In this document: piece by piece, positions 1 to 64,000 of the stretch
Numbering within the stretch: the stretch's first letter is position 1
Layout of the letters: each line of letters begins with the position of its first letter
Source: Sphingopyxis sp.
GTDB taxonomy: Bacteria > Pseudomonadota > Alphaproteobacteria > Sphingomonadales > Sphingomonadaceae
Reading direction: 5' to 3'
NCBI RefSeq assembly: GCF_019459305.1
Contig: NZ_JAIBES010000151.1
Coordinates: 1 to 64,000, forward strand
Length of the DNA stretch: 64,000 nt
Notes under the pieces: model-generated
What the model was told of the DNA's origin: nothing
The model's input: the letters and a program-made list of their open reading frames with translations, nothing else
The model's database searches: none
Translations under genes and position numbers: made by a program

Positions 1-52
1 CGACAGTCCGGGAAATATTACCAGCTGACTATGCCGGGTACACTTTGACCCC

Positions 53-80
53 CGTCATCCCGGCGACGGCGGGTATGACG
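53..80. repeat. short intergenic hairpin repeat
   Basis: The arms CGTCATCCCG and CGGGTATGACG pair with one bulged base around a 7-nt loop. It lies just beyond the 3' end of the minus-strand gpmA gene, so it could stop gpmA transcription, but there is no T-tract. Similar GTCATCCCGGCGA-type hairpins are common intergenic elements in GC-rich alphaproteobacteria. Confidence 0.45.
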
Positions 81-102
81 AAGCAAGGGCGTCACGCCGC
101 TT

Positions 103-789
103 TTACCGCTCGCTGAGATAATAGCGCTCGCGCGCGTTCAAATCGTCGTTGAGTTCGTAAACGATCGGCTGGCCGGTCGGGATTTCGAGGCTGGTGATGT
201 CGGCGTCCGAAATCCCCGACAGATGTTTGACCAGCGCGCGCAGGCTGTTGCCATGCGCCGAGATCAGTACCGTCTTTCCCGCGGTCAGCTGCGGCACGAT
301 CGCGCTTTCATAATAGGGTAACACGCGTTCGATCGTATCCTTCAGGCTCTCCGCCGCGGGAATATCGATGCCGGCATAGCGCGGGTCGCTCGACAGATCC
401 CATGGCGATCCGGCTTCGAGCGGCGGCGGCGGGATGTCGAAGCTGCGGCGCCAGATCTTGACCTGATCGTCGCCATGTTTCGCCGCGGTCTCAGCCTTGT
501 CGAGTCCGGTCAGCCCGCCATAATGACGCTCGTTCAAACGCCAGTCTTTGGTCACGGGAAGCCACAAGCGTCCCATCGCCTCGAGCGCCAGATTGAGCGT
601 CTTGATCGCGCGCGACTGGACCGAAGTGAAGCAGGTGTCGGGGGCGATGCCCTTGGCCTTCATCAACTCGCCTGCCGCCCACGCCTCGGCGGCGCCCTTT
701 TCAGTGACGTCGACATCCCACCAGCCGGTGAAGCGGTTTTCGAGGTTCCACTGCGACTGGCCGTGACGGATGAGGATGAGCTGGGGCAT
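103..789 (-). CDS. gpmA: 2,3-bisphosphoglycerate-dependent phosphoglycerate mutase
   Basis: This 228-residue cytosolic enzyme interconverts 3- and 2-phosphoglycerate in glycolysis and gluconeogenesis. The N-terminal motif [10 protein letters not shown] carries the phospho-accepting His9. [14 protein letters not shown] contains the proton-donor Glu87, and [15 protein letters not shown] carries the second catalytic histidine, His179. Length and motif order fit dPGM well. The start at [10 protein letters not shown] leaves no extra N-terminus. It is a single gene, with hsp20 starting divergently about 180 bp away. Confidence 0.96.
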
Positions 790-855
790 TTCGGATCCTT
801 CAGGTGGAGGGTTTCGCTGCCCCTTAGCGTGGCTTTCCTACGAACGCCAATGCCC

Positions 856-887
856 CTCTTGAAATGGTTTCACCCGCACCCAGATTT
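856..887 (+). promoter_or_regulatory. sigma-32 (RpoH)-type heat-shock promoter of hsp20
   Basis: The sequence reads CTTGAA (858-863), a 15-nt spacer, then CCCAGATTT (879-887). This is close to the RpoH consensus CTTGAA-N13-17-CCCCATNT. It lies about 85 bp upstream of an alpha-crystallin heat-shock gene, where such a promoter is expected. The -10 has one clear mismatch (CCCAGAT against CCCCATN). Confidence 0.65.
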
Positions 888-949
888 GCAGCATCCGGTC
901 GCCGAAACGGGGCCGGGTGGCGATCGCGGCGCGCCGCCGCGGTCCCTGA

Positions 950-970
950 CTTCGCTTTTGAGAAAGGAAG
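950..970 (+). promoter_or_regulatory. ROSE-like RNA thermometer hairpin over the hsp20 ribosome binding site
   Basis: In the 5' leader, CTTC-g-CTTT pairs with AAAG-GAAG around a 4-nt loop, leaving one bulged G. The 3' arm is the Shine-Dalgarno sequence (AAGGAAG), and the 5' arm contains UCGCU, which fits the UYGCU signature of ROSE thermometers. A second GC-rich hairpin (CGCGGCG/CGCCGCG) lies just upstream, as ROSE leaders usually have several stems. Heating would melt the stem and open the ribosome binding site. Not tested by folding here. Confidence 0.6.
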
Positions 971-971
971 A

Positions 972-1439
972 ATGACCATGCGTAACAGTTTTGACTGGAC
1001 CCCCTATCGCCGTTCGACCGTCGGTTTCGACCGATTGTTCGATTTCCTCGAAACGAGCGGGTCGGGCGCGGAAAATTATCCGCCATTCGACATCGAAAAG
1101 ATCGCCGACGATCATTTCCGCATCACCGTCGCGGTCGCTGGGTTCAAGAGCGACGAGATCGAGATCGTTGCGCAGCAGAATATGCTGACCGTCAGCGGCC
1201 GCAAGGCACCCGCGGCCGAAGGCGAAGGCCGTCAGCTGCTGTACAGCGGTATCGCGACGCGCGCTTTCGAACGCCGCTTCCAGCTCGCCGATTTCGTGCG
1301 GGTCAGCGCGGCCGACCTGGCCGACGGGCTGCTGATCATCGACCTGGTGCGCGAAGTGCCCGAGGCGATGAAGCCGCATAAGATCGCGATCGGCGGCAGT
1401 GCGACCCCGACGCTGGTCGAGGACAAGCAGGCGGCATAA
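972..1439 (+). CDS. Hsp20 family small heat-shock protein
   Basis: This is a 155-residue alpha-crystallin-domain holdase that binds unfolding proteins in the cytosol. The N-terminus (NSFDWTPYRRSTVGFDRLFD) is typical of alphaproteobacterial IbpA-like proteins, and the beta-sandwich domain spans roughly residues 35-130. The ORF track opens at 864, but the heat-shock promoter and thermometer lie inside that extension, so the start is ATG 972 or ATG 978 six bases later. The Shine-Dalgarno spacing suits 978 slightly better. It is the only plus-strand gene left of the origin and ends at a strong terminator. Confidence 0.93.
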   Translation: MTMRNSFDWTPYRRSTVGFDRLFDFLETSGSGAENYPPFDIEKIADDHFRITVAVAGFKSDEIEIVAQQNMLTVSGRKAPAAEGEGRQLLYSGIATRAFERRFQLADFVRVSAADLADGLLIIDLVREVPEAMKPHKIAIGGSATPTLVEDKQAA

Positions 1440-1476
1440 GCGCCTGCGAATCCATGCCTTGCGGGGCATCGTGAGC

Positions 1477-1511
1477 GGGGTCCGGAGTCCCTTCCGGACC
1501 CCGTTTTCTTT
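1477..1511. terminator. intrinsic terminator between hsp20 and the GNAT gene
   Basis: A perfect 10-bp stem GGGGTCCGGA / TCCGGACCCC with a 6-nt loop is followed by GTTTTCTTT. It ends hsp20. The convergent GNAT gene stops 2 bp away, so the stem could also act on that operon, though the T-run is only on the plus-strand side. Confidence 0.88.
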
Positions 1512-1512
1512 G

Positions 1513-1995
1513 CTACAGCGCGCGCGTCATGAAGCGGCTGAACGGGTCGGGCTTGTAACCGGCGAAGGGCGCGCAATCGTCGAAACCATAGCGGCGGTAG
1601 AGCGCAATCGCGGGTTCGAACGCGGGGCCCGATCCGGTTTCCAGACTGAGCCGCTTGAGCCCGCGACCATGCGCTTCGGCGATAATATGGTCGAGCATGC
1701 GCGCGGCCACGCCGCGGCGCAGGAAGGCGTCGGCGGTGCGCATCGATTTGATCTCGCCATGCCCGGCATCGAGCATTTTGAGTGCGCCGCACCCCGCCAG
1801 CGCATCACCGTCATGGATCGACCAGAAGGTCACATCGGGGGCGTTCAGGCCATTGAAGTCGAGGAAGTGACAACTGCCCGCGGGCGAATTGGCGAGCATC
1901 CCCGCGAAATGCTGTTCGAGCAGCGCGCGGATCGCGGCGCCGGACAGATCGTCTTCGACGATCCGCCAGCCGCCTTCCCGCGCGCTGGGCGTCAC
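1513..1995 (-). CDS. GNAT family N-acetyltransferase
   Basis: This 160-residue protein has the GNAT fold. The stretch [20 protein letters not shown] contains the acetyl-CoA pyrophosphate-binding R-R-G-V-A-A motif, and the C-terminal [12 protein letters not shown] is the usual motif B region. It resembles YsnE-type acetyltransferases; the substrate is unknown. The listed ORF begins at 2058, but I prefer GTG at 1995, which overlaps the stop of the upstream peptidase gene in a 4-nt GTGA and implies translational coupling. It is the last gene of a three-gene operon. Confidence 0.85.
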
Positions 1996-3101
1996 AGCAT
2001 CTGATCGAGCGTTGCGAGGCACGCGTGCGCCAGCAGCTTCGAGCGTTCGGGCGACCAACCGGCGACCGGATCGGGCAGGTCGTCATTGTCCTTGAACGGC
2101 ATTTCGATCGTCATCGACACCGCGCCAAAGCGTTCGGCGAGCTGGGTCGTCGACATCGACAGATTTGCCTTGCCCGGCGCCGATTCGCTGTAGCCGAGTT
2201 CCACCTGGAAATCGGGGGTGTTCGCCGCCAGCGCGGTCTGGAACCCCTTGTACTTTTCCAGCTGCTCGGGCTTCAGCGACGGAATGCCTTCAAAGCCCGC
2301 GATGAACACCGCCGGGATCGCCTCGTCGCCATGGACGTCCATCGCCCAGTCGACACCCGTCTCGTCCATCGCGTTGCGGACACACAAGACTTCGGGGCTA
2401 CGCGCGGCGGTCGGATTGTCCCATTCGCGGTTGAGGTTCACCCCGGCGAAATTGGTGCGCAAATGGCCCCGGCACGACCCGTCAGGATTCATGTTCGGCA
2501 CGATGTGGAAGCGGCATTTGTTGAGCAGCGAACGCGCATGCGGATCGGCGGGGTCGGTGAGCTTTTCGAGCGCGCCCTCGACCCACCATTCGGCCATGCT
2601 CTCGCCGGGATGCTGGCGCGCATAGAGCCACACCTGCGTATCGCCGGTTCCCAATTCGAGGCAGTCGATCGGCTGGCCTTCGAGGCTGGTGCCGAGGCAG
2701 CGATAGGTGACGCCTTCGCACTCGGCGACCGAGGCGACGAGGTCGTGGTGACGCTCCATCGAGAAGGGCGCGAAATAGGCGAGGTAGAGGATCGGGCTTT
2801 CGGCGGTGTGGCGGATCGTCAGCGTACCGGCATCGTAGCTGGTGTCGAGGCGGAACCAATAGTCGCGGTCATAACTCGCGCACGCCGCATAGCCGGACCA
2901 GCCATCGGGATAGGCTGAGGCATCAAGCCCGGTGATCGCCAGCTCAAGCGCGTCGCCGACCGCGCACGAAACGCGGAAGTGAAACCATTGAAAAAAGTCG
3001 GATTCGCGGTCCTTGCGGATCGAAAGGCGCGCCGCGGTGCCGTCGATCGAATCCACGACGATGTTGCCGCTGTCGAAAGCGGCGTTGATGGTGATGGTCA
3101 T
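1992..3101 (-). CDS. M14 family zinc carboxypeptidase (cytosolic carboxypeptidase-like)
   Basis: This is a 369-residue metallopeptidase. Zinc ligands are visible as HPGE (His164, Glu167) and the His of MDVHGDE (about 257). NMNPDG and NLNREW form the substrate-binding region, and the catalytic Glu lies in TIEMPFKD (about 333). An N-terminal beta domain of about 120 residues precedes the catalytic domain, as in the bacterial CCP-like M14D group. No signal peptide is seen, so it is probably cytosolic. The start MTITINAAF at 3101 overlaps the upstream stop by ATGA; the longer ORF to 3233 is an out-of-family extension. Its natural substrate is unknown. Confidence 0.88.
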
Positions 3102-3709
3102 GGGACGCTGATAGTGCGTCCGGATTCTCCGGGGAAGTCCTTGAATAAGGCTTCGGCCAATTTTGCCGCGGCGAGCGACGGCTGCGACGCGGGCGCTTTG
3201 ACGGGGATCGCCGCAAGCGCGCGGCCTTCCCACAACGCCTGGCCGGTCGCGGCATCATCGATGCGGACCGAAAGCTGGTGATCGGCCATCCGCCTGGGAC
3301 CGCCACCGAGATTGAGGCCGATGCCGAGCCCGACGCCCGACCCATAGCTGCCGGTCGAACCACCAACCCCGACCGATACCGGCGATCGGCGTCCCGCGCT
3401 CGGTTGTTCACTCCGCTCAAAGGCGACGCGGACCAGCAGCGGCGCACGCTCATTGCTGCCCGCCGCAACCAGTCCCTGACGCTGCAATTGCTGATCGACC
3501 GCGGCGCGATAGCTGTTCCATTCGATCGACGGCATACCCCCGCCCGGGCCGTCGAGCGGTGCGGTTGCGATGGCGTAGCGCGTCCCCGGCGCCCAGTTAG
3601 GCACGGCATTATGGAAACGAGTAACCTCGACCGGCGGCACCGCGGTGGCACAGCCGCCGAACGAAAGCGCCGCTGCACAGAGCAGGACGACAGAAATTTG
3701 ACGCGTCAT
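3098..3709 (-). CDS. DUF4136-like outer-membrane or periplasmic lipoprotein
   Basis: This 203-residue protein starts with a lipoprotein signal ([19 protein letters not shown]) and a lipobox cysteine near residue 20. The rest resembles DUF4136: a beta-rich body, a glycine-rich [18 protein letters not shown] loop and a C-terminal region holding [14 protein letters not shown]. The function of the family is not known. It is first in an operon with the M14 peptidase and GNAT genes, joined by 4-nt overlaps. The ORF track extends to 4012, but that part is antisense to the hydrolase gene region and lacks family similarity. Confidence 0.82.
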
Positions 3710-3780
3710 TGGGGCATCATGCGCCACCAAATATGGCTTGGCAATGAATGCGGTGCTGCCGCGGCGCGGCGTCTTGCGCC

Positions 3781-4461
3781 TCAGCGATAGAAGATGTGGT
3801 TGTCGATCTGCGCGATGCGCGTCTTGCGCCAGCCCGGCGAGACGTAGCGGGCATGAAAGAACAGCGCGCCCGGCGCATGATTCTTCCAGCTGCCGTCGCG
3901 GGCGATCTGCGCGATCGCGATCGCGTTGTTCCACTGCGCGCCCTCGCGGATCGCCGGCATCTTGCCGCCGCGCACAAAGCTGAACTGGCTGCGCTGATGG
4001 ACGACGCCGCACAGGCTTTTGGGGAAGCGGCCCGACTGGGCGCGGTTGATCACAACATGCGCGACCGCGAGCTGGCCGACGAGCGATTCGCCGCGCGACT
4101 CGAAATAGACGGTGCCGGCAAGGCAGCGCAGCTCGGGATCCATGTCCGCAGGACGGGGGGTCGCGGCGACCAGCGCGGCGAGCGATTCGGCGTTGACCGG
4201 GGCCGGTTTCGAATCCGGGTTCGGCGTTTCGTCTGTATTTTCGATGATGCCATCGATCGGCGCATCGGCCTTGATCAACAGATCCGCCTGTTCAGCGACA
4301 ACCGGCGTCTCGACGCTGGGTGCGATCAGGGCGGGAAGATTAGCGTCGGCAGCAAGATCGCTTGCAAAGCCGGGTTCCGCCAAAAGCAGCATGGTGGCGG
4401 CAGTCATGCCGACGGCAGCCACGCTGGCCACGTTCAAAATACGACTCATAGTGTCCGTCAA
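3781..4461 (-). CDS. SleB-family cell wall hydrolase
   Basis: This 226-residue protein has an N-terminal hydrophobic segment (about residues 8-34, ending near GFAS) that should export it. A low-complexity acidic/proline linker follows, then a Hydrolase_2 (SleB-like) domain from about residue 112. The domain starts CLAGTVYFESRGES, contains VVINRAQSGRFPKSLC, and ends WKNHAPGALFFHARYVSPGW. The conserved Glu in YFESRGE is the expected catalytic acid of this muramidase-like fold. It probably cleaves peptidoglycan in the periplasm. Start 4461 or 4449 (MSRIL) are both possible. Confidence 0.88.
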   Translation of the reverse strand: MTDTMSRILNVASVAAVGMTAATMLLLAEPGFASDLAADANLPALIAPSVETPVVAEQADLLIKADAPIDGIIENTDETPNPDSKPAPVNAESLAALVAATPRPADMDPELRCLAGTVYFESRGESLVGQLAVAHVVINRAQSGRFPKSLCGVVHQRSQFSFVRGGKMPAIREGAQWNNAIAIAQIARDGSWKNHAPGALFFHARYVSPGWRKTRIAQIDNHIFYR

Positions 4462-4618
4462 AAGTGCGGCCGATGAACCGAAACTTCCAAAACAGGTGGG
4501 GGGCTATGGCCCAATACCGCCTGCGGTCATCGTCCGACTGCGTGTCCAATCCGTTTTTCCGGGGCATCGCCAGAGCGATGCAACCGACGGAGCGACCTAC
4601 GCGTTATCGAATGCGCGC

Positions 4619-4646
4619 CACTTATGTTGCACCGCAACAGAGTCAA
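4619..4646 (-). promoter_or_regulatory. candidate promoter with internal palindrome, upstream of the SleB-type gene
   Basis: On the minus strand, TTGACT and TAAGTG are spaced by 16 nt, and the spacer is the inverted repeat TGTTGC-GGT-GCAACA. The element overlaps the end of the DUF1491 gene and would give a leader of about 150 nt. The -10 match is weak, so this is only a candidate. Confidence 0.3.
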
Positions 4647-4981
4647 GTTAATGCGGCCCATTCCGCGACGAGTCGTGGCGCATCTGCGATGTCCAGTTCA
4701 ACAATCCACAGATCGGGATCCGCCTTTTGCCGCCGGTCCTGATAGTTGGCGCGCGATTCACCATCTTTGGGGTCATCAGGGCCGACAGCCTCCCAGAGAT
4801 AGTGGCCGGTCGCGGAAAAACGCCGTTCAAGCAGCGGCCCGGGCTGCCCGCGCTCGGTACATTGGACCAGGATGATGCCCGAATGTTCGTCGCCCTTGGC
4901 GAGGACGGTCGCAAAGCCGCCCGCCGATTCGGTCCGGCGCAGCAACAGGTCGACGAGAAAACGGCTGGTGAGCCGCGTCAC
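4643..4981 (-). CDS. DUF1491 family protein
   Basis: This 112-residue soluble protein matches the alphaproteobacterial DUF1491 pattern: an N-terminal LTSRFLVDLLLRR helix, a central GFATVLAKGDEHSGIILVQ strand pair and a C-terminal DPDLWIVELD segment. No function is established for the family. It lies 21 bp downstream of ptsN on the same strand and is probably co-transcribed with hpf-ptsN, a context often seen for this family. Confidence 0.85.
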   Translation of the reverse strand: MTRLTSRFLVDLLLRRTESAGGFATVLAKGDEHSGIILVQCTERGQPGPLLERRFSATGHYLWEAVGPDDPKDGESRANYQDRRQKADPDLWIVELDIADAPRLVAEWAALT

Positions 4982-5002
4982 GGGAAAGCTTGCGCTGCGG
5001 CG

Positions 5003-5467
5003 TTACGCCGCGTCACGCGTTTCAGTATCGGCGAGCAGCGCATAAAGGGCCTCGTCGTTTTTCGCCCCGCGCAGGCGTTCGGCGATCGCTTCGTTGCGCA
5101 GCATGCGCGACACCCCGGCGAGCGCTTTGAGATGATCGGCACCGGCGTCAAGCGGTGACAGCAGCACGAACAACAGATCGACCGGCAGGCCATCGACCGA
5201 GTTGAAATCGATCGGGCGTGACAATTGCAGAAACAGCCCGCGCACCCCGGTGAGGTCCGCCATCTTGGCATGCGGCAGTGCGATACCGCGTCCGAACCCG
5301 GTCGAGCCAAGCCTTTCGCGTTCGAGCAACGCTTCGCTGACCTCGCCCGCGTCGAGGCCAAGCGAACGGCTGGCGAGGTCGCCCACAAAGGGAAACAGCG
5401 CCTTTTTCGAATCGAGTTGCACATGCGCGCGCACGGTCGCGGGATAAAGAAGGGAAGAAAGATTCAT
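5003..5467 (-). CDS. ptsN: PTS IIA-like nitrogen-regulatory protein PtsN (EIIA-Ntr)
   Basis: This 154-residue PTS EIIA domain protein carries the phosphorylatable His66 in GIALPHAKM. It is the terminal phospho-acceptor of the nitrogen PTS, a regulatory branch not coupled to sugar uptake, and adjusts potassium and nitrogen-related functions. The start MNLSSLLYPATV at 5467 matches the usual family N-terminus; the ORF extension to 5608 is not conserved in kind. It lies 150 bp downstream of hpf, the classical hpf-ptsN pair, though rpoN is not in this window. Confidence 0.93.
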   Translation of the reverse strand: MNLSSLLYPATVRAHVQLDSKKALFPFVGDLASRSLGLDAGEVSEALLERERLGSTGFGRGIALPHAKMADLTGVRGLFLQLSRPIDFNSVDGLPVDLLFVLLSPLDAGADHLKALAGVSRMLRNEAIAERLRGAKNDEALYALLADTETRDAA

Positions 5468-5617
5468 GGGTCTGGTCAAATCTGTGTAGCCGCCGGGCGA
5501 CGGGGCCGGCCGTTCCTGGGCAATGGATTGCGGATCGGTCGGACCGGCGCCCCGCCATACCGGCATAGGACGTTGTTGGGCGCGGCCCTTATGCCGGTTG
5601 GCGAACAAAATCCAGCC

Positions 5618-6190
5618 TTATCGTGGTTCGACCCAGCCGATCGTCCCGTCGTCGCGGCGATAGACCATATTATGCGCACCCGTCTTGCTGTTGACGAACA
5701 GCAGCGCGTTGGTGTTGCGCAGGTCGAGCATCATCACCGCGTCGGACACGCTGCTGCTGGGAATATCGACGCGCGTTTCGGCAATGATCGCCGGCGAGTC
5801 GCCGGCATCTTCATCGTTGCCGGCGTCGAACACCGTATAGCCTGCGTTATCCTCAATCTCGTCGACCGTCGGCGATGGCACTGCCACACCGTTGTTATGG
5901 TCTTTCAAGCGCCGCATGTAGCGCCTGAGCTGCTTTTCGATACGTTCGGCGGCGCCCTCGAACGCGACATGCGCGTCCTGCGCCTGGCCATGCCCCTTGA
6001 GCACCAGCCCCTGCATCACATGCGCAACGATGTCGCACTGAAAACTGTCGTGCGGTCCTTTGCCAAAGATCGCGTGCGCGCCGATCGCCCGGGAGAAATA
6101 TTTGTCGGCAATCGCGTTCATCCGATCCGACACATGCGCCTGCAGCGCTTCGCCGGTTTCGATCTGGTGGCCAGAGACGCGGATTTCCAT
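5618..6190 (-). CDS. hpf: long-form ribosome hibernation-promoting factor
   Basis: This 190-residue protein has the N-terminal S30AE/YfiA domain (about 1-105: MEIRVSGHQIETGEALQAHV ... AAERIEKQLRRYMRRLKDH) and a C-terminal domain (about 130-190: VMMLDLRNTNALLFVNSKTG). The second domain marks the long HPF that makes 100S ribosome dimers alone. It acts on 70S ribosomes in stationary phase or starvation. It lies 47 bp downstream of dnaQ and upstream of ptsN. Confidence 0.94.
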   Translation of the reverse strand: MEIRVSGHQIETGEALQAHVSDRMNAIADKYFSRAIGAHAIFGKGPHDSFQCDIVAHVMQGLVLKGHGQAQDAHVAFEGAAERIEKQLRRYMRRLKDHNNGVAVPSPTVDEIEDNAGYTVFDAGNDEDAGDSPAIIAETRVDIPSSSVSDAVMMLDLRNTNALLFVNSKTGAHNMVYRRDDGTIGWVEPR

Positions 6191-6237
6191 TTTTCTTCTC
6201 CTGCTATGTCCGATGCGATGACATCAAGGGAGCGTCA

Positions 6238-6939
6238 TCACACCGTATCGAGCCACAGCGGCTGGTTGAGCCCTGCGACAAAGGCGGCATGGCGCGCCAG
6301 ATCGGCGGCCGATGCCATATGGGGTCTGGGTTCGCGAAACGGACGGTCATGGCCGCGCGCTGCCATGGGGGAGGATGGGGACGCCGCCGCCGAACCGGCG
6401 GCAGACGAGGCCAGCCCCAGCCCGATCTGCCGCCCGCCGGTCATTTCGATGTAAAGATGAGCGAGCAGTTCGGCATCGAGCAGTGCGCCGTGCTTGACGC
6501 GGTGGCTGCGGTCGATGCCGTAGCGGGTGCAAAGTGCGTCGAGGCTGTGTTTGGCGCCGGGGTGGAGCTTGCGCGCCATCTGCACCGTGCAGCACATCCG
6601 CGCCATGTCGAGCGCGGGGCGCCCGGCGCGCGCCAGCTCGGCATTGACGAAACCAAAGTCGAAGACGGCATTGTGCGCGATCAGCGGCGCGTCGCCGAGA
6701 AAGGCCATCAGCTCGTCGATGCGCTCGGCAAACAACGGCTTGTCCGACAGAAACTGGATCGACAGGCCGTGCACCGCTTCGGCAGCGGCGGGCATGTCGC
6801 GTTCGGGGTTGAAATAGGCGTGAAAGGTCTGGCCGGTCTCGCGGCGGTCGACCAGTTCGATACACCCGATTTCGACCAGCCTGTCCCCGGTCTTGGGATC
6901 GAATCCCGTGGTTTCCGTATCGAAGATTATCTCTCGCAT
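6238..6939 (-). CDS. dnaQ: DNA polymerase III epsilon subunit (proofreading exonuclease)
   Basis: This is a 233-residue DEDDh 3'-5' exonuclease. Exo I is FDTETTG (Asp7, Glu9), Exo II lies in LIAHNAVFDFGF, and Exo III lies in RVKHGALLDAELLAHLY with the catalytic His and Asp. The C-terminal tail carries a weakly conserved polymerase-binding segment ending NQPLWLDTV. It removes misincorporated nucleotides as part of the replicative core. I use the ATG at 6939 (MREIIFDTETTG), not the ORF start at 7053, which runs into coaE. It lies 19 bp downstream of coaE in the ppsR-maf-aroE-coaE-dnaQ run. Confidence 0.95.
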   Translation of the reverse strand: MREIIFDTETTGFDPKTGDRLVEIGCIELVDRRETGQTFHAYFNPERDMPAAAEAVHGLSIQFLSDKPLFAERIDELMAFLGDAPLIAHNAVFDFGFVNAELARAGRPALDMARMCCTVQMARKLHPGAKHSLDALCTRYGIDRSHRVKHGALLDAELLAHLYIEMTGGRQIGLGLASSAAGSAAASPSSPMAARGHDRPFREPRPHMASAADLARHAAFVAGLNQPLWLDTV

Positions 6940-6958
6940 TGAGCGATCAATCTGGACC

Positions 6959-7582
6959 CTATCGGGCGCGGAAACAAGAGGCGATGGCGCGAATCTGGCG
7001 ATGCGTCTCGCTTTTGGGTCCGCCCGTGTCGATGACGAAATCAGCGCGCGCACGCTTGACGCGGTCGGGAACCTGCAGGCGGCGGATCGCCTTCAGCCGG
7101 CCGTAGGTCATCCCCGGCCGGCGCATCACCCGCTTGGTCTGCATCCACGTTGGCGCCGACACGACCGCGATCGCGCCAACGCGGCGCCAGCCACCCTTTT
7201 CGAACAAGAGCGGGATGTCGAGCACAACGACATCGCGGGCGCGGTGGCGGGCAAGGAATTTCTTCTGCGCCCGAAACACCTCCGGATGGACGATCGCCTC
7301 GAGCGCCGCGAGCTCGTGGCGGTTGCCGAGCACCAGCCCGCCAAGTTTCTGCCGGTCGACGCCGCCGGGACCGGTCGTGCCGGGAAAGCGCGCTTCGATC
7401 GCCGCGACGAGCGCGCCGCCCGGGCCTTGCAATCGGTGGACTTCGGCGTCGGCGTCGAACACCGGCACGCCTTCGCGCTCGAACATCGCCGCCGCGGTCG
7501 ACTTGCCCATCCCGATCGAGCCGGTGAGACCGAGAATGAACGGCCGCCGCAGCCGCGAACCGGGGCGCGGCCGATGCGTCAT
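6959..7582 (-). CDS. coaE: dephospho-CoA kinase
   Basis: This 207-residue P-loop kinase catalyses the last step of coenzyme A synthesis, phosphorylating the 3'-OH of dephospho-CoA. The P-loop is GLTGSIGMGKST (about residues 18-29). The CoA-binding regions VFDADAEVHRLQ and VLDIPLLFEKGGW are in the expected order. Its start overlaps the aroE stop in an ATGA. The extra N-terminal MTHRPRPGSRLRR is basic and longer than usual, so the true start could be further in. Confidence 0.94.
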   Translation of the reverse strand: MTHRPRPGSRLRRPFILGLTGSIGMGKSTAAAMFEREGVPVFDADAEVHRLQGPGGALVAAIEARFPGTTGPGGVDRQKLGGLVLGNRHELAALEAIVHPEVFRAQKKFLARHRARDVVVLDIPLLFEKGGWRRVGAIAVVSAPTWMQTKRVMRRPGMTYGRLKAIRRLQVPDRVKRARADFVIDTGGPKSETHRQIRAIASCFRAR

Positions 7583-8394
7583 GCGGTCAGCAGCGCGCGC
7601 AATTCCTCGTCGCGACCTTCGGGCGGCGCGGCGCCGAAGAACAGCTCGAAGGCAAGCGCGGCCTGGCCGATCAGCATGTCGAGCCCGTCGACGGTGTCGA
7701 GCCCACGCGCCGCGGCGGCTTTGAGCAGCCCGGTCTGGAGCGGAGCATAGACTAAGTCGTAAACGATCGCATCGTCGGGCAGCGCAGACAGATCGAGGTC
7801 GAGCGGTGGCTGGCCGGCCATGCCGAGGCTGCTCGAATTGACCAGCAGTGCGGCCGGCGGCAGCTGGGCCTCGAGACCGAGTACCTCGCCTTTCAAGCCA
7901 AAGGTCGCGAGCAGCCCCATTGCCTTCAGCGGGCTGCGATTGAGAATCGTCACATGCCCCACCCCGGCGCGCGCAAGCGCGAACAGCACCGCGCGCGCCG
8001 CGCCGCCCGCGCCGACGACGATAACCGGGGCACCCGAAAGATCGGTCTCGGCAAGCGGTGCATAGAATCCGGCCGCATCGGTGTTGGTGCCGATCACCGA
8101 CCCATCGCGCTGGCGCACGATCGTGTTCATCGCGCCGATCGTGCCGCGGATATTGCCGGGGTCATCGACCAGATCCATCACCGCGACCTTATGCGGGATG
8201 GTGACATTGCAACCGCGCCAATCGGGATCCGTACGCCGCTGGTCGATAAAGGCCGCGAGCGCGTCGGCTTTGATGTGCGCGCGGCGATAGTCGCCCGCAA
8301 GACCGAGTGCATCGAGCCAGAATTTATGGATCAGCGGCGATTTCGATTGTGCGATCGGGTCGCCGATCACCTCGGCATAAGGGGTGCTGCTCAT
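7579..8394 (-). CDS. aroE: shikimate dehydrogenase
   Basis: This 271-residue enzyme reduces 3-dehydroshikimate with NADPH. VIGDPIAQSKSPLIH is the substrate-binding motif, NVTIPHKVAVMD contains the catalytic Lys69, and VVGAGGAARAVLFAL is the nucleotide-binding glycine motif. The start MSSTPYAEVIGDP at 8394 overlaps the maf stop by ATGA. The gene is embedded in a tightly coupled minus-strand operon leading away from the origin. Confidence 0.95.
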   Translation of the reverse strand: MSSTPYAEVIGDPIAQSKSPLIHKFWLDALGLAGDYRRAHIKADALAAFIDQRRTDPDWRGCNVTIPHKVAVMDLVDDPGNIRGTIGAMNTIVRQRDGSVIGTNTDAAGFYAPLAETDLSGAPVIVVGAGGAARAVLFALARAGVGHVTILNRSPLKAMGLLATFGLKGEVLGLEAQLPPAALLVNSSSLGMAGQPPLDLDLSALPDDAIVYDLVYAPLQTGLLKAAAARGLDTVDGLDMLIGQAALAFELFFGAAPPEGRDEELRALLTA

Positions 8395-8987
8395 GATGTA
8401 GCCAATCCGGTTGCCCGCAGCCACGCCAGCAGCGGGAGCATCGGCATGCCGATGATTGTCCAGGGATCGCCCTCAACCTTTTCGAACAATTGCACGCCTG
8501 CTCCCTCGATCTCATAACAGCCGACGGTCCAGCGGATACTGTCCCAATGCTGCGCGACATAGGCGGCGATGAAGGCGTCGGACAAGGGGCGCATCCACAG
8601 CTTCGCCTCGCCGATCGCGCGCCAGACCGGGGCGCCGTCGCGCGCGGCGACCGCGGCGCTGAACAGGCGGTGCCGCGTCCCCGCCATGCGGCGCAGATGA
8701 TCGGCCGCCTCTTCGGGCGTCTCGGGTTTCGAAAGCATCGTGCCGTCGTCGAGCGCGAGCGTCGAATCGGCGCCGATGACGGTCACGCCGGGCAGCCGCG
8801 ATGAAATTTTTACCGCTTTGGCCTCGGCGAGGGCATCGGCAATATTGCGCGGCGTCTGGCCCGCGGTGAGCAGCGATGCGGTGAGCGCCTCCTCGTCGAC
8901 ATGCGCCGCAGTCGTCGCGAATTCGAGCCCGGCGGCGCGCAGCATGGCGGCGCGGCCGCTGCTTTGCGAGGCCAAGAGAAGGGTCAT
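8391..8987 (-). CDS. Maf-like nucleoside triphosphate pyrophosphatase
   Basis: This 198-residue Maf/HAM1-fold enzyme starts LLLASQSSGRAAMLRAAGL, the hallmark Maf motif, followed by GADSTLALDDGTMLSKPETPEEA and RWTVGCYEIEGAGVQLFEKVEGD. Members hydrolyse non-canonical or excess nucleoside triphosphates and can delay septation. I start at ATG 8987, which overlaps the ppsR stop (ATGA). The upstream ORF extension is the ppsR reading region in another frame. Confidence 0.93.
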   Translation of the reverse strand: MTLLLASQSSGRAAMLRAAGLEFATTAAHVDEEALTASLLTAGQTPRNIADALAEAKAVKISSRLPGVTVIGADSTLALDDGTMLSKPETPEEAADHLRRMAGTRHRLFSAAVAARDGAPVWRAIGEAKLWMRPLSDAFIAAYVAQHWDSIRWTVGCYEIEGAGVQLFEKVEGDPWTIIGMPMLPLLAWLRATGLATS

Positions 8988-9796
8988 GCGGCGCCGCGGT
9001 CCTCGACCAGCTTGATCACCGCCGCCGCGGTTTCCTCGATCGAGCGGCGCGTGACATCGATCACCGGCCAACCATTGTCTGCAAACATGCGCCGGGCATA
9101 GGCCAGCTCGGCTTTCACCCGTTCATCATCGACATAGGCGGTTTCGGGGGCCTGGTTGAGCGACAGCAGCCGGTTGCGCCGCACCTGCACCAGTCGGTCG
9201 AGCCCAGTCGTCAACCCAACAATCATCGGGCGTTTCAGTCGATACAGCGCCTCGGGCGGCGGCGATTCAGGGACAATCGGGATGTTCGCGGTCTTGAAGC
9301 CGCGATTGGCCAGATAAATGCTGGTCGGGGTCTTCGATGTCCGCGACACCCCGGCAAGAACGATGTCGGCCTGTTCCCAATTTTCCCAGCCGATGCCGTC
9401 ATCGTGCGCAACGGTGAACTGGATCGCCTCGACCCGCGCGAAGTAAGCAGCGTCGAGCTGGTGCTGACGCCCCGGGCGCGCTTTCGCTTCCTGGCCCAGC
9501 ATCCGCGACAGCGCATCGGTCACCGCGTCGAGTGCGGGGACGAGCGGCAGGTTGAGTGCCCCGGCTCGGCGCTCCAGGCTGACGCGCAGGTCGCCATTGA
9601 CCAGCGTGAACAGGATCATCCCCGGACTCGCCTGCACTTCGGCCATGATCCGGTCGAGATGCGATTCCGATCGCACCATCGGCCAGAAATGGCGCACCAC
9701 CTCGACATCGTCGAACTGCGCGATCGCCGCCTTGGCGATATTTTCGAGTGTCTCGCCCGTGGAGTCCGATATGAGATGAAGGTGAAGCCGGCCCAT
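8984..9796 (-). CDS. ppsR: pyruvate, water dikinase / PPDK regulatory protein (kinase and phosphorylase)
   Basis: This 270-residue DUF299 protein switches PEP synthase or pyruvate phosphate dikinase off and on by ADP-dependent phosphorylation and Pi-dependent dephosphorylation. The N-terminus LHLISDSTGETLENIAKA and the P-loop-like GVSRTSKTPTSIYLANRG (about 149-166) are diagnostic. The start MGRLHLHLISDS at 9796 fits the family; the ORF start at 9886 would run into a DnaA box. It is the first gene left of the putative origin and heads the ppsR-maf-aroE-coaE-dnaQ operon. Confidence 0.94.
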   Translation of the reverse strand: MGRLHLHLISDSTGETLENIAKAAIAQFDDVEVVRHFWPMVRSESHLDRIMAEVQASPGMILFTLVNGDLRVSLERRAGALNLPLVPALDAVTDALSRMLGQEAKARPGRQHQLDAAYFARVEAIQFTVAHDDGIGWENWEQADIVLAGVSRTSKTPTSIYLANRGFKTANIPIVPESPPPEALYRLKRPMIVGLTTGLDRLVQVRRNRLLSLNQAPETAYVDDERVKAELAYARRMFADNGWPVIDVTRRSIEETAAAVIKLVEDRGAA

Positions 9797-9866
9797 CGCG
9801 GCACCATGGAGGGAAGCTGCAGAAAAAGGCAATCCCGGATCAGGTTCGAGGTATCGAAAAGCGGCC

Positions 9867-9988
9867 TGTGGATAAGTTTTGGACAAGCGTGGGGAGCAAA
9901 TGGGGACGGGGGTTTCATCCCCGACGCTGCCGATTCCGCCCGATCACTTGTCCACATGGGATGGAATCTATCCACAGGCTGTGGATTA
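9867..9988. promoter_or_regulatory. DnaA box cluster
   Basis: The boxes are TGTGGATAA at 9867-9875 (perfect TTATCCACA on the minus strand), TTGTCCACA at 9948-9956 (one mismatch), CTATCCACA at 9968-9976 (one mismatch) and TGTGGATTA at 9980-9988 (minus strand, one mismatch). The last two face each other 3 bp apart. Confidence 0.85.
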
Positions 9989-10090
9989 GGGGCATAGCGG
10001 GTCGCGACTCTGGAGCAAAGCGTGGCATGATGAGAGTCAAGCTGTTGGCAAAAACGACGCCTCCGCCTAAAGCCGCGCTGTTCGCCGACC

Positions 10091-10131
10091 AACAAACCAC
10101 CACAATATTATCTAATATTCTATTGCAGAGA
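10091..10131. promoter_or_regulatory. AT-rich putative DNA unwinding element with a 16-bp palindrome
   Basis: This stretch is strikingly AT-rich for this genome. It includes AATATTA-TC-TAATATT (10104-10119), which has perfect 7-bp arms. It lies next to the DnaA boxes and ends about 15 bp before the hemE start, so it could be the unwinding element, a hemE operator, or both. Confidence 0.55.
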
Positions 10132-10145
10132 GAAAGAGGGGCCGT

Positions 10146-11174
10146 GTGAAGGCGTCACCGAAGAGTTTGCTGGCGGTGCTGCGCGGGGCGCGGCAGGAAC
10201 GCCCGCCCTTGTGGCTGATGCGTCAGGCCGGGCGCTATCTTCCCGAATATCGCGCGCTGCGGGAAACCAAGGGCGGTTTCCTCGAGCTTTGCTATGATCC
10301 TGAAGCGGCGGCGGAAGTCACCCTACAGCCAATCCGGCGGTTCGGGTTCGACGGGTCGATCCTGTTTTCAGACATCCTGATCGTCCCCCACGCGCTGGGA
10401 CAGAAATTATGGTTCGAGGCAGGCGAGGGGCCGCGGCTGGCCCCGCCGCTGGTCGATAGCGCACTGGCGCAACTCGAAGCGGCGCCGGAACGGCTTGACC
10501 CCATTTATGCGACCGTGGCTCGCGTCGCCGCTTCGCTCCCTGCTGAGACGACCTTTTTGGGCTTTGCCGGAAGCCCCTGGACCGTCGCGACCTATATGGT
10601 GGCGGGGCAGGGGTCGAAGGATCAGGCCGCAGCGCGGCGACTGGCATATGGCGACCCCGCGGCGTTCCAGGCAATCATCGATGCAATCGTCGATATTACC
10701 GTAATCTACCTGTCGGGGCAGATCGAACATGGCGTCGAGGCGGTGCAGTTGTTCGACAGCTGGGCCGGCAGCTTGAGCCCGGCGCAATTCGAACGCTGGG
10801 TGATCGCCCCGAACGCGGAAATTGTCCGCCGCCTGAAGGCGATGCATCCCGACACGCCGGTGATCGGCTTTCCCAAGGGCGCCGGCGGCAAGCTGCGCGC
10901 CTATGCCGATGAGACCGGGGTCGATGCGCTCGGTCTCGACGAAACCGTCGATCCCGACTGGGCCGACCGCGTCCTGCCGCAACATCTGCCGGTGCAGGGC
11001 AATCTCGATCCGCTGGCGCTGGTGGCGGGCGGCGCGGCTCTGGACGCCGCGATCGATCGTATCCTTGCGGCTTTCCCGGCGCGTCCCCATATCTTCAACC
11101 TCGGCCATGGCATCGTCCCCGACACGCCGATCGCCCATGTCGAGCATCTGATCAGACGGGTTCGCGGCGGATAA
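10146..11174 (+). CDS. hemE: uroporphyrinogen decarboxylase
   Basis: This 342-residue cytosolic enzyme converts uroporphyrinogen III to coproporphyrinogen III in heme synthesis. LMRQAGRYLPEYR (about 25-37) is the conserved substrate-binding N-terminal motif. GFAGSPWTVATYMVAG and NLGHGIVPDTP are the other family signatures. The start is GTG, preceded by an AGAGGGG ribosome binding site. It is the first gene right of the origin, as in Caulobacter, and hemJ follows directly. Confidence 0.96.
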   Translation: MKASPKSLLAVLRGARQERPPLWLMRQAGRYLPEYRALRETKGGFLELCYDPEAAAEVTLQPIRRFGFDGSILFSDILIVPHALGQKLWFEAGEGPRLAPPLVDSALAQLEAAPERLDPIYATVARVAASLPAETTFLGFAGSPWTVATYMVAGQGSKDQAAARRLAYGDPAAFQAIIDAIVDITVIYLSGQIEHGVEAVQLFDSWAGSLSPAQFERWVIAPNAEIVRRLKAMHPDTPVIGFPKGAGGKLRAYADETGVDALGLDETVDPDWADRVLPQHLPVQGNLDPLALVAGGAALDAAIDRILAAFPARPHIFNLGHGIVPDTPIAHVEHLIRRVRGG

Positions 11175-11175
11175 A

Positions 11176-11625
11176 ATGGCAGACTGGGCAGGATTTCTGG
11201 GGGCGACGATGCTTTGGGTCAAAGCGGCGCATATTATTTTTGTCATCTTCCTGATGGCCGGCCTGTTCATGATGCCACGCTTCTTTGTCTATCACCACCA
11301 ATGTGCCGTCGGATCGGACGAGGATAAAAAGTGGATCGAGCGCGAAGACCGCTTGCGCCGCATCATCCTGAACCCGTCGCTGACGATCGTCTGGGTGCTC
11401 GGGTTACTGCTCGCCTTCAACGGCAATTATTGGGGCGAGACCTGGTTCATCGCCAAATTCATCCTGGTGTTTGCGCTGTCGGGCTACCACGGCTGGATGA
11501 TCGGCTATTTCAAGAAGCTGCAACAGGGTCAGCGGCCGCTCACCGAAAAGCAGCTCCGGCTGCTCAACGAAGTTCCCGGTGTGGCCGCCGCGATCATCGT
11601 CATCCTGGCGGTCGTTCGGCCCTGA
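11176..11625 (+). CDS. hemJ: protoporphyrinogen oxidase HemJ
   Basis: This 149-residue inner-membrane protein has about four membrane segments. The diagnostic HemJ stretch is VKAAHIIFVIFLMAGLFMMP with PRFFVYHH following; its conserved His is a heme ligand in the family. It performs the penultimate step of heme synthesis in bacteria lacking HemG or HemY. It starts 1 bp after the hemE stop, so the two are co-transcribed. Confidence 0.92.
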   Translation: MADWAGFLGATMLWVKAAHIIFVIFLMAGLFMMPRFFVYHHQCAVGSDEDKKWIEREDRLRRIILNPSLTIVWVLGLLLAFNGNYWGETWFIAKFILVFALSGYHGWMIGYFKKLQQGQRPLTEKQLRLLNEVPGVAAAIIVILAVVRP

Positions 11626-11652
11626 TATCCGCTGTTCCTGGCGCAGGTCCGA

Positions 11653-11679
11653 TTGACTTGCTCCCGCGGCGGTTATAGG
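11653..11679 (+). promoter_or_regulatory. candidate promoter upstream of rho
   Basis: TTGACT (11653-11658) is followed after 15 nt by TATAGG (11674-11679). The spacing is short and the -10 imperfect, but it sits in the 196-bp gap before rho and would leave a leader of about 135 nt, consistent with the long autoregulated rho leaders known elsewhere. Confidence 0.35.
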
Positions 11680-11821
11680 GGCCGTGTCAATCCCGCCAGT
11701 CGGGCGGCGCTTCGCAAGTGCCGAAACTATCGCAAACGGTCGTCCCACGGCCGGATAGGCACCCCAGCGGTGCAATGAAAATCGACTGCCATTTGTCCTG
11801 AAATTCACCTGGAATCCATCC

Positions 11822-13075
11822 ATGCATCTTAAAGAACTCAAAACGAAATCGCCCGCCCAGCTGGTCGAAATGGCCGAGGAACTGGGGGTCGAAGGCGCTT
11901 CGACGCTGCGCAAGCAGGATCTGATGTTTTCGATCCTCAAAGAGGTCGCCGAGGATGAGGAAATCATCGGCTCGGGTACGATCGAAGTGTTGCCGGACTC
12001 GTTCGGTTTTCTGCGTTCGTCCGAAGCCAATTATCTCGCCGGTCCCGACGACATCTATGTCTCACCGAACCAGGTCCGCAAACATGGCCTGCGCACCGGC
12101 GACACCGTCGAGGGCGAGATCCGCGCGCCGCGCGACGGCGAACGCTATTTTGCGCTGACCAAGCTGATCAGCGTCAATTTCGACGATCCCGATGTCGTCC
12201 GTCACCGGGTTAATTTTGACAATTTGACCCCGCTTTATCCGAACCAGAAGCTTTCGCTCGACACCGTTGATCCGACCGTCAAGGATAAGTCGGCGCGGGT
12301 GATTGACCTCATCAGCCCGCAGGGCAAGGGCCAGCGCGCGCTGATTGTCGCGCCGCCGCGCACGGGTAAAACCGTGCTGCTGCAGAATATTGCCAAAGCG
12401 ATCACCGATAACCACCCCGAGGTGTATCTTATCGTCCTGCTGGTCGACGAACGACCCGAGGAAGTCACCGACATGCAGCGCAGCGTGAAGGGCGAGGTCG
12501 TCTCCTCGACCTTTGACGAACCCGCAACGCGTCACGTCCAGGTCGCCGAAATGGTGATCGAAAAGGCCAAGCGCCTCGTCGAGCACAAAAAGGATGTCGT
12601 CATCCTGCTCGATTCGATCACGCGTCTGGGCCGTGCCTATAACACCGTTGTGCCATCGTCGGGTAAGGTGCTGACCGGCGGCGTTGACGCCAACGCGTTG
12701 CAGCGCCCCAAGCGCTTTTTCGGCGCCGCGCGTAATATCGAGGAAGGCGGGTCGCTGTCGATCATCGCCACCGCGCTGATCGATACCGGCAGCCGCATGG
12801 ACGAAGTGATCTTTGAAGAATTCAAGGGCACGGGTAACTCCGAAATCGTCCTCGACCGAAAGGTCGCGGACAAGCGCATCTTCCCGGCGCTCGACGTCGG
12901 CAAGTCGGGCACGCGCAAGGAAGAGTTGCTCATGGAGAAGGACAAGCTCAGCAAAATGTGGGTGCTGCGCCGCATCCTCATGCAGATGGGCACTATCGAT
13001 GCGATGGAATTCCTGCTCGACAAGATCAAGGATTCGAAGACCAACGAGGATTTCTTCGATTCGATGAACCAATAG
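11822..13075 (+). CDS. rho: transcription termination factor Rho
   Basis: This 417-residue hexameric RNA helicase has an N-terminal Rho_N helical domain (about 1-45), an RNA-binding cold-shock-like domain (GFGFLRS region, about 50-118) and a RecA-like ATPase with Walker [14 protein letters not shown] (about 178-189). The Q-loop and R-loop region [13 protein letters not shown] also fits. It ends [10 protein letters not shown], the usual Rho tail. It is an essential terminator of untranslated transcripts and lies downstream of hemE-hemJ. Confidence 0.97.
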
Positions 13076-13091
13076 GCCGGATGCGCGCGGC

Positions 13092-13382
13092 ATGATCGTC
13101 GAGCACGCGCTGTTGCAGGTTCGTGCCGGCGAAGGCGCTGCGTTTGAACGCGCTTTGGCCAAAGCGCGCCCGCTTGTCGCCGCGTCGCCCGGATTTCTGG
13201 GTATGGAAGTGCGGCGCGGGTGCGAAGCGGTGGAAACCTACTTGCTGATCGTGCATTGGGACCGCATGGAAGACCATCGTGACGGTTTTCGCTGCTCGGA
13301 TCGATATGACGCGTGGCGGACGCTGTTGCATCATTTTTATGACCCCATGCCTGTCGTGCAATATTTCGGAGAGCCTGTGTGA
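13092..13382 (+). CDS. antibiotic biosynthesis monooxygenase (ABM) domain protein
   Basis: This is a 96-residue ferredoxin-like alpha/beta barrel monomer. The N-terminal MIVEHALLQVRAGEGAAFE, central SPGFLGMEV and YLLIVHWDRMEDHRDGF segments are typical of ABM-domain proteins. These often act as small oxygenases or heme-binding proteins; no specific activity can be assigned. It lies 16 bp after rho and overlaps terC by 4 nt (GTGA). Confidence 0.85.
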   Translation: MIVEHALLQVRAGEGAAFERALAKARPLVAASPGFLGMEVRRGCEAVETYLLIVHWDRMEDHRDGFRCSDRYDAWRTLLHHFYDPMPVVQYFGEPV

Positions 13383-14104
13383 TTGACCTTTTGTTGACCG
13401 CTGCCACCACGGCTGCACAGGGACTGGGTGGCCCCAGCGAGATGTGGGGCCATATCGTCAATGATTTTTCGAACATTACCGAACCTGCGGCAATGGCAGC
13501 CTTTATGCAGGTGCTGCTGATCGACCTCGTGCTGGCGGGCGACAATGCGATCGTCGTCGGCGCGCTCGCGGCAGGCCTGCCCGCCGACCAGCGCCGCAAG
13601 GTGATCATCATCGGGGTGCTGGCCGCATTGGTGCTGCGCATCGCCTTTGCGCTGGTCGTCACGCAATTGCTACAGATCGTCGGGCTGATCTTCGTTGGCG
13701 GCTTGTTGCTCGCCTGGGTCGCGTGGAAAATGTGGCGCGAACTTCGGGAGGGCGCCCATTCGGCCGGATCGCCCGAAGTCGCAGGTGACGAGCATTCGGG
13801 CCTGAAACCCGCCAAGAGTTTTGCCGCCGCCGCCTGGGCGGTCGCTATTGCCGACGTCAGCATGAGCCTCGACAACGTCCTTGCGGTCGCCGGTGCGGCG
13901 CGCGAGCATCCGGGGATCATGATCGTCGGCCTGATCGTCGCGGTCATCCTGATGGGCGTCGCGGCGAACATTATCGCCAAGTACATCGAGCGGTATCGCT
14001 GGATCGCGTATTTCGGCCTTGCGGTTATCGTCTATGTCGCGGTCAAGATGATCTACGACGGCTGGGTCGATCCGTCGGTCGGGCTCGGAACCTTGCTGGG
14101 CTAG
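13379..14104 (+). CDS. TerC / YjbE family integral membrane protein
   Basis: This 241-residue polytopic protein has about seven membrane segments. The family signature is LLIDLVLAGDNAIVVGALAAGLP, repeated internally as VAIADVSMSLDNVLAVAGAA. The acidic residues inside these two half-repeats are thought to bind metal. TerC proteins are linked to manganese export and metal loading of secreted enzymes. The GTG start overlaps the ABM stop. Confidence 0.9.
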   Translation: MIDLLLTAATTAAQGLGGPSEMWGHIVNDFSNITEPAAMAAFMQVLLIDLVLAGDNAIVVGALAAGLPADQRRKVIIIGVLAALVLRIAFALVVTQLLQIVGLIFVGGLLLAWVAWKMWRELREGAHSAGSPEVAGDEHSGLKPAKSFAAAAWAVAIADVSMSLDNVLAVAGAAREHPGIMIVGLIVAVILMGVAANIIAKYIERYRWIAYFGLAVIVYVAVKMIYDGWVDPSVGLGTLLG

Positions 14105-14119
14105 ACAGCATAAATGTCC

Positions 14120-14152
14120 CGACGCCGACTGGTCAGATACCCGTCGGCGTCG
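14120..14152. terminator. strong hairpin after terC
   Basis: A perfect 10-bp stem CGACGCCGAC / GTCGGCGTCG closes a 13-nt loop 15 bp after the terC stop. There is no T-tract, so it may be an mRNA-stabilising or Rho-dependent end instead of a true intrinsic terminator. Confidence 0.55.
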
Positions 14153-14208
14153 AGACTATCGCGGCGTGCCGGCTTGGTTTTTCGTCGTTCCCGCACCATT
14201 TAGGCTCG

Positions 14209-14610
14209 ATGTCCCCACTCCATCTCACCAAGGTCGCGGTCGGTTGCGCGCATGTCGAGACGTTCGCGCGCCGGGTGGCGACGCGCGTGCGCGATGGTGA
14301 GTTGCGCGTGCCGACGCGGATGCGGCCCAAGCGGATGGACGAGCTGGTTGGCGGTTACCTGCACTGGATCATCAAGCACCGCATCGTCGCGCGGCAGCAG
14401 ATTTTGCGCTTCGATGATCGCAAGGATGGCCGCGTCGACATCGTGTGTTCGCAAGATCTGGAAATACTGCCGCCGCTGTCAAAGCGCGCGCATCAGGGGT
14501 GGCGCTATCTGGCCGATGACGACGCGCCCAAGGGCATGGCCGAGCATGACGGCGTTGCCGACCTGCCGCCGCACCTCTACCGCGAGCTCGCGGCGCTGAT
14601 GCTGATCTAG
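14209..14610 (+). CDS. DUF1489 family protein
   Basis: This 133-residue protein matches DUF1489: the start PLHLTKVAVGCAHVETF, the middle TRMRPKRMDELVGGYLHWIIKHRIVARQ and the end DLPPHLYRELAALML are all typical. The family is common in alphaproteobacteria and has no known function. It stands alone and converges on the SnoaL-like gene 13 bp away. Confidence 0.88.
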   Translation: MSPLHLTKVAVGCAHVETFARRVATRVRDGELRVPTRMRPKRMDELVGGYLHWIIKHRIVARQQILRFDDRKDGRVDIVCSQDLEILPPLSKRAHQGWRYLADDDAPKGMAEHDGVADLPPHLYRELAALMLI

Positions 14611-14623
14611 CGCGGCGCGAGCG

Positions 14624-15031
14624 CTATCCCTGCGCGGCGAGCATTTCTCCCATCTTCTCCCAGACCTTGTTGATGGCCTTGAGCGGGCGCACCATCACCT
14701 TGAAATCGATGATTTTTCCGTCGTTGTTCCAGCGTATGATGTCGACACCGTTGATATGGATGCCGTCGAGCGTCGTCGCGAATTCGAGCATCGCCTGGTC
14801 GCCGTCAATGATCTCGCGCTCGTAGCGGAAATCGTCGCCGCCGAGCACATGGCTGGCGGCATGGAGATAGGCGAAGACCTTGTCGCGGCCAGCCTGCGGC
14901 GAATGGACGACGGGCGAGTGGAACACCGCATCTTCGGCAAGCATATCGCGGAGCGTCTGCGAGTCGCCGCCGCCTTCCATATAGGCGTGCCAGGCCGCGA
15001 CCCCCGTATGGGCAAGATCGGTGGCGCTCAT
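14624..15031 (-). CDS. SnoaL / NTF2-like nuclear transport factor 2 family protein
   Basis: This 135-residue alpha+beta barrel protein has the pattern AAWHAYMEGGGDSQTLRDML, EDAVFHSPV, then VDIIRWNNDGKIIDFKVMVRP. These are typical NTF2-like elements. Many members are small polyketide cyclases, isomerases or binding proteins; no catalytic dyad can be named here. Its start overlaps the stop of the dienelactone hydrolase gene (ATGA), suggesting a shared small-molecule substrate. Confidence 0.84.
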   Translation of the reverse strand: MSATDLAHTGVAAWHAYMEGGGDSQTLRDMLAEDAVFHSPVVHSPQAGRDKVFAYLHAASHVLGGDDFRYEREIIDGDQAMLEFATTLDGIHINGVDIIRWNNDGKIIDFKVMVRPLKAINKVWEKMGEMLAAQG

Positions 15032-15726
15032 GCCAGATGCTCGGCGAAAAAGGCTTTGGTGCGGCCGTCGGCGAGCTGAGCGCCCGCTTCATCGCGGCGA
15101 TTGCCGCCGGTTGCGGCAAAGCCATGATCGAGCCCTTCATAATCGTGGAGGGTGACCTTGGGATGCGAATCGAGCCCTTCGTGCATCTTCGCCTGTGCTT
15201 CGGGGCCGACGAGATGATCGGCCGTCGGGATATGCAGCATCAGCGGATGCGCGATCGCATGGCTTTCGTTCAGCATCTGGTCGATCATCACGCCATAATA
15301 GCCGACCGACGCGTTCACGTCGGTGCGCGCCGCCGCCATATAGGCTAGCCGACCGCCGAGGCAGAAGCCGACGCAGCCGACCTTGGTGGCGCCCTGCGCG
15401 TGGAGCCAGCGGATCGCCGCCTCGATATCCTTGACCCCGTCGTCGGCATCATATTGGCCGAAATAGCCGAAGGCTTCCTGCAACTCCGCCTCGACATCGG
15501 GATCAAGCTCGACTCCCGGCGCAAAGCGCCAGAACAGGTCTGGAGCGATTGCCAGATAACCCTGCGCCGCCCAATCGTCGCATTTTTCGCGAATCCCCGC
15601 GTTCACCCCAAAAATTTCGGGAATGACGATGATCGCGCGCGACGAATCGGCATCGGGGCGCGCGACATAGGCGGGGATGGCATTCGTGCCGTCAAGCGCG
15701 GGGATCGTGATGTTCGTCGCGGACAT
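15028..15726 (-). CDS. dienelactone hydrolase family protein
   Basis: This 232-residue alpha/beta hydrolase has its nucleophile in GFCLGGR, where Cys replaces Ser as in true dienelactone hydrolases. The catalytic Asp lies in PTADHLVG and His in LDHGFA, and IPEIFGV holds the Glu that positions the cysteine. It probably opens lactone rings of aromatic-degradation intermediates or similar esters. The start MSATNITIPALDG at 15726 is preferred to the ORF start at 15789. Confidence 0.9.
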   Translation of the reverse strand: MSATNITIPALDGTNAIPAYVARPDADSSRAIIVIPEIFGVNAGIREKCDDWAAQGYLAIAPDLFWRFAPGVELDPDVEAELQEAFGYFGQYDADDGVKDIEAAIRWLHAQGATKVGCVGFCLGGRLAYMAAARTDVNASVGYYGVMIDQMLNESHAIAHPLMLHIPTADHLVGPEAQAKMHEGLDSHPKVTLHDYEGLDHGFAATGGNRRDEAGAQLADGRTKAFFAEHLA

Positions 15727-15830
15727 GAGGGGGTTCCTGACTCTTGCTAAATGGCGTTGAAAGCGCGAAGCTAGCGGGGCTGCGGGCATGGCTCAAGCGG
15801 CTTACCGGTTTATCGGGGTGGAGACAGGCG

Positions 15831-16124
15831 ATGAAGTTCAATATCGAGATCGATTGCACCCCCCAGGAAGCGCGGCAGCTGTTCGGCCTGCCCGATCTGG
15901 AGCCGCTGCACGATGTCTATCTCGACCGCGTCAAGGAGCTGATGGCGAAGGGGATTACCCCCGACATGGTGCAGGCGATGGTCAAGACCTGGGTGCCGAT
16001 GGGCGAGAGCGGGTTGGGGCTGGTCCAGTCGCTGCTCGGTCAGTTTGGCGGTGGGCTGATGGGCGGCGCTAGCAAACCGGCTGCCACGGACGACGACAAG
16101 CCGGCGCGGGGGCGCAAGAGCTGA
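15831..16124 (+). CDS. DUF6489 family protein
   Basis: This 97-residue protein begins MKFNIEIDCTPQEARQLFGLPDLEPLHDVYLDR, the conserved core of DUF6489, then a Gly-rich helix SLLGQFGGGLMGG and a charged tail. Its function is unknown. I start at ATG 15831, which has GGAGACAGG upstream; the ORF extension to 15744 runs back across the divergent promoter region. It abuts mnmE with a CTGA overlap. Confidence 0.87.
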   Translation: MKFNIEIDCTPQEARQLFGLPDLEPLHDVYLDRVKELMAKGITPDMVQAMVKTWVPMGESGLGLVQSLLGQFGGGLMGGASKPAATDDDKPARGRKS

Positions 16125-17452
16125 ATCAAGACAGCGTAAACGACACGATCTTTGCCCTGTCGAGCGGGATGCCGCCGGCGGCGATTGCCGTCGTTCGCGT
16201 CAGTGGGTCGCAGGCGGGTGCGGCGTTGCAGGTGCTGGCAGGGCGTTTGCCCCCGGCGAGGCGGGCGACGCTCGCCGAGATCAAGACCATGAACGGGGAG
16301 CCCCTCGATCGCGCGCTGATCCTGTGGTTTCCCGGTCCGGCGACAGCGACGGGCGAGGATTTGGCCGAACTGCACCTGCATGGTGGGCGGGCGGTCGTCG
16401 CCGCGGTCGAGGCAGCGCTGACGGCGCTGCCGGGGTTGCGGCGCGCCGAAGCGGGAGAATTTACCCGGCGGGCGTTCCTCAGCGGGCGGATCGATCTGGC
16501 CGAGGCGGAAGGGTTGGCCGACTTGCTGGCCGCCGAGACGGAAAGTCAGCGGGTGCAGGCTTTGGGCATGGCAAGTGGACATGTGTCGCGGGCGGTCGCG
16601 GGGTGGCAGGACCGGTTGCTGACGCTGATGGCGGCAGCCGAGGCGGAACTGAATTTCGCCGATGAGGATGACGTCGAAGTTGGCGAAACTGTCACTCTAA
16701 AGTTGATCGCTGGAATGACGGATTTGAGTAAAGAACTGGCCGGGTGGCTGGCGCGGCCCGCGGCGGAGGTGATCTCCGAGGGGTTGTCGGTGGTGATCGC
16801 CGGGCCGCCGAATGCCGGGAAATCTACACTTATCAATGCGTTAGCTCGGCGTGAGCTGGCGATCGTATCGCCCGTGGCGGGGACGACGCGCGATGTGATC
16901 GAGACGCCGTTGGCGCTCGACGGGATCGCGATGCGCTTTTCGGATACGGCGGGGCTGCGTTCCGAAAGTGCCGACGACATCGAGATGATCGGGATCGATC
17001 GCGCGAAGGCGGCTGTCGAGGCGGCGGATATTCTGCTCTGGCTGGGGGCGCCGAAGGCTGTCCCGAACCACCCGCGCGCGATCCTGATCGCGGCGCAGGC
17101 CGATCGGTGGCGCGGCGATGCGGCGGCGGAGGCCGAGGCGGGACTTTGCGACCTGATTCTGTCGGCGGCGACGGGGGAGGGAATGGAGGCGCTGCATCGC
17201 ATGATCGTAGAGAGGGCGCGAACGCTGTTGCCGCGCGATGGCGAGGCGGCGCTCCGGCAGCGGCAGCGCGCCGCGCTAGGCGAGGCGCGCGATTGGCTGC
17301 GGATTGCTGCGGGGTCGCGCGAAGCGTCCGACCTGATCCTGCTCGCCGAGCGGCTGCGGCTCGCGAGCGGTGCGCTCGACCGAATCACCGGGCGCGCAGG
17401 GGTGGAAGACATGCTCGACACGCTGTTTGGACGTTTCTGCATCGGAAAGTGA
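16121..17452 (+). CDS. mnmE: tRNA uridine-5-carboxymethylaminomethyl(34) synthesis GTPase MnmE, probable CTG start
   Basis: MnmE with MnmG modifies U34 of certain tRNAs. The G domain carries GPPNAGKSTLINAL, VAGTTRDVIET and DTAGLR, and the protein ends FGRFCIGK with the family C-terminal Cys. The ORF track starts at ATG 16169 (MPPAAIAVVRVSG), but in-frame codons upstream read NDTIFALSSG, the conserved MnmE N-terminus. No ATG, GTG or TTG is available after the in-frame stop at 16070. The codon that fits is CTG at 16121, overlapping the DUF6489 stop as CTGA. That gives 443 residues, close to the usual length. Confidence 0.9.
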   Translation: MNQDSVNDTIFALSSGMPPAAIAVVRVSGSQAGAALQVLAGRLPPARRATLAEIKTMNGEPLDRALILWFPGPATATGEDLAELHLHGGRAVVAAVEAALTALPGLRRAEAGEFTRRAFLSGRIDLAEAEGLADLLAAETESQRVQALGMASGHVSRAVAGWQDRLLTLMAAAEAELNFADEDDVEVGETVTLKLIAGMTDLSKELAGWLARPAAEVISEGLSVVIAGPPNAGKSTLINALARRELAIVSPVAGTTRDVIETPLALDGIAMRFSDTAGLRSESADDIEMIGIDRAKAAVEAADILLWLGAPKAVPNHPRAILIAAQADRWRGDAAAEAEAGLCDLILSAATGEGMEALHRMIVERARTLLPRDGEAALRQRQRAALGEARDWLRIAAGSREASDLILLAERLRLASGALDRITGRAGVEDMLDTLFGRFCIGK

Positions 17453-17468
17453 TGTTCCACGTGGAACA
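17453..17468. other. parS centromere site 1
   Basis: TGTTCCACGTGGAACA is a perfect 16-bp palindrome matching the ParB-binding consensus TGTTnCACGTGnAACA. It starts on the base after the mnmE stop codon and lies about 7.3 kb from the origin boxes and 3 kb from parA. Confidence 0.93.
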
Positions 17469-17572
17469 GCGCTTCAGAGCGAAACTGGTACGCCCATTTT
17501 CTGTGTGAGCTTTATTAGCGCGCTTCGCGCGGTGGATTTCACATGGGCTTTCGGCTATGCGCCGACCCAATC

Positions 17573-19435
17573 ATGCATAGCAGTAGAATATATGATGTCA
17601 TCGTCGTCGGCGGGGGCCACGCTGGAACCGAGGCAGCCGCCGCGGCGGCGCGGCTTGGCGCGCGGGTGGCGCTCGTCAGTTTTGATCCGGCTCTGATCGG
17701 GACGATGTCGTGCAATCCGGCGATCGGGGGGCTCGGAAAAGGGCATCTGATGCGCGAGGTCGATGCACTTGATGGCTGGATGGCGCGCGCGGCCGACAGC
17801 TCGGCGATCCATTACCGGATGCTCAATGCGTCGAAGGGCGCGGCGGTGCAGGGGCCGCGGATCCAGGCCGACCGGAAGCGCTATCGCGATGCGATCCAGC
17901 AACTGCTCGCGGCCGAGGATGGCATCACGGTGATTGCGGGCGAAGCGGCGGCGCTGAGTCTGTCCGATGATGGAGCGGTTGTCGAAGGGCTTGAACTTGG
18001 CGACGGCACGTCACTGAACGCGCCCGCGGTCGTGCTCGCCACTGGTACTTTCCTGGGCGGGCGGATGTTTCGCGGCGAGGAGCGGATGATTGGCGGGCGT
18101 ATCGGTGAGGATGGCGCGCATCGGCTCGCCGAGCAGTTGCGCGCTGCCAATTTGCCGATGGCGCGGCTCAAGACCGGGACGCCGCCGCGGCTCGACGGTC
18201 GAACGATCGACTGGGCGCGGTTGGAAGAACAGCCGTCGGACGGCGGGACCTGGACCTGTTCCACGTGGAACAACGCGCGTTCGGTGCCGCAAATTTTTTG
18301 CGCGATCACGCGCACCAACGCCGAATCGCACCGGATCATCGCCGACAATCTTCATCGTTCGCCGCTGTTCACCGGCGCGATCGGGGCGGCGGGGCCGCGT
18401 TATTGCCCGTCGATCGAGGACAAGATCCACCGCTTCGCCGACCGCGACGGGCATCAGGTGTTTCTTGAGCCCGAAGGACTGGACGACCATCTCGTCTATC
18501 CGAACGGCATTTCGACCTCGCTACCTGCCGATGTTCAATTGAGCATGCTGCGGACGATGGAAGGGCTGGAAGCGGTCGAGATGGTCGTGCCGGGCTATGC
18601 GGTCGAATATGACCATATCGACCCGCGGGCGCTCGACCGCACTTTGCAGGTGCGCGCGATGCCCGGTCTCTATTGTGCGGGACAGATTAACGGCACGACG
18701 GGTTATGAAGAGGCGGCGGCGCAGGGGCTGGTCGCGGGCGCCAACGCGGCGCTGGCGGTGCTGGAGCAGGCACCGCTGATCCTCGACCGTTCCGAATCCT
18801 ACATTGGGGTGATGGTCGACGACCTCGTATTGCAGGGGGTGACCGAACCCTATCGCATGCTCACCGCGCGTGCCGAATATCGGCTGCGGCTTCGCGCCGA
18901 CAATGCCGCGACGCGGTTGACGCCAAAGGGGATCGATCTCGGTTTGGTGCGACCAGCAACCGCGACGCTGTTCGCGGCGCGGCAGGCGGCGCGCGCAAAA
19001 GTCCAAGCCTTGCTTGCCGTGGCGGTGACAAGCACCGACTATGGTACGATCGGCATGGGCATCCCGGGCGACGGCATCGCGCGGACCCGGATCGAGCTGC
19101 TTCGGTTTCGCGATGTGTCGATTGCGACCTTGGCGCAACTCGCACCCGAACTCGATGCGATCGATCCGACGATCCTGGCCGAGTTGGTCGAGGATGCGCA
19201 TTATGCACCCTATATTGCGCGGCAAGATGCCGAACTGCGGTCGCTGGCGGCCAACGAGGCGATCAGTCTTGATCCGGCGCTCGACTATGCGGCGATCGGC
19301 GGGCTGTCGCGCGAGATGGTCGAGCGGCTGGGCAAGGCGCGGCCTGAGACTCTGGGTCAGGCAGCGCGGATCGATGGGGTGACCCCGGCGGCGTTGACCG
19401 CGATCATGGTGCATAGTCGGCGGCGGGCGGCGTGA
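17573..19435 (+). CDS. mnmG: tRNA uridine-5-carboxymethylaminomethyl(34) synthesis enzyme MnmG
   Basis: This FAD-dependent partner of MnmE has 620 residues from ATG 17573 (or 630 from 17543). The FAD-binding motif is [48 protein letters not shown] carries a conserved family cysteine, and [21 protein letters not shown] is the second FAD motif. The start at 17573 puts the FAD motif close to the N-terminus as in relatives. A parS site lies inside the gene (18257-18272). It follows mnmE as usual. Confidence 0.95.
18257..18272. other. parS centromere site 2, inside mnmG
   Basis: TGTTCCACGTGGAACA is again a perfect 16-bp palindrome, within the mnmG reading frame where it contributes the codons for CSTWN. 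It is the second of three sites between mnmE and parA. Confidence 0.92.
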
Positions 19436-19713
19436 GACCGTAGCGGCAGGATATTGGAACCTCACACAAAGACACAAAGACGGCGGTTTCGTCTGCGGCG
19501 GACGGTTTCGGGTATCGCGCGAAGCTTAATTCCGATGGGTGTAGTCGCCGTTCGTCCCAGTATTTTTGTGTCATGGTGTGGGAAATTCATCTTGGCCCGA
19601 ATACGGGCTATTTCTTGGCGCCCCTGCGCCTTTGCGTGAATTTTTATGGGATCTCGCAAAGGCGCCGAAAAAGGGAACGGGGATTCCTGCTTGCGAGGGA
19701 ATGACGGAATGGA
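19436..19713. repeat. intergenic region with short A/G-rich CAAAG repeat units
   Basis: Between mnmG and rsmG lie TCACACAAAGACACAAAGACGG (from 19462) and, in opposite orientation, CTTGGCGCCCCTGCGCCTTTGCGTGAA (about 19614-19640). They resemble two inverted copies of the widespread CACGCAAAGGCGCAAAGG-type intergenic repeat. A further GATTCCTGCTTGCGAGGGAATGACG element lies near 19682. No gene or RNA was recognised. Confidence 0.5.
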
Positions 19714-20385
19714 ATGTGGATGATGGACAACGGTGACACGACACTGGGCAGTGAGCCGGCGGCGCGCGACTGGATCGAGGAAACCTTTGCTCCGTCAGCC
19801 GATCAATGGGCGCGGCTGGAGCGATTTGCGGCGATGCTGGTGGCCGAGAGTACGCAGCAAAATCTGATCGCCGCGTCGACGATTCCGATCTTGTGGGTGC
19901 GGCATATCGCCGACAGCGCGCAGCTGCTGGCGCTCGATCGCGATCGCGACGGGCTGTGGCTCGACCTGGGGAGCGGGCCGGGTTTGCCGGGGATCGTCGT
20001 CGCGCTGCTGCGCGAGCGGCCGATGATGCTGGTTGAATCGCGCAAGCGGCGGTGCGATTTCCTGCGCGCGGTGGTCAGCGAACTGGCGCTGGCGCATGTC
20101 GAGATCATCGAGGCGCCACTCGAACGCATCGAAACGCGCGCCGCAGCGACGATCAGCGCGCGCGCTTTTGCGCCGCTCGATAAGCTGATCGACTTGTCCG
20201 CCCGTTTTTCCACCGAATCGACGCGCTGGCTGCTGCCAAAGGGGCGAAATGCGGTTAAGGAACTGGCGTTGTTGCCGCAGGCATGGCAGAATCTGTTTCA
20301 CGTGGAACAAAGCCTTACCGACGCCGACAGCCAGATTCTGGTCGGAACCGGGCAAATCACGGATAAGAAGCGAGGAAAAGCATGA
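19714..20385 (+). CDS. rsmG: 16S rRNA (guanine(527)-N(7))-methyltransferase RsmG
   Basis: This 223-residue SAM-dependent enzyme methylates G527 of 16S rRNA; loss gives low-level streptomycin resistance in several bacteria. The SAM motif is LWLDLGSGPGLPGIVVALL. QQNLIAASTIPILWVRHIADSAQLL precedes it as usual, and TISARAFAPLDKLIDLSARF follows. The C-terminal FHVEQ is encoded by a parS site. Starts at 19714 or the nearby internal ATGs (MMDNG) are possible. The stop overlaps the parA start in ATGA. Confidence 0.94.
   Translation: MWMMDNGDTTLGSEPAARDWIEETFAPSADQWARLERFAAMLVAESTQQNLIAASTIPILWVRHIADSAQLLALDRDRDGLWLDLGSGPGLPGIVVALLRERPMMLVESRKRRCDFLRAVVSELALAHVEIIEAPLERIETRAAATISARAFAPLDKLIDLSARFSTESTRWLLPKGRNAVKELALLPQAWQNLFHVEQSLTDADSQILVGTGQITDKKRGKA
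20294..20309. other. parS centromere site 3, inside rsmG
   Basis: TGTTTCACGTGGAACA is one base off a perfect palindrome and still matches the ParB consensus. It encodes FHVEQ near the RsmG C-terminus and lies 73 bp before parA. Confidence 0.9.
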
Positions 20386-21164
20386 TCCGCATTTGCGTGG
20401 CGAACCAGAAGGGCGGGGTTGGCAAGACGACGACCGCGATCAACCTGGCGACCGCACTCGCGGCGACCGGCTGGCGGACGCTGATCATCGACCTCGATCC
20501 GCAGGGCAATGCCTCGACCGGGCTGGGAATCAAGCAGGCACAGCGCGAATATTCGAGTTACGAGCTGCTACGCGGCGATGCGACCTTGCGCGAATGCGCG
20601 ATCCCGACCGCGGTGCCGCGGCTCGACATCGTGCCTGCGACGGTTGACCTGTCGGGGGCCGAGATCGAGCTGATCGAATTTCAGGACCGGTTGCACCGGA
20701 TGCAACAGGCGCTGTCGGGACCGGACGCGGCGCAGTGGGATATCTGCCTGATCGATTGCCCGCCGTCGCTGGGGATGCTGACGCTCAATGCTTTGATCGC
20801 CGCCGAATCGCTGATCGTGCCGCTGCAATGCGAATTTTTTGCGCTCGAAGGATTGAGCCAGCTGCTCACGACGGTCGAGCGGGTGCGCGAGCGTTTCAAC
20901 CAGAAATTGTCGATCCTGGGCGTGGCGCTGACGATGTTCGATCGCCGCAACCGGTTGACCGATCAGGTGTCGGACGATGTGCGCGAGGTGCTTGGCCCGG
21001 TGGTTTTCGACACCGTCATCCCGCGCAACGTCCGCCTGTCCGAAGCGCCGAGCCATGGCCTACCGGCGCTGATATATGATCATCGCTGCGCCGGGTCCGC
21101 GGCGTATATCGCATTGGCGCGCGAGCTGATCGATCGCCTGCCCAACGTCCGCAAGGCTGCATAA
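20382..21164 (+). CDS. parA: chromosome-partitioning ATPase ParA
   Basis: This 260-residue Walker-type partition ATPase has the deviant Walker A VANQKGGVGKTTTAINLAT at about residues 5-23, Walker A' DLDPQGNAS, and Walker B ICLIDCPPSLGMLT. It binds nonspecific DNA in its ATP form and moves the ParB-parS complex to the pole. It overlaps rsmG by 4 nt and parB follows with no gap (TAA then ATG). Confidence 0.96.
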   Translation: MIRICVANQKGGVGKTTTAINLATALAATGWRTLIIDLDPQGNASTGLGIKQAQREYSSYELLRGDATLRECAIPTAVPRLDIVPATVDLSGAEIELIEFQDRLHRMQQALSGPDAAQWDICLIDCPPSLGMLTLNALIAAESLIVPLQCEFFALEGLSQLLTTVERVRERFNQKLSILGVALTMFDRRNRLTDQVSDDVREVLGPVVFDTVIPRNVRLSEAPSHGLPALIYDHRCAGSAAYIALARELIDRLPNVRKAA

Positions 21165-22124
21165 ATGGTTGATAAACAAGACGAAACGGGATCTTCACCA
21201 GCGCGCAAGCGCCCGTCGGGGCTGGGGCGCGGGCTGAACGCACTATTCGGCGATGTGGCGGCCGAAGCACCGGTGCTGGCGACGGCTGGAAGTGCCGCAA
21301 AGGCGGTGCCGACGGTGTCGGGCGACGCGGTGCAGCATGTACCGCTGGGGTCGATCCGCCCACTGCCCGGCCAGCCGCGGCGTCATTTCGACGACAACGC
21401 CATTTCGGAGCTTGCCGATTCGATCGGGCTGCGCGGGCTGTTGCAGCCGATCATCGTGCGCCGCGCTCCCGACGGTGACGGCTACCAGCTGGTGGCGGGC
21501 GAGCGGCGCTGGCGCGCGGCGCAGCGCGCCGGGCTTCACCAGATTCCGGCGCTGGTGCGCGAACTCGACGATGCCGCGACCTATGAAATCGCACTGGTCG
21601 AAAATATCCAGCGCCAGGACCTCAACGCCATCGAAGAAGCGGGCGCCTATCGCCGCCTGATCGACGATTTCGGGCATAATCAGGAAGCGCTGGCCAAGCT
21701 GGTCGGCAAATCGCGCAGCCATGTCGCGAATCTGATGCGGCTGCTCGACCTGCCCGACACGGTGCAGGCGCTGGTCGGCGACGGATCGCTGGCGATGGGG
21801 CATGCGCGGGCGCTGATCGGCGCCGAAGATGCCGAAGCGATTGCGCGGCGCGTGGTCAAGGAAGGCCTGTCGGTGCGCGCGGTCGAAGCGCTGGTGCGCG
21901 AGGGTAAGGGCGGCGGGCGCAAGGCGCCGCTGGAATATAACAGCATGGATGGTGCCGGGCGCGACCCCGACATCGTCGCGGTCGAGCGCCACTTGTCCGA
22001 GCTGCTCGGGATTGGCGTGGCGATTCAATATGCGGGGGGCGGCAAGGGCAATCTGACGTTGAAGTTCGCGTCGCTCGATCAGCTTGATATGATTTGTCAG
22101 CGGCTGAGCGGCGAGGCGATCTGA
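21165..22124 (+). CDS. parB: chromosome-partitioning protein ParB (CTPase)
   Basis: This 319-residue parS-binding CTPase clamp starts with a basic RKRPSGLGRGLNALFGD segment, the ParA-interacting part. The CTP-binding box is LVAGERRWRAAQRAG, preceded by QPRRHFDDNAISELADSI. The DNA-binding helix-turn-helix is QEALAKLVGKSRSHVANLMRLLDLP, and the C-terminal dimerisation domain ends with LDQLDMICQRL. It is immediately downstream of parA, with three parS sites within 5 kb. Confidence 0.96.
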   Translation: MVDKQDETGSSPARKRPSGLGRGLNALFGDVAAEAPVLATAGSAAKAVPTVSGDAVQHVPLGSIRPLPGQPRRHFDDNAISELADSIGLRGLLQPIIVRRAPDGDGYQLVAGERRWRAAQRAGLHQIPALVRELDDAATYEIALVENIQRQDLNAIEEAGAYRRLIDDFGHNQEALAKLVGKSRSHVANLMRLLDLPDTVQALVGDGSLAMGHARALIGAEDAEAIARRVVKEGLSVRAVEALVREGKGGGRKAPLEYNSMDGAGRDPDIVAVERHLSELLGIGVAIQYAGGGKGNLTLKFASLDQLDMICQRLSGEAI

Positions 22125-22146
22125 TCCGCTTCAGTTGCTATTTGAT

Positions 22147-22208
22147 TCGCACAGAGGTCGCAGAGGACGCAGAGAGATGATTTCAGATTCTCTGCGGCCT
22201 CTGCGCGA
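22147..22208. repeat. inverted intergenic repeat of CGCAGAGG units
   Basis: The arm at 22147-22167 (TCGCACAGAGGTCGCAGAGGA) and the reverse complement of 22188-22208 (TCGCGCAGAGGCCGCAGAGAA) match at 18 of 21 bases around a 20-nt loop. It follows parB by 22 bp and may end its transcript, but it looks like a dispersed intergenic repeat family found in many bacteria. Confidence 0.6.
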
Positions 22209-22485
22209 AATCCTCCTTTCACCGATTCGAGCTGGCGCCGCGCACTTAATTTGTGCCAGTCCGGGCCGTTAAAGACAGACAAGCGGTCCCCACGACCGTC
22301 TCAACATCAGGCTAAAACCCTGATTTAACTCGCTTACCACGGGTAAGGCGGGCCAATTCCTACTGCGCCGTTAACCAAGCTTGCTGGCAAAAGCTGAACC
22401 TGTCGTCCGTTAAACAAGTCATCGAATGGGGTGGGAAATCCATTCGCGTTTCGACAATCAGTTTTCGAATTAAGGGACCAAACAT
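22209..22485. other. leader/promoter interval before the DUF4402 gene, no gene seen
   Basis: The rest of the 361-bp gap after parB is more AT-rich than its surroundings and holds a small hairpin CTTACC-ACG-GGTAAG (about 22334-22348). No ORF, known riboswitch or clear sigma-70 promoter was recognised. It presumably carries the promoter and 5' leader of the pilin-like gene. Confidence 0.4.
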
Positions 22486-22983
22486 ATGCGCAAATTTGGA
22501 ATGAAGCGCGCCATCGTCGGCGCCGCGATTGCTGCTCTCGCGCTGAACGCCCCGGCGGCGCATGCGGCTTCGGCAACGGGTACGGCCACGGCCAAGATCC
22601 TTCGTCAGATCACGCTGACCAACACCAGCGCCCTGCAATATGCGACGATCATCAGCGGTGCGTCGGCCTCGACGGTCGCGGTTTCGACTGCCGGTGTCCG
22701 TACTTGCGGTGCAACCCTGAGCTGTCTTGGTACGGCGACCGCCGCCAGCTTCGACGTTGAAGGCACCGAGGGCGCCGTGGTCCTCGTCGGTGGCGATTCC
22801 AGTGTTTCGCTCGCCGGCTCGCTCGGCGGCACGATGACCTCGTCGCTGACCTACTCGGCGGCGAACATCACGCTCGGCGCGACGGGCGGCAGCTTTCAGG
22901 TCGGCGGCACGCTGAGCGTCGGCGCCAACCAGGCGGCGGGCGATTATACCGGCACGTTCAACGTGACTGCCGACTACCAATAA
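22486..22983 (+). CDS. DUF4402 domain pilin-like secreted protein
   Basis: This 165-residue exported protein has a Sec signal peptide (MRKFGMKRAIVGAAIAALALNAPAAHAA, cut near residue 28). A small, serine/threonine/glycine-rich beta domain follows, with the DUF4402 hallmarks ATATAKILRQITLTN at the start and QAAGDYTGTFNVTADYQ at the end. DUF4402 proteins often accompany chaperone/usher genes and are probably fibre subunits. Two cysteines (VRTCGATLSCLG) may form a disulfide. Start ATG 22486 or 22501 (MKRAIV). A hairpin and strong terminator follow before the chaperone gene. Confidence 0.88.
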   Translation: MRKFGMKRAIVGAAIAALALNAPAAHAASATGTATAKILRQITLTNTSALQYATIISGASASTVAVSTAGVRTCGATLSCLGTATAASFDVEGTEGAVVLVGGDSSVSLAGSLGGTMTSSLTYSAANITLGATGGSFQVGGTLSVGANQAAGDYTGTFNVTADYQ

Positions 22984-22994
22984 GTTGGGGGATA

Positions 22995-23016
22995 TGGCGG
23001 GCTGAATAGCCCGCCA
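22995..23016 (+). repeat. hairpin after the pilin-like gene
   Basis: TGGCGGGCT-GAAT-AGCCCGCCA forms a perfect 9-bp stem with a 4-nt loop 11 bp after the stop codon. With the terminator 10 bp further on, it could protect the 3' end of the pilin mRNA. Confidence 0.7.
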
Positions 23017-23025
23017 GCCAATCAA

Positions 23026-23059
23026 GGGGTCGCCCGGCGCAGGTCTGGCGACCCCTTTT
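23026..23059 (+). terminator. intrinsic terminator after the pilin-like gene
   Basis: GGGGTCGCC / GGCGACCCC form a perfect 9-bp stem around a 12-nt loop, followed by TTTT. It separates the subunit gene from the chaperone and usher genes. Confidence 0.85.
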
Positions 23060-23196
23060 CTATGCGCGGCGTCCAAGTGATGGACATGCAAGTGACGGCC
23101 ATGGTTAGCAAAATATCAACCATGTTGGCGCAGGCAGGATGCGACCATCGGAAGGGTGTGGGCCTTTCCGGACAAACGATTGTGGGGATCGTATCC

Positions 23197-24027
23197 ATGC
23201 TACGCTTTTTCAAAGGCTTCGGCCTGCTTTCTGTCGTTTTGCTCGGCGTCGTGACGGAGCCGGTTCAGGCAGCGGGCGACCTGCTCGTCGCGCCGACGCG
23301 CGTCGTGCTCGACGGTTCGCGCGGGACCGAGGTGGTGCTGAACAATATCGGCGCCGAGCCCGCGACCTATCGTATCAGCCTCGAGATCAAGCGGATGACC
23401 GCGGTCGGCGGGCTCGACGAGATCACCGAGGAGGACGCCACCCCGGCCGAGCGCACCGCGCTCGGCATGATCGCGTTCAGCCCGCGCCGCGTCACCCTGC
23501 CGCCCAATCAGCCGCAGGTGATCCGCGTCGGGGTGCGGATTCCCGAAGGCACGCCGCCAGGCGAATATCGCGCGCATATGTTGTTTCGCGCCGTCCCCGA
23601 TGCGGCCGCCGCGGTGGCCGCCGATGCCGCCAAGCCCGCGGCGACGGGCGTGTCGATTGCGCTGATCCCGATTTACGGCATCACCATCCCGGTGATCGTC
23701 CGCGTTGGCGATCTCGGCGCCGAGGCGGTGATCGGCGACGCATGGGTCGCCGAGACGCCCGACGGCCCGGCGTTCAATTTCGGGCTGACGCGGACGGGCA
23801 ACCGCTCGGTCTATGGCGATATCGAGGTCACGCGGCCGGGGGCGAGCGAGCCGTTGCTGCGCGCGCGCGGCATCGCGGTCTATCCTGAGGTTGGCGCGCG
23901 CGAGGTTTCGCTGCGCGTCCCACCCGAACTCGCCGCCAAGCTGAAAGGCCCGGTGCGCATCCGCTATACCGAGGACCGCGAAATCGGTGGCGGCACGATC
24001 GACGAGGCCGAGCGGGTGGTGAAGTGA
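23197..24027 (+). CDS. PapD-like periplasmic pilus chaperone
   Basis: This 276-residue protein has a signal peptide (MLRFFKGFGLLSVVLLGVVTEPVQAA) and two Ig-like domains. The N-terminal domain begins LLVAPTRVVLDGSRGTEVVLNNIG and has the chaperone feature FSPRRVTLPPNQPQVIRVGVR. The second includes FNFGLTRTGNRSVYGDIEVTR. It should bind DUF4402 subunits in the periplasm and donate a strand until assembly. I choose ATG 23197, which gives a clean signal peptide; the ORF start at 23062 overlaps the terminator. The usher-like gene follows by 30 bp. Confidence 0.85.
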   Translation: MLRFFKGFGLLSVVLLGVVTEPVQAAGDLLVAPTRVVLDGSRGTEVVLNNIGAEPATYRISLEIKRMTAVGGLDEITEEDATPAERTALGMIAFSPRRVTLPPNQPQVIRVGVRIPEGTPPGEYRAHMLFRAVPDAAAAVAADAAKPAATGVSIALIPIYGITIPVIVRVGDLGAEAVIGDAWVAETPDGPAFNFGLTRTGNRSVYGDIEVTRPGASEPLLRARGIAVYPEVGAREVSLRVPPELAAKLKGPVRIRYTEDREIGGGTIDEAERVVK

Positions 24028-24057
24028 CGGTTTAAGGACGGGGCGAAAGCCAAAGCC

Positions 24058-26844
24058 GTGATCCGCGCGGCGCTGACCCGATGGAAACCGGCGATCCTTG
24101 CCGGACTGGCGCTGGTGGGATTGGTTCCCGCTGGCGCTCAGGCCGTTGATAAAGCGCCGGTTTCGCTGGCGGCCGACAACTGGGCGCCGAACGAAGACGA
24201 CAGCTGGCTGTTCGACATGCGGTCGGGGCAATATCGGCTCGGCGACGGGGTGCGCGGGTACCAGACGCCGCAAGGGATTTGCGTCGACCTGGCCGATGTC
24301 GTGCTCGCGCTCGACCTGGCGGTGCGTGTCGACAAGAAGTTGCGCCGCGCAACCGGCTGGGTGTTCGACGAGCGGCGCAGCCTGATGATCGACCGTAGTG
24401 CGGGCGAAGTGCGCGCGGGCAGCCAGAGTTTCCGGCTCTCCGCACAGATGATCCGCGACACGCCCGCGGGCTGGTGCGTCGATCTCGATAGTTTGAACGC
24501 CTGGCTGGGGGTGCCGATCGTCGCCGACCTGTCGAACGCGGTGCTGCGAATCGAATCGAAGGATAAGCTGCCGTTCCAGCTCGCCGCCGAACGGCGCGCG
24601 CGCGCGGCGGGGATCAGGCCGCAGGCGAAATTCGACCTCGCCAGCCTGCCGCAGGCGTCGCGGCCGTATCAGGCATGGGCGACGCCGTCGGTCGATGTCG
24701 TTGCGTCGGCCGGGTTCGTGTCGGACAAGCGCGGCGGTTCCTATATCCAGGGGCGCTACGAGGTTTTTGCGGCGGGCGAGGTGCTGGGGCAGAGTTTCGA
24801 CGCGCGGCTGTCGTCTGACAATGAAGGGGTACCCGACAGCCTGCGGATGCGGCTGTATCGCACCGATCCCGAGGGGCGGCTGCTCGGGCCGCTGAAGGCG
24901 ACGCATTATGCGGTCGGCGATGTCAGCCTGCTGGCGACAGGCGCGGTCGCGTCGTCGGCGCCCGGACGCGGCGCGGTGGTGACCAATCGCCCGATCGAAC
25001 GCCCCGACAGTTTCGACAAAACGACCTTCCGCGGCGATCTGCCATCCGGGTGGGACGCCGAACTCTATCGCAATGGTCAATTGCTGGCGTTCACCAGCCC
25101 CAATGGCGATGGTCGCTATGAATTTCTCGACGTGCCGCTGCAATATGGATCAAACCGCTTCGAAATCGTGCTTTATGGTCCGCAGGGCCAAATCCGGCGC
25201 GAAATCAAACAGGTGCAGGTGGGGATGGATTCGATCCCGCCTCAGCAGACCTGGTATTGGGCGGGGTTCGCGCAGGAAAATGCAGACCTGATCGAGTTCG
25301 GCGGTCGGCGGCGTGGGCCGTTCCGGCGCGGCTGGCGCGGGACGCTGGGGCTCGAGCGCGGGCTCGATACGCGCACGTCGGTCGCGGCTCATGCCCACAG
25401 CCTGATGATCGAGGACGTCCGGCGCAATTATGCCGAGGTGGCGCTGCGCCGCTCGATCGGGCCGACCTTGCTCGAAGTCGGCGCCTCCCAAGCCGACGAT
25501 GGCGGTGGTGCGGTGCGCGCGAGTTGGCTCGCGGCGTCCGGCGAAACCTATGTCCGCGCCGATGCGATGCGCGGCTGGAACGATTTTGTTTCGGACCGTT
25601 TTATAAGCAATATCAATGGTCTCTATTCGATCTCGGTCGATCAATCGGTCAAACTGGGACAGACCGTGCTGCCGCTCCACTTCGATGTTCGCCATATCGA
25701 ACGACGGTCGGGGATCGATAATATCGAGGCCAGCGCACGCGCGTCGGCGAGTTTCCGGGCGCTGACCTTTACCGGCCAGCTCGACTGGAGCCGCACCAAG
25801 GCGCCGATCGGCCCAGACCCGCCCGACAATCTGACCGCCAGCCTGCTCGCCAATGCCCGGATCGGGCGCGTCCGCCTGCGTGGTGAGGCGCGCTTTGCGC
25901 TGTCGGGCGACAGCAGCGATACGCGCGTGGCGCTGGTCGGCGAATGGGCGGGCGCCGGACGATCTGGGGGCGACGCCGAATGGCGCGCCGAGCTCGGCTA
26001 TGATCGCGGGCTCGAACGCGCGCGCGTTGGCGCCGGATATACACGCCGTTTCAATCGCATGCAGCTGAGCGGCTTTGGCGAAGTGGCGAGCGATGGATCG
26101 CTCGCGGCGTCGCTGTCGCTCGCCTTCAGCCTGGGAGCAAAGCCGAACGGGGGCTGGCGCGTGTCGAGCGAAAAGCTCGCAAGCCGCGGCCAGGTGATCG
26201 CCGACGTGTGGATGGACGATAATGGCGATGGCGTCCGCCAGCCGAGCGAAGCGGCGCTGGCGGGGGTGCCGCTGACCGCGGGCCATGCCAATATCGAACA
26301 AGCGACCGGCAAGGATGGTCAGGGGACGATCGACGGTCTCGAACCCTTCCGCCCGGTGCTGATCGGCATCGACGCCGGTAGCCTGCCCGATCCCTATGTT
26401 CAGCCCGCACTGCCGGGCGTGGTGGTCACGCCGCGACCCGGCGTTGCGACGCGGGTCGCCCTGCCGATGGTTGCGGCGGGCGAAATCGAAGGAACCCTGC
26501 GCCGCGACGGCGGCAACCCGATCGAGGGGCTGAGCCTCGAGCTGATCGACGCCGAAGGGCGCGTGCGCGCCACGACGCTGACCGAGTTCGATGGCTATTT
26601 CCTGTTCGAAGGGGTCGCTTACGGGCGCTACACGGTGCGGCTGGGCAAAGCTTCGGCGGCGGCACTGCGGCTGGACGGCGATTTCGCGATTGCCGCGGTG
26701 CCGGGCAAGGCAACCCCGCGGGTACGGCTGGGGACGCTGGCGCTGAAGCCGCTGCTGCGCGATGTCGCGCTGCAGGATGACGCGGTGACAGGCGACGGCA
26801 ATAGCGCGCGCGGGCCGCCGGGTTTAGGGGATGGAGGATTATAG
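24058..26844 (+). CDS. usher-like outer-membrane protein with C-terminal SdrD_B and carboxypeptidase-regulatory-like domains
   Basis: This 928-residue protein starts at GTG and has a signal peptide ending near GAQA. An N-terminal region holds two cysteine-containing repeats (QGICVDLADVVLALDL, AGWCVDLDSLNAWLG). The middle (GDLPSGWDAELYRNGQLLAF ... GRYEFLDVPLQYGSNRFEIVLYGPQG) resembles an usher plug. A long stretch of alternating hydrophobic strands (about 390-700) fits a beta-barrel. The tail has an acidic VWMDDNGDGVRQPSEAALAG motif and a EGTLRRDGGNPIEGLSLELID domain. It would secrete and assemble the fibre. Divergent enough that a direct family assignment is not certain. Confidence 0.75.
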   Translation: MIRAALTRWKPAILAGLALVGLVPAGAQAVDKAPVSLAADNWAPNEDDSWLFDMRSGQYRLGDGVRGYQTPQGICVDLADVVLALDLAVRVDKKLRRATGWVFDERRSLMIDRSAGEVRAGSQSFRLSAQMIRDTPAGWCVDLDSLNAWLGVPIVADLSNAVLRIESKDKLPFQLAAERRARAAGIRPQAKFDLASLPQASRPYQAWATPSVDVVASAGFVSDKRGGSYIQGRYEVFAAGEVLGQSFDARLSSDNEGVPDSLRMRLYRTDPEGRLLGPLKATHYAVGDVSLLATGAVASSAPGRGAVVTNRPIERPDSFDKTTFRGDLPSGWDAELYRNGQLLAFTSPNGDGRYEFLDVPLQYGSNRFEIVLYGPQGQIRREIKQVQVGMDSIPPQQTWYWAGFAQENADLIEFGGRRRGPFRRGWRGTLGLERGLDTRTSVAAHAHSLMIEDVRRNYAEVALRRSIGPTLLEVGASQADDGGGAVRASWLAASGETYVRADAMRGWNDFVSDRFISNINGLYSISVDQSVKLGQTVLPLHFDVRHIERRSGIDNIEASARASASFRALTFTGQLDWSRTKAPIGPDPPDNLTASLLANARIGRVRLRGEARFALSGDSSDTRVALVGEWAGAGRSGGDAEWRAELGYDRGLERARVGAGYTRRFNRMQLSGFGEVASDGSLAASLSLAFSLGAKPNGGWRVSSEKLASRGQVIADVWMDDNGDGVRQPSEAALAGVPLTAGHANIEQATGKDGQGTIDGLEPFRPVLIGIDAGSLPDPYVQPALPGVVVTPRPGVATRVALPMVAAGEIEGTLRRDGGNPIEGLSLELIDAEGRVRATTLTEFDGYFLFEGVAYGRYTVRLGKASAAALRLDGDFAIAAVPGKATPRVRLGTLALKPLLRDVALQDDAVTGDGNSARGPPGLGDGGL

Positions 26845-26890
26845 CAGTATATCGGTGGATTGGGCATGGGTAACAGCGTTATGCCCTTGC

Positions 26891-27736
26891 TCATTCCAAT
26901 TCAGGCTGGGGGGCCATCCAGAGCTTCTCGTGCGGAAAAGGAAAACGGATCGAAGCCGACCATTTTTGACCGTCTATTTCAAAAGCGCCCCGTTCATTCC
27001 GGCGTTTGAAGAATGCGCGTAGATCGGCAAGTTTCGCCGATGGCATGAAAATGCTGAACGAGTCCCCGCCTCGCCTGACAGTCTCGGCGTCGCTCAGCCC
27101 TGGCCATTCCTGGGGCCATTTCAATGACGGTTCGGGGGCATATTCATACGGCCAGATCATCACCTCGATGTTTTCCGGGAGCCATGCCCGGCTTTTTGGA
27201 TGTTTGAATTGCGCCAGCATGTGGTAGGCGTCGATGACTTCGAGCGGTATCTTCGCCCGCACGACCTTGTCCTTGAGCGAGCCGTATACCGACACGAACA
27301 CGGGACTCGAGGTTCGATAGATCAGCAAATTCTGCTCAGGCTGGTCGGTCGCGTCCGCGGCATCGAAACGTCCATAGGACCGCGAGAGCGAAGGCAGATC
27401 CAGCCGATCGAGCAGCTGGTTCATTTCCGGGTTGGCCAATCGCGTGGTGATGAAGCCGTTCGTACTCTTCTGGATGACCGTTCCATCCTCATAGAGTGCG
27501 AAGGTTGGCGAATCGGATCCCATTACAGACGCCCATGGATCGTTATCGAGCAAAACCACGAGCGGGCTTGGCTTATCGGACTGCATCGCTGCCGCGAGGG
27601 TGCACGGTCGTTCGAAGAAGGCAACCCGATCTCGCTGGGGCAGGATCTCTCGCCGCTCGACCTTGGGCGGTTCGGCAGCGGAGCAGCTGACGAGGCACAA
27701 GGCTGCAAGGGACATCAGCGTTCGCGTAGCGTCCAA
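26891..27736 (-). CDS. hypothetical lipoprotein
   Basis: This 281-residue protein has a lipoprotein signal ending in CLVSCSAAEPP (lipobox LVSC, Cys about 19). The mature part is soluble with no family I recognise; it includes LVVLLDNDPWASVMGSDSPTFALYEDGTVIQKSTNGF, which looks like a beta-propeller-free alpha/beta domain. It converges on the usher gene 46 bp away and looks slightly less GC-rich than its neighbours by eye. It could be acquired, but no mobile element flanks it. Confidence 0.68.
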   Translation of the reverse strand: MDATRTLMSLAALCLVSCSAAEPPKVERREILPQRDRVAFFERPCTLAAAMQSDKPSPLVVLLDNDPWASVMGSDSPTFALYEDGTVIQKSTNGFITTRLANPEMNQLLDRLDLPSLSRSYGRFDAADATDQPEQNLLIYRTSSPVFVSVYGSLKDKVVRAKIPLEVIDAYHMLAQFKHPKSRAWLPENIEVMIWPYEYAPEPSLKWPQEWPGLSDAETVRRGGDSFSIFMPSAKLADLRAFFKRRNERGAFEIDGQKWSASIRFPFPHEKLWMAPQPELE

Positions 27737-27933
27737 TGTTCTCGGTCTCCATTTCCCGCTCTGTCCTCAACCAGCATATCGCCGCGATGTCAGCAACAGG
27801 TTGTTGCCCGGGCCGTTGGATTGGCCATTCGCACGACGGCGGCACCGAATAAGACCTCGCAAAATTAACCACTTCTTATCCATGATTGGCCACAGCGGGC
27901 GGGAGCATGAATTGCCTGTGGGGAAGCCAATCA

Positions 27934-29469
27934 ATGTCCGTTGCTACGAAATCGGAAAACCGCCCGACCAGCGTCGATGTTGCCATCATCGGCGCCGGAC
28001 CGGCCGGGCTGACTGCGGCGTATCAGTTGACGCAGCAGGGGTACCGCGTGACAGTGATCGAGAAGGACTCGGTTTATGTCGGCGGCATCAGCCGCACGGT
28101 CGAGCATGAGGGCTTTCGCTTCGACATCGGCGGCCATCGCTTCTTTTCTAAGAGCCGCGAAGTCGTCGACCTGTGGAACGAGATTCTCCCCGACGACTTC
28201 ATCGAGCGCCCGCGGATGAGTCGCATCTATTATGAGGGCAAATTTTATAGCTATCCGCTGCGCGCGTTCGAGGCGCTGTGGAACCTGGGCGTTGTCCGCT
28301 CGACTTTGTGCATGGTGAGCTATGCCAAGGCGAAGCTGTTGCCGAACAAACAGGTTCGCAGTTTCGAGGATTGGACGATCAACCAGTTCGGGCAGAAGCT
28401 CTATTCGATCTTCTTCAAAACCTACACCGAGAAGGTGTGGGGCATGCCGTGCGACGAAATGTCGGCCGACTGGGCGGCGCAGCGCATAAAGGGGCTTTCG
28501 CTCGGTGGCGCGGTGATCGACGGGTTCAAGCGCAGCCTGGGGCTCAACAAGCGTCCGAATGACGGCATGGCGACCAAGACCCTGCTCGAAACATTTCGCT
28601 ATCCCCGGCTGGGCCCGGGCATGATGTGGGACGCGGCGCGCGACAAGGTCGTTGCGGGCGGCAACCATGTGCTGATGGCGCATAGCTTCAAACAGCTGAC
28701 GCAGGATCAGGTGAGCGGCCGCTGGCGGCTGACCGCTAACGGTCCGGACGGCGACGTTGTCATCGACGCGGCGCATGTGATCAGCTCGGCGCCGATGCGC
28801 GAGCTGGCGGCGCGTATCCATCCGCTGCCCGCCTGCGCGCTGAATGCCGCACCGAAGCTGAAATATCGCGACTTTTTGACCGTCGCGCTGAAAATCCGGT
28901 CGGAGGATCTGTTCCCCGATAACTGGATCTATATCCACGACAGCAAGGTGCAGGTCGGCCGGGTGCAGAATTTCCGCAGCTGGTCGCCCGAAATGGTGCC
29001 AGATCCCGAGCTCGCGTGCGTCGGGCTCGAATATTTCTGCTTCGAGGGTGACGGCCTGTGGGCGTCCAGCGACGACGAGCTGGTCGCGCTCGCGACGAAG
29101 GAAATGGCGATCCTTGGCCTTTGCGATCCCAAGGACGTCGTTGGCGGCGCGGTGGTGCGGCAGGAAAAGGCCTATCCGGTCTATGACGATGATTATGCCG
29201 CGCATGTCGAGACGATGCGGTCCGAGCTGGAAGCGCGCTATGCGACGCTGCACATGGTCGGGCGCAACGGCATGCACCGCTATAACAACCAGGATCACGC
29301 GATGATGACCGCGATGCTGACGGTGCGCAATATCGTCGCGGGCGAGCGGGTCTATGACATCTGGGGCGTCAATGAAGACGCCGAATATCATGAGAGCGGC
29401 ACCGAGGGGGAACAGGCCGCGCTGGCTTCGGTCCGTGATGTGCCGTCGCGCGTGACGAAGGCCGCCTGA
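27934..29469 (+). CDS. FAD-dependent oxidoreductase, UDP-galactopyranose mutase-like
   Basis: This 511-residue flavoprotein has an N-terminal FAD motif DVAIIGAGPAGLTAAYQLTQQG and a second motif GGISRTVEHEGFRFDIGGHRFF. The C-terminus has MHRYNNQDHAMMTAMLTVRNI, as in mutase-like and protoporphyrinogen oxidase-like proteins. It probably isomerises or oxidises a nucleotide- or lipid-linked sugar. I start at ATG 27934, which has GGGGAAG upstream; 27886 is also open. It precedes GtrA and a GT-C protein on the same strand, suggesting a glycosylation pathway. Confidence 0.85.
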   Translation: MSVATKSENRPTSVDVAIIGAGPAGLTAAYQLTQQGYRVTVIEKDSVYVGGISRTVEHEGFRFDIGGHRFFSKSREVVDLWNEILPDDFIERPRMSRIYYEGKFYSYPLRAFEALWNLGVVRSTLCMVSYAKAKLLPNKQVRSFEDWTINQFGQKLYSIFFKTYTEKVWGMPCDEMSADWAAQRIKGLSLGGAVIDGFKRSLGLNKRPNDGMATKTLLETFRYPRLGPGMMWDAARDKVVAGGNHVLMAHSFKQLTQDQVSGRWRLTANGPDGDVVIDAAHVISSAPMRELAARIHPLPACALNAAPKLKYRDFLTVALKIRSEDLFPDNWIYIHDSKVQVGRVQNFRSWSPEMVPDPELACVGLEYFCFEGDGLWASSDDELVALATKEMAILGLCDPKDVVGGAVVRQEKAYPVYDDDYAAHVETMRSELEARYATLHMVGRNGMHRYNNQDHAMMTAMLTVRNIVAGERVYDIWGVNEDAEYHESGTEGEQAALASVRDVPSRVTKAA

Positions 29470-29494
29470 GGGCGCTGGCCGGAGGCGCTTTGCC

Positions 29495-29926
29495 ATGCTC
29501 CCCGTCACCAGATTGATCGGATCGATCCGGCGCGGCGAAATTCGCTGGCTGAACTATCTGCTCGCCAGCGTGCTCGCGCTGGGGAGCGACGCGGCGCTGT
29601 TCCTGCTGCTGCTCGATTCGGGGCTGGCGCCGATGCCGGCGTCTGCGGTCGGTTATTGCGCCGGAATCCTCGTCCATTGGCTGGTTTCGAGCCGGCTTGT
29701 TTTTGCCGACGGCGCCGCGGCGCGCGGCACGGGTGAGCGGCACCGCCAGAAGATGTTGTTCGTCGGGTCGGCGCTGGTCGGTCTTGCCGTCACGACCGCG
29801 ATCGTCGGCACCGGCAGCGCGTTCGGGTTCGACCCGCGACTCGCCAAGCTGGCGGCGATCGTCGTCAGTTTCCAGACCACCTATCTGCTCCGCCGCCATA
29901 TCGTTTTCCGGGCCACGGCAACGTGA
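29495..29926 (+). CDS. GtrA family membrane protein
   Basis: This 143-residue protein has four membrane segments typical of GtrA, including NYLLASVLALGSDAALFLLLL and a C-terminal FQTTYLLRRHIVFRA. GtrA proteins flip lipid-linked sugars across the inner membrane. It overlaps the following GT-C gene by GTGA. Confidence 0.85.
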   Translation: MLPVTRLIGSIRRGEIRWLNYLLASVLALGSDAALFLLLLDSGLAPMPASAVGYCAGILVHWLVSSRLVFADGAAARGTGERHRQKMLFVGSALVGLAVTTAIVGTGSAFGFDPRLAKLAAIVVSFQTTYLLRRHIVFRATAT

Positions 29927-31800
29927 CCGAAGCCGCAGCGCCTGTTGTCGGCGGCGCGGTGTTACCTCCGTCGCCAATCTCGGACGGAGTGGGTGTCAGC
30001 CCCTGGCTTACCCCGGTACGGATCGCGCTGATCCTGTGGGCGGCGATGAGCCTGATCGCGATTATCGTGAACTGGCAGGCGATCGGCGCGCTCGACCTGT
30101 CCGACACCGACGATGCGATGCGGATGGCGCAGGTGCGCGACCTGCTGGCTGGGCAAGGCTGGTGGGATCTCAAGCAATATCGCGTCAATCCGGCGGGGGG
30201 CGGGGTGCTGATGCACTGGTCGCGGATCGTCGATGCGCCGCTTGCGGTCGGCCTATTGGTTCTGGAGCCGCTGTTCGGGCAGAACATGGCCGAACGAATC
30301 GTGATGACCTTGTGGCCGCCGATGCTGGGCGCGGCGCTGTGCGCTGCCTGCGCGCTGGGTTATCGTAACCTGTCCGACTGGCGGATCGCCTATATCGCGC
30401 CGCTGTTCCTGATCATGGCGGGGTTCATCGTCATGCAATTCCGCCCGCTGCGGGTCGATCATCATGGCTGGCAGATTCTGCTGGCGATGCTGATCATGGC
30501 ACAGGCGCTGCGTCCTGCGAGTTGGCGTGCGGGACTGTGGGGCGGACTGTTTGCCGCGGCGCTGCTGGCAGTATCGATCGAAGGTTTGCCGATCGTGGCG
30601 CTGTTTGCCGCGCTTGCGGCGCTGCGCTGGGCGTTGCACGGTCGCACTGCCGATCGTGATCGTCTGTGCGGCTTTATGGGCGCGCTGGCGGGCGGCGCTC
30701 TTCTCGTTCAGTTTGCTACGCGCGGCCCGATCGGGCTGGTCGGAACCTGGTGCGATTCGCTTTCGGCGCCCTATATGGCGGCGTTCGCTGCGGCGGCGGC
30801 GCTGACTTTTGCCGCAGCGCGGGCGAACCCGGCGGCGCCCTGGGCACGGTTTGGTCTGTTAGGAGCTGCCGGTTTGGCGGCGGCGGGGGCGCTGGTGTGG
30901 ACCGAACCTGCCTGCGCCAAGGGGCCTTTTGCATCGCTTGACCCGATTGTGGTCGAATTTTGGTATCGGCATGTGCTCGAAGGCCAGCCGTTATGGATGT
31001 CGAAGCCGCACGATGCGATCCACGTCCTGGTGCCGTCGCTGATCGGGCTCGCCGGATCGGTGCTGGCGTGGCGGGGGTGCCGCGAAATGGCCAATCGCCG
31101 CAATTGGGCGACGGTGATTGTCGCGCTGCTGGGCGCCGCGGCGCTGTCGCTGCTTGTCCTGCGCAGCGCGGCCACCGCGCATCTGTTTGCGCTGCCTGGC
31201 TGCGCGTGGCTTGGGCTGCGCTTGTGGACGTGGGCGCGAACGATTTCATCGGTTGTCCCGCGTATTGTCGGTTCGGCCGCTGCGGCGCTGACCCTGCCAT
31301 TGATCGGCAGCACCGCGGTTGCGGCGGTGCTCACGGCCATTGTGCCGTCGCTGCAAGCCGAGGAAGCACGCGCTGCGGCGAAAAAGGCGACGGAAAGCCG
31401 CTATCAAACGACGTGCCTCGACCCTGCCGCGATTGCGGCGCTCGATAGTCTGCCAGCGACCACGGTCCTGACTCCGATCGACCTTGGCGCGCCGGTGATC
31501 TTCTGGACTCGGCATAGCCTGGTCGCGACGCCGCACCACCGCAACAAGGATGCGATGGCGGACAGCATCCGCATCTTTGCGGGTGATCCGGCGAAGGCCG
31601 AGACGCTGGTTCGCCAACACGGCGCGACACTGATTGTCTTTTGCCGGACCGCCAACGATCTGACCAAATATCGCCACGCGCGTAAAGATGCGCTGGCGGC
31701 GCAGCTTTACGCCGGCAAGCCGCCGACGTGGCTTGAAGCAGTGCCGATTGCGTCGCGTGCCGGGCTATCGGTTTGGCGGGTCAAGCCCACCGCAAAGTGA
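29923..31800 (+). CDS. GT-C fold polytopic glycosyltransferase-like protein
   Basis: This 625-residue protein with about 12 membrane segments starts at GTG. The first periplasmic loop holds LDLSDTDDAMRMAQVRDLL, a DxD-type acidic motif like that of STT3/GT-C enzymes. VNPAGGGVLMHWSRIVDAPLA and RPLRVDHHGWQILLAM are further conserved elements of this uncharacterised group. The soluble C-terminal part begins near YQTTCLDPAAIAALD. It probably transfers a sugar from a polyprenyl-phosphate donor supplied by the GtrA and mutase-like proteins upstream. Confidence 0.78.
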   Translation: MTEAAAPVVGGAVLPPSPISDGVGVSPWLTPVRIALILWAAMSLIAIIVNWQAIGALDLSDTDDAMRMAQVRDLLAGQGWWDLKQYRVNPAGGGVLMHWSRIVDAPLAVGLLVLEPLFGQNMAERIVMTLWPPMLGAALCAACALGYRNLSDWRIAYIAPLFLIMAGFIVMQFRPLRVDHHGWQILLAMLIMAQALRPASWRAGLWGGLFAAALLAVSIEGLPIVALFAALAALRWALHGRTADRDRLCGFMGALAGGALLVQFATRGPIGLVGTWCDSLSAPYMAAFAAAAALTFAAARANPAAPWARFGLLGAAGLAAAGALVWTEPACAKGPFASLDPIVVEFWYRHVLEGQPLWMSKPHDAIHVLVPSLIGLAGSVLAWRGCREMANRRNWATVIVALLGAAALSLLVLRSAATAHLFALPGCAWLGLRLWTWARTISSVVPRIVGSAAAALTLPLIGSTAVAAVLTAIVPSLQAEEARAAAKKATESRYQTTCLDPAAIAALDSLPATTVLTPIDLGAPVIFWTRHSLVATPHHRNKDAMADSIRIFAGDPAKAETLVRQHGATLIVFCRTANDLTKYRHARKDALAAQLYAGKPPTWLEAVPIASRAGLSVWRVKPTAK

Positions 31801-31825
31801 TGTCTCGGCGTCAATTGGGGTGGCA

Positions 31826-32311
31826 TCAGGCAGGGCGGAAGGTCAGTGCGGCGCCGTTCATGCAATAGCGCTTGCCGGTCGGTTTCGGCCCGTCGTTGAA
31901 AACATGACCAAGATGGCCACCGCAGCGTTTGCAATGCACCTCGGTGCGTGCATAGCCAAGGTCATAGTCGGTCGATGTCGCGATACCACCCTTGAGCGGC
32001 GCCCAGAAGCTGGGCCAGCCGGTCTTGCTGTCATATTTGGTCGTGCTCGAATAGAGCGGCAGCGCGCAGCCGGCGCAGACGAAGGTTCCGGCGCGTTTTT
32101 CCTTGTCGAGCGGATGACTGAACGGGCGTTCGGTGCCGGCTTCGCGCAGCACATAATATTGCTGCGCGGTCAGACGCTTTTTCCATTCGGCGTCGGACAG
32201 GCGCCAGCCGGGTGCGGCCTGAGGGCGCGCCGATTTGGCCATCAGCATCGGCGCGGCGATGACGCCGCCGCCAAGGGCGAGGCCAGCGAGCAGGTAACGG
32301 CGGTCGATCAT
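31826..32311 (-). CDS. msrB: peptide-methionine (R)-S-oxide reductase, Tat-exported
   Basis: This 161-residue MsrB has a twin-arginine signal MIDRRYLLAGLALGGGVIAAP, so it should act in the periplasm. The zinc sites are CAGC and CKRCGGHLGHVF, and the catalytic Cys lies in RYCMNGAAL. It reduces methionine-R-sulfoxide in oxidised proteins. ATG 32311 has an AGGAG ribosome binding site; the ORF start at 32344 lacks one. It converges on the GT-C gene. Confidence 0.93.
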   Translation of the reverse strand: MIDRRYLLAGLALGGGVIAAPMLMAKSARPQAAPGWRLSDAEWKKRLTAQQYYVLREAGTERPFSHPLDKEKRAGTFVCAGCALPLYSSTTKYDSKTGWPSFWAPLKGGIATSTDYDLGYARTEVHCKRCGGHLGHVFNDGPKPTGKRYCMNGAALTFRPA

Positions 32312-32384
32312 GGCGGACTCCTGACCCGGTGGTCGGGTCTTCACGCTAGATACGTGGTTCGGCGGCGCCAGGTTTCAAGCGGCG

Positions 32385-33641
32385 TCAATATTTCTCCAGC
32401 TCGACCTGCATGTGGCGATAGCCATGGACAAAGCTGGCGTGGACGCGCTCGGGCTCGGCGAGCACATTGACGCGCAGGCGGCGCTTCTGCATTTCGGAGA
32501 TCAAAGTGGTGAGCTGCAATTCGGCGACGCGCGCCCCGACGCAGCGGTGGATGCCATAGCCGAAAGCGAGGTGGCGGCGCGCGTTCTCACGGTCGACGAT
32601 GATCCGGTCACCGTCGGGGAAAACGCTCTCGTCGCGGTTCGCCGAGGCATACCAGAGCGCGATCTTGTCGCGCTTTTTGATCTGGTGGCCGAAAAGCTCG
32701 GTATCTTCCATCGCGGTGCGGCGCATGTGCGCGAGCGGGGTCTGCCAACGGATGATTTCGTGCATCGCGTTGACCGCGAGTTCGGGGTCGTGGTTCGCCT
32801 CGAGCTTGGCGCGTTCTTCGGGGAAACAGTGGAGGCCATAGGCATAGGCCGACATCGAATTGCGCGTCGTGTCGTTGCCGCCGACGATGAGCAGGATGAG
32901 ATTGCCCATGAATTCATGCTCGCTCATATGCTTCATCGCGTCGGATTGCAGCATGATCGAGATGAGGTCGTGCTCGCCGGGGTTCAGCGCCTTGCGGTCC
33001 CACAGTTCCTTAAACGCGGCGCCCATTTCAAACGCCTTTGCGGTGCGCGCCTGACGCTGTTCGGTGGTGTCGAACGATTCGATGTCGCCGAGCGCGTCGG
33101 ACCAGGCGGTCAGCCGGTGGCGTTCCTCCCAGGGAAAATCGAACAGGATGGCGAGCATGTCGGTCGTGAGTTCGATCGACAGCTTTTCGACCCAGTCGAA
33201 GGGCTGGCCGACCGGCAGGGTGTCGATCAGCGCCGCGGTGCGCGCGACGGTGTCGGCGCGCATGCGCTCGATTTCGGACGGGCCGAAAGCGGGGGCGACG
33301 GTACGGCGCTGCGCGGTGTGCTGCGGCGGATCCATCGCGATGAACATCGGCAGCGGGATCTCGCCTTCTTTCAGATGTTCGACGCCATCGCCGGCGACGG
33401 TGATCCCGCCATATTCCCACGACGAGGAGAAAATCTTGGGCAGCGCCTCGATATGCTGGATCGGTTTGTAGGTGGTCACCGACCAATAGGGTCCGAATTT
33501 CGAATCCTCGCAGCGATAGATGGGCGATTCGGCACGCAGCTGGCGCATGGGTTCCTGCCAGCGGTCCTCGCTCCATAATTCGGCGCGGCTGACGTCGAGC
33601 GGGTTGGCGATTTCGGGGGCGGTGCGAATTTGGGTGGCCAT
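32385..33641 (-). CDS. cytochrome P450, CYP153 family
   Basis: This 418-residue P450 has the heme-binding loop FGYGIHRCVGARVAELQL (Cys367), the ExxR pair in EIIRWQTPLAHMRRTA and the I-helix VGGNDTTRNS. Stretches such as FIAMDPPQHTAQRRTVAP, FDWVEKLSIELTTDMLA and IIRWQTPLAHMRRTA match the CYP153 alkane and fatty-acid terminal hydroxylases. It would use a ferredoxin and reductase for electrons; neither is encoded next to it. The ribosome binding site AGAGGAG precedes ATG 33641. Confidence 0.9.
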   Translation of the reverse strand: MATQIRTAPEIANPLDVSRAELWSEDRWQEPMRQLRAESPIYRCEDSKFGPYWSVTTYKPIQHIEALPKIFSSSWEYGGITVAGDGVEHLKEGEIPLPMFIAMDPPQHTAQRRTVAPAFGPSEIERMRADTVARTAALIDTLPVGQPFDWVEKLSIELTTDMLAILFDFPWEERHRLTAWSDALGDIESFDTTEQRQARTAKAFEMGAAFKELWDRKALNPGEHDLISIMLQSDAMKHMSEHEFMGNLILLIVGGNDTTRNSMSAYAYGLHCFPEERAKLEANHDPELAVNAMHEIIRWQTPLAHMRRTAMEDTELFGHQIKKRDKIALWYASANRDESVFPDGDRIIVDRENARRHLAFGYGIHRCVGARVAELQLTTLISEMQKRRLRVNVLAEPERVHASFVHGYRHMQVELEKY

Positions 33642-33686
33642 GGGGCAGCTCCTCTGAAGGGCCGTCTCGTGCGGCCGATTCAGTTG

Positions 33687-33715
33687 CAGAATGCCACTAT
33701 TTACAGCTTTGTCAA
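33687..33715 (-). promoter_or_regulatory. candidate CYP153 promoter
   Basis: On the minus strand, TTGACA (33710-33715) is followed after 17 nt by ATTCTG (33687-33692). The -35 is perfect and the spacing ideal; the -10 is poor. The -35 overlaps the 3' end of the ABC permease gene. Confidence 0.45.
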
Positions 33716-35013
33716 TGACGGTCGGCGGCCTGCTCAGTTGCTGCGGCAGCGGTAGCGGCGAGCGCTGCCGCCCGTCCGCTGCGCCGCCAGAATTTCCAGC
33801 TGCCGCCGCCGCTGAGCACCCCGGCGCGGAAGAGGCGCACCGAGAGGAAGATCACGAGCGCGACCCAGACTGCCTGCCAGCCGAGCGCCAGCAGATGCAC
33901 CGCCTTGCTGTCGTCGGTCGCGGCGCGCGCCGCCATCGCGAGGGGTGACGACAGAGGGAAAATCTGCGCGATCGTTGACAGGCTGCTGCCCGGAGCGCTC
34001 GCGGCGGCGGTCGACAGGCTGAACATGCCGACCTGAAAGATGGTGATCGGCAGGCTGAGCATCTGGATTTCTCGCACCGTCGCCGCCTGCGCGCCGACGC
34101 CGAGGAATACCGCGCCGAGGAGAAGGAAGGACAGGATGAAATAGACAAAACCGATGCCGAGGAAAAATGGCCAGCCGGTGGCAGGCGCCGCGGCGAGGGC
34201 CGCGGTCGCCTTGCTGGCGCTTTGCACCGACGCGAGCGCGGCCGGATCAATTCGCAGCGCGGCGATCAGTCCGCCGACAAGCGCCATCGCCAGCCAGAAG
34301 GCGATGAACAGCACCGCGACGCCCAGAAAACCGAGCAGCTTACCGAGGAAGACGCTTTCGAGCGGCACCGCGGCGGCGAGGATTTCGATGACCTTGTTAC
34401 CCTTTTCTTCGGCGAGCGAACTGACCGTCTGGCCGGCAAGGAGGAGGGTGAGCAGGAAGATGATGAAGACCGCGCCGAAGCCCAAAGATTGCTGGAGCGC
34501 GATGCTGGTGCCGCCGCTCGACAAGGCTTCGAATTTGGGTGCCACGGCAGGCAGGGGCCCCGCGGCCTTCAATCGCAGCACATCGTCGGCGAGCAGCGCG
34601 AGATAGTGACCCGCGTTGCTGTCGGCCTCGCGCTCGATGATGCGCGGGGTGGCGAGCGGGCCGCTGAGCACGGCGTAGGTGTCGCTGCCCTTCTCGCGCG
34701 CGATGGCGATCGGGTCGGTGGTGGCGGGGCCGGCGATGCGGACCTCAAGTTCGGGAACGCGGCGCGCGACGCTGGCGCGCAGCCGTGTATCGGCGGCGCG
34801 CAGCGCTTCGACATCGTCTGCGCCGACCACCGCGACAATGCGCCCCGCGCCGCGCGCGCTGTCTGCGAGCTGCGAGGCGCCCATGCCCCCCGCGAGCCCC
34901 ATGCCGACCATGAACAGCGGCGCAAGCAGGAACAGCAGGAAGGTCGGGGTGGCGACGATCGCCAGAAAGTCGCGGCGCGCGATGACGAGCATATTTTTGA
35001 GAAAGGGGGTCAT
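33712..35013 (-). CDS. ABC-2 type transporter permease (NatB-like)
   Basis: This 433-residue integral membrane protein has one N-terminal membrane segment (TPTFLLFLLAPLFMVGMGLAG), a large periplasmic domain (about 45-185) and six or so C-terminal segments. VSSLAEEKGNKVIEILAAAVP is the typical NatB/ABC-2 permease loop. With the ATPase upstream it forms an exporter of the NatAB type; the substrate is unknown. It overlaps the ATPase gene by ATGA. Confidence 0.9.
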   Translation of the reverse strand: MTPFLKNMLVIARRDFLAIVATPTFLLFLLAPLFMVGMGLAGGMGASQLADSARGAGRIVAVVGADDVEALRAADTRLRASVARRVPELEVRIAGPATTDPIAIAREKGSDTYAVLSGPLATPRIIEREADSNAGHYLALLADDVLRLKAAGPLPAVAPKFEALSSGGTSIALQQSLGFGAVFIIFLLTLLLAGQTVSSLAEEKGNKVIEILAAAVPLESVFLGKLLGFLGVAVLFIAFWLAMALVGGLIAALRIDPAALASVQSASKATAALAAAPATGWPFFLGIGFVYFILSFLLLGAVFLGVGAQAATVREIQMLSLPITIFQVGMFSLSTAAASAPGSSLSTIAQIFPLSSPLAMAARAATDDSKAVHLLALGWQAVWVALVIFLSVRLFRAGVLSGGGSWKFWRRSGRAAALAATAAAATEQAADRH

Positions 35014-35963
35014 GCTAGCGCCTCCTCGACCGCGTCGGTACTCGCATCGGCATCGAAACTCGCATCGACCTGCCGGACGATATGAACAAAGGCGTCGTGG
35101 AGCGCGGGACGGGTGATCGACAGCCCCGCAACACCCAGCCCGCTGCCCGTGATTCGCGCCAGCAGTGGTTCGACGTCGACATCTTCGATCGGGAAGAACC
35201 AGCTGTCGCCGCGCGGCTCGGCACCGGCGGGGAGCAGCGCCGCGATCGCCGCCGCATCGGCGTCGCCGCGCGGGGTGTAGCGCACCTGCATTGGCAGCAG
35301 CGCGCGTGCGTCGTCAACGGTGCCTTCGAAGCGGCGCTGCGAGCGGGCGATGATCGCGAGCCGGTCGCAGAGGCGCTCGGCATGCGCCATGACGTGGGTC
35401 GAAAACAGGATCGTCGCGCCGCGATCGCGTTCGCGGCGGACGAGCATTTCGAGTCGTTCCTGATTGACCGGGTCAAGCCCCGAGAAAGGCTCGTCGAGGA
35501 CGATGAGGTCGGGGCCGTGGACGATCGACCCGATCAGCTGGATCATCTGCGCCATGCCCTTCGACATCTTGCGGATCTTTTCGTCGATGACGCGTTCGAG
35601 CCCGAGCTCGGTCATGAAAGTCGCGGCGCGGCGGCGGCCTTCGGACCAGTCGAGCCCGCGCAGCGCGCCCATGAAGGCGATGGCTTCGCGCGCTTTCATT
35701 CCGGGATAGAGCCCACGTTCCTCGGGGAGGTAGCCAATACGGTGGCGCACCGCCTGCGGCCGTTCGCCAAAGACGCGGCTGGTACCCTCGTCGGGGTCGA
35801 TGATCCCAAGCGTCATACGCAGGCTGGTCGTCTTGCCCGCGCCATTGGGGCCGAGCACGCCATAGATGCTGCCGGTCGGCACCGTCAGGCTGACATCGTC
35901 GACCGCCTTGAAATCGCCGAAATATTTGGTGAGGCCTTTGGCCTCGACGCTGAAATCGTTCAA
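35010..35963 (-). CDS. ABC transporter ATP-binding protein (NatA-like)
   Basis: This 317-residue ATPase has Walker A GPNGAGKTTSLRM, a Walker B-D-loop LIVLDEPFSGLDPV, and the signature region KMSKGMAQMIQLIG, where the LSGGQ motif is replaced as is usual in NatA. A DUF4162-like C-terminal domain follows. It pairs with the permease downstream. queG starts divergently 67 bp away. Confidence 0.92.
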   Translation of the reverse strand: MNDFSVEAKGLTKYFGDFKAVDDVSLTVPTGSIYGVLGPNGAGKTTSLRMTLGIIDPDEGTSRVFGERPQAVRHRIGYLPEERGLYPGMKAREAIAFMGALRGLDWSEGRRRAATFMTELGLERVIDEKIRKMSKGMAQMIQLIGSIVHGPDLIVLDEPFSGLDPVNQERLEMLVRRERDRGATILFSTHVMAHAERLCDRLAIIARSQRRFEGTVDDARALLPMQVRYTPRGDADAAAIAALLPAGAEPRGDSWFFPIEDVDVEPLLARITGSGLGVAGLSITRPALHDAFVHIVRQVDASFDADASTDAVEEALA

Positions 35964-36030
35964 GCTGCCGTCCCTGATCTGATCATCCGCAAGCTATGGC
36001 ACGGACAGGCGGCTCGCGTATAGAGCGGCA

Positions 36031-37083
36031 ATGGTTGCCGAAGCCTTGCCTGTGTTGGAAGACCGCCTGGAGGCGGTGGCGCGCGTGCATGGCTTTGTTG
36101 CGTTCGGGATCGCCGACGCGGGCGCCGCGCCGCAAACCGCGGAGCGGCTGAATCAGTGGCTTGCCGAGGGCCGCCACGGCGACATGATCTGGATGGAAAG
36201 CCGCGCCGCACAGCGCGGATCGCCACAGGGGCTGTGGCCCGAGGTGCGGTCGGTGATCGCGCTGGGAATGAGCTATACGCCGGCGCATGACCCGTTGGCG
36301 CTTGCTGAGCACCCCGACCGCGGGCGGATTTCGGTCTATGCGCAGGGCGGGGACTATCATGACGTCGTCAAACGGGCGCTGAAGGCGGTCGCGCGCTGGC
36401 TGGTCGCCGAGGCTCCCGGCGCCGAAGTCAAAGTGTTCGTCGATACCGCGCCGGTGATGGAAAAGCCGCTATCGGCGGCGGCGGGGCTTGGCTGGCAGGG
36501 CAAGCACAGCAATCTGGTCAGCCGTGAGCATGGCAGCTGGCTGTTCCTCGGCGCAATCTACACGACGCTGGAGCTGGTCCCGAGCAATCCGGGGCGGGAT
36601 CGTTGCGGCAGCTGTACCGCATGTCAGGACGCCTGCCCGACACAAGCGTTTCCGGCGCCGTACCAAGTCGATGCGCGGCGCTGTATTTCCTACCTGACGA
36701 TCGAGCATGACGGGCCGATTCCGCATGAGCTGCGCCGCGGGATCGGCAATCGCGTCTACGGCTGCGACGACTGTCTCGCCGTCTGTCCATGGAACAAATT
36801 CGCCGAGACCGCGCACGCGCACCGGGCCTTCCTGCCGCGCGCCGAGCTGGTCGCGCCGTCGCTCGGCGACCTGCTCGCGCTCGACGATGCCGGGTTCCGA
36901 CAGGTGTTCGCAGGGTCGCCGATCAAGCGCATCGGGCGTGGGCGAATGGTCCGCAACGCTGCGATTGCGGCGGGAAACAGCGGCGATGCCGGGTTTCGGC
37001 CGGTGCTGGAGCGGCTGACAGAGGATGAAACGCCGATGGTGGCGGAGGCGGCAAGGTGGGCGCTGGACGAATTGGCGTCGTGA
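36031..37083 (+). CDS. queG: epoxyqueuosine reductase QueG
   Basis: This 350-residue enzyme reduces epoxyqueuosine to queuosine in tRNA using a cobalamin and two [4Fe-4S] clusters. The cluster ligands are [17 protein letters not shown] and [13 protein letters not shown]. The N-terminal DUF1730 region includes [36 protein letters not shown]-like tail follows. It is a single gene, 7 bp from the convergent lipoprotein gene. Confidence 0.94.
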
Positions 37084-37090
37084 CGTCAAC

Positions 37091-37471
37091 CTAGCGGCGC
37101 AGCGCCTCGATACAGCTCGGCACATTGGCGTTGCGGCCGTCGGGGGTGCGCGCGTCGACATGGGTCGCGAGCGGATCGGCGCCTTGTTTTGGCGCGTAAT
37201 AATAGATGTCGAGGATGCAGGCGGCGCCAGCAAACTGCAATTTGCGCGCTGCGCCTTCAGCGACGTCAAGGCGCGGCTTGCCGAACAGGCTGAGCGCCGA
37301 ATTTGCCGAGCGGCCGATCAGGCTGTTGTTCTGCGTCGGCCGCGGTGAGGTGATCGGACCTGCCGCCGGGGGCGCCTTGGGCGGGTTAGCGCGCGGAATC
37401 GCGTTACCCGCACAGCCGCCGAGCAGCAGGGCGAGGCCGGTGAATATCGCCAAGCGATTGTTGTTGATCAT
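37091..37471 (-). CDS. small hypothetical lipoprotein
   Basis: This 126-residue protein has a lipoprotein signal MINNNRLAIFTGLALLLGGCAGN (Cys20). A proline-rich linker (PPKAPPAAGPITSPRP) leads to a domain with GKPRLDVAEGAARKLQFAGAACILDIYYY and a C-terminal Cys (VPSCIEAL). No function is recognised. Its start overlaps the EI24 gene stop (TAATG), so the pair is an operon. The longer ORF to 37996 is EI24 in another frame. Confidence 0.82.
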   Translation of the reverse strand: MINNNRLAIFTGLALLLGGCAGNAIPRANPPKAPPAAGPITSPRPTQNNSLIGRSANSALSLFGKPRLDVAEGAARKLQFAGAACILDIYYYAPKQGADPLATHVDARTPDGRNANVPSCIEALRR

Positions 37472-38151
37472 TACTTCCGGTCCCCGCTCCGCAAATGGAG
37501 CATGTGGACCGCCATAGCGGCGCTGACGATCGGCGCCAACAGATTGGCGACGGGCACCACAAAGCTTGCGGCGGACAGCAGCCCGAGCGACCAGCGCGCG
37601 GGCCGGTCGAGCCGCGGGCGGTCGGGGTGGCGCGCCAGCACCATCGCCTCGAGATCGCGGCCGAGCAGCAGGCCGTTGACGAACAAAGCGAAGATCGGGG
37701 TTCCGATGCCGGTGACGAGCAGCAGGATGTAGATCGGCAGCGCGAGCAGATTGCCGCCGATCAGCCGCACCACCGACGCAAGCGCGAGACGGATATTCTG
37801 CCGCCAGCCGACATCGACGGCGCGGGCGGCGGCGGCGGGATAATGGCGTCCTTCGACATCGGCGACGATCGCATCCGCGAACAGCCCCACGACGACGATC
37901 GCGACGGCGCGGAACAACAGCCAGCTGCCCGCGATGATCGCAAGGACGACCAATATTCCCGCCATGTCGCGCTCGCTCGCGCCGAGCCATTGCCAATGAT
38001 CGAGCGCCCAGCGGGCGGCGAAATAGATCGCGGCGCCCATGATGACCAGCAGGAGGAGGGTGAGCGCCAGACTTTGCAGCAGGATGCGCAGCACGCGGGG
38101 GTTCGGCACATCGCGGAGCGCGAGCAGAAAGGCGCGGACGGCATGGGTCAT
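37471..38151 (-). CDS. EI24 / CysZ-like inner-membrane protein
   Basis: This 226-residue protein has several membrane helices (LALTLLLLVIMGAAIYFAARWALD, GILVVLAIIAGSWLLFRAVAIVVVGLF, LALPIYILLLVTGIGTPIFALFVNGLLLG). The ending with NGLLLGRDLEAMVLARH fits EI24/CysZ proteins, some of which move sulfate. Without cysteine genes nearby, the substrate is open. It overlaps the lipoprotein gene. Confidence 0.83.
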   Translation of the reverse strand: MTHAVRAFLLALRDVPNPRVLRILLQSLALTLLLLVIMGAAIYFAARWALDHWQWLGASERDMAGILVVLAIIAGSWLLFRAVAIVVVGLFADAIVADVEGRHYPAAAARAVDVGWRQNIRLALASVVRLIGGNLLALPIYILLLVTGIGTPIFALFVNGLLLGRDLEAMVLARHPDRPRLDRPARWSLGLLSAASFVVPVANLLAPIVSAAMAVHMLHLRSGDRK

Positions 38152-38259
38152 GTTCGGGGGATGCGAGGGGGCGGGGCGCGCGTCAAGCGCCGCGCTTGCC
38201 TTGCCGCGCCGCCATCCCTAAAGCGCGGCAACTTTTTCCCGCCCATCACAGGATATTTT

Positions 38260-39258
38260 ATGGCCTCCACCGCCCGTTTCGACGTTGTTGCCATTGGCAA
38301 TGCCATTGTCGACGTCCTTGCCCGCGCCGACGACGCGCTGATCGAGCGTGAAAATCTGGTCAAGGGGTCGATGCGGCTGATCGACGCCGACGAGGCCGAG
38401 CGGCTCTATGCGGCGATGGGTCCGGCGATTGAAATGTCGGGCGGCAGCGCGGCGAACACCTTGGCCGGCATGGCGGCGCTGGGGCGCCGCTGCGGCTTTA
38501 TCGGCCAGGTCGCCGACGATCAGCTGGGGCATGTGTTCACGCACGACCTCACCGCGCTGGGGGTCGCGTTCGACACCCCGGCCCAGGCCGATGGCGCGCC
38601 GACCGCGCGCTGCCTGATCCTCGTCACCCCCGACGGCCAGCGGACGATGAACACTTTCCTGGGCGCGTCGCAGAATTTGGGCCGCGAATCGCTTGACGCG
38701 GCGCTGATCGCCGACGCGGACATCCTCTATCTCGAAGGTTATTTGTGGAACGCCGATACCTCGCGCGCCGCGATGGCGGAAGCGATCGGGCTCGCCAAGG
38801 CGGCGGGTCGGCGCGTCGCCTTTACCCTGTCCGACACATTCGTCGTTGCGGGGCATCGCGAGGATTTCCGCCGCATGACCGCGGCGCGCGAAATCGACAT
38901 CCTTTTCGCCAATGAAGCCGAACTGCTCGTGCTGGCGGAGGTCGATGATTTCGAAACCGCGCTCGCCAAGGTGGCTGCCGATGTCCCCTTGCTGGTCGCG
39001 ACGCGCGGCGCGCATGGCGCGGTCGCGGTGACAGACAGCGAGCGCACCGCAGTCGCGGCGGAACCGATCGACGATGTCGTCGACACGACGGGGGCGGGCG
39101 ACCTTTTTGCCGCCGGTTTCCTGTCGGGTCTGGCCGAAGGTCGCCCGATCGCCGACTGCCTGACAATGGGCGCGGTGTGCGCGCGCGAAATCATCGCCCA
39201 AGTCGGCCCGCGGGCGCAGACTGACCTGCGCGCCAAAGTCGCCGAACGGCTGGTTTAG
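38260..39258 (+). CDS. PfkB family carbohydrate kinase (adenosine kinase-like)
   Basis: This 332-residue ribokinase-fold enzyme has the signatures SGGSAANTLAGMAALGRR and DTTGAGDLFAAGFLSGLAEG, the latter containing the catalytic Asp. The overall layout matches bacterial adenosine kinase-like PfkB proteins, so adenosine or a similar nucleoside is a likely substrate, but sugar specificity cannot be read from sequence. I use ATG 38260; the track ORF starting at 37495 is antisense to the EI24 gene. Confidence 0.9.
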   Translation: MASTARFDVVAIGNAIVDVLARADDALIERENLVKGSMRLIDADEAERLYAAMGPAIEMSGGSAANTLAGMAALGRRCGFIGQVADDQLGHVFTHDLTALGVAFDTPAQADGAPTARCLILVTPDGQRTMNTFLGASQNLGRESLDAALIADADILYLEGYLWNADTSRAAMAEAIGLAKAAGRRVAFTLSDTFVVAGHREDFRRMTAAREIDILFANEAELLVLAEVDDFETALAKVAADVPLLVATRGAHGAVAVTDSERTAVAAEPIDDVVDTTGAGDLFAAGFLSGLAEGRPIADCLTMGAVCAREIIAQVGPRAQTDLRAKVAERLV

Positions 39259-39311
39259 GAACCTTCGCCGGTCCGAAGCGTCCTATCCGCCAAATGGCAC
39301 AGGAGGACGAT

Positions 39312-39569
39312 ATGGCCGACGAAATTCACGAAACGCGCGCGCCCGACGGGTCGACGCACACCACGACGATCATCGATCGCGAACCGCGACGCGGCGGCGG
39401 CTTGGGCATGGGCCTGATCCTGCTGGTCGTGCTCGCGGTCGCGGGCTTCGTCGCATTCCAGTTCCTCGCCAACGACAACGCCGAAACGGGCGCGATGACC
39501 GAAGCGGCGCAAAAGGTTGGCGATGCGGCACAGAATGTTGGCGATGCCGCGCAGGATGCGGTGAAATAA
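39312..39569 (+). CDS. small single-pass membrane protein
   Basis: This 85-residue protein has a charged N-terminus, one membrane helix (GLGMGLILLVVLAVAGFVAFQFLA) and a tail with the short repeat QKVGDAAQNVGDAAQDAVK. The tail is an amphipathic helix of heptad-like QNVGDAA units. ATG 39312 follows AGGAGG at good spacing. Function is unknown. Confidence 0.78.
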   Translation: MADEIHETRAPDGSTHTTTIIDREPRRGGGLGMGLILLVVLAVAGFVAFQFLANDNAETGAMTEAAQKVGDAAQNVGDAAQDAVK

Positions 39570-39582
39570 GCTGCGCCCGACT

Positions 39583-41118
39583 TTAGACGGCGGTCGGTTC
39601 ACCGGTCGCCGTCTCCGGATGTTTCTTGAACAGCGCGCGATCGGCGGGGCCGAAACCGCGGGTCCAGATCAGCCAGGAATAGATGCCGAGGATGACCGGC
39701 ACGCCGATCAGCAGTTCGGCCCATTCGGGCAACTGCGTTGCGCCCCAGCCTAGGATCGCGGCGCCCGCGGTTGCCCACACCAGTGCCCAGCGCAGGCTGT
39801 TCACCGGGGCTTGCAGCACATGCGCGAGCAGCCGCGCTTTCACCACCGAGGCAAAGCCGAGCGCGAGCATCAGCGCGACCGCGACCGCGGCGGCGTAGGT
39901 GATCGGCGGTAGCCCCATCGATTTGGCGATCAGGATCAGCGTGACGCTCAATATCGCCTGCAACGCCAGCGTCGCCATGCTGATCAAAAGATTACGGTGG
40001 CGCGCGACATAGACCAGCGCCGCTTCGCTGACGACGGCGGTCGCGGCGACGACTTCGGCGGCGAGCAGGAAGGCGAGCGCCGCAGTTCCGCTGACGAATT
40101 CGGGGCCAACGAGGCCCATGACGGCCTCCCCCGGAATGCCCAGCGCAAGCGCGACCCCGGCCTGCGCGGCGATGATCCAGAAGCCGACCTGGCTGACTTG
40201 TGCCGCCACGGCGGCAAGCCGCTTTTCGGCGAGGTTGCGGGTGATGACCGGGCCGAGGATTGGCTCGAAGCTGGTTTTCAGCTTTTGCGGCAGCGAGGCG
40301 ACCTGCTGCGCCATATAATAAATGCCGTAGATCGTCGGCGAGGTAAACTGGCCGAGGATGAACAGGTCGAGCCGGCGCGTGCCCCATTCGATCGCGTCGG
40401 CGGCAGCGAGCGGGGCGTTGCGCCGCGCAACTGCGATCAGGTGCGCGGGGTGCGGTTGCCAGCCGCGCGGCCCGCCATAATGGTGCAGCATCGGAATCAG
40501 CGCGGTCAGGAAAGCGCCGAGCATGGCGGCGGCGTAGGACAGCATCAGCCCGTCGCGTACCGACACGAACCAGAAACCCGCCGCCGCGGCGCTGATCACC
40601 CAGGGTTCGACGATCGCGCGCGCGCGCACCGTCGCGCCGATGTCGAAGCGGTAAGCACAGGCGGCGAGCGCGATATCGGTTCCGGCAATGGCAAAGACGA
40701 GCAGCGCCATCCAGCGATCGGCGCCGCCGATGTCGCCAGCGGGATACATGAGCTGCGGTAAGGCGAAGAGCAGCGCCGATCCCGCCGCCGAGGCGAGGAA
40801 GGCGACGAACATCCCGTCCCACACGACCGTGCGATGATCGGCGCCGTTTAAACTCAACTGTTCGGCGAGGCCGCGTTTGAGCCCGAGCGTCGCGAGCTGC
40901 GCAACGAGTTCGATGACGAGCACGGCAAAGGCGAAGCGCCCGACCGCTTCGGGACCGTACCAGCGGCCCGCGACATAGAGAAAGGGCAGGCGCGCCACGA
41001 GGCGCAGGATGAAGCCGAGGAAATTGGTCCGCCCGCCCTTGGCGAGCGCGGCGGTGTCGGCATCGCCCGAGGGGCCTGGTGCCGATGCGGGCGCGGCTGC
41101 GCTGTCCGTCTGGCTCAA
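39583..41118 (-). CDS. polysaccharide biosynthesis flippase (Wzx-like, MOP superfamily)
   Basis: This 511-residue protein has 12-14 hydrophobic segments, begins TNFLGFILRLVARLPFLYVAGRWYG and includes LFILGQFTSPTIYGIYYMAQQ and KTSFEPILGPVITRNLAEKR, which fit the MOP flippase family. It probably flips a polyprenol-linked oligosaccharide across the inner membrane. It lies 76 bp downstream of gpsA on the same strand; no sugar-transferase cluster adjoins it. Confidence 0.82.
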   Translation of the reverse strand: MSQTDSAAAPASAPGPSGDADTAALAKGGRTNFLGFILRLVARLPFLYVAGRWYGPEAVGRFAFAVLVIELVAQLATLGLKRGLAEQLSLNGADHRTVVWDGMFVAFLASAAGSALLFALPQLMYPAGDIGGADRWMALLVFAIAGTDIALAACAYRFDIGATVRARAIVEPWVISAAAAGFWFVSVRDGLMLSYAAAMLGAFLTALIPMLHHYGGPRGWQPHPAHLIAVARRNAPLAAADAIEWGTRRLDLFILGQFTSPTIYGIYYMAQQVASLPQKLKTSFEPILGPVITRNLAEKRLAAVAAQVSQVGFWIIAAQAGVALALGIPGEAVMGLVGPEFVSGTAALAFLLAAEVVAATAVVSEAALVYVARHRNLLISMATLALQAILSVTLILIAKSMGLPPITYAAAVAVALMLALGFASVVKARLLAHVLQAPVNSLRWALVWATAGAAILGWGATQLPEWAELLIGVPVILGIYSWLIWTRGFGPADRALFKKHPETATGEPTAV

Positions 41119-41194
41119 GCCCGCCGCCCCTTCTGCTGGTCCCCGGCGCGCAGTCTAGCGCGATGCGGGGGTGCAGGCAATTCTCTGCTAAAGC

Positions 41195-42187
41195 TCACCG
41201 ACCTTCGGATCGCAGCGGGCGGCTGAGCAGGGCCTGAATGGCATCAGCAACGCGCGTTTCGCCCGCGACCAGCCGCGCTACGGTATCGCAGATCGGCATG
41301 TCGATGCCGTCGGCGCGCGCCGCGGCGGCGATCACCGGGGCGCTGAACGCCCCTTCGGCGACGGTGCGGCGGTCGGCCATCAGCGTCTCGGCATCTTCGC
41401 CGCGCCCCAGCCCCTGGCCGAGCGTGAAGTTGCGCGAATTGGATGAGGTGCAGGTCAGCACGAGGTCGCCGAGCCCGGCGAGGCCCGCGAGCGTTTCCGC
41501 TTGCGCGCCGCGCGCCAGTCCGAAACGCGTCATTTCGGCAAAGCCGCGGCTGATCAGCGCGGCGCGGGCGTTGAGCCCAAGGCCGGCGCCGTCGACGATG
41601 CCGCAAGCGATGGCGAGGATATTCTTGATCGCGCCGCCAATCTCGGCGCCGATGACGTCGGTCGAGACATAGGGGCGAAAATGCGGGCGCGCGATCGCGC
41701 CTGCGATGGCGGCGGCAAGGTCGCGATCGGCCGCGGCGAGGGTGATTGCGGTCGGCAGCCCCGCGGCAACCTCATGCGCGAAGGTCGGTCCCGACAGCAC
41801 TGCGTGCGGTCGCTGCGGCGCCAGTTCGCGCGCCATGTCGATCGGGAAAGCGAAGCTGCCCGCCTCCATCCCCTTACTGCAGAAGATCAACGGCGCGTCG
41901 CCCGCGGGGAGTTCGGCAAGCACGGCGCGCAGGAACGGTACCGGCACAACGACGAGAAGCGCGTCGCAATTTGCCATGTCGGTGAGTGCGCTGGTTGCGG
42001 TCAACGAACCCGAGAGCGCCGCGCCGGGTAGAAACACCGGATTGCGATGCTCGGCGTTGATCGCGGCGACAACATCCTGTTCGCGCGCCCACAGGCGGAT
42101 GGGCGCGCCGTCGGCGGCGAGCAACTGCGCCAGCGCGGTGCCCCAGGCGCCGCCACCGACCACGCCGAAGTTGTGATATGACGTCAT
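41195..42187 (-). CDS. gpsA: glycerol-3-phosphate dehydrogenase [NAD(P)+]
   Basis: This enzyme makes sn-glycerol-3-phosphate for phospholipids. The Rossmann motif is VVGGGAWGTALAQLLA, GPTFAHEVAAGLPTAITLA is the substrate-loop signature, and AEIGGAIKNILAIACGI and NARAALISRGFAEMTR hold catalytic residues. Two starts are possible because a 13-nt stretch is duplicated: MTSYHNF at 42187 (330 residues) or MTRES at 42202 (335), which overlaps the tsaD stop in ATGA. It is downstream of tsaD. Confidence 0.94.
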   Translation of the reverse strand: MTSYHNFGVVGGGAWGTALAQLLAADGAPIRLWAREQDVVAAINAEHRNPVFLPGAALSGSLTATSALTDMANCDALLVVVPVPFLRAVLAELPAGDAPLIFCSKGMEAGSFAFPIDMARELAPQRPHAVLSGPTFAHEVAAGLPTAITLAAADRDLAAAIAGAIARPHFRPYVSTDVIGAEIGGAIKNILAIACGIVDGAGLGLNARAALISRGFAEMTRFGLARGAQAETLAGLAGLGDLVLTCTSSNSRNFTLGQGLGRGEDAETLMADRRTVAEGAFSAPVIAAAARADGIDMPICDTVARLVAGETRVADAIQALLSRPLRSEGR

Positions 42188-42210
42188 GCTTTCACGTGTC
42201 ATGCTTTCAC
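42183..42210. repeat. tandem 13-nt duplication at the tsaD-gpsA junction
   Basis: GTCATGCTTTCAC occurs at 42183-42195 and again at 42198-42210 (period 15). On the minus strand each copy gives GAAAGCATGAC, that is a start codon with the same ribosome-binding context, so gpsA has two in-frame starts 5 codons apart. Confidence 0.9.
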
Positions 42211-43233
42211 TCCGGCACCGCGCACGGTTTCCGCAGCGGGATCGAGCGGCCAGCGCGGGCGCGCAGCGACCGACAGATCGTCGAAAAGCCCCGCGGCGAA
42301 GCGCTCGGCGCCGGCCCACGCGATCATTGCGCCATTGTCGGTACACAGCCACAGGGGCGGCGCGACGAAGGGCCGGTCGAAGCGTGCCGCCAGATCGGTC
42401 AGCGCGGCGCGGATCGCGCCGTTGGCGGCCACTCCGCCCGCCACGACGAACGCCGTTGCATCGGGACAAGCCGACAGCGCTATATGGCTGCGATCGACGA
42501 GGCAGTCGACGACCGCTTGCTGGAACGAGGCGGCGAGATCGGGGATGCTGTGCGTTCCGGTGGCGGCGGCACGCGCTACGGCGCTTTTGAGCCCGGCGAA
42601 GGAGAAATGCGGCTCGGGGCTGCCGACCAGCGGACGCGGCAGCGGCACGGCGTGCGGATTGCCATTCTGCGCGATCCGCTCGACCGCGGGGCCGCCGGGA
42701 TAGCCGAGCCCGAGCAGCTTGGCGGTCTTGTCGAACGCTTCGCCCGCCGCATCGTCGATCGTGGTGGCAAGGCGGCGATAATCGCCGACGCCCTTGACCA
42801 GCAGCAACTGGCAATGACCGCCCGAGACGAGCAGCAGCAGATAGGGGAAGGCGAGGCCGGGTTCCACGAGGCGGGGCGACAGCGCATGGCCTTCGAGATG
42901 GTTCACCGCAATCAACGGTTTGTCCGCGGCATGGGCAAGTGCCTTGCCGGTGACGAGCCCGACCATCACCCCGCCGATCAGGCCGGGACCGGCGGTCGCG
43001 GCAATCGCGTCGACGTCGGCGAGCGAGACGCCCGCATCGGCGAGGACGCCAGCAATGATCGGTGCCAGCCGGTCGACATGCGCGCGCGCCGCGATCTCCG
43101 GAACGACGCCGCCGAAGGGGCTGTGCTCGGCCTCCTGCCCCGCGACACGGTGCGCGAGGATGCGCCGGTCGCTGTCTACGAGCGCCGCAGCAGTTTCGTC
43201 GCAGCTTGATTCAAGGCCAAGGATGAGAGTCAT
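42199..43233 (-). CDS. tsaD: tRNA N6-adenosine threonylcarbamoyltransferase TsaD
   Basis: This 344-residue enzyme completes t6A37 synthesis in ANN-decoding tRNAs. Hallmarks are [15 protein letters not shown], the metal-site [11 protein letters not shown] (HxxxH), [15 protein letters not shown] and [14 protein letters not shown] start at ATG 43233 ([10 protein letters not shown]); the ORF start at 43245 adds four residues. It is upstream of and overlapping gpsA, a common alphaproteobacterial pairing, and divergent from hemC by 62 bp. Confidence 0.95.
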
Positions 43234-43295
43234 AATCGTTCGCATCCCTTACCCGCCCCTTTATCGGCAGGGCAAGCCGCGCTAGCAGCGTCGCG

Positions 43296-44243
43296 ATGAC
43301 TGACTTACCAACAATCGAACGGCCGCTGCGGATCGGTACCCGCGCATCGCCGCTGGCGATGGCGCAGGCGCATATGACGGTCGCGGCGCTGATGGCGACG
43401 CATGGCATAGTGTCCGAGGCGCTTGAGATCGTGCCGATGACGGCTACCGGCGACCGCATTCAGGACCGCGCGCTCGCCGAGGTTGGGGGCAAGGAGTTGT
43501 GGACGCGCGAGCTTGACGCCGCGCTCGACGCCGGGGTGATCGATATCGCGGTCCATTCGCTGAAGGATGTGGAGACGCTGCGCGATGCGCGGTTTGCTCT
43601 CGGCGCGATGCTCGAACGCGCCGATCCGCGCGACCGGCTGGTGGTGCGCGAGGGGATGGAGGCGACGAGCGTCGCCGACCTGCCCTACGGCGCGCGACTG
43701 GGGACGAGCAGCCCGCGCCGCGCCGCGCAGATCCAGCGAATCCGTCCCGACGTGGCGCCGGTGCTGCTGCGCGGCAATGTCGCGACGCGGCTGGCGAAGC
43801 TGGCGGCGGGCGAGGCCGATGCGACCTTGCTGGCGGCGGCGGGGCTCGACCGGCTGGGGATGCATGCGGTCGGCACGCCGCAGGACGCCGCGGTGCTGCT
43901 GCCTGCGGCATCGCAGGGCGCGATCGGCATTGAGTGCCGCGCCGACGATGGCGACACGCTCACGCTGTTGCTGGCGATCGATCATGCGCCGACCCACCGC
44001 GCGGTGGCGACTGAGCGCGCCTTTCTGGCGGCGTTGGGCGGTGATTGCCGCTCGCCGGTCGCAGCGCACGCGCACTGGCGCGATGACGGCATGTTGCAAC
44101 TCGACGCCGAGATTTTCTCCGAAGACGGCGCCGATCATGCCGCGGGTCACGCGCTGATCGACCATGACGATGCGGCGGCGGCGCTGGCGCGGCGGTTGCT
44201 CGATGACGCCCCCGAGACGGTGCGGCGGCTGTTCGCGGCATGA
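43296..44243 (+). CDS. hemC: hydroxymethylbilane synthase
   Basis: This 315-residue enzyme links four porphobilinogens into hydroxymethylbilane. RIGTRASPLAMAQA is the N-terminal signature, GRELWTRELDAAL-type residues appear as GGKELWTRELDAAL, and VAVHSLKDV-like residues as IAVHSLKDVE. The dipyrromethane-binding Cys lies in LGGDCRSPVAAHAH. It overlaps hemD (ATGA). Confidence 0.95.
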   Translation: MTDLPTIERPLRIGTRASPLAMAQAHMTVAALMATHGIVSEALEIVPMTATGDRIQDRALAEVGGKELWTRELDAALDAGVIDIAVHSLKDVETLRDARFALGAMLERADPRDRLVVREGMEATSVADLPYGARLGTSSPRRAAQIQRIRPDVAPVLLRGNVATRLAKLAAGEADATLLAAAGLDRLGMHAVGTPQDAAVLLPAASQGAIGIECRADDGDTLTLLLAIDHAPTHRAVATERAFLAALGGDCRSPVAAHAHWRDDGMLQLDAEIFSEDGADHAAGHALIDHDDAAAALARRLLDDAPETVRRLFAA

Positions 44244-44929
44244 GCAGCGGCCTGCCGCTGATCGTCACCCGTCCCGAGCCGGGCAACAGCGCCACGATCG
44301 CGCGCGCGATGACCCTGGGATTTGATGCCCATGCGATGCCGCTGTTTGCCGCGCGGGCACTGCCGTGGACGGCGCCGGCGCCGCAAGATTTCGACGCGAT
44401 GCTGCTCACTAGCGCGCAGACAGTCCGACTAGCCGGGCCGCAGCTCGCACGCCTTGCTGTGCTTCCGGTTTTTGCGGTGGGCGGGGCGACCGCCGATGCC
44501 GCACAGGAGGTCGGATTGACCGTTGTGCGAACCGGCAAGGCGAATGCCCAGAGTCTTCTTGATGCCATGACGTCGGAAAATATTGCCCGGATATTATGGC
44601 TTTGCGGTCGCGATCGGTCAGACTTCGACCCGCGCGGAGCGGCGCTGGAGCCGCTGACTTGCTATGCGGTCGATCCGGTTGCGCCGTCACCGGATTGGCA
44701 GAAATTCATCGCCGCACCGGCGGTTCTGCTCGCACATTCGGCGCGCGCGGCGCAGCGGATTGCCGACCTTGTAGGCCCACAGCGCGCGCATCTGGCGTTG
44801 GTTGCGATCAGCCCCGCGGTCGCGGCCGGGGCGGGAAAAGGCTGGGGCGAATTGGCCGCGGCAGCGGCGCCGACCGACGCGTCAATGTTGGCACTGGCGT
44901 ATGCTTTGTGCCACAAGGGGGAAAAATAG
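44240..44929 (+). CDS. hemD: uroporphyrinogen-III synthase
   Basis: This 229-residue enzyme cyclises hydroxymethylbilane to uroporphyrinogen III. Motifs are loose in this family; LIVTRPEPGNSATIARAM at the N-terminus, AMLLTSAQTVRL and VLLAHSARAAQRI are consistent. Its place between hemC and the mitofilin-like gene supports the call. The start overlaps hemC by ATGA. Confidence 0.88.
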   Translation: MSSGLPLIVTRPEPGNSATIARAMTLGFDAHAMPLFAARALPWTAPAPQDFDAMLLTSAQTVRLAGPQLARLAVLPVFAVGGATADAAQEVGLTVVRTGKANAQSLLDAMTSENIARILWLCGRDRSDFDPRGAALEPLTCYAVDPVAPSPDWQKFIAAPAVLLAHSARAAQRIADLVGPQRAHLALVAISPAVAAGAGKGWGELAAAAAPTDASMLALAYALCHKGEK

Positions 44930-44948
44930 GGTCGTTCGAAAGAGACAT

Positions 44949-45866
44949 ATGGCAATCGACAGCATCGACACCCCCTCGCCCATGGCCGAGGCGGTCCCGG
45001 CGAGGGGACCATCGTTTCGCCTGCTCGCCATCGCTGCCCTGCTCCTGCTGCTGGTCGGTGTTATTGGCGGCGGCTGGGCGGTGAATCGCTGGTTGACCGG
45101 CGATGCCACCGCACCTGCGGCGAAAGCGATCGACACGCAGGCGGTCGGCGATCTCACCGACCCGGCACTGCCCGCGGGCGCCGCGCCAAAAGGCGCCGCG
45201 GCAGGACAGCCGTTGATCGTCGCGCCGGTCGATGGCGCCAATGCGCTGGCGGCGCGCGTTGCCGAACTCGAACAACGACTGTCGCGGATCACGCTTGAGG
45301 CCGAATCGGCGTCGGGTAATGCGTCGCGCGCCGAAGGGCTGCTTGTCGCCTTTGCAGTGCGCCGCGCGCTCGATCGCGGGCTGTCGCTCGGCTATCTCGA
45401 CGCCCAGCTGCGGCTGCGCTTTGGCGACGACCAGCCCAACGCGGTGAAAACGATCATCGAAACGTCGCGCGAACCGGTGACGCTCGAACAATTGCGCACC
45501 GAACTCGACACGCTGGCACCGCAGCTCGTCGGCCGGGGCGACGACGATAATGGCAGCCTGTGGACGGGTTTTCGCCGCGAGCTGAACGAGTTGTTCGTGG
45601 TGCGCGCTGCGGGAACGCAGTCGCCGCGCGCCTCGGCACGGCTCGAGCGCGCGCGCCGCTATCTTGGCGCGGGTCAGGCCGACAAGGCGATTGCCGAGGT
45701 CGAGGCGATGCCCGGCGCCGCGATGGCGAACGACTGGCTGATCGATGCGCGGCGCTATCATGAGGCGCGGCGTGCGCTTGACCTGATCGAGACCGCCGCG
45801 ATATTGGAGCCGCGCGACAGCCCGGCTGCCGCATTCGCCCGCAGCACCGCGGCACCGACCCCCTAG
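44949..45866 (+). CDS. mitofilin-like (Mic60/COG4223) inner-membrane protein
   Basis: This 305-residue protein has one N-terminal membrane segment ([21 protein letters not shown]) and a periplasmic part with coiled coil ([23 protein letters not shown]). A C-terminal helical domain carries [22 protein letters not shown] and [22 protein letters not shown]. Alphaproteobacterial Mic60 homologues are commonly encoded right after hemCD, and this fits. They shape the inner membrane and contact the outer membrane. It starts 19 bp after hemD. Confidence 0.8.
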
Positions 45867-45913
45867 CGCGCGTCCCGAAAGGGCTGCTCGCCATTAAGAG
45901 AAAGCCCCTTTGC

Positions 45914-47119
45914 ATGGCCCTCGCCGACCCGCAGCGCATCGAAGCGCTCGACCCGCTCGATCCCCTTCAGCTCGACGCTGAGCTCGGCGAAGAGGAGCGG
46001 ATGGTGCGCGACACGGCGCGTTCCTATGCGACCGATGCCCTGCTGCCGCGCGTCACCTCGGCGTTTCTCGATGAGCGGTTCGACCGCGAGATCATGTCCG
46101 AAATGGGCGCCCTTGGCCTGCTCGGTGCGACGATCGATCCCGAATATGGCGGCGCCGGACTGAACTATGTCAGCTACGGGCTGATCGCGCGCGAAGTCGA
46201 GCGCGTCGATTCGGGCTATCGCTCAGCCTGTTCGGTGCAAAGCTCGCTCGTGATCCACCCGATCAATGCCTATGGCAGCGAGGAACAGAAGCGGAAGTAT
46301 CTGCCCGGGCTGACCTCGGGCGAACTGGTCGGCTGTTTCGGGCTGACCGAACCCGACGCGGGCAGCGACCCAGGCGGGATGCGGACGCGCGCCGAAAAGA
46401 TCGCCGGCGGTTACCGCCTCAAGGGCGCCAAGATGTGGATTACCAATTCGCCGATCGCCGACGTGTTCGTCGTGTGGGCGAAGTCGGAGGCGCATGACGG
46501 CGCGATCCGCGGCTTTGTACTCGAAAAGGGCATGAAAGGCCTGTCGGCGCCGAAGATCGAGGGCAAGGTGAGCCTGCGCGCATCGGTCACCGGCGAGATC
46601 GTGATGGATTCGGTCGAGGTGGGTGAGGACGCGTTGCTGCCGCATGTGTCGGGGCTGAAAGGCCCGTTCGGTTGCCTCAACCGCGCGCGCTACGGCATCG
46701 GTTGGGGCGCGATGGGCGCGGCGGAGTTTTGTTACGAGGCAGCGCGCAACTACACCGGCGAGCGCAAGCAGTTCGGGCGGCCGTTAGCGGCGAACCAGAT
46801 CGTCCAGCTCAAGCTCGCTAACATGCTCACCGAAATCGCGCTGGGCTTGCAGACGGCGCTGCGCGTCGGCCGCTTGATCGACGAAGGGCGGCTGATTCCC
46901 GACGCGATCAGCCTGCTCAAGCGCAACAATTGCGGCAAGGCGCTCGATATCGCGCGCGTCGCGCGCGATATGCACGGCGGCAACGGCATTTCGGCCGATT
47001 ATCATGTCATCCGCCACGCGGTGAACCTCGAAACCGTGAACACCTATGAGGGCACGCACGACGTCCATGCGCTGATCCTGGGCCGCGCGATCACCGGCAT
47101 TTCCGCTTTTGGCGGATAG
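45914..47119 (+). CDS. gcdH: acyl-CoA dehydrogenase, glutaryl-CoA dehydrogenase type
   Basis: This 401-residue FAD enzyme has the motifs [56 protein letters not shown] and [23 protein letters not shown]. The C-terminal [19 protein letters not shown] holds the catalytic Glu379. These match glutaryl-CoA dehydrogenase, which makes crotonyl-CoA from lysine or tryptophan catabolism. The partner downstream is a CaiB-type CoA-transferase, a common pairing that would supply glutaryl-CoA. Its last 11 bases overlap that gene. Confidence 0.93.
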
Positions 47120-48316
47120 CGCGGCGAAACCCCTCGCAGGCATCCGCGTCGTCGAACTGGCACGGGTGCTCGCGGGGCCGTGGTGCGGGCAATTGCTCGC
47201 GGACCTCGGCGCCGGGGGGATCAAGGTGGAGGGGCCGGGGGGCGGGGGGGGCGGTGGGGGGGGAATTTGCTCGGGTACCGGGGCGCCGTGGTTATCATGG
47301 TCCCGCGGCCGGGGGTCGGCGACGACACGCGCAGATGGGGACCGCCGTTCATCATGGGTGAAGACGGCGAGAATCTGGGCGCGGCCTATTATCACAGCAC
47401 CAATCGCGGCAAGTCGGGGGTGGCGATCGATATTGCGACCACCACGGGGCAGGCCGAGGTCCGAACCCTGATCACCGATGCCGATGTGGTGATCGAAAAT
47501 TACAAGGTCGGCGGGCTCGCCAAATATGGCCTCGACCCCGCGACGTTGCTCGCCGATTTTCCCCGGCTGATCATGTGTTCGATAACCGGCTTCGGGCAGA
47601 CCGGCCCCTATGCCCACCGCGCGGGCTATGATTTCATCATTCAGGCGATGGGCGGCGCGATGGCGCTGACGGGCGAACCCGACGGGCCGCCGCAAAAGGC
47701 GGGGATTGCCTATGCCGACATCTTTACCGGCATGTATTCGACCGTCGCCATTCTCGCGGCGTTGCGGCGGCGTGACGCCACCGGACAAGGCGCGCATATC
47801 GACATGGCGCTGCTCGATTGTCAGGTCGGGGTGCTGGCCAACCAGGCCGCCAATTACCTCGCGAGCGGCGTGTCGCCGGGGCGGATGGGCAATGGCCACG
47901 CCAATGTCGTCCCCTATCAGGCGTTCGCGACTGCCGACGGCCAGCTGGTGATCGCGGTCGGCAATGACGGTCAGTTTCGTAAATTATGTATGATTTTGGG
48001 CGAGCGGGGCTGGGCCGATGATGCGCGCTTTGCCACCAACGCGGCGCGGCTGGCCAATCGCACCACGCTGATTCCGCTGCTGGCAACTAAAGTCGCGGGT
48101 TGGGACGCGCAGCCGCTGGCGCTGGCGCTGGAGGCGGAGGGTGTCCCCGCGGGGCCGATCAACGACATCGCAGCGGTGTTTGCCGACCCGCAGGTGATCG
48201 CGCGGGGGATGCGTTTTCGGCCCGAGGGGACGGATGTCGATGGGCTTGCGAGCCCGATCGTCATTGATGGCGAACGAATGGTCGCAGCTGGCGGGGCGCC
48301 GCCGCTCGCGGACTGA
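47109..48316 (+). CDS. CaiB/BaiF family CoA-transferase, frame-shifted as presented
   Basis: Two overlapping ORFs in different frames make one protein. The first (from TTG 47109) reads [34 protein letters not shown]; the second (from about 47300) reads [44 protein letters not shown] and runs to 48316. The break lies in a 74-nt imperfect duplication with a poly-G run. Removing 74 nt restores one frame of 377 codons, the usual family length. The catalytic Asp lies in [11 protein letters not shown]. It would transfer CoA to a dicarboxylic acid such as glutarate for gcdH. Confidence 0.88.
47190..47315 (+). repeat. 74-nt imperfect tandem duplication flanking a poly-G run
   Basis: Copy 1 (about 47190-47240) reads AATTGCTCGCGGACCTCGGCG, and copy 2 (about 47264-47315) reads AATTTGCTCGGGTACCGGGGCG; both continue with an ATC, then a GGCCGGGG end, 73-74 nt apart. 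Between them lies a nearly pure G tract (47235-47263). Copy 2 with a few corrections encodes the expected LLADLGADVIKVERPGVGDD, so the pair looks like an error-rich assembly join. Confidence 0.85.
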
Positions 48317-48356
48317 AAAAAGGGGCGCCGTTGCCGACGCCCCGTTCCCCTTTTTT
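48316..48356. terminator. bidirectional terminator between the CoA-transferase and TonB receptor genes
   Basis: AAAAAAGGGGCG and CGCCCC...CCCCTTTTTT bracket a GC stem (GGGGCG / CGCCCC) around 10 bases. The A-run on one side and T-run on the other suit termination in both directions of these convergent genes. Confidence 0.85.
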
Positions 48357-48371
48357 CCGATATTCAGTAGC

Positions 48372-50720
48372 TCAGAATTTCACCGTGCCGGTGACAAAAA
48401 CCTGGCGCGGGTTGCCGTAGAAAGCGGTCAACGTGCCTTCGGTGCCGAGCGCCGAGGTCGGCAGGCCGTTGCCGCCGATCACCGGCACGCCGGTGGTCGG
48501 GTTGACGTTGATGAAGGTATAGCCCGAGGTCTTATATTCCTTGTCGGTCAGATTCTTGCCGAACAGCCCGACGCTCCAGCGATCGTCGGGTGCGGTATAG
48601 ACGATGCTGGCGTCGAGCAGCGCGAAGCCCTTTTGGTCGATATAGGGGTTCGGGATTTCGAACTGATAGGTCTTGCTCCGGTATGACAGCGTCGTCCCGA
48701 AGCTGAGGTCACCGTCGCCGATCGGGGTCGCGTAAGCGAGCGTGCCGCTAGCGGTCCATTTCGGCGTATTCTGCACTTGGCGGAAATCGGCGACGTCGGT
48801 CGGCACGCCGCCGATGTTCGACACATATTCCTTATAGTCGGCGTCGATGTAACCGAGCGCGGTCGACAGCGTAAGCCGATCGCCCGCCGCCGCCAGATCT
48901 TCGCCAAGTCGAACACGGCCTTCGAATTCGACGCCCTTGAAGGTTGCCTTGCCGGCGTTCGACACGACGCCACAGAAACTGGGCAGGCCGCTAACGGTAC
49001 AGGCGACCGAGCCCGGGATCTGGACGTCGGTGTAATCGGCATAGAAACCGGCGATCGCGACATTGACCGCGCCGTCCATCAGGCTGCCCTTATAACCCAC
49101 CTCATAGCTTTCGACCTGTTCGGGACGGAAGCTGAGAAACGCGGCGATTTCGTCGTCGCTGCGGGTGCCGTTGCCGTCGGTGTCGGGGGCATTGACGCCG
49201 ACGCCGCGTGGATCGAAGCCGCCGCCTTTGAAGCCCTGCGAATAGCTGGCGTAGAGCGTGTGGTCGGGGGTCGGCTTGAACGACAGCGAGGCACGTGGGG
49301 TAAATTTGTTGAAGCTGCGCTTGCCATTGAAATCGGTCCCCGGGGCGCCGAAAGGAACCCCGGCGCCGCCGAAGACGGGCGATCCGCCACCGAGATAATT
49401 CTGGCGCAGGATCGATGCTTCGCGCGTGTCCCACGTATAGCGGCCACCGACCGAAAGGCTGAGCTGCTCGGTAAAGTCGAAGGTCGCATCGCCGAATACC
49501 GCAAAGGTCGTGGTGTCGACATCGGCTTCGGTAAAGGCGGTCAGCCCGGCGAAGGTATTGAAGATGCGGACGTCGAACAGGGTGTCGGCGGTCGCGTCGA
49601 GATAATAGAAGCCGAGCAGGCCTTTCAGGCGGTCGCCCTCATAGAGCAGCTGGAATTCCTGGCTGATCTGTTCGTTGAAGTAGAAGCCGGGAACGTCGAC
49701 GTCGACCGCGGGCAGCGCGTCGAAGTCGATCGGAGTCGCCGACGTGTCCTTGCGCCAGGCGCTGATCGACCGCAGCGTCAGGGTGTCGGTCAGTTCGGCG
49801 GTGACATTCATCGCAAGTCCGTAGGATTCGATCTCCTGCGTCGGATCGATAAGCCCGCCGCGGCTGTCGAACACATTGTCGAGCACCGGCGCGCCGGTGG
49901 CGAGCGACGGAATCAGGCGGTGGCCGCCGCGCGGCGCGCTCTTGTCCTTGGTGTAGTCGCCCGAAATGCGGATCAGCACCGGCTGGCCATAGCCGCCGAG
50001 CTCGACGGTGCCGCGGCCGGCCCAGACGTCCTTGTTGTAATTTTCCAGGCCGGTGGTGAGATTGTCGCCGAACCCGCCGCGCGACAGCCGCGCGATCGAA
50101 CCGCCGACGCGCAGCAGGTCGCCGATTGGGGCGCTGGCGGTGACAACCAGATCGGCCTGGTCATAGGTTCCGAGCGTGCCCTTGATCTTGAGCGAAAACT
50201 CCTCCGGCAACTGCTTCGTCACATATTTGACCGCGCCGCCGATGGTGTTGCGGCCATAGAGCGTACCCTGCGGTCCGCGCAGGATTTCGATGCGTTCGAC
50301 GTCGTAGATATCGAGCACCGCGGCCTGCGGGCGGTTGAGATAGACGTCGTCGAGATACAGGCCGACCCCCTGTTCAAAACCCGAAACCGGGTCCTGCTGC
50401 CCGACGCCGCGGATGAAAGCGCTGAGCGTCGAATTGGTGCCGCGCGATACTTCGAGCGTTGTGTTCGGGGTGGTCTGGCCGATGTCGGTAATGTCGATCG
50501 CGCCGGCCTTGGCGAGCGCTTCGCCCGAATAGGCGGTGATCGCCACGGGAACGTCGATCAGGCGCTCGTCGCGGCGGCGCGCGGTGACGATGATTTCGTC
50601 ATCGCTGGTATTGGCGTTGGCGCCTTCATCTTGCGCAAAGGCGGCGGGGACAAAGGCGAGCATGGACAGCGCGCTCGAAGCAAGAACGGCGCGGCGCAGC
50701 GAGCGAGCGAAAGGACGCAT
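48372..50720 (-). CDS. TonB-dependent outer-membrane receptor
   Basis: This 782-residue receptor has a signal peptide (MRPFARSLRRAVLASSALSMLAFVPAAFAQ) and a TonB box-like DDEIIVTARRRDERL. A plug (VPVAITAYSGEALAKAGAIDITDIG ... RIEILRGPQGTLYGRNTIGGAVKYVTK) precedes a 22-strand barrel ending NPRQVFVTGTVKF. It imports a large ligand such as a siderophore, cobalamin or sugar; the ligand is not readable. ATG 50720 follows GGAGAG. A TetR gene is divergent with a palindrome in between, so this receptor is probably TetR-regulated. Confidence 0.95.
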   Translation of the reverse strand: MRPFARSLRRAVLASSALSMLAFVPAAFAQDEGANANTSDDEIIVTARRRDERLIDVPVAITAYSGEALAKAGAIDITDIGQTTPNTTLEVSRGTNSTLSAFIRGVGQQDPVSGFEQGVGLYLDDVYLNRPQAAVLDIYDVERIEILRGPQGTLYGRNTIGGAVKYVTKQLPEEFSLKIKGTLGTYDQADLVVTASAPIGDLLRVGGSIARLSRGGFGDNLTTGLENYNKDVWAGRGTVELGGYGQPVLIRISGDYTKDKSAPRGGHRLIPSLATGAPVLDNVFDSRGGLIDPTQEIESYGLAMNVTAELTDTLTLRSISAWRKDTSATPIDFDALPAVDVDVPGFYFNEQISQEFQLLYEGDRLKGLLGFYYLDATADTLFDVRIFNTFAGLTAFTEADVDTTTFAVFGDATFDFTEQLSLSVGGRYTWDTREASILRQNYLGGGSPVFGGAGVPFGAPGTDFNGKRSFNKFTPRASLSFKPTPDHTLYASYSQGFKGGGFDPRGVGVNAPDTDGNGTRSDDEIAAFLSFRPEQVESYEVGYKGSLMDGAVNVAIAGFYADYTDVQIPGSVACTVSGLPSFCGVVSNAGKATFKGVEFEGRVRLGEDLAAAGDRLTLSTALGYIDADYKEYVSNIGGVPTDVADFRQVQNTPKWTASGTLAYATPIGDGDLSFGTTLSYRSKTYQFEIPNPYIDQKGFALLDASIVYTAPDDRWSVGLFGKNLTDKEYKTSGYTFINVNPTTGVPVIGGNGLPTSALGTEGTLTAFYGNPRQVFVTGTVKF

Positions 50721-50803
50721 GTTGGACTCTCCCATGTAAGAAGCGGCCGCTTGCCGCCCTTTTCGTTTTTCTTGGGCTCGGTGCTTGCCAAGCCGCGACG
50801 CAC

Positions 50804-50837
50804 CCAATAATGAAACATGAACCAAGTTTCAACTTGG
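50804..50837. promoter_or_regulatory. candidate TetR operator overlapping the TonB receptor promoter
   Basis: CCAAGTT-TC-AACTTGG (50822-50837) has perfect 7-bp arms. On the minus strand TTGAAA (50827-50832) lies within it, followed after 17 nt by TATTGG (50804-50809). The palindrome therefore covers the -35 of the receptor gene, a typical repressor site. Confidence 0.65.
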
Positions 50838-50925
50838 AATATGACTTCGACGTTTTTTGCTTGCCAGTGGTGCGAAAAAGCCACGATTCAGCGAGGGGCG
50901 TGTGGAGGGGAGACGGGAAAGAGTT

Positions 50926-51561
50926 ATGGATCAGCCGCAAGACGGAGCACCGGACACCGCGGGCGAAGCGCGCGACAAGACGCCGCGCACCGAACGCGGG
51001 CGCCGCACTTTGCGCAAGCTGCTCGACGCGGCGGCGGTCGAGTTCGGCGAGCGCGGTTTTCACGAAGCGTCGATCAGCGGCATCACGCGGCGTGCCGGGA
51101 CTGCGCTGGGCAGCTTTTACACCTATTTCGATTCGAAGGAGGAGATCTTCCAGGCGCTCGTCCGCTACATGAGCGAGCAGTTGCGCGACCATGTCACGCC
51201 GCTGGTCCAGGCGGCGCCCGACGAGATCAGCGCCGAACGCATCGGACTTGAATCGTTCCTCGGCTTTGTGCGCGAGCATAAGGAAATCTACCGGATCATC
51301 GATGAGGCCGAGTTCGTCGACTATGCGAGCTATCGCCGGCATTATGAAACGACGGTGGCGCGCGTGCGGCAGCGGCTGGAGGCAGGCGCCGCGCGCGGCG
51401 AGATTCGCGCCGACGTCAGCGAGATTCACGCCTGGGCGATTGGCGGCATGAACGTGTTCTTGGGTATGCGCTATGGCTTGTGGGACGAAGACGCCGACAT
51501 CTCGGAGATTGCGCGGATCGCGAATGATTTTGTCGCGCACGGGTTGCTAAAGCGGAACTAA
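50926..51561 (+). CDS. TetR family transcriptional regulator
   Basis: This 211-residue regulator has the TetR N-terminal helix-turn-helix: RRTLRKLLDAAAVEFGERGFHEASISGITRRAGTALGSFYTYFDSKEEIFQALV. The C-terminal ligand domain is helical (SFLGFVREHKEIYRIIDEAEFVDYASYRRHYE). I use ATG 50926 (MDQPQDG). Its gene is divergent from the TonB receptor, and it probably represses that gene and itself at the palindrome between them. Confidence 0.92.
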   Translation: MDQPQDGAPDTAGEARDKTPRTERGRRTLRKLLDAAAVEFGERGFHEASISGITRRAGTALGSFYTYFDSKEEIFQALVRYMSEQLRDHVTPLVQAAPDEISAERIGLESFLGFVREHKEIYRIIDEAEFVDYASYRRHYETTVARVRQRLEAGAARGEIRADVSEIHAWAIGGMNVFLGMRYGLWDEDADISEIARIANDFVAHGLLKRN

Positions 51562-51607
51562 CTCGCCGCCGCCGCGAAGGGGGCCGGGAGTCACGTCCCT
51601 CACGACA

Positions 51608-51645
51608 CGGCCGCTGGCAACCTTGAGCTACGCCGATAGCGGCCG
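51608..51645. terminator. hairpin between convergent tetR-family and metW genes
   Basis: CGGCCGCT / AGCGGCCG make a perfect 8-bp stem, extended by GGC/GCC inside the loop. No T-tract is present. It sits midway between the two stops, so a role in ending both transcripts is likely but not certain. Confidence 0.5.
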
Positions 51646-51692
51646 CGTTCAGAGGCGCGTGACTTTGAAAGGCCCTTCGCGGAGGCGACCGA

Positions 51693-52277
51693 CTATCGCG
51701 AAATCAAGAAAATCGCATGTTCGGCGCGCCAGGTTGCCGCGGCGGGGCTCGTCGGTTTGTCTCCCGACAGATACCAGGCCGCCTCGACCCCGATCCCCTT
51801 GGCGCGTAGCAGGTCACGAAAATCGCTGACCGTAACATGGTGGATATTGGGGGTTTCGTACCAAGCGACGGGCAGCAACCGCGTCACCGGCATCCGCCCG
51901 CCCCAGAGCAGGTCGAGCCGGACGCGCCAATGGGCGAAATTGGGGAAACTGACGAAGGCGCGCGGCGCGATGCGGAGCAGTTCGTCGACCACCCGGTCGG
52001 GCCGCTCGGTCGTTTGCAGCGTCTGCGACAGGATCGCATAGTCGAACGCGTCGCCCGGATAATCGGCAAGGTCGCGGTTGGCGTCGCCCTGCACCACCGA
52101 CTGGCCTCGCGCGATCGCCGCGGTGACATTCACCGGGTCGATTTCGAGCCCGCGCGAATCGACGCCCTGATCCCTGAGCGCCGCCATCAACTCGCCATCG
52201 CCGCAGCCGACATCGAGCACGCGGCTGCCAGTCGGCACTGCGGCGGCGATGATCGCGAGGTCGGGGCGCAGCGCCAT
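51693..52277 (-). CDS. metW: methionine biosynthesis protein MetW
   Basis: This 194-residue methyltransferase-fold protein has the SAM-type motif SRVLDVGCGDGELMAALRDQGVDSRGLEID, followed by VVQGDANRDLADYPGDAFDYAILSQTLQT. It is always paired with metX in this group and supports homoserine O-acetylation. It starts 2 bp after the metX stop. Confidence 0.94.
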   Translation of the reverse strand: MALRPDLAIIAAAVPTGSRVLDVGCGDGELMAALRDQGVDSRGLEIDPVNVTAAIARGQSVVQGDANRDLADYPGDAFDYAILSQTLQTTERPDRVVDELLRIAPRAFVSFPNFAHWRVRLDLLWGGRMPVTRLLPVAWYETPNIHHVTVSDFRDLLRAKGIGVEAAWYLSGDKPTSPAAATWRAEHAIFLISR

Positions 52278-52279
52278 CG

Positions 52280-53401
52280 TCAGAAACCCCCGCCGAGCGC
52301 GCCTGCGACGATGCGGTCGAGCGCAGGAACGTCGAGCAGGAAGGAATCATGGCCGAAGGGCGCCGACAGTTCGACGAAGCTGGCCGACGCGCCGACGCTT
52401 TGCAGAGCCTGGACGATGCGGCGCGATTCGGCCGTCGGGTAGAGCCAGTCGGTGTCGAAGCTCACAAGCGTGAAGCGCACGTCCTTTGCTGCGCTGAAGG
52501 CGCCCGACAGGCGGCCGTCGTGCGGATCGGCGAGGTCGAAATAGTCCATCGCGCGGGTAATATAGAGATAGGCGTTGGCATCGAAGCGGTCGGTAAAGGC
52601 GAGCCCCTGATGGCGGAGATAGGATTCGACCTGGAAATCGGCGTCGAAGCCGAAGCTCTTGATGTCGCGCGCCTGCAGGCGGCGGCCGAATTTCTCGGTC
52701 AGCCCTTCTTCCGACAAATAGGTGATGTGCGCCGCCATGCGCGCGACGGCGAGTCCTTTGGTCGGCGCGCGCGCGCTGGCATAATATTGGCCGTCCTGCC
52801 AGTCGGGGTCGGCCATGATCGCCTGCCGTCCAACCTCATGAAACGCGATGTTCTGCGCCGAATGGCGCGCCGCGCTGGCGATGACAACCGCTGACGCGAT
52901 CCGTTCGGGGTAGGCTGCAGCCCAGGCGAGCGCCTGCATCCCGCCCATCGAACCGCCGACGACGGCATGAAGTCGTTCGATGCCGAGCTGGTCGAGCAGC
53001 ATCGCCTGCGCGCGCACCATGTCGGCGATGGTGATCACCGGAAACGCCATGCCGAGGGGTGCGCCGGTGGCGGCGTCGGGGGTTGCGGGGCCGCTTGACC
53101 CCATGCAACTGCCCAGCACATTGGCGCAGATAACATGAAAGCGATCTGTATCGATCGGCTTGCCGGGGCCGACCATCCGCGCCCACCAGCCGGGCTTGCC
53201 CGTCGCGGGATGGTCGCTCGCGACATATTGGTCGCCGGTCAGCGCATGGCAGATCAGCACCGCGTTCGACTTGTCGGCGTTGAGCGCGCCATAGCTTTGA
53301 TAGGCGATCGTCACCGACGGCAGGCTTTGCCCGCTGTCGAGCGGCAGCGATGATGCGATCGTCACGCTGTGATGCTGGATCTGGTGGAGCAGGCTGGCCA
53401 T
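52280..53401 (-). CDS. metX: homoserine O-acetyltransferase MetX
   Basis: This 373-residue alpha/beta hydrolase activates homoserine for methionine synthesis. The nucleophile is in [15 protein letters not shown], the Asp in SFDTDWLYP and the His in [24 protein letters not shown] is the oxyanion-region signature. ATG 53401 (MASLLHQ) is preferred to the ORF start at 53506. It forms an operon with metW and is divergent from hisC by 79 bp. The acyl donor (acetyl or succinyl) is not settled by sequence alone. Confidence 0.93.
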
Positions 53402-53411
53402 GGTTTGCGCG

Positions 53412-53440
53412 GGGCTAAGCGGGCGCGCGAAGCCTGTCAA
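53412..53440 (-). promoter_or_regulatory. candidate metX promoter
   Basis: On the minus strand TTGACA (53435-53440) is followed after 17 nt by TAGCCC. The -35 is perfect, the -10 poor, and the transcript would have almost no leader. A 13-bp palindrome GCCGTTAAACGGC (53463-53475) lies on the hisC side and could be an operator for either gene. Confidence 0.35.
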
Positions 53441-53480
53441 CGTGCTGGACTTGGGCGTCCTAGCCGTTAAACGGCGCGGC

Positions 53481-54596
53481 ATGACCGACACGACGCAAAT
53501 GCTCACCCCGAAGCCGTGGATCTGCGGTATCGCTCCCTATGTTCCCGGCAAGTCGGCGGGGGCCGACGGGCGTCCGCTGATTAAACTCAGCGCGAACGAG
53601 AATCCGCTGGGGACGGGTGAGAAAGCCCGCGCTGCATTCGCTGCGGCGCAGGCGGCACCCGACGCCTTGTCGCGCTATCCCGATCCCGGGTCGGTCGAGC
53701 TGCGCGCGGCGATCGCGGCGAAGTTCGGGCTCGATCCGGCGCGGATCATCTGCGGCAACGGGTCGGACGAGCTGCTGCACTTGGCGGCGGGCACCTATGC
53801 CGGCGTCGGCGACGAGATTTTGTATGTGCGCTATGGCTTTGCGGTGTACGAGATCGCGGCGCGGCGCGTTGGCGCGGTCCCGGTCGAGGCCGATGACCGC
53901 GACTATGCGACCGACGTCGATGCGTTGCTCGCCGCAGTAACCGAGCGGACCCGCGTCGTCTATCTCGCCAATCCGAACAACCCGACCGGGACGCTGGCGT
54001 CGAAGGACGAGGTTGCACGGCTCTATGCCGGGCTGCCGAAGGATGTGCTGTTCGTGATCGATCAGGCCTATTCCGAATATCTGACCGACGTCGAGGACGA
54101 CGGCGGGCTCGAACTCGCGAAGACGCAGCCGAACGTCTTTATCACCCGCACCTTTTCGAAGATCCACGGGCTTGCCGCCGAGCGCATCGGCTGGGGCTAT
54201 GCCTCTGCCGACGTAATTTCGGCGCTGCACCGTATTCGCCTGCCTTTCAACGTCACACGCGCGGGGCAGGCGGCGGCGATCGCGGCTATCGGCGACGAGG
54301 AATTCGTCAATTCCAGCCGCGAGCATAATGCCAGGTGGCGGAGCTGGCTGGCTGACGAACTCGAAAGCCTCGGAAATCATGGCGTGCGTGTGGTGCCGTC
54401 AGCGTGCAATTTCCTGCTTGTCCTGTTCGAGGGCGATGTGAGTGCCGAGACGGTCTACAACCGGCTGATGGAGGCGGGCTATATCGTCCGCTGGCTGCCG
54501 GGGCAGGGATTGCCCGGCGCGCTGCGGATGACGATTGGCACCGAGGACGAGACGCGCGGGCTGGCGGCGGCGATCCGCGCGGCGCTGAACGGCTGA
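53481..54596 (+). CDS. hisC: histidinol-phosphate aminotransferase (or related aromatic aminotransferase)
   Basis: This 371-residue fold-I PLP enzyme has [15 protein letters not shown] at the N-terminus, [34 protein letters not shown] and the PLP Lys in [19 protein letters not shown] 53481 (MTDTTQM) is chosen over the ORF start at 53400. tyrC follows with a 2-bp gap. A hisC-tyrC pair in this setting often works in both histidine and tyrosine/phenylalanine synthesis. Confidence 0.93.
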
Positions 54597-54598
54597 TT

Positions 54599-55507
54599 GT
54601 GTCGCGGCGCGTCGAACGGCTGGCGATCATCGGGCTTGGCCTGATCGGATCGTCGATCGCGCGCGCGGTTAAGGAACGGCTGCCAGCTGTGATGGTCACC
54701 GGCCATGACGCCAGCGCCGACGTGCGCGAAATCGCGCAAACGCTGGGGTTGTGCGACGCGGTGATCGATGATGCTGCGGGCGCGGTCGCCGATGCCGATC
54801 TGGTCATCCTGGCGGTGCCGGTGGGTGGCATGGCCGCGGCGGCGTCGGCGATGGCGCCGGGACTGGGCAAGGACACGATCATCTCCGACGTCGGATCGTC
54901 GAAGGCCAGCGTCGCCGAGGCGTTGGGACATGCGTTGCCCGGCCATATCGTCATCCCCGCGCATCCGGTCGCGGGAACCGAGAACAGCGGCCCCGCCGCT
55001 GGCTTTGCCAGCCTGTTCGACGGGCGCTGGTGCATCGTTACCCCCGATGCCGCGTCACCCGCCGACGCGGTCGCTGCGCTGACGGCGTTCTGGGAGGCAC
55101 TGGGCGCCAAGGTCGACGTCATGGACGCCGCGCACCACGACATGGTGCTCGCGGTGACGAGCCATTTGCCGCATCTGATCGCCTATACGATCGTCGGCAC
55201 CGCCAGCGAGCTGGAGGAGGTCACCGAGAGCGAGGTGATCAAATATTCGGCGGGCGGCTTCCGTGATTTCACCCGCATCGCGGCGAGCGACCCGGTGATG
55301 TGGCGCGATGTGTTCCTGGCCAACAAGGATGCGGTGCTCGCGACCCTGCAGCGGTTCAACGAAGATCTGACCGTGCTGCAGCAAGCGATCCGACGCGGCG
55401 ATGCCGACAAGTTGGAAGACTGGTTCACGCGGACGCGCGCGATCCGGCGGTCGATCATCGCCGAGGGTCAGGATGACCCGGCGCCTGATTTCGGGCGGAA
55501 GCATTAG
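54599..55507 (+). CDS. tyrC: prephenate or arogenate dehydrogenase (TyrA family)
   Basis: This 302-residue enzyme has the Rossmann motif RLAIIGLGLIGSSIARAV, then SDVGSSKASVAEALG and HPVAGTENSGPAAGFASLFDG, with the active-site His in TSHLPHLIAYTIVG. It oxidises prephenate or arogenate toward tyrosine. The frame opens far upstream, but hisC ends at 54596 and the next in-frame start is GTG 54599. It is 2 bp after hisC. Confidence 0.93.
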   Translation: MSRRVERLAIIGLGLIGSSIARAVKERLPAVMVTGHDASADVREIAQTLGLCDAVIDDAAGAVADADLVILAVPVGGMAAAASAMAPGLGKDTIISDVGSSKASVAEALGHALPGHIVIPAHPVAGTENSGPAAGFASLFDGRWCIVTPDAASPADAVAALTAFWEALGAKVDVMDAAHHDMVLAVTSHLPHLIAYTIVGTASELEEVTESEVIKYSAGGFRDFTRIAASDPVMWRDVFLANKDAVLATLQRFNEDLTVLQQAIRRGDADKLEDWFTRTRAIRRSIIAEGQDDPAPDFGRKH

Positions 55508-55521
55508 CTAAACGTCAACCA

Positions 55522-55581
55522 CGCGGAGGCGGGGACCGCCATCGGCCTTGCTCTACTACTCCAGCGGCCCCCGCCTTCGCG
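55522..55581. terminator. bidirectional hairpin between convergent tyrC and plsC-like genes
   Basis: CGCGGAGGCGGGGACC (55522-55537) and GGCCCCCGCCTTCGCG (55566-55581) pair with two mismatches around a 28-nt loop. It is a GCGGGG-type intergenic repeat and may end both transcripts. Confidence 0.55.
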
Positions 55582-55591
55582 GGCGCGACGA

Positions 55592-56311
55592 TCAGGCTTT
55601 CAACAACGCCTCAGGGGGATTAAGTGCATTGATCGCCGCGCGCACGCGCTTCTCGGCCTCTTCGCGCGGCAACCCTGCAGGAATCGTCTCGCCGATCTTG
55701 TAGGTGATCGTGCCGGGCCATTTGACCCAGCGGCGCGGCGGAAAGGCGAGGCCGCTGTTCACCGCCACCGGAATCACATCGACCCCGAGCAGGCGGTACA
55801 TGCCGGCAAAACCAGGGCGTAGCGGCGGCGCTTCGCCATGCGGTACCCGTGTCCCCTCGGCAAACAGCACCAGCGGGCGGCCCGCGGCCAGCGCCGCCTT
55901 CGCCGCGCTCAGCATTGCGCGCATCGCCTTTCCGCCGCCATCGCGATCGACGGGGATCAGGCCATAGAAACGCGCCGCCTGCCCCCAAACGGGAATCGAA
56001 AACAGCTCTTCCTTGGCGAACACCGCAGGATGTTTGAACAGCCCCGGTTGTTCGACCGTCTCGAATGCCGACTCATGCTTGAACACGTACAGCACCGGGA
56101 TGTCGGGCATCTCGCCCTCGACCACAATTGTCTGGCCGAGCAGGAAACGGCAGAACAGCCGGTGCGCCTGCGCCCAGATGCGCACGAAAAAGATCGTGCC
56201 GCGGTGCGAGATCGGCAGCGCGACAACCCCGCCGATCGACGAGATGGCACTCATCACGAAAAAGGCGATCCAGAACAGGATCGAGCGGATCAGGGCGATG
56301 GTGTAGCGCAT
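55592..56311 (-). CDS. 1-acyl-sn-glycerol-3-phosphate acyltransferase (PlsC-like)
   Basis: This 239-residue membrane-associated acyltransferase has an N-terminal hydrophobic helix (IALIRSILFWIAFFVMSAISSIGG), the H(X)4 motif as FKHESAFETVEQP and the FAEGTRVPHGEAPP substrate motif. The first motif has Glu in place of the usual Asp (HESAFE), an alphaproteobacterial variant. It acylates lysophosphatidic acid or a related lipid. It lies 11 bp before the ydcF-like gene on the same strand. Confidence 0.9.
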   Translation of the reverse strand: MRYTIALIRSILFWIAFFVMSAISSIGGVVALPISHRGTIFFVRIWAQAHRLFCRFLLGQTIVVEGEMPDIPVLYVFKHESAFETVEQPGLFKHPAVFAKEELFSIPVWGQAARFYGLIPVDRDGGGKAMRAMLSAAKAALAAGRPLVLFAEGTRVPHGEAPPLRPGFAGMYRLLGVDVIPVAVNSGLAFPPRRWVKWPGTITYKIGETIPAGLPREEAEKRVRAAINALNPPEALLKA

Positions 56312-56322
56312 GGACGTTGCGC

Positions 56323-56853
56323 TTACAGGCCGAGTAGGCCGCCCGCCAGCCCCGCGAGATATTTGTGATATTCGCGAAACAGCGTGGCAAAATTGGGCTC
56401 ACTGCGCACCGCGTCGGGCAGGATCGTCACCTTGTCGCCGATCGCGCGGCCGATTTCATATTCGGCGCGGCGCATGTGCCAGTCGGTTGTGACCAGCCGC
56501 ACCGTTTTATAGTTGCGCCGCGCAACCCAGGTCGCGACCTCGGTCGCGTTCGAGCGCGTATCCTCGGCCTCGAATCCCAGCGCGATGCAGCAATCGAACA
56601 GCGCCGTCGGGCGCCTGTATTCGGCGGCGAGTTCGCGTGGTTTCACCTCGCGCGCGACGCCGCTGATCAACAGCCGCTTGGCATCGCCCGCCTCGAGCCG
56701 CTCAAGCGCCCGGTCGATGCGACCAGGTCCGCCCGTCAGCACCACGATGGCGTCGGTTTTTTGCGCCGCCGCGGGCAAGGGCGGCAGCAGCGCGAACCAC
56801 GCAAATCCCAGCACCCAGGCCAGGAAGAGAAGGGAAATAAGGCGCTTGATCAT
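56323..56853 (-). CDS. YdcF/ElyC family protein (DUF218)
   Basis: This 176-residue protein has one N-terminal membrane helix (MIKRLISLLFLAWVLGFAWFALLPPLP). The DUF218 body includes TDAIVVLTGGPGRIDRALERLEAG, KRLLISGVA, TRSNATEVATWVARRNYKTVRLVTTDWHMRRAE. Some DUF218 proteins act in cell envelope synthesis under stress. I start at ATG 56853, which overlaps the ftsX stop (ATGA). The longer ORF is ftsX in another frame. Confidence 0.88.
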   Translation of the reverse strand: MIKRLISLLFLAWVLGFAWFALLPPLPAAAQKTDAIVVLTGGPGRIDRALERLEAGDAKRLLISGVAREVKPRELAAEYRRPTALFDCCIALGFEAEDTRSNATEVATWVARRNYKTVRLVTTDWHMRRAEYEIGRAIGDKVTILPDAVRSEPNFATLFREYHKYLAGLAGGLLGL

Positions 56854-57755
56854 AAAATCTTCTTGAGCGCGGCGAGCAACGTCTGGCGCGCCGTCAGGGC
56901 TGCGAGCGCGATAGCCAATAGAGGGAGCGCCAGCAAGAGCGCCCAGCCGGTCGGCCCGAGCGAGGCGGTGGCGGCGAGCCCCGAAGTGATCCCCGCCCAT
57001 TGCCAGCCGATCAGCAGCAGGATCGCCGCAGCGACGACGCTGCCGAGCGCAATGCCATAGCCGGTGTCGATCGCGATCCGACGCTGGAACAGCCGCGTGA
57101 TCTGGCGGTCGGTCGCGCCGATCAGGTGGAGCATCTCGATCGTCGCAAAATGGGTGCCGAGCGCGGCGCGTGCGGTCATGATCACTACCGCTGCGCTGGC
57201 GAGCGTCATCAACAATACCAGTCCGCCGGCGATCCACGCGAGCGAGGCGATCAGCTGCGCGACCGGCCCCAGCCATTCGGCATGCGGGATGATCCGGGCG
57301 CCGGGAGCCTCGGCGGCGACGAGTGCGCGCAGTTGCTCCATATGGCGACTTCGGTTTTCGCCGACAAAATCGATGTCGACCAAGGCGGGAAGGGGGAGCG
57401 AGTTCAGCACCGGATCGTCGCCATCGGCGCTGCCGAACCATTGGCCGAGCGTCGCCTGCAATTCCTCGCGGTCGACCGCACGCGCTGACAGGACAAAGGG
57501 CTGCGCGGCGGCGGCACGGCGCAGCGCCGCGGCCTGTTCGGCGCGCGTCACCGGGTTGGGGGTGACGATCTGTACCGTCACGCGCCCCGCGATCGCGCTG
57601 CCGATCGCGTTCGCCGAGCGCGCCAGCCCGACCCCCGCGGCGGCGGCGAGCAGGGTCAGCATCATCAATATCGCGATGACCCACGGCGTCGGCCCCGACA
57701 GGCGGCGGTCGGGCAGCAGGCGGCGGTGCTGGATGGGGACGCGCGGGATGATCAT
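56850..57755 (-). CDS. ftsX: cell division protein FtsX
   Basis: This 301-residue permease has an N-terminal membrane helix (WVIAILMMLTLLAAAAGVGLA), a periplasmic domain (about 50-160) and three C-terminal helices. It works with FtsE to activate septal peptidoglycan hydrolases. The loop around GTHFATIEMLHLIGATDRQITRLFQRRIAID is the typical FtsX cytoplasmic loop. It overlaps ftsE (ATGA) and the ydcF-like gene. Confidence 0.92.
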   Translation of the reverse strand: MIIPRVPIQHRRLLPDRRLSGPTPWVIAILMMLTLLAAAAGVGLARSANAIGSAIAGRVTVQIVTPNPVTRAEQAAALRRAAAAQPFVLSARAVDREELQATLGQWFGSADGDDPVLNSLPLPALVDIDFVGENRSRHMEQLRALVAAEAPGARIIPHAEWLGPVAQLIASLAWIAGGLVLLMTLASAAVVIMTARAALGTHFATIEMLHLIGATDRQITRLFQRRIAIDTGYGIALGSVVAAAILLLIGWQWAGITSGLAATASLGPTGWALLLALPLLAIALAALTARQTLLAALKKIL

Positions 57756-58483
57756 GCGCGATTGGCCGGGGGATAGCGCAAGGCGCCGGTGGGATCGGCG
57801 AGCCGCCCCTTTTCCAGCCGCATCATCTGGGCATTTTCGATCCGGCTGATAAGGTGGATATCGTGGGTCGCGACGACGACGGTGGTGCCCAGGCGGTTGA
57901 GCGCCTCGAACAAGCCCAGCAGGCGCATTGCCATTTCGGGATCGACGTTACCCGTCGGCTCGTCGGCGACGAGCAGCTGCGGCCGTGCGATCACCGCGCG
58001 CGCGATTGCCACGCGCTGCTGCTCGCCGCCAGACAGCGTGGCAGGGCGCGCATCGGCGCGGTCGCCGAGCCCGATCCAGCTGAGCATTTCGCCGACCGGC
58101 CCTGACAGATCCTCTTCGCTGACCCCCGCGATGCGCAGCGGCAGCGCGATATTGTCGCGCGCCGACAGATGCGGGATCAGGCGGAAATCCTGAAACACCA
58201 CCCCGATGCGGCGGCGAAAGCCGGGCAGGCGCTGGCGCGGCATGTTGACCAGATCCTCGCCGAACAGGCGGACGATACCGCGGCTCGGCCGCTGCGCCAG
58301 ATAGAGCATCTTGAGCAGCGACGTCTTGCCCGCGCCCGATGGTCCGGTGAGGAAATAGAAGCTGCCGGGTTGCAGGTTGAAGCTGATGTCGCACAGTACT
58401 TCGGCGTCGGGGCCGTAGCGCAGGCCCACCCCGTCAAATTCGACCATCGCGCCGCCGGGCCGCGGGCTTGGTGCGTCCGTCAT
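57752..58483 (-). CDS. ftsE: cell division ATP-binding protein FtsE
   Basis: This 243-residue ABC ATPase has Walker A LTGPSGAGKTSLLKMLYL, signature LSGGEQQRVAIARAVI and Walker B LLVADEPTGNVDPEM. GVVFQDFRLIPHLSARDNIALPLR is characteristic of FtsE. It powers FtsX at the division site. First in the ftsE-ftsX-ydcF run, overlapping ftsX by 4 nt. Confidence 0.94.
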   Translation of the reverse strand: MTDAPSPRPGGAMVEFDGVGLRYGPDAEVLCDISFNLQPGSFYFLTGPSGAGKTSLLKMLYLAQRPSRGIVRLFGEDLVNMPRQRLPGFRRRIGVVFQDFRLIPHLSARDNIALPLRIAGVSEEDLSGPVGEMLSWIGLGDRADARPATLSGGEQQRVAIARAVIARPQLLVADEPTGNVDPEMAMRLLGLFEALNRLGTTVVVATHDIHLISRIENAQMMRLEKGRLADPTGALRYPPANRA

Positions 58484-58653
58484 GGCGTCACACGCGCGAC
58501 GGTTTGCGCGGGAAAATGGGAACGAAAAAGGGGCGCAGCGGCGCTCATGCCTCGCCTGTTACACGGCTGCTGTGTCAGGTAAAGCGGGGAGTGGGCGCCC
58601 CGCGGCGACGTGGCGCTTGCAACACCGCGAATCAGCGTGTTTAGAAGGGGACC

Positions 58654-59403
58654 ATGATCCTCGCCTGCCCGTCCTGCCGCACACGTTATGTCGTCCCCGA
58701 TACGGCGATCGGCCCAACGGGGCGCACCGTGCGCTGCGCCAGTTGTCGCCACAGCTGGTTTCAGGAGCCCGCCAAGATCGATCCGGCAGCGGCTGCGCCT
58801 GTGGTTGAGCCGGTCGCGGCCCCGGCAGCCAAACCCGCGCCATCCTTTACCGAAAGCCCGGCGTCGGTGGCTGAGCCGCCGCCGTCGCCACCCCAAGCCT
58901 TTGCCGCCGATCCGGCACCGCGGCCGGCGCCCACGATCGTTGACGAAGCGCCGCTGCCGTTCCGACGCCCGCGCCGCAACCCGGCTAAGCGCTGGACGCT
59001 GATCGCCGCAAGCGCCGCGGCATTGATGATCACCGCGACCGCTGGGCTCACTTATTTCGGCCTGCCCAGCTGGGCACAGGGGCTGGGGCTGCCCGGCATG
59101 ACTGCCGAGCCCGATCTGGTGATCGAACTACCCCCCAATCAGGATCATCGCGAACTCGCCGATGGCACCATCTATTTCGCAGCATCGGGGGTGATCATCA
59201 ATCCGACCGACCGCGAACAACGCGTCCCGCCGATCCTTGCCGAATTGCGCGATGCGCAAGGGACGATCGTCTATAGCTGGACGATCAAGCCGCCGGTGCG
59301 GATGCTGCCGCCCAATGAAAAGGTCAATTTCAGCGAGGCTAAGCTCGACATTCCGCGCCGCGCCACGCAGCTGACGGTCAGCTGGGCTTTGCCGAAAAGC
59401 TAA
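58654..59403 (+). CDS. zinc-ribbon (MJ0042) membrane protein
   Basis: This 249-residue protein starts [39 protein letters not shown], the MJ0042 zinc-ribbon with two CxxC pairs. A long proline-rich linker (about 40-105) leads to a membrane helix ([25 protein letters not shown]) and an outside beta domain ([42 protein letters not shown]3426-like). Often adjacent to ftsEX in alphaproteobacteria. Its function is not established. Confidence 0.88.
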
Positions 59404-59435
59404 GTCTTACAAAGATTTGGCATGACGCCACGCCG

Positions 59436-60500
59436 TCATAAACTCAGCGCAGCGGCCAGCGACAACAGAAAACTGGTCACCGTCGCGACGACGATCGGCG
59501 CAAAGCTGCGCCACCCCTGATCGAGCAGCAGATGCAGCCGCGCCTTCATCGCGGTCGCGACGATTGCGAGCAGGAGCAGCGCCTGCGCACCCGTTGCGGC
59601 TCCGTCCTGAACGGGCACGGGAATGGCGACAAGTGAATTGATCGCAGCGACAGCGAGGAAGCCGACGATAAACCAAGGCAGCCGGAGCGGGATTTTCCGC
59701 GTCCCATCGCTTTCACCGCGGCGCCCCAGCCACAGCGCGACAAGCATCAGCATGGGAGCGAGCAGCGCGACGCGGGTCAGCTTGACGATTGTCGCCACCT
59801 CACCCGCCGCTGGCGAGAAGGAAAAACCACCGCCAATCGCCTGCGCGACATCATGGATCGAAGCGCCGATCAGGAACCCCGCTTGCGCGTCGGTCAACGC
59901 CAGCTCGGCGGCGAGCACCGGATAAAGCGTCATCGCAAAGGCGCTGGCGACGGTGATGCCGACCAAAGTCAGCGTGAAACGCGCCTGATCGACGCGCTTG
60001 TCGCCGATCAGCGAATATAGCGCGAGCGCCGCCGATGCGCCGCAAATCGCGGTCGCGCCGCCCGCGAGCAGCGCCGCGTGGCGGTCCTGCACGAACAGCC
60101 GCGCGGTCGCGACGGTGACGACGATGACCGCGAGCATGATCAGCACGAGCAGCGCAAAGGGCAGCGGGCCGAGCTCGACCAGCTGGTCGGCGGTGATCCG
60201 CGCCCCGACAAGGACGATCCCGATCCGCAGCGCGGTCTGCGACATCAGGTCGAGTCCGGCGTGGGTGCGCGGATCCTGCGACAGAAAACTCATCGCCAGC
60301 CCGATCAGCAGCCCCATCAACACCAGCGGCGCGGCATAATGATCGGCGAGCCAGGCCGCGGCGAGCGCCGCGATCGCGGTGACGAGCACCCCGGGCAGAT
60401 AGTCGCGCCAGCGGCGTTTCGCGGGCGGATGCGCCTCAAGCTGCATCTCGCCATACAGGTCGGCGGCCATTGGCCAGATTCGTTCGGATGGTGCGTTCAC
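59436..60500 (-). CDS. YeiH family putative sulfate exporter
   Basis: This 354-residue inner-membrane protein has about 10 segments. Its body carries GATAICGASAALALYSLIGDKR, AGFLIGASIHDVAQAIGGGFSFSP and LPWFIVGFLAVAAINSL, the UPF0324/YeiH signatures. It is annotated across bacteria as a putative sulfate exporter, although its substrate is poorly supported. It is a single gene between the zinc-ribbon gene and the tRNA. Confidence 0.88.
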   Translation of the reverse strand: MNAPSERIWPMAADLYGEMQLEAHPPAKRRWRDYLPGVLVTAIAALAAAWLADHYAAPLVLMGLLIGLAMSFLSQDPRTHAGLDLMSQTALRIGIVLVGARITADQLVELGPLPFALLVLIMLAVIVVTVATARLFVQDRHAALLAGGATAICGASAALALYSLIGDKRVDQARFTLTLVGITVASAFAMTLYPVLAAELALTDAQAGFLIGASIHDVAQAIGGGFSFSPAAGEVATIVKLTRVALLAPMLMLVALWLGRRGESDGTRKIPLRLPWFIVGFLAVAAINSLVAIPVPVQDGAATGAQALLLLAIVATAMKARLHLLLDQGWRSFAPIVVATVTSFLLSLAAALSL

Positions 60501-60603
60501 CCAGCGTTCCCCATGCCCATGGCGCGGCTTCGCACATCGCCGCGCGATGGTCGATAGGCCATTGCTGCGCGGGCACGCTCTTGCTAGAGGCCGCGCTCTA
60601 TTG

Positions 60604-60680
<77 letters not shown>

Positions 60681-60943
60681 TCCTCTCCCATTTCGGCGCT
60701 CGGGATGGGCACTTCTTTGAAGCGCTGAGGCCCACGGCCGTTTCTCTGGTCTCGCAAAGATCCGTACACCCAAGATGTACAGGGTCTTCTACTCGGGCAC
60801 CGGCATCTAGGACAATCGCATCGACAAGGCGCGCGCGTTCGGCATTCCGGCCTGGGATTTTCGCGTGCCGGAATGAACTCGTCTGCAAATTTGGGCGCGA
60901 CGATGCTTGCCGTCGGGCGAGCCGGATTACCGGATGAAATTCG
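60681..60943. other. gene-poor interval after the tRNA, with a decayed ORF fragment
   Basis: No intact gene is seen. A stretch near 60776-60880 reads [11 protein letters not shown], a stop, then [21 protein letters not shown] and another stop in one frame, which looks like a broken coding relic of unknown origin. The minus-strand ORF here is a spurious read-through of the tRNA. Confidence 0.4.
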
Positions 60944-61150
60944 ATGAAAACGGTTCTCGATCATCTCCCGGCGAGCAAGCAGCTCTAGCTCGATCGCTTG
61001 AAGACGATCCTCTTCGAAGAATTCGAGGATGCGCTCGCGCCTGGCACAATGTACTGGAAGGAAATGGGCGGGATCGACGAGATCATCTTCGGCGGCCGCT
61101 ATGCGCGTGGCGGCCGGGTCGATGATCCGGCACTTGTTTGGGTGTGTTCG
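60944..61150 (+). pseudogene. nucleotidyltransferase (MNT-like) pseudogene
   Basis: The frame reads [14 protein letters not shown], an in-frame TAG, then LDRLKTILFEEFEDALAPGT ... IDEIIFGGRYARGGRVDDPALVW before similarity ends. This matches the start of HEPN/MNT-type nucleotidyltransferases (MKT.LDHLP..KQ-.L, EEFEDAL, KIILFGSYARG..VDDP). The catalytic GS motif is altered to GGRYARGG with one extra residue, and the protein is truncated. It is almost certainly dead. Confidence 0.7.
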
Positions 61151-61261
61151 CGCATCGGGCCCTTGGCCCGGTTGGATCAGGGTTAGTACCTATCTGGAAT
61201 TGGGCCTCGCCCGTGCTCATGTTTTGGGTACAGCAAGGCAAGATAGGTCGATTGAAACATT

Positions 61262-61873
61262 ATGACATTCTCCAGGCGCCACCTTCTTGGCGGTGGCGGC
61301 GCCTTGGCCCTGAGCGTCTTCGGGCCGGCGTCCAAAGTTTTTGCGGCGCTTCCTGCGCTTGGCGATAGCCCGGATCCGCGCCTCGTGCGCCACGCATTAG
61401 ATGCGCTCGAGCGGCATCGAGGCGCGATACGGTATCGCGATGTCATCGGTATGGTCGATTTCGGCCGCGCCTCGCAAGTTCCGCGCTTTCACATCCTCGA
61501 TCTGACAAACGGGCGGCACCGAAGCCATCTCGTCGCGCACGGTCGCGGCTCGGATCCCGATCACAGCGGCTGGGTACGTCGCTTGTCCAACGCGCCGGGG
61601 TCGGCCGCATCGTCGAGCGGTGCCTATCTCGTTAGCGATGATTATTTCGGCAAGCATGGGCGATCGAGGCGGCTCATCGGTCTTGATCCCGAGAACAGCA
61701 ATGTCGAGGTTCGGCGGATTGTCATTCACGCTGCGCGATATGTCTCGCCCGAAATAGCGCGGGGCGGTAAACTCGGCCGAAGCGAAGGCTGCTTCGCGGT
61801 AGCGCAGGCGGATATCGCACAGGTGCTTGAACGTCTCGGACCGGGCCGGATGATCTATGCGGCAAAAATATAG
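61262..61873 (+). CDS. murein L,D-transpeptidase catalytic-domain family protein (YkuD_2-like), Tat-exported
   Basis: This 203-residue protein has a twin-arginine signal (MTFSRRHLLGGGGALALSVFGP). The domain contains VIGMVDFGRASQVPRFHILDL, RHRSHLVAHGRGSD, then HAARYVSPEIARGGKLGRSEGCFAV with the catalytic Cys in SEGCFAV. These fit the YkuD_2 (PF13645-like) group of exported L,D-transpeptidase-like proteins that act on peptidoglycan. It is intact although both flanks are decayed. Confidence 0.87.
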   Translation: MTFSRRHLLGGGGALALSVFGPASKVFAALPALGDSPDPRLVRHALDALERHRGAIRYRDVIGMVDFGRASQVPRFHILDLTNGRHRSHLVAHGRGSDPDHSGWVRRLSNAPGSAASSSGAYLVSDDYFGKHGRSRRLIGLDPENSNVEVRRIVIHAARYVSPEIARGGKLGRSEGCFAVAQADIAQVLERLGPGRMIYAAKI

Positions 61874-62758
61874 CGAGTCTCCGTTTGAGGGTGTCGCCGA
61901 TGGAGATAGCTTCCGCACTTTTGACGCATGCAGCGTCGCGACGAAAGCGCGGACAGTGCCTGACTTCTCATGTGCGGGCAGGGCAGGAGTCCCAAATTCG
62001 GGAACTGTCGCATGGCCGCGCAGCGCTGTGGCAATCTACGTAATGCCTCGCGTCTTACCGCAGCGTATTGTGGGAATCGTGAAGATGGAGGCACGCGTTC
62101 ATGACGATTACTGCCATGGGGCCGCAGCCACAGGCGTTCGACCATGAACAAGCCACGCTCAAAAACCGCAATTATCGCACCGTGGTCTGGAGCGGACGCT
62201 ACCTCCAGCTGGCCTGATGTCGATTGCGCTTGGCCGGATTCCCATTGCCCTAAACGATCGCAACTTCGTTGCGGGTGCAGGTCTGTGCAAGCGCCGATGC
62301 CGCCGCGTACATCATGCGTTGTTGATGAGCGGCGGTCGAGCTGTCTCCGCAGTTGAGGCGCACGTTGCCTCCCAGCACGAGGTCGAGCCGCATGGCCAGG
62401 TTGTCGCCTGCCGGCGCGTTTGCGACGGCCGATAGGTTCCTGCTGGGTAGCGCAATGGATGTTGCCGCCGCCGACCAATATCTCGCGGCCGAGAAGGGCA
62501 AGATTCGGCGCTGGGGGAATATTTCTTCCAAAGTCTGCCGGGCGGGCGCATCCCATCCGAAGCGTGCCGCTTCAGTGGACGAGTCGCCCCGTCTTGGAGG
62601 CAGGAAACGCGATCCGGCCTTTGCGAGTGGTTTTTATTTCATGGCCTGACGTTTCGCTACCGCCGAACCGCAAGATAAGCCCCAGCGCCGGCCAGCGTTT
62701 TGGTGCGCCATGCTCGTCGAGCGCGGCGCCGACGAGCGAACCGTCGGTCGGTGCAAAA
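61874..62758. other. gene-poor, decayed interval
   Basis: About 885 bp with no intact gene. It includes the cupin pseudogene (62101-62265). On the minus strand, 62250-62450 reads NAPAGDNLAMRLDLVLGGNVRLNCGDSSTAAHQQRMMYAAA, and 62578-62757 reads TDGSLVGAALDEHGAPKRWPALGLILRFGG then ends at a stop; both look like coding relics, but I recognise no family. The 233-residue minus ORF (61855-62556) has low-complexity composition and is probably not real. Confidence 0.45.
62101..62265 (+). pseudogene. frameshifted cupin-domain pseudogene
   Basis: ATG 62101 opens a frame reading AFDHEQATLKNRNYRTVVWSGRYLQLA and then stops at 62215. In the +1 frame the protein continues LMSIALGRIPIAL. Together they match small cupins with ATLxNxNYRTVLWTGxxLQLTLMSIPVGGDIG. 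A frameshift and truncation have destroyed it. Confidence 0.68.
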
Positions 62759-62962
62759 TTAGTCAGGGCGTTCGGTTGGCGTATCCTCGGGGTGACTCTC
62801 GGGCAGAACCGGCGCCTCGGGCGGCGCGCGGAGCGGCTGGGGTTCGCTTGATGGAGCAGGGCGTTCGGGGATGCGTTTGTCGGGCCTCTCCAGAGGCTCG
62901 CCTTCGGGACATTCGGGATGGCGGATCGGCTCGGCCATCGACTGGGACTCTGCGCAGGGCAT
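62759..62962 (-). CDS. small proline/glutamate-rich hypothetical protein
   Basis: This 67-residue ORF (MPCAESQSMAEPIRHPECPEGEPLERPDKR ...) has an AGGA ribosome binding site 6 nt before its ATG. It is rich in Pro, Glu and Arg with PE/RP repeats and no membrane segment. Disordered composition makes coding status uncertain; I recognise no family. It lies about 110 bp downstream of the ADH gene on the same strand. Confidence 0.4.
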   Translation of the reverse strand: MPCAESQSMAEPIRHPECPEGEPLERPDKRIPERPAPSSEPQPLRAPPEAPVLPESHPEDTPTERPD

Positions 62963-63075
62963 GCGACATCCTTTCCGGATCTTGACTCTCAGCCTCATCT
63001 GCGGGCGACGGGTTCGCTGCGCTATACGGTAGTTCCCCTAGCCGCTGGCATGCCGGGTTGGGTCCGATGATCCCG

Positions 63076-64000
63076 TCAGGGCCGAAGAACGAGCGAGCCT
63101 TCGACTTTCCCAGAGCGCAGCAAATCGAGCGCCGCATTCGCCTGGTCGAGCGGGAAGGCCGTGACATGCGTTTCGATCGCATATTTCGCTGCAAGCGCGA
63201 GGAAGCCCGAGCCGTCGGCGCGGGTGAGGTTGGCGACCGACAGGATCGATCGCTCTTCCCACAGATCGGCATAGGGAAAGGACGGAATGTCGGACATGTG
63301 GATGCCCGCGCAGACGACGCGACCTCCCTTGCGAACGCGCTTGAGCGCTTCGGGGACCAGCGCGCCAACTGGCGCAAAGATGATCGCGGCGTCGAGCGGC
63401 TCGGGCGGCGCTTGCGTCGAGTTCCCCGCCCACTGGCACCCGAGATCCCGCGCGAATTCCTGTCCGGCGCTGTCGCCCTCGCGCGTGAAGGCAAAGACGG
63501 AGCGGTGCTCGGCAAGCGCCAGCTGCGCAAGAATATGGGCGGCCGCGCCGAAACCGTACAGTCCGATACGGTCGCCCTCGCCCGCCAAAAGATAGGCGCG
63601 GTAGCCGATGAGCCCCGCACAAAGGAGGGGGGCGGCATGCAGGTCGCCAAAGGCGTTGGGTAGTGGAAAGCAGTAGCGCGCATCGGCGATGCAGTGCGAA
63701 GCGAAGCCGCCATCGCGGGTAAAACCGGTGAAATCCGGATCGTCGCAGAGGTTTTCTCGACCGTCGCGGCAATAGGAACAGACGCCGCAGGTTCCTGCAA
63801 GCCAGCCGATTCCCACCCGGTCTCCAAGGCGAAATCGGCTGACGCCCGCGCCCGTCGCATCGACCCGTCCGACGATCTCGTGACCTGGCACGATGGGAAG
63901 CGGACCGTGAATGTCCCCGTCGGCAATATGGAGATCGGTGCGGCAGACCCCGCAGGCAGCCACCTTGACCCGGATTTCGTCGGGACCTGGCTCGGGTATC
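63076..64000 (-). CDS. zinc-dependent alcohol dehydrogenase (AdhP-like), 5' end outside the window
   Basis: This MDR-family alcohol dehydrogenase is partial: the frame continues past the right edge as PGPDEIRVKVAACGVCRTDLHI. Catalytic zinc ligands are CGVCRTD and GHEIVGRV, and the structural zinc Cys quartet lies in CGVCSYCRDGRENLC. The NAD-binding region is GDRIGLYGFGAAAHILAQLAL. It oxidises alcohols or reduces aldehydes in the cytosol. The listed ORF start (63963) is an internal GTG, not the true start. Confidence 0.93.
   Translation of the reverse strand, partial: IPEPGPDEIRVKVAACGVCRTDLHIADGDIHGPLPIVPGHEIVGRVDATGAGVSRFRLGDRVGIGWLAGTCGVCSYCRDGRENLCDDPDFTGFTRDGGFASHCIADARYCFPLPNAFGDLHAAPLLCAGLIGYRAYLLAGEGDRIGLYGFGAAAHILAQLALAEHRSVFAFTREGDSAGQEFARDLGCQWAGNSTQAPPEPLDAAIIFAPVGALVPEALKRVRKGGRVVCAGIHMSDIPSFPYADLWEERSILSVANLTRADGSGFLALAAKYAIETHVTAFPLDQANAALDLLRSGKVEGSLVLRP

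Follow-up and report, generated by a model that had tools for sequence, protein, structure and literature searches.

A very probable chromosomal replication origin between ppsR and hemE in a Sphingopyxis draft genome

In Escherichia coli, oriC comprises DnaA boxes, an IHF site and an AT-rich unwinding element within a few hundred base pairs. Among Alphaproteobacteria the hemE/COG1806 arrangement marks the experimentally identified origin of Caulobacter and a predicted one in Rickettsia (PMC1914354). For the genus Sphingopyxis, the genome paper on S. granuli TFA predicts oriC next to hemE, where conserved DnaA boxes accompany a DNA unwinding element (DUE) across the genus (PMC4741004). Here, we describe the corresponding region of another Sphingopyxis strain, whose draft genome comprises 155 contigs and 3.97 Mb; the stretch of DNA analysed, hereafter called the window, covers 64 kb. 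A preliminary description had proposed a probable origin beside hemE and had pointed to the same neighbourhood in Caulobacter, which is indeed what the literature reports (PMC1914354).

The region in question is the 349-bp gap at 9797-10145 that separates the divergent genes ppsR and hemE (Table 1). Family and Rfam searches detected neither a family-recognised gene nor an RNA match inside it, and the flanking genes were identified by PF03618 and TIGR01464, so that the gene-free gap described before could be confirmed. The PF03618 protein PpsR is taken here to be the COG1806/DUF299 protein, which gives the gap the location typical of alphaproteobacterial hemE-type origins. With ppsR as flanking gene it has the same neighbour as the origins of Caulobacter and Rickettsia (PMC1914354). 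The closest relative of hemE is the copy in genome G030 (99% identical). Two antisense overlapping reading frames, 9404-9997 (+) and 9616-10095 (-), were rejected as genes, as neither matches any Pfam family. Further downstream, a HemJ-like protein (11176-11625) scores 104.7, which is under the curated NCBIfam cut-off of 138, and 14209-14607 encodes a DUF1489 protein of unknown function within the origin-proximal cluster.

Table 1. Sequence features in and around the ppsR-hemE gap (positions refer to the 64-kb window).
Feature	Position	Strand	Remarks
ppsR	8984..9796	-	flanking gene; PF03618 Kinase-PPPase, NF003742; start at 9796
Intergenic region, very probable oriC	9797..10145		between divergent ppsR and hemE
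DnaA box 1 TTATCCACA	9867..9875	-	perfect; identical in 40/48 genus gaps
Weak degenerate DnaA box TTGTCCAAA	9878..9886	-	fifth box, two mismatches
GANTC site GATTC	9932..9936		inside block invariant in 48/48
DnaA box 2 TTGTCCACA	9948..9956	+	one mismatch; TT[AGT]TCCACA in 46/48 genus gaps
GANTC site GAATC	9964..9968		edge of box 3; conservation incomplete
DnaA box 3 CTATCCACA	9968..9976	+	one mismatch; TTATCCACA in 42/48 genus gaps
DnaA box 4 TAATCCACA	9980..9988	-	one mismatch; most relatives TGTGAA on + strand, weak
GANTC site GACTC	10006..10010		near-invariant
GANTC site GAGTC	10034..10038		overlaps IHF-like site; 47/48
IHF-like site AGTCAAGCTGTTG	10035..10047	+	one mismatch to consensus WATCARNNNNTTR; kept in 47/48
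Putative DNA unwinding element	10098..10131		least stable duplex in 64-kb window
hemE	10146..11174	+	flanking gene; TIGR01464, 394.9 bits; GTG start at 10146
parS TGTTCCACGTGGAACA	17453..17468	+	
parS TGTTCCACGTGGAACA	18257..18272	+	
parS TGTTTCACGTGGAACA	20294..20309	+	
parA and parB	20382..22124	+	

All four DnaA boxes listed in the preliminary description, one perfect and three with a single mismatch, were found where it had placed them, including boxes 3 and 4, which face each other with 3 bp between them. Allowing up to one mismatch, the 3.97 Mb of the whole genome contain 275 DnaA-box sites. At this rate 0.024 boxes are expected in 349 bp, and the four boxes seen represent an approximately 170-fold excess (Poisson probability of at least four about 1e-8); in 5000 simulations of the gap by a first-order Markov model four boxes were never reached. 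No other DnaA-box cluster occurs within the window.

This cluster, as expected of a hemE-type origin, is not only above chance but also conserved. Alignments of the gap within the genus covered 30 genomes and then 48 distinct gaps out of 60 fetched loci, and three boxes upstream of hemE keep their order and a fixed spacing genus-wide. A strong box 4 is limited to about 4 of the 48 aligned relatives; most have the weaker half-site instead. A search pattern that joins box 2, box 3 and CTGTG and tolerates one mismatch matches exactly once in each of 74 genus genomes out of the 80 searched; the reversed pattern, used as control, never matches. In the strain's own genome a direct view of box positions covers 100 of the 275 sites; across the genome as a whole, the two-box pattern is found at the hemE gap only. 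Beyond the genus, 20 loci were inspected, the majority of them in other families of this order, and box clusters precede hemE in most cases with differing spacings. The named records with the origin motif are mostly Sphingopyxis, among them that of S. bauzanensis DSM 22271, the others being uncultured or unnamed sphingomonads and alphaproteobacteria.

The AT-rich stretch noticed before corresponds to the putative DUE, whose duplex stability is the lowest of the whole 64 kb when calculated in 27-bp as well as in 40-bp segments; such an easily melted element belongs to hemE-type origins. Between the DnaA boxes and this unstable duplex a predicted IHF-binding site is positioned. In 47 of the 48 gaps GAGTCAA-NN-TGTTGG is retained, and the IHF-like site varies in its N4 spacer only. 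To the right of the gap three parS sites follow at 7-10 kb and parAB at 10-12 kb, in agreement with the earlier claim that both lie within 12 kb. One parS is situated just past mnmE and two within mnmG and rsmG, directly before parAB.

By analogy with other bacteria, DnaA-ATP would load first on the strong boxes at 9867 (-), 9948 (+) and 9968 (+) and would then spread to the weaker sites at 9878 (-) and 9980 (-). By bending the DNA at 10035-10047, IHF may bring the DnaA complex into contact with the unstable element, which would open for helicase loading, and replication would start here. ParB bound at parS, 7-10 kb rightward, would then segregate the copies.

The preliminary description had further predicted a minimum of cumulative GC skew at this place, and this prediction holds at coarse scale only. 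Twenty 20-kb samples per genome were taken from four complete relatives. In all of them the sampled skew is higher on the hemE-downstream half and its sign switches near hemE (permutation p 0.047 for G014, 0.0006 for G007, 0.0003 for G005 and 0.0026 for G017), so that the switch known from hemE-type origins is apparent at this sampling but weak in G014. Skew is weak in the genus in general. Left and right of the gap, the window shows a slight positive skew, and the cumulative curve has no local minimum in between; the contiguous cumulative minimum of G014 is displaced from hemE by about 24 kb to the left. The highest skew of the window (0.19) is reached at 16001-18000 in the mnmE/mnmG area, and the skew of G014 also rises in this area downstream of hemE.

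Two other explanations have to be considered. The true origin could be located at dnaA, hundreds of kilobases away, with the hemE gap as a secondary DnaA-binding locus. The coarse fit for G014 indeed favours a position at about +334 kb, near dnaA, and that for G017 peaks about 250 kb from hemE, again near dnaA, though by a negligible margin (0.0407 vs 0.0396) that leaves this genome ambiguous; moreover, three assemblies have dnaA at most 30 bases from the contig start, which we take to be assembly convention. On the other hand, G005 and G007 switch at hemE rather than at dnaA, the mean skew of the hemE-to-dnaA interval is positive and not negative in G001 (0.020, se 0.006) and more weakly in G021 (0.013, se 0.008), and the dnaA regions of seven genomes contain only 0-2 scattered boxes. 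We consider an origin at dnaA very improbable. Even less credit can be given to the idea that the boxes serve only the DnaA-dependent transcriptional regulation of hemE or ppsR and that replication starts elsewhere within tens of kilobases. It is true that the promoters of both genes must sit in the gap and that the local skew minimum of G014 is offset, but fixed-spacing boxes, an IHF-like site and an element of extremely low stability together represent the make-up of an origin, a second box cluster is missing from the window, and in Caulobacter the homologous gap has been proven to be the origin (PMC1914354).

Against the origin at hemE we count the weak skew of the genus, the missing local minimum at the gap in the window, the offset minimum of G014, the coarse fits of G014 and G017 near dnaA and the mismatch that each of boxes 2-4 carries in this strain. 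Nevertheless, judged from sequence, this Sphingopyxis very probably has its chromosomal oriC at 9797-10145, as proposed. This reading follows from boxes far above chance in a genus-wide order and spacing, which occur once per genome in nearly all genomes searched and never in the control, from the clusters before hemE in other members of the order, and from the skew switch of the relatives together with the positive hemE-to-dnaA skew in G001 and G021. It follows likewise from the least stable duplex, the conserved IHF-like site, the nearby parS and parAB and the published origins of Sphingopyxis and Caulobacter.

A further peculiarity of the gap is its GANTC sites, of which genus gaps contain 4.7 on average, compared with a window-wide density of 0.8 per 350 bp. 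The strain's own gap has 4 vs a simulated mean of 1.5 (P 0.06), which is only weakly above a simulation of its own composition; the case for these sites is made by their conservation and not by their number in one gap. Throughout the class, GANTC sites are enriched in intergenic regions (PMC8116508). The genome encodes GcrA and a RAMA-domain protein that from its sequence is probably CcrM. Perfect CtrA sites (TTAA-N7-TTAA), a feature of the Caulobacter-type CtrA-controlled origin, are absent from all 48 genus gaps (one-mismatch matches: 11), and some related origins were also reported without CtrA sites (PMC1914354). That the CcrM methylation state of the conserved GANTC sites, one of them overlapping the IHF-like site, governs initiation in Sphingopyxis and replaces CtrA repression is an unlikely extension.

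Compared with known systems, the gap resembles E. coli oriC in combining DnaA boxes with an IHF or IHF-like site and an AT-rich element for unwinding, and differs in neighbouring genes, in spacing and in having GANTC where E. coli has GATC methylation sites. With Cori of Caulobacter crescentus it shares the hemE-COG1806/DUF299 location, DnaA boxes, an IHF site and an AT-rich region (PMC1914354) as well as the GANTC sites already reported there (PMC3973325); Cori differs by its five CtrA sites (PMC1914354). Closest is S. granuli TFA, a different species of the same genus, whose predicted oriC also adjoins hemE and lies in the corresponding intergenic region, where a putative DUE is found together with conserved DnaA boxes; IHF-like and GANTC sites are not mentioned for its oriC in the available passages (PMC4741004). 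Thus, the placement of the origin beside hemE is very probably correct and already known in kind, from Sphingopyxis itself (PMC4741004) and from Caulobacter and Rickettsia (PMC1914354). Our additions are modest, namely the predicted IHF-like site overlapping GANTC, the near-invariance of three GANTC sites and the absence of perfect CtrA sites from the genus gaps. This conserved IHF-like/GANTC element and the CtrA pattern offer simple testable differences from Caulobacter, and the assignment would fix chromosome origin and orientation in a draft genome and extend a known class of origins by one well-conserved member.
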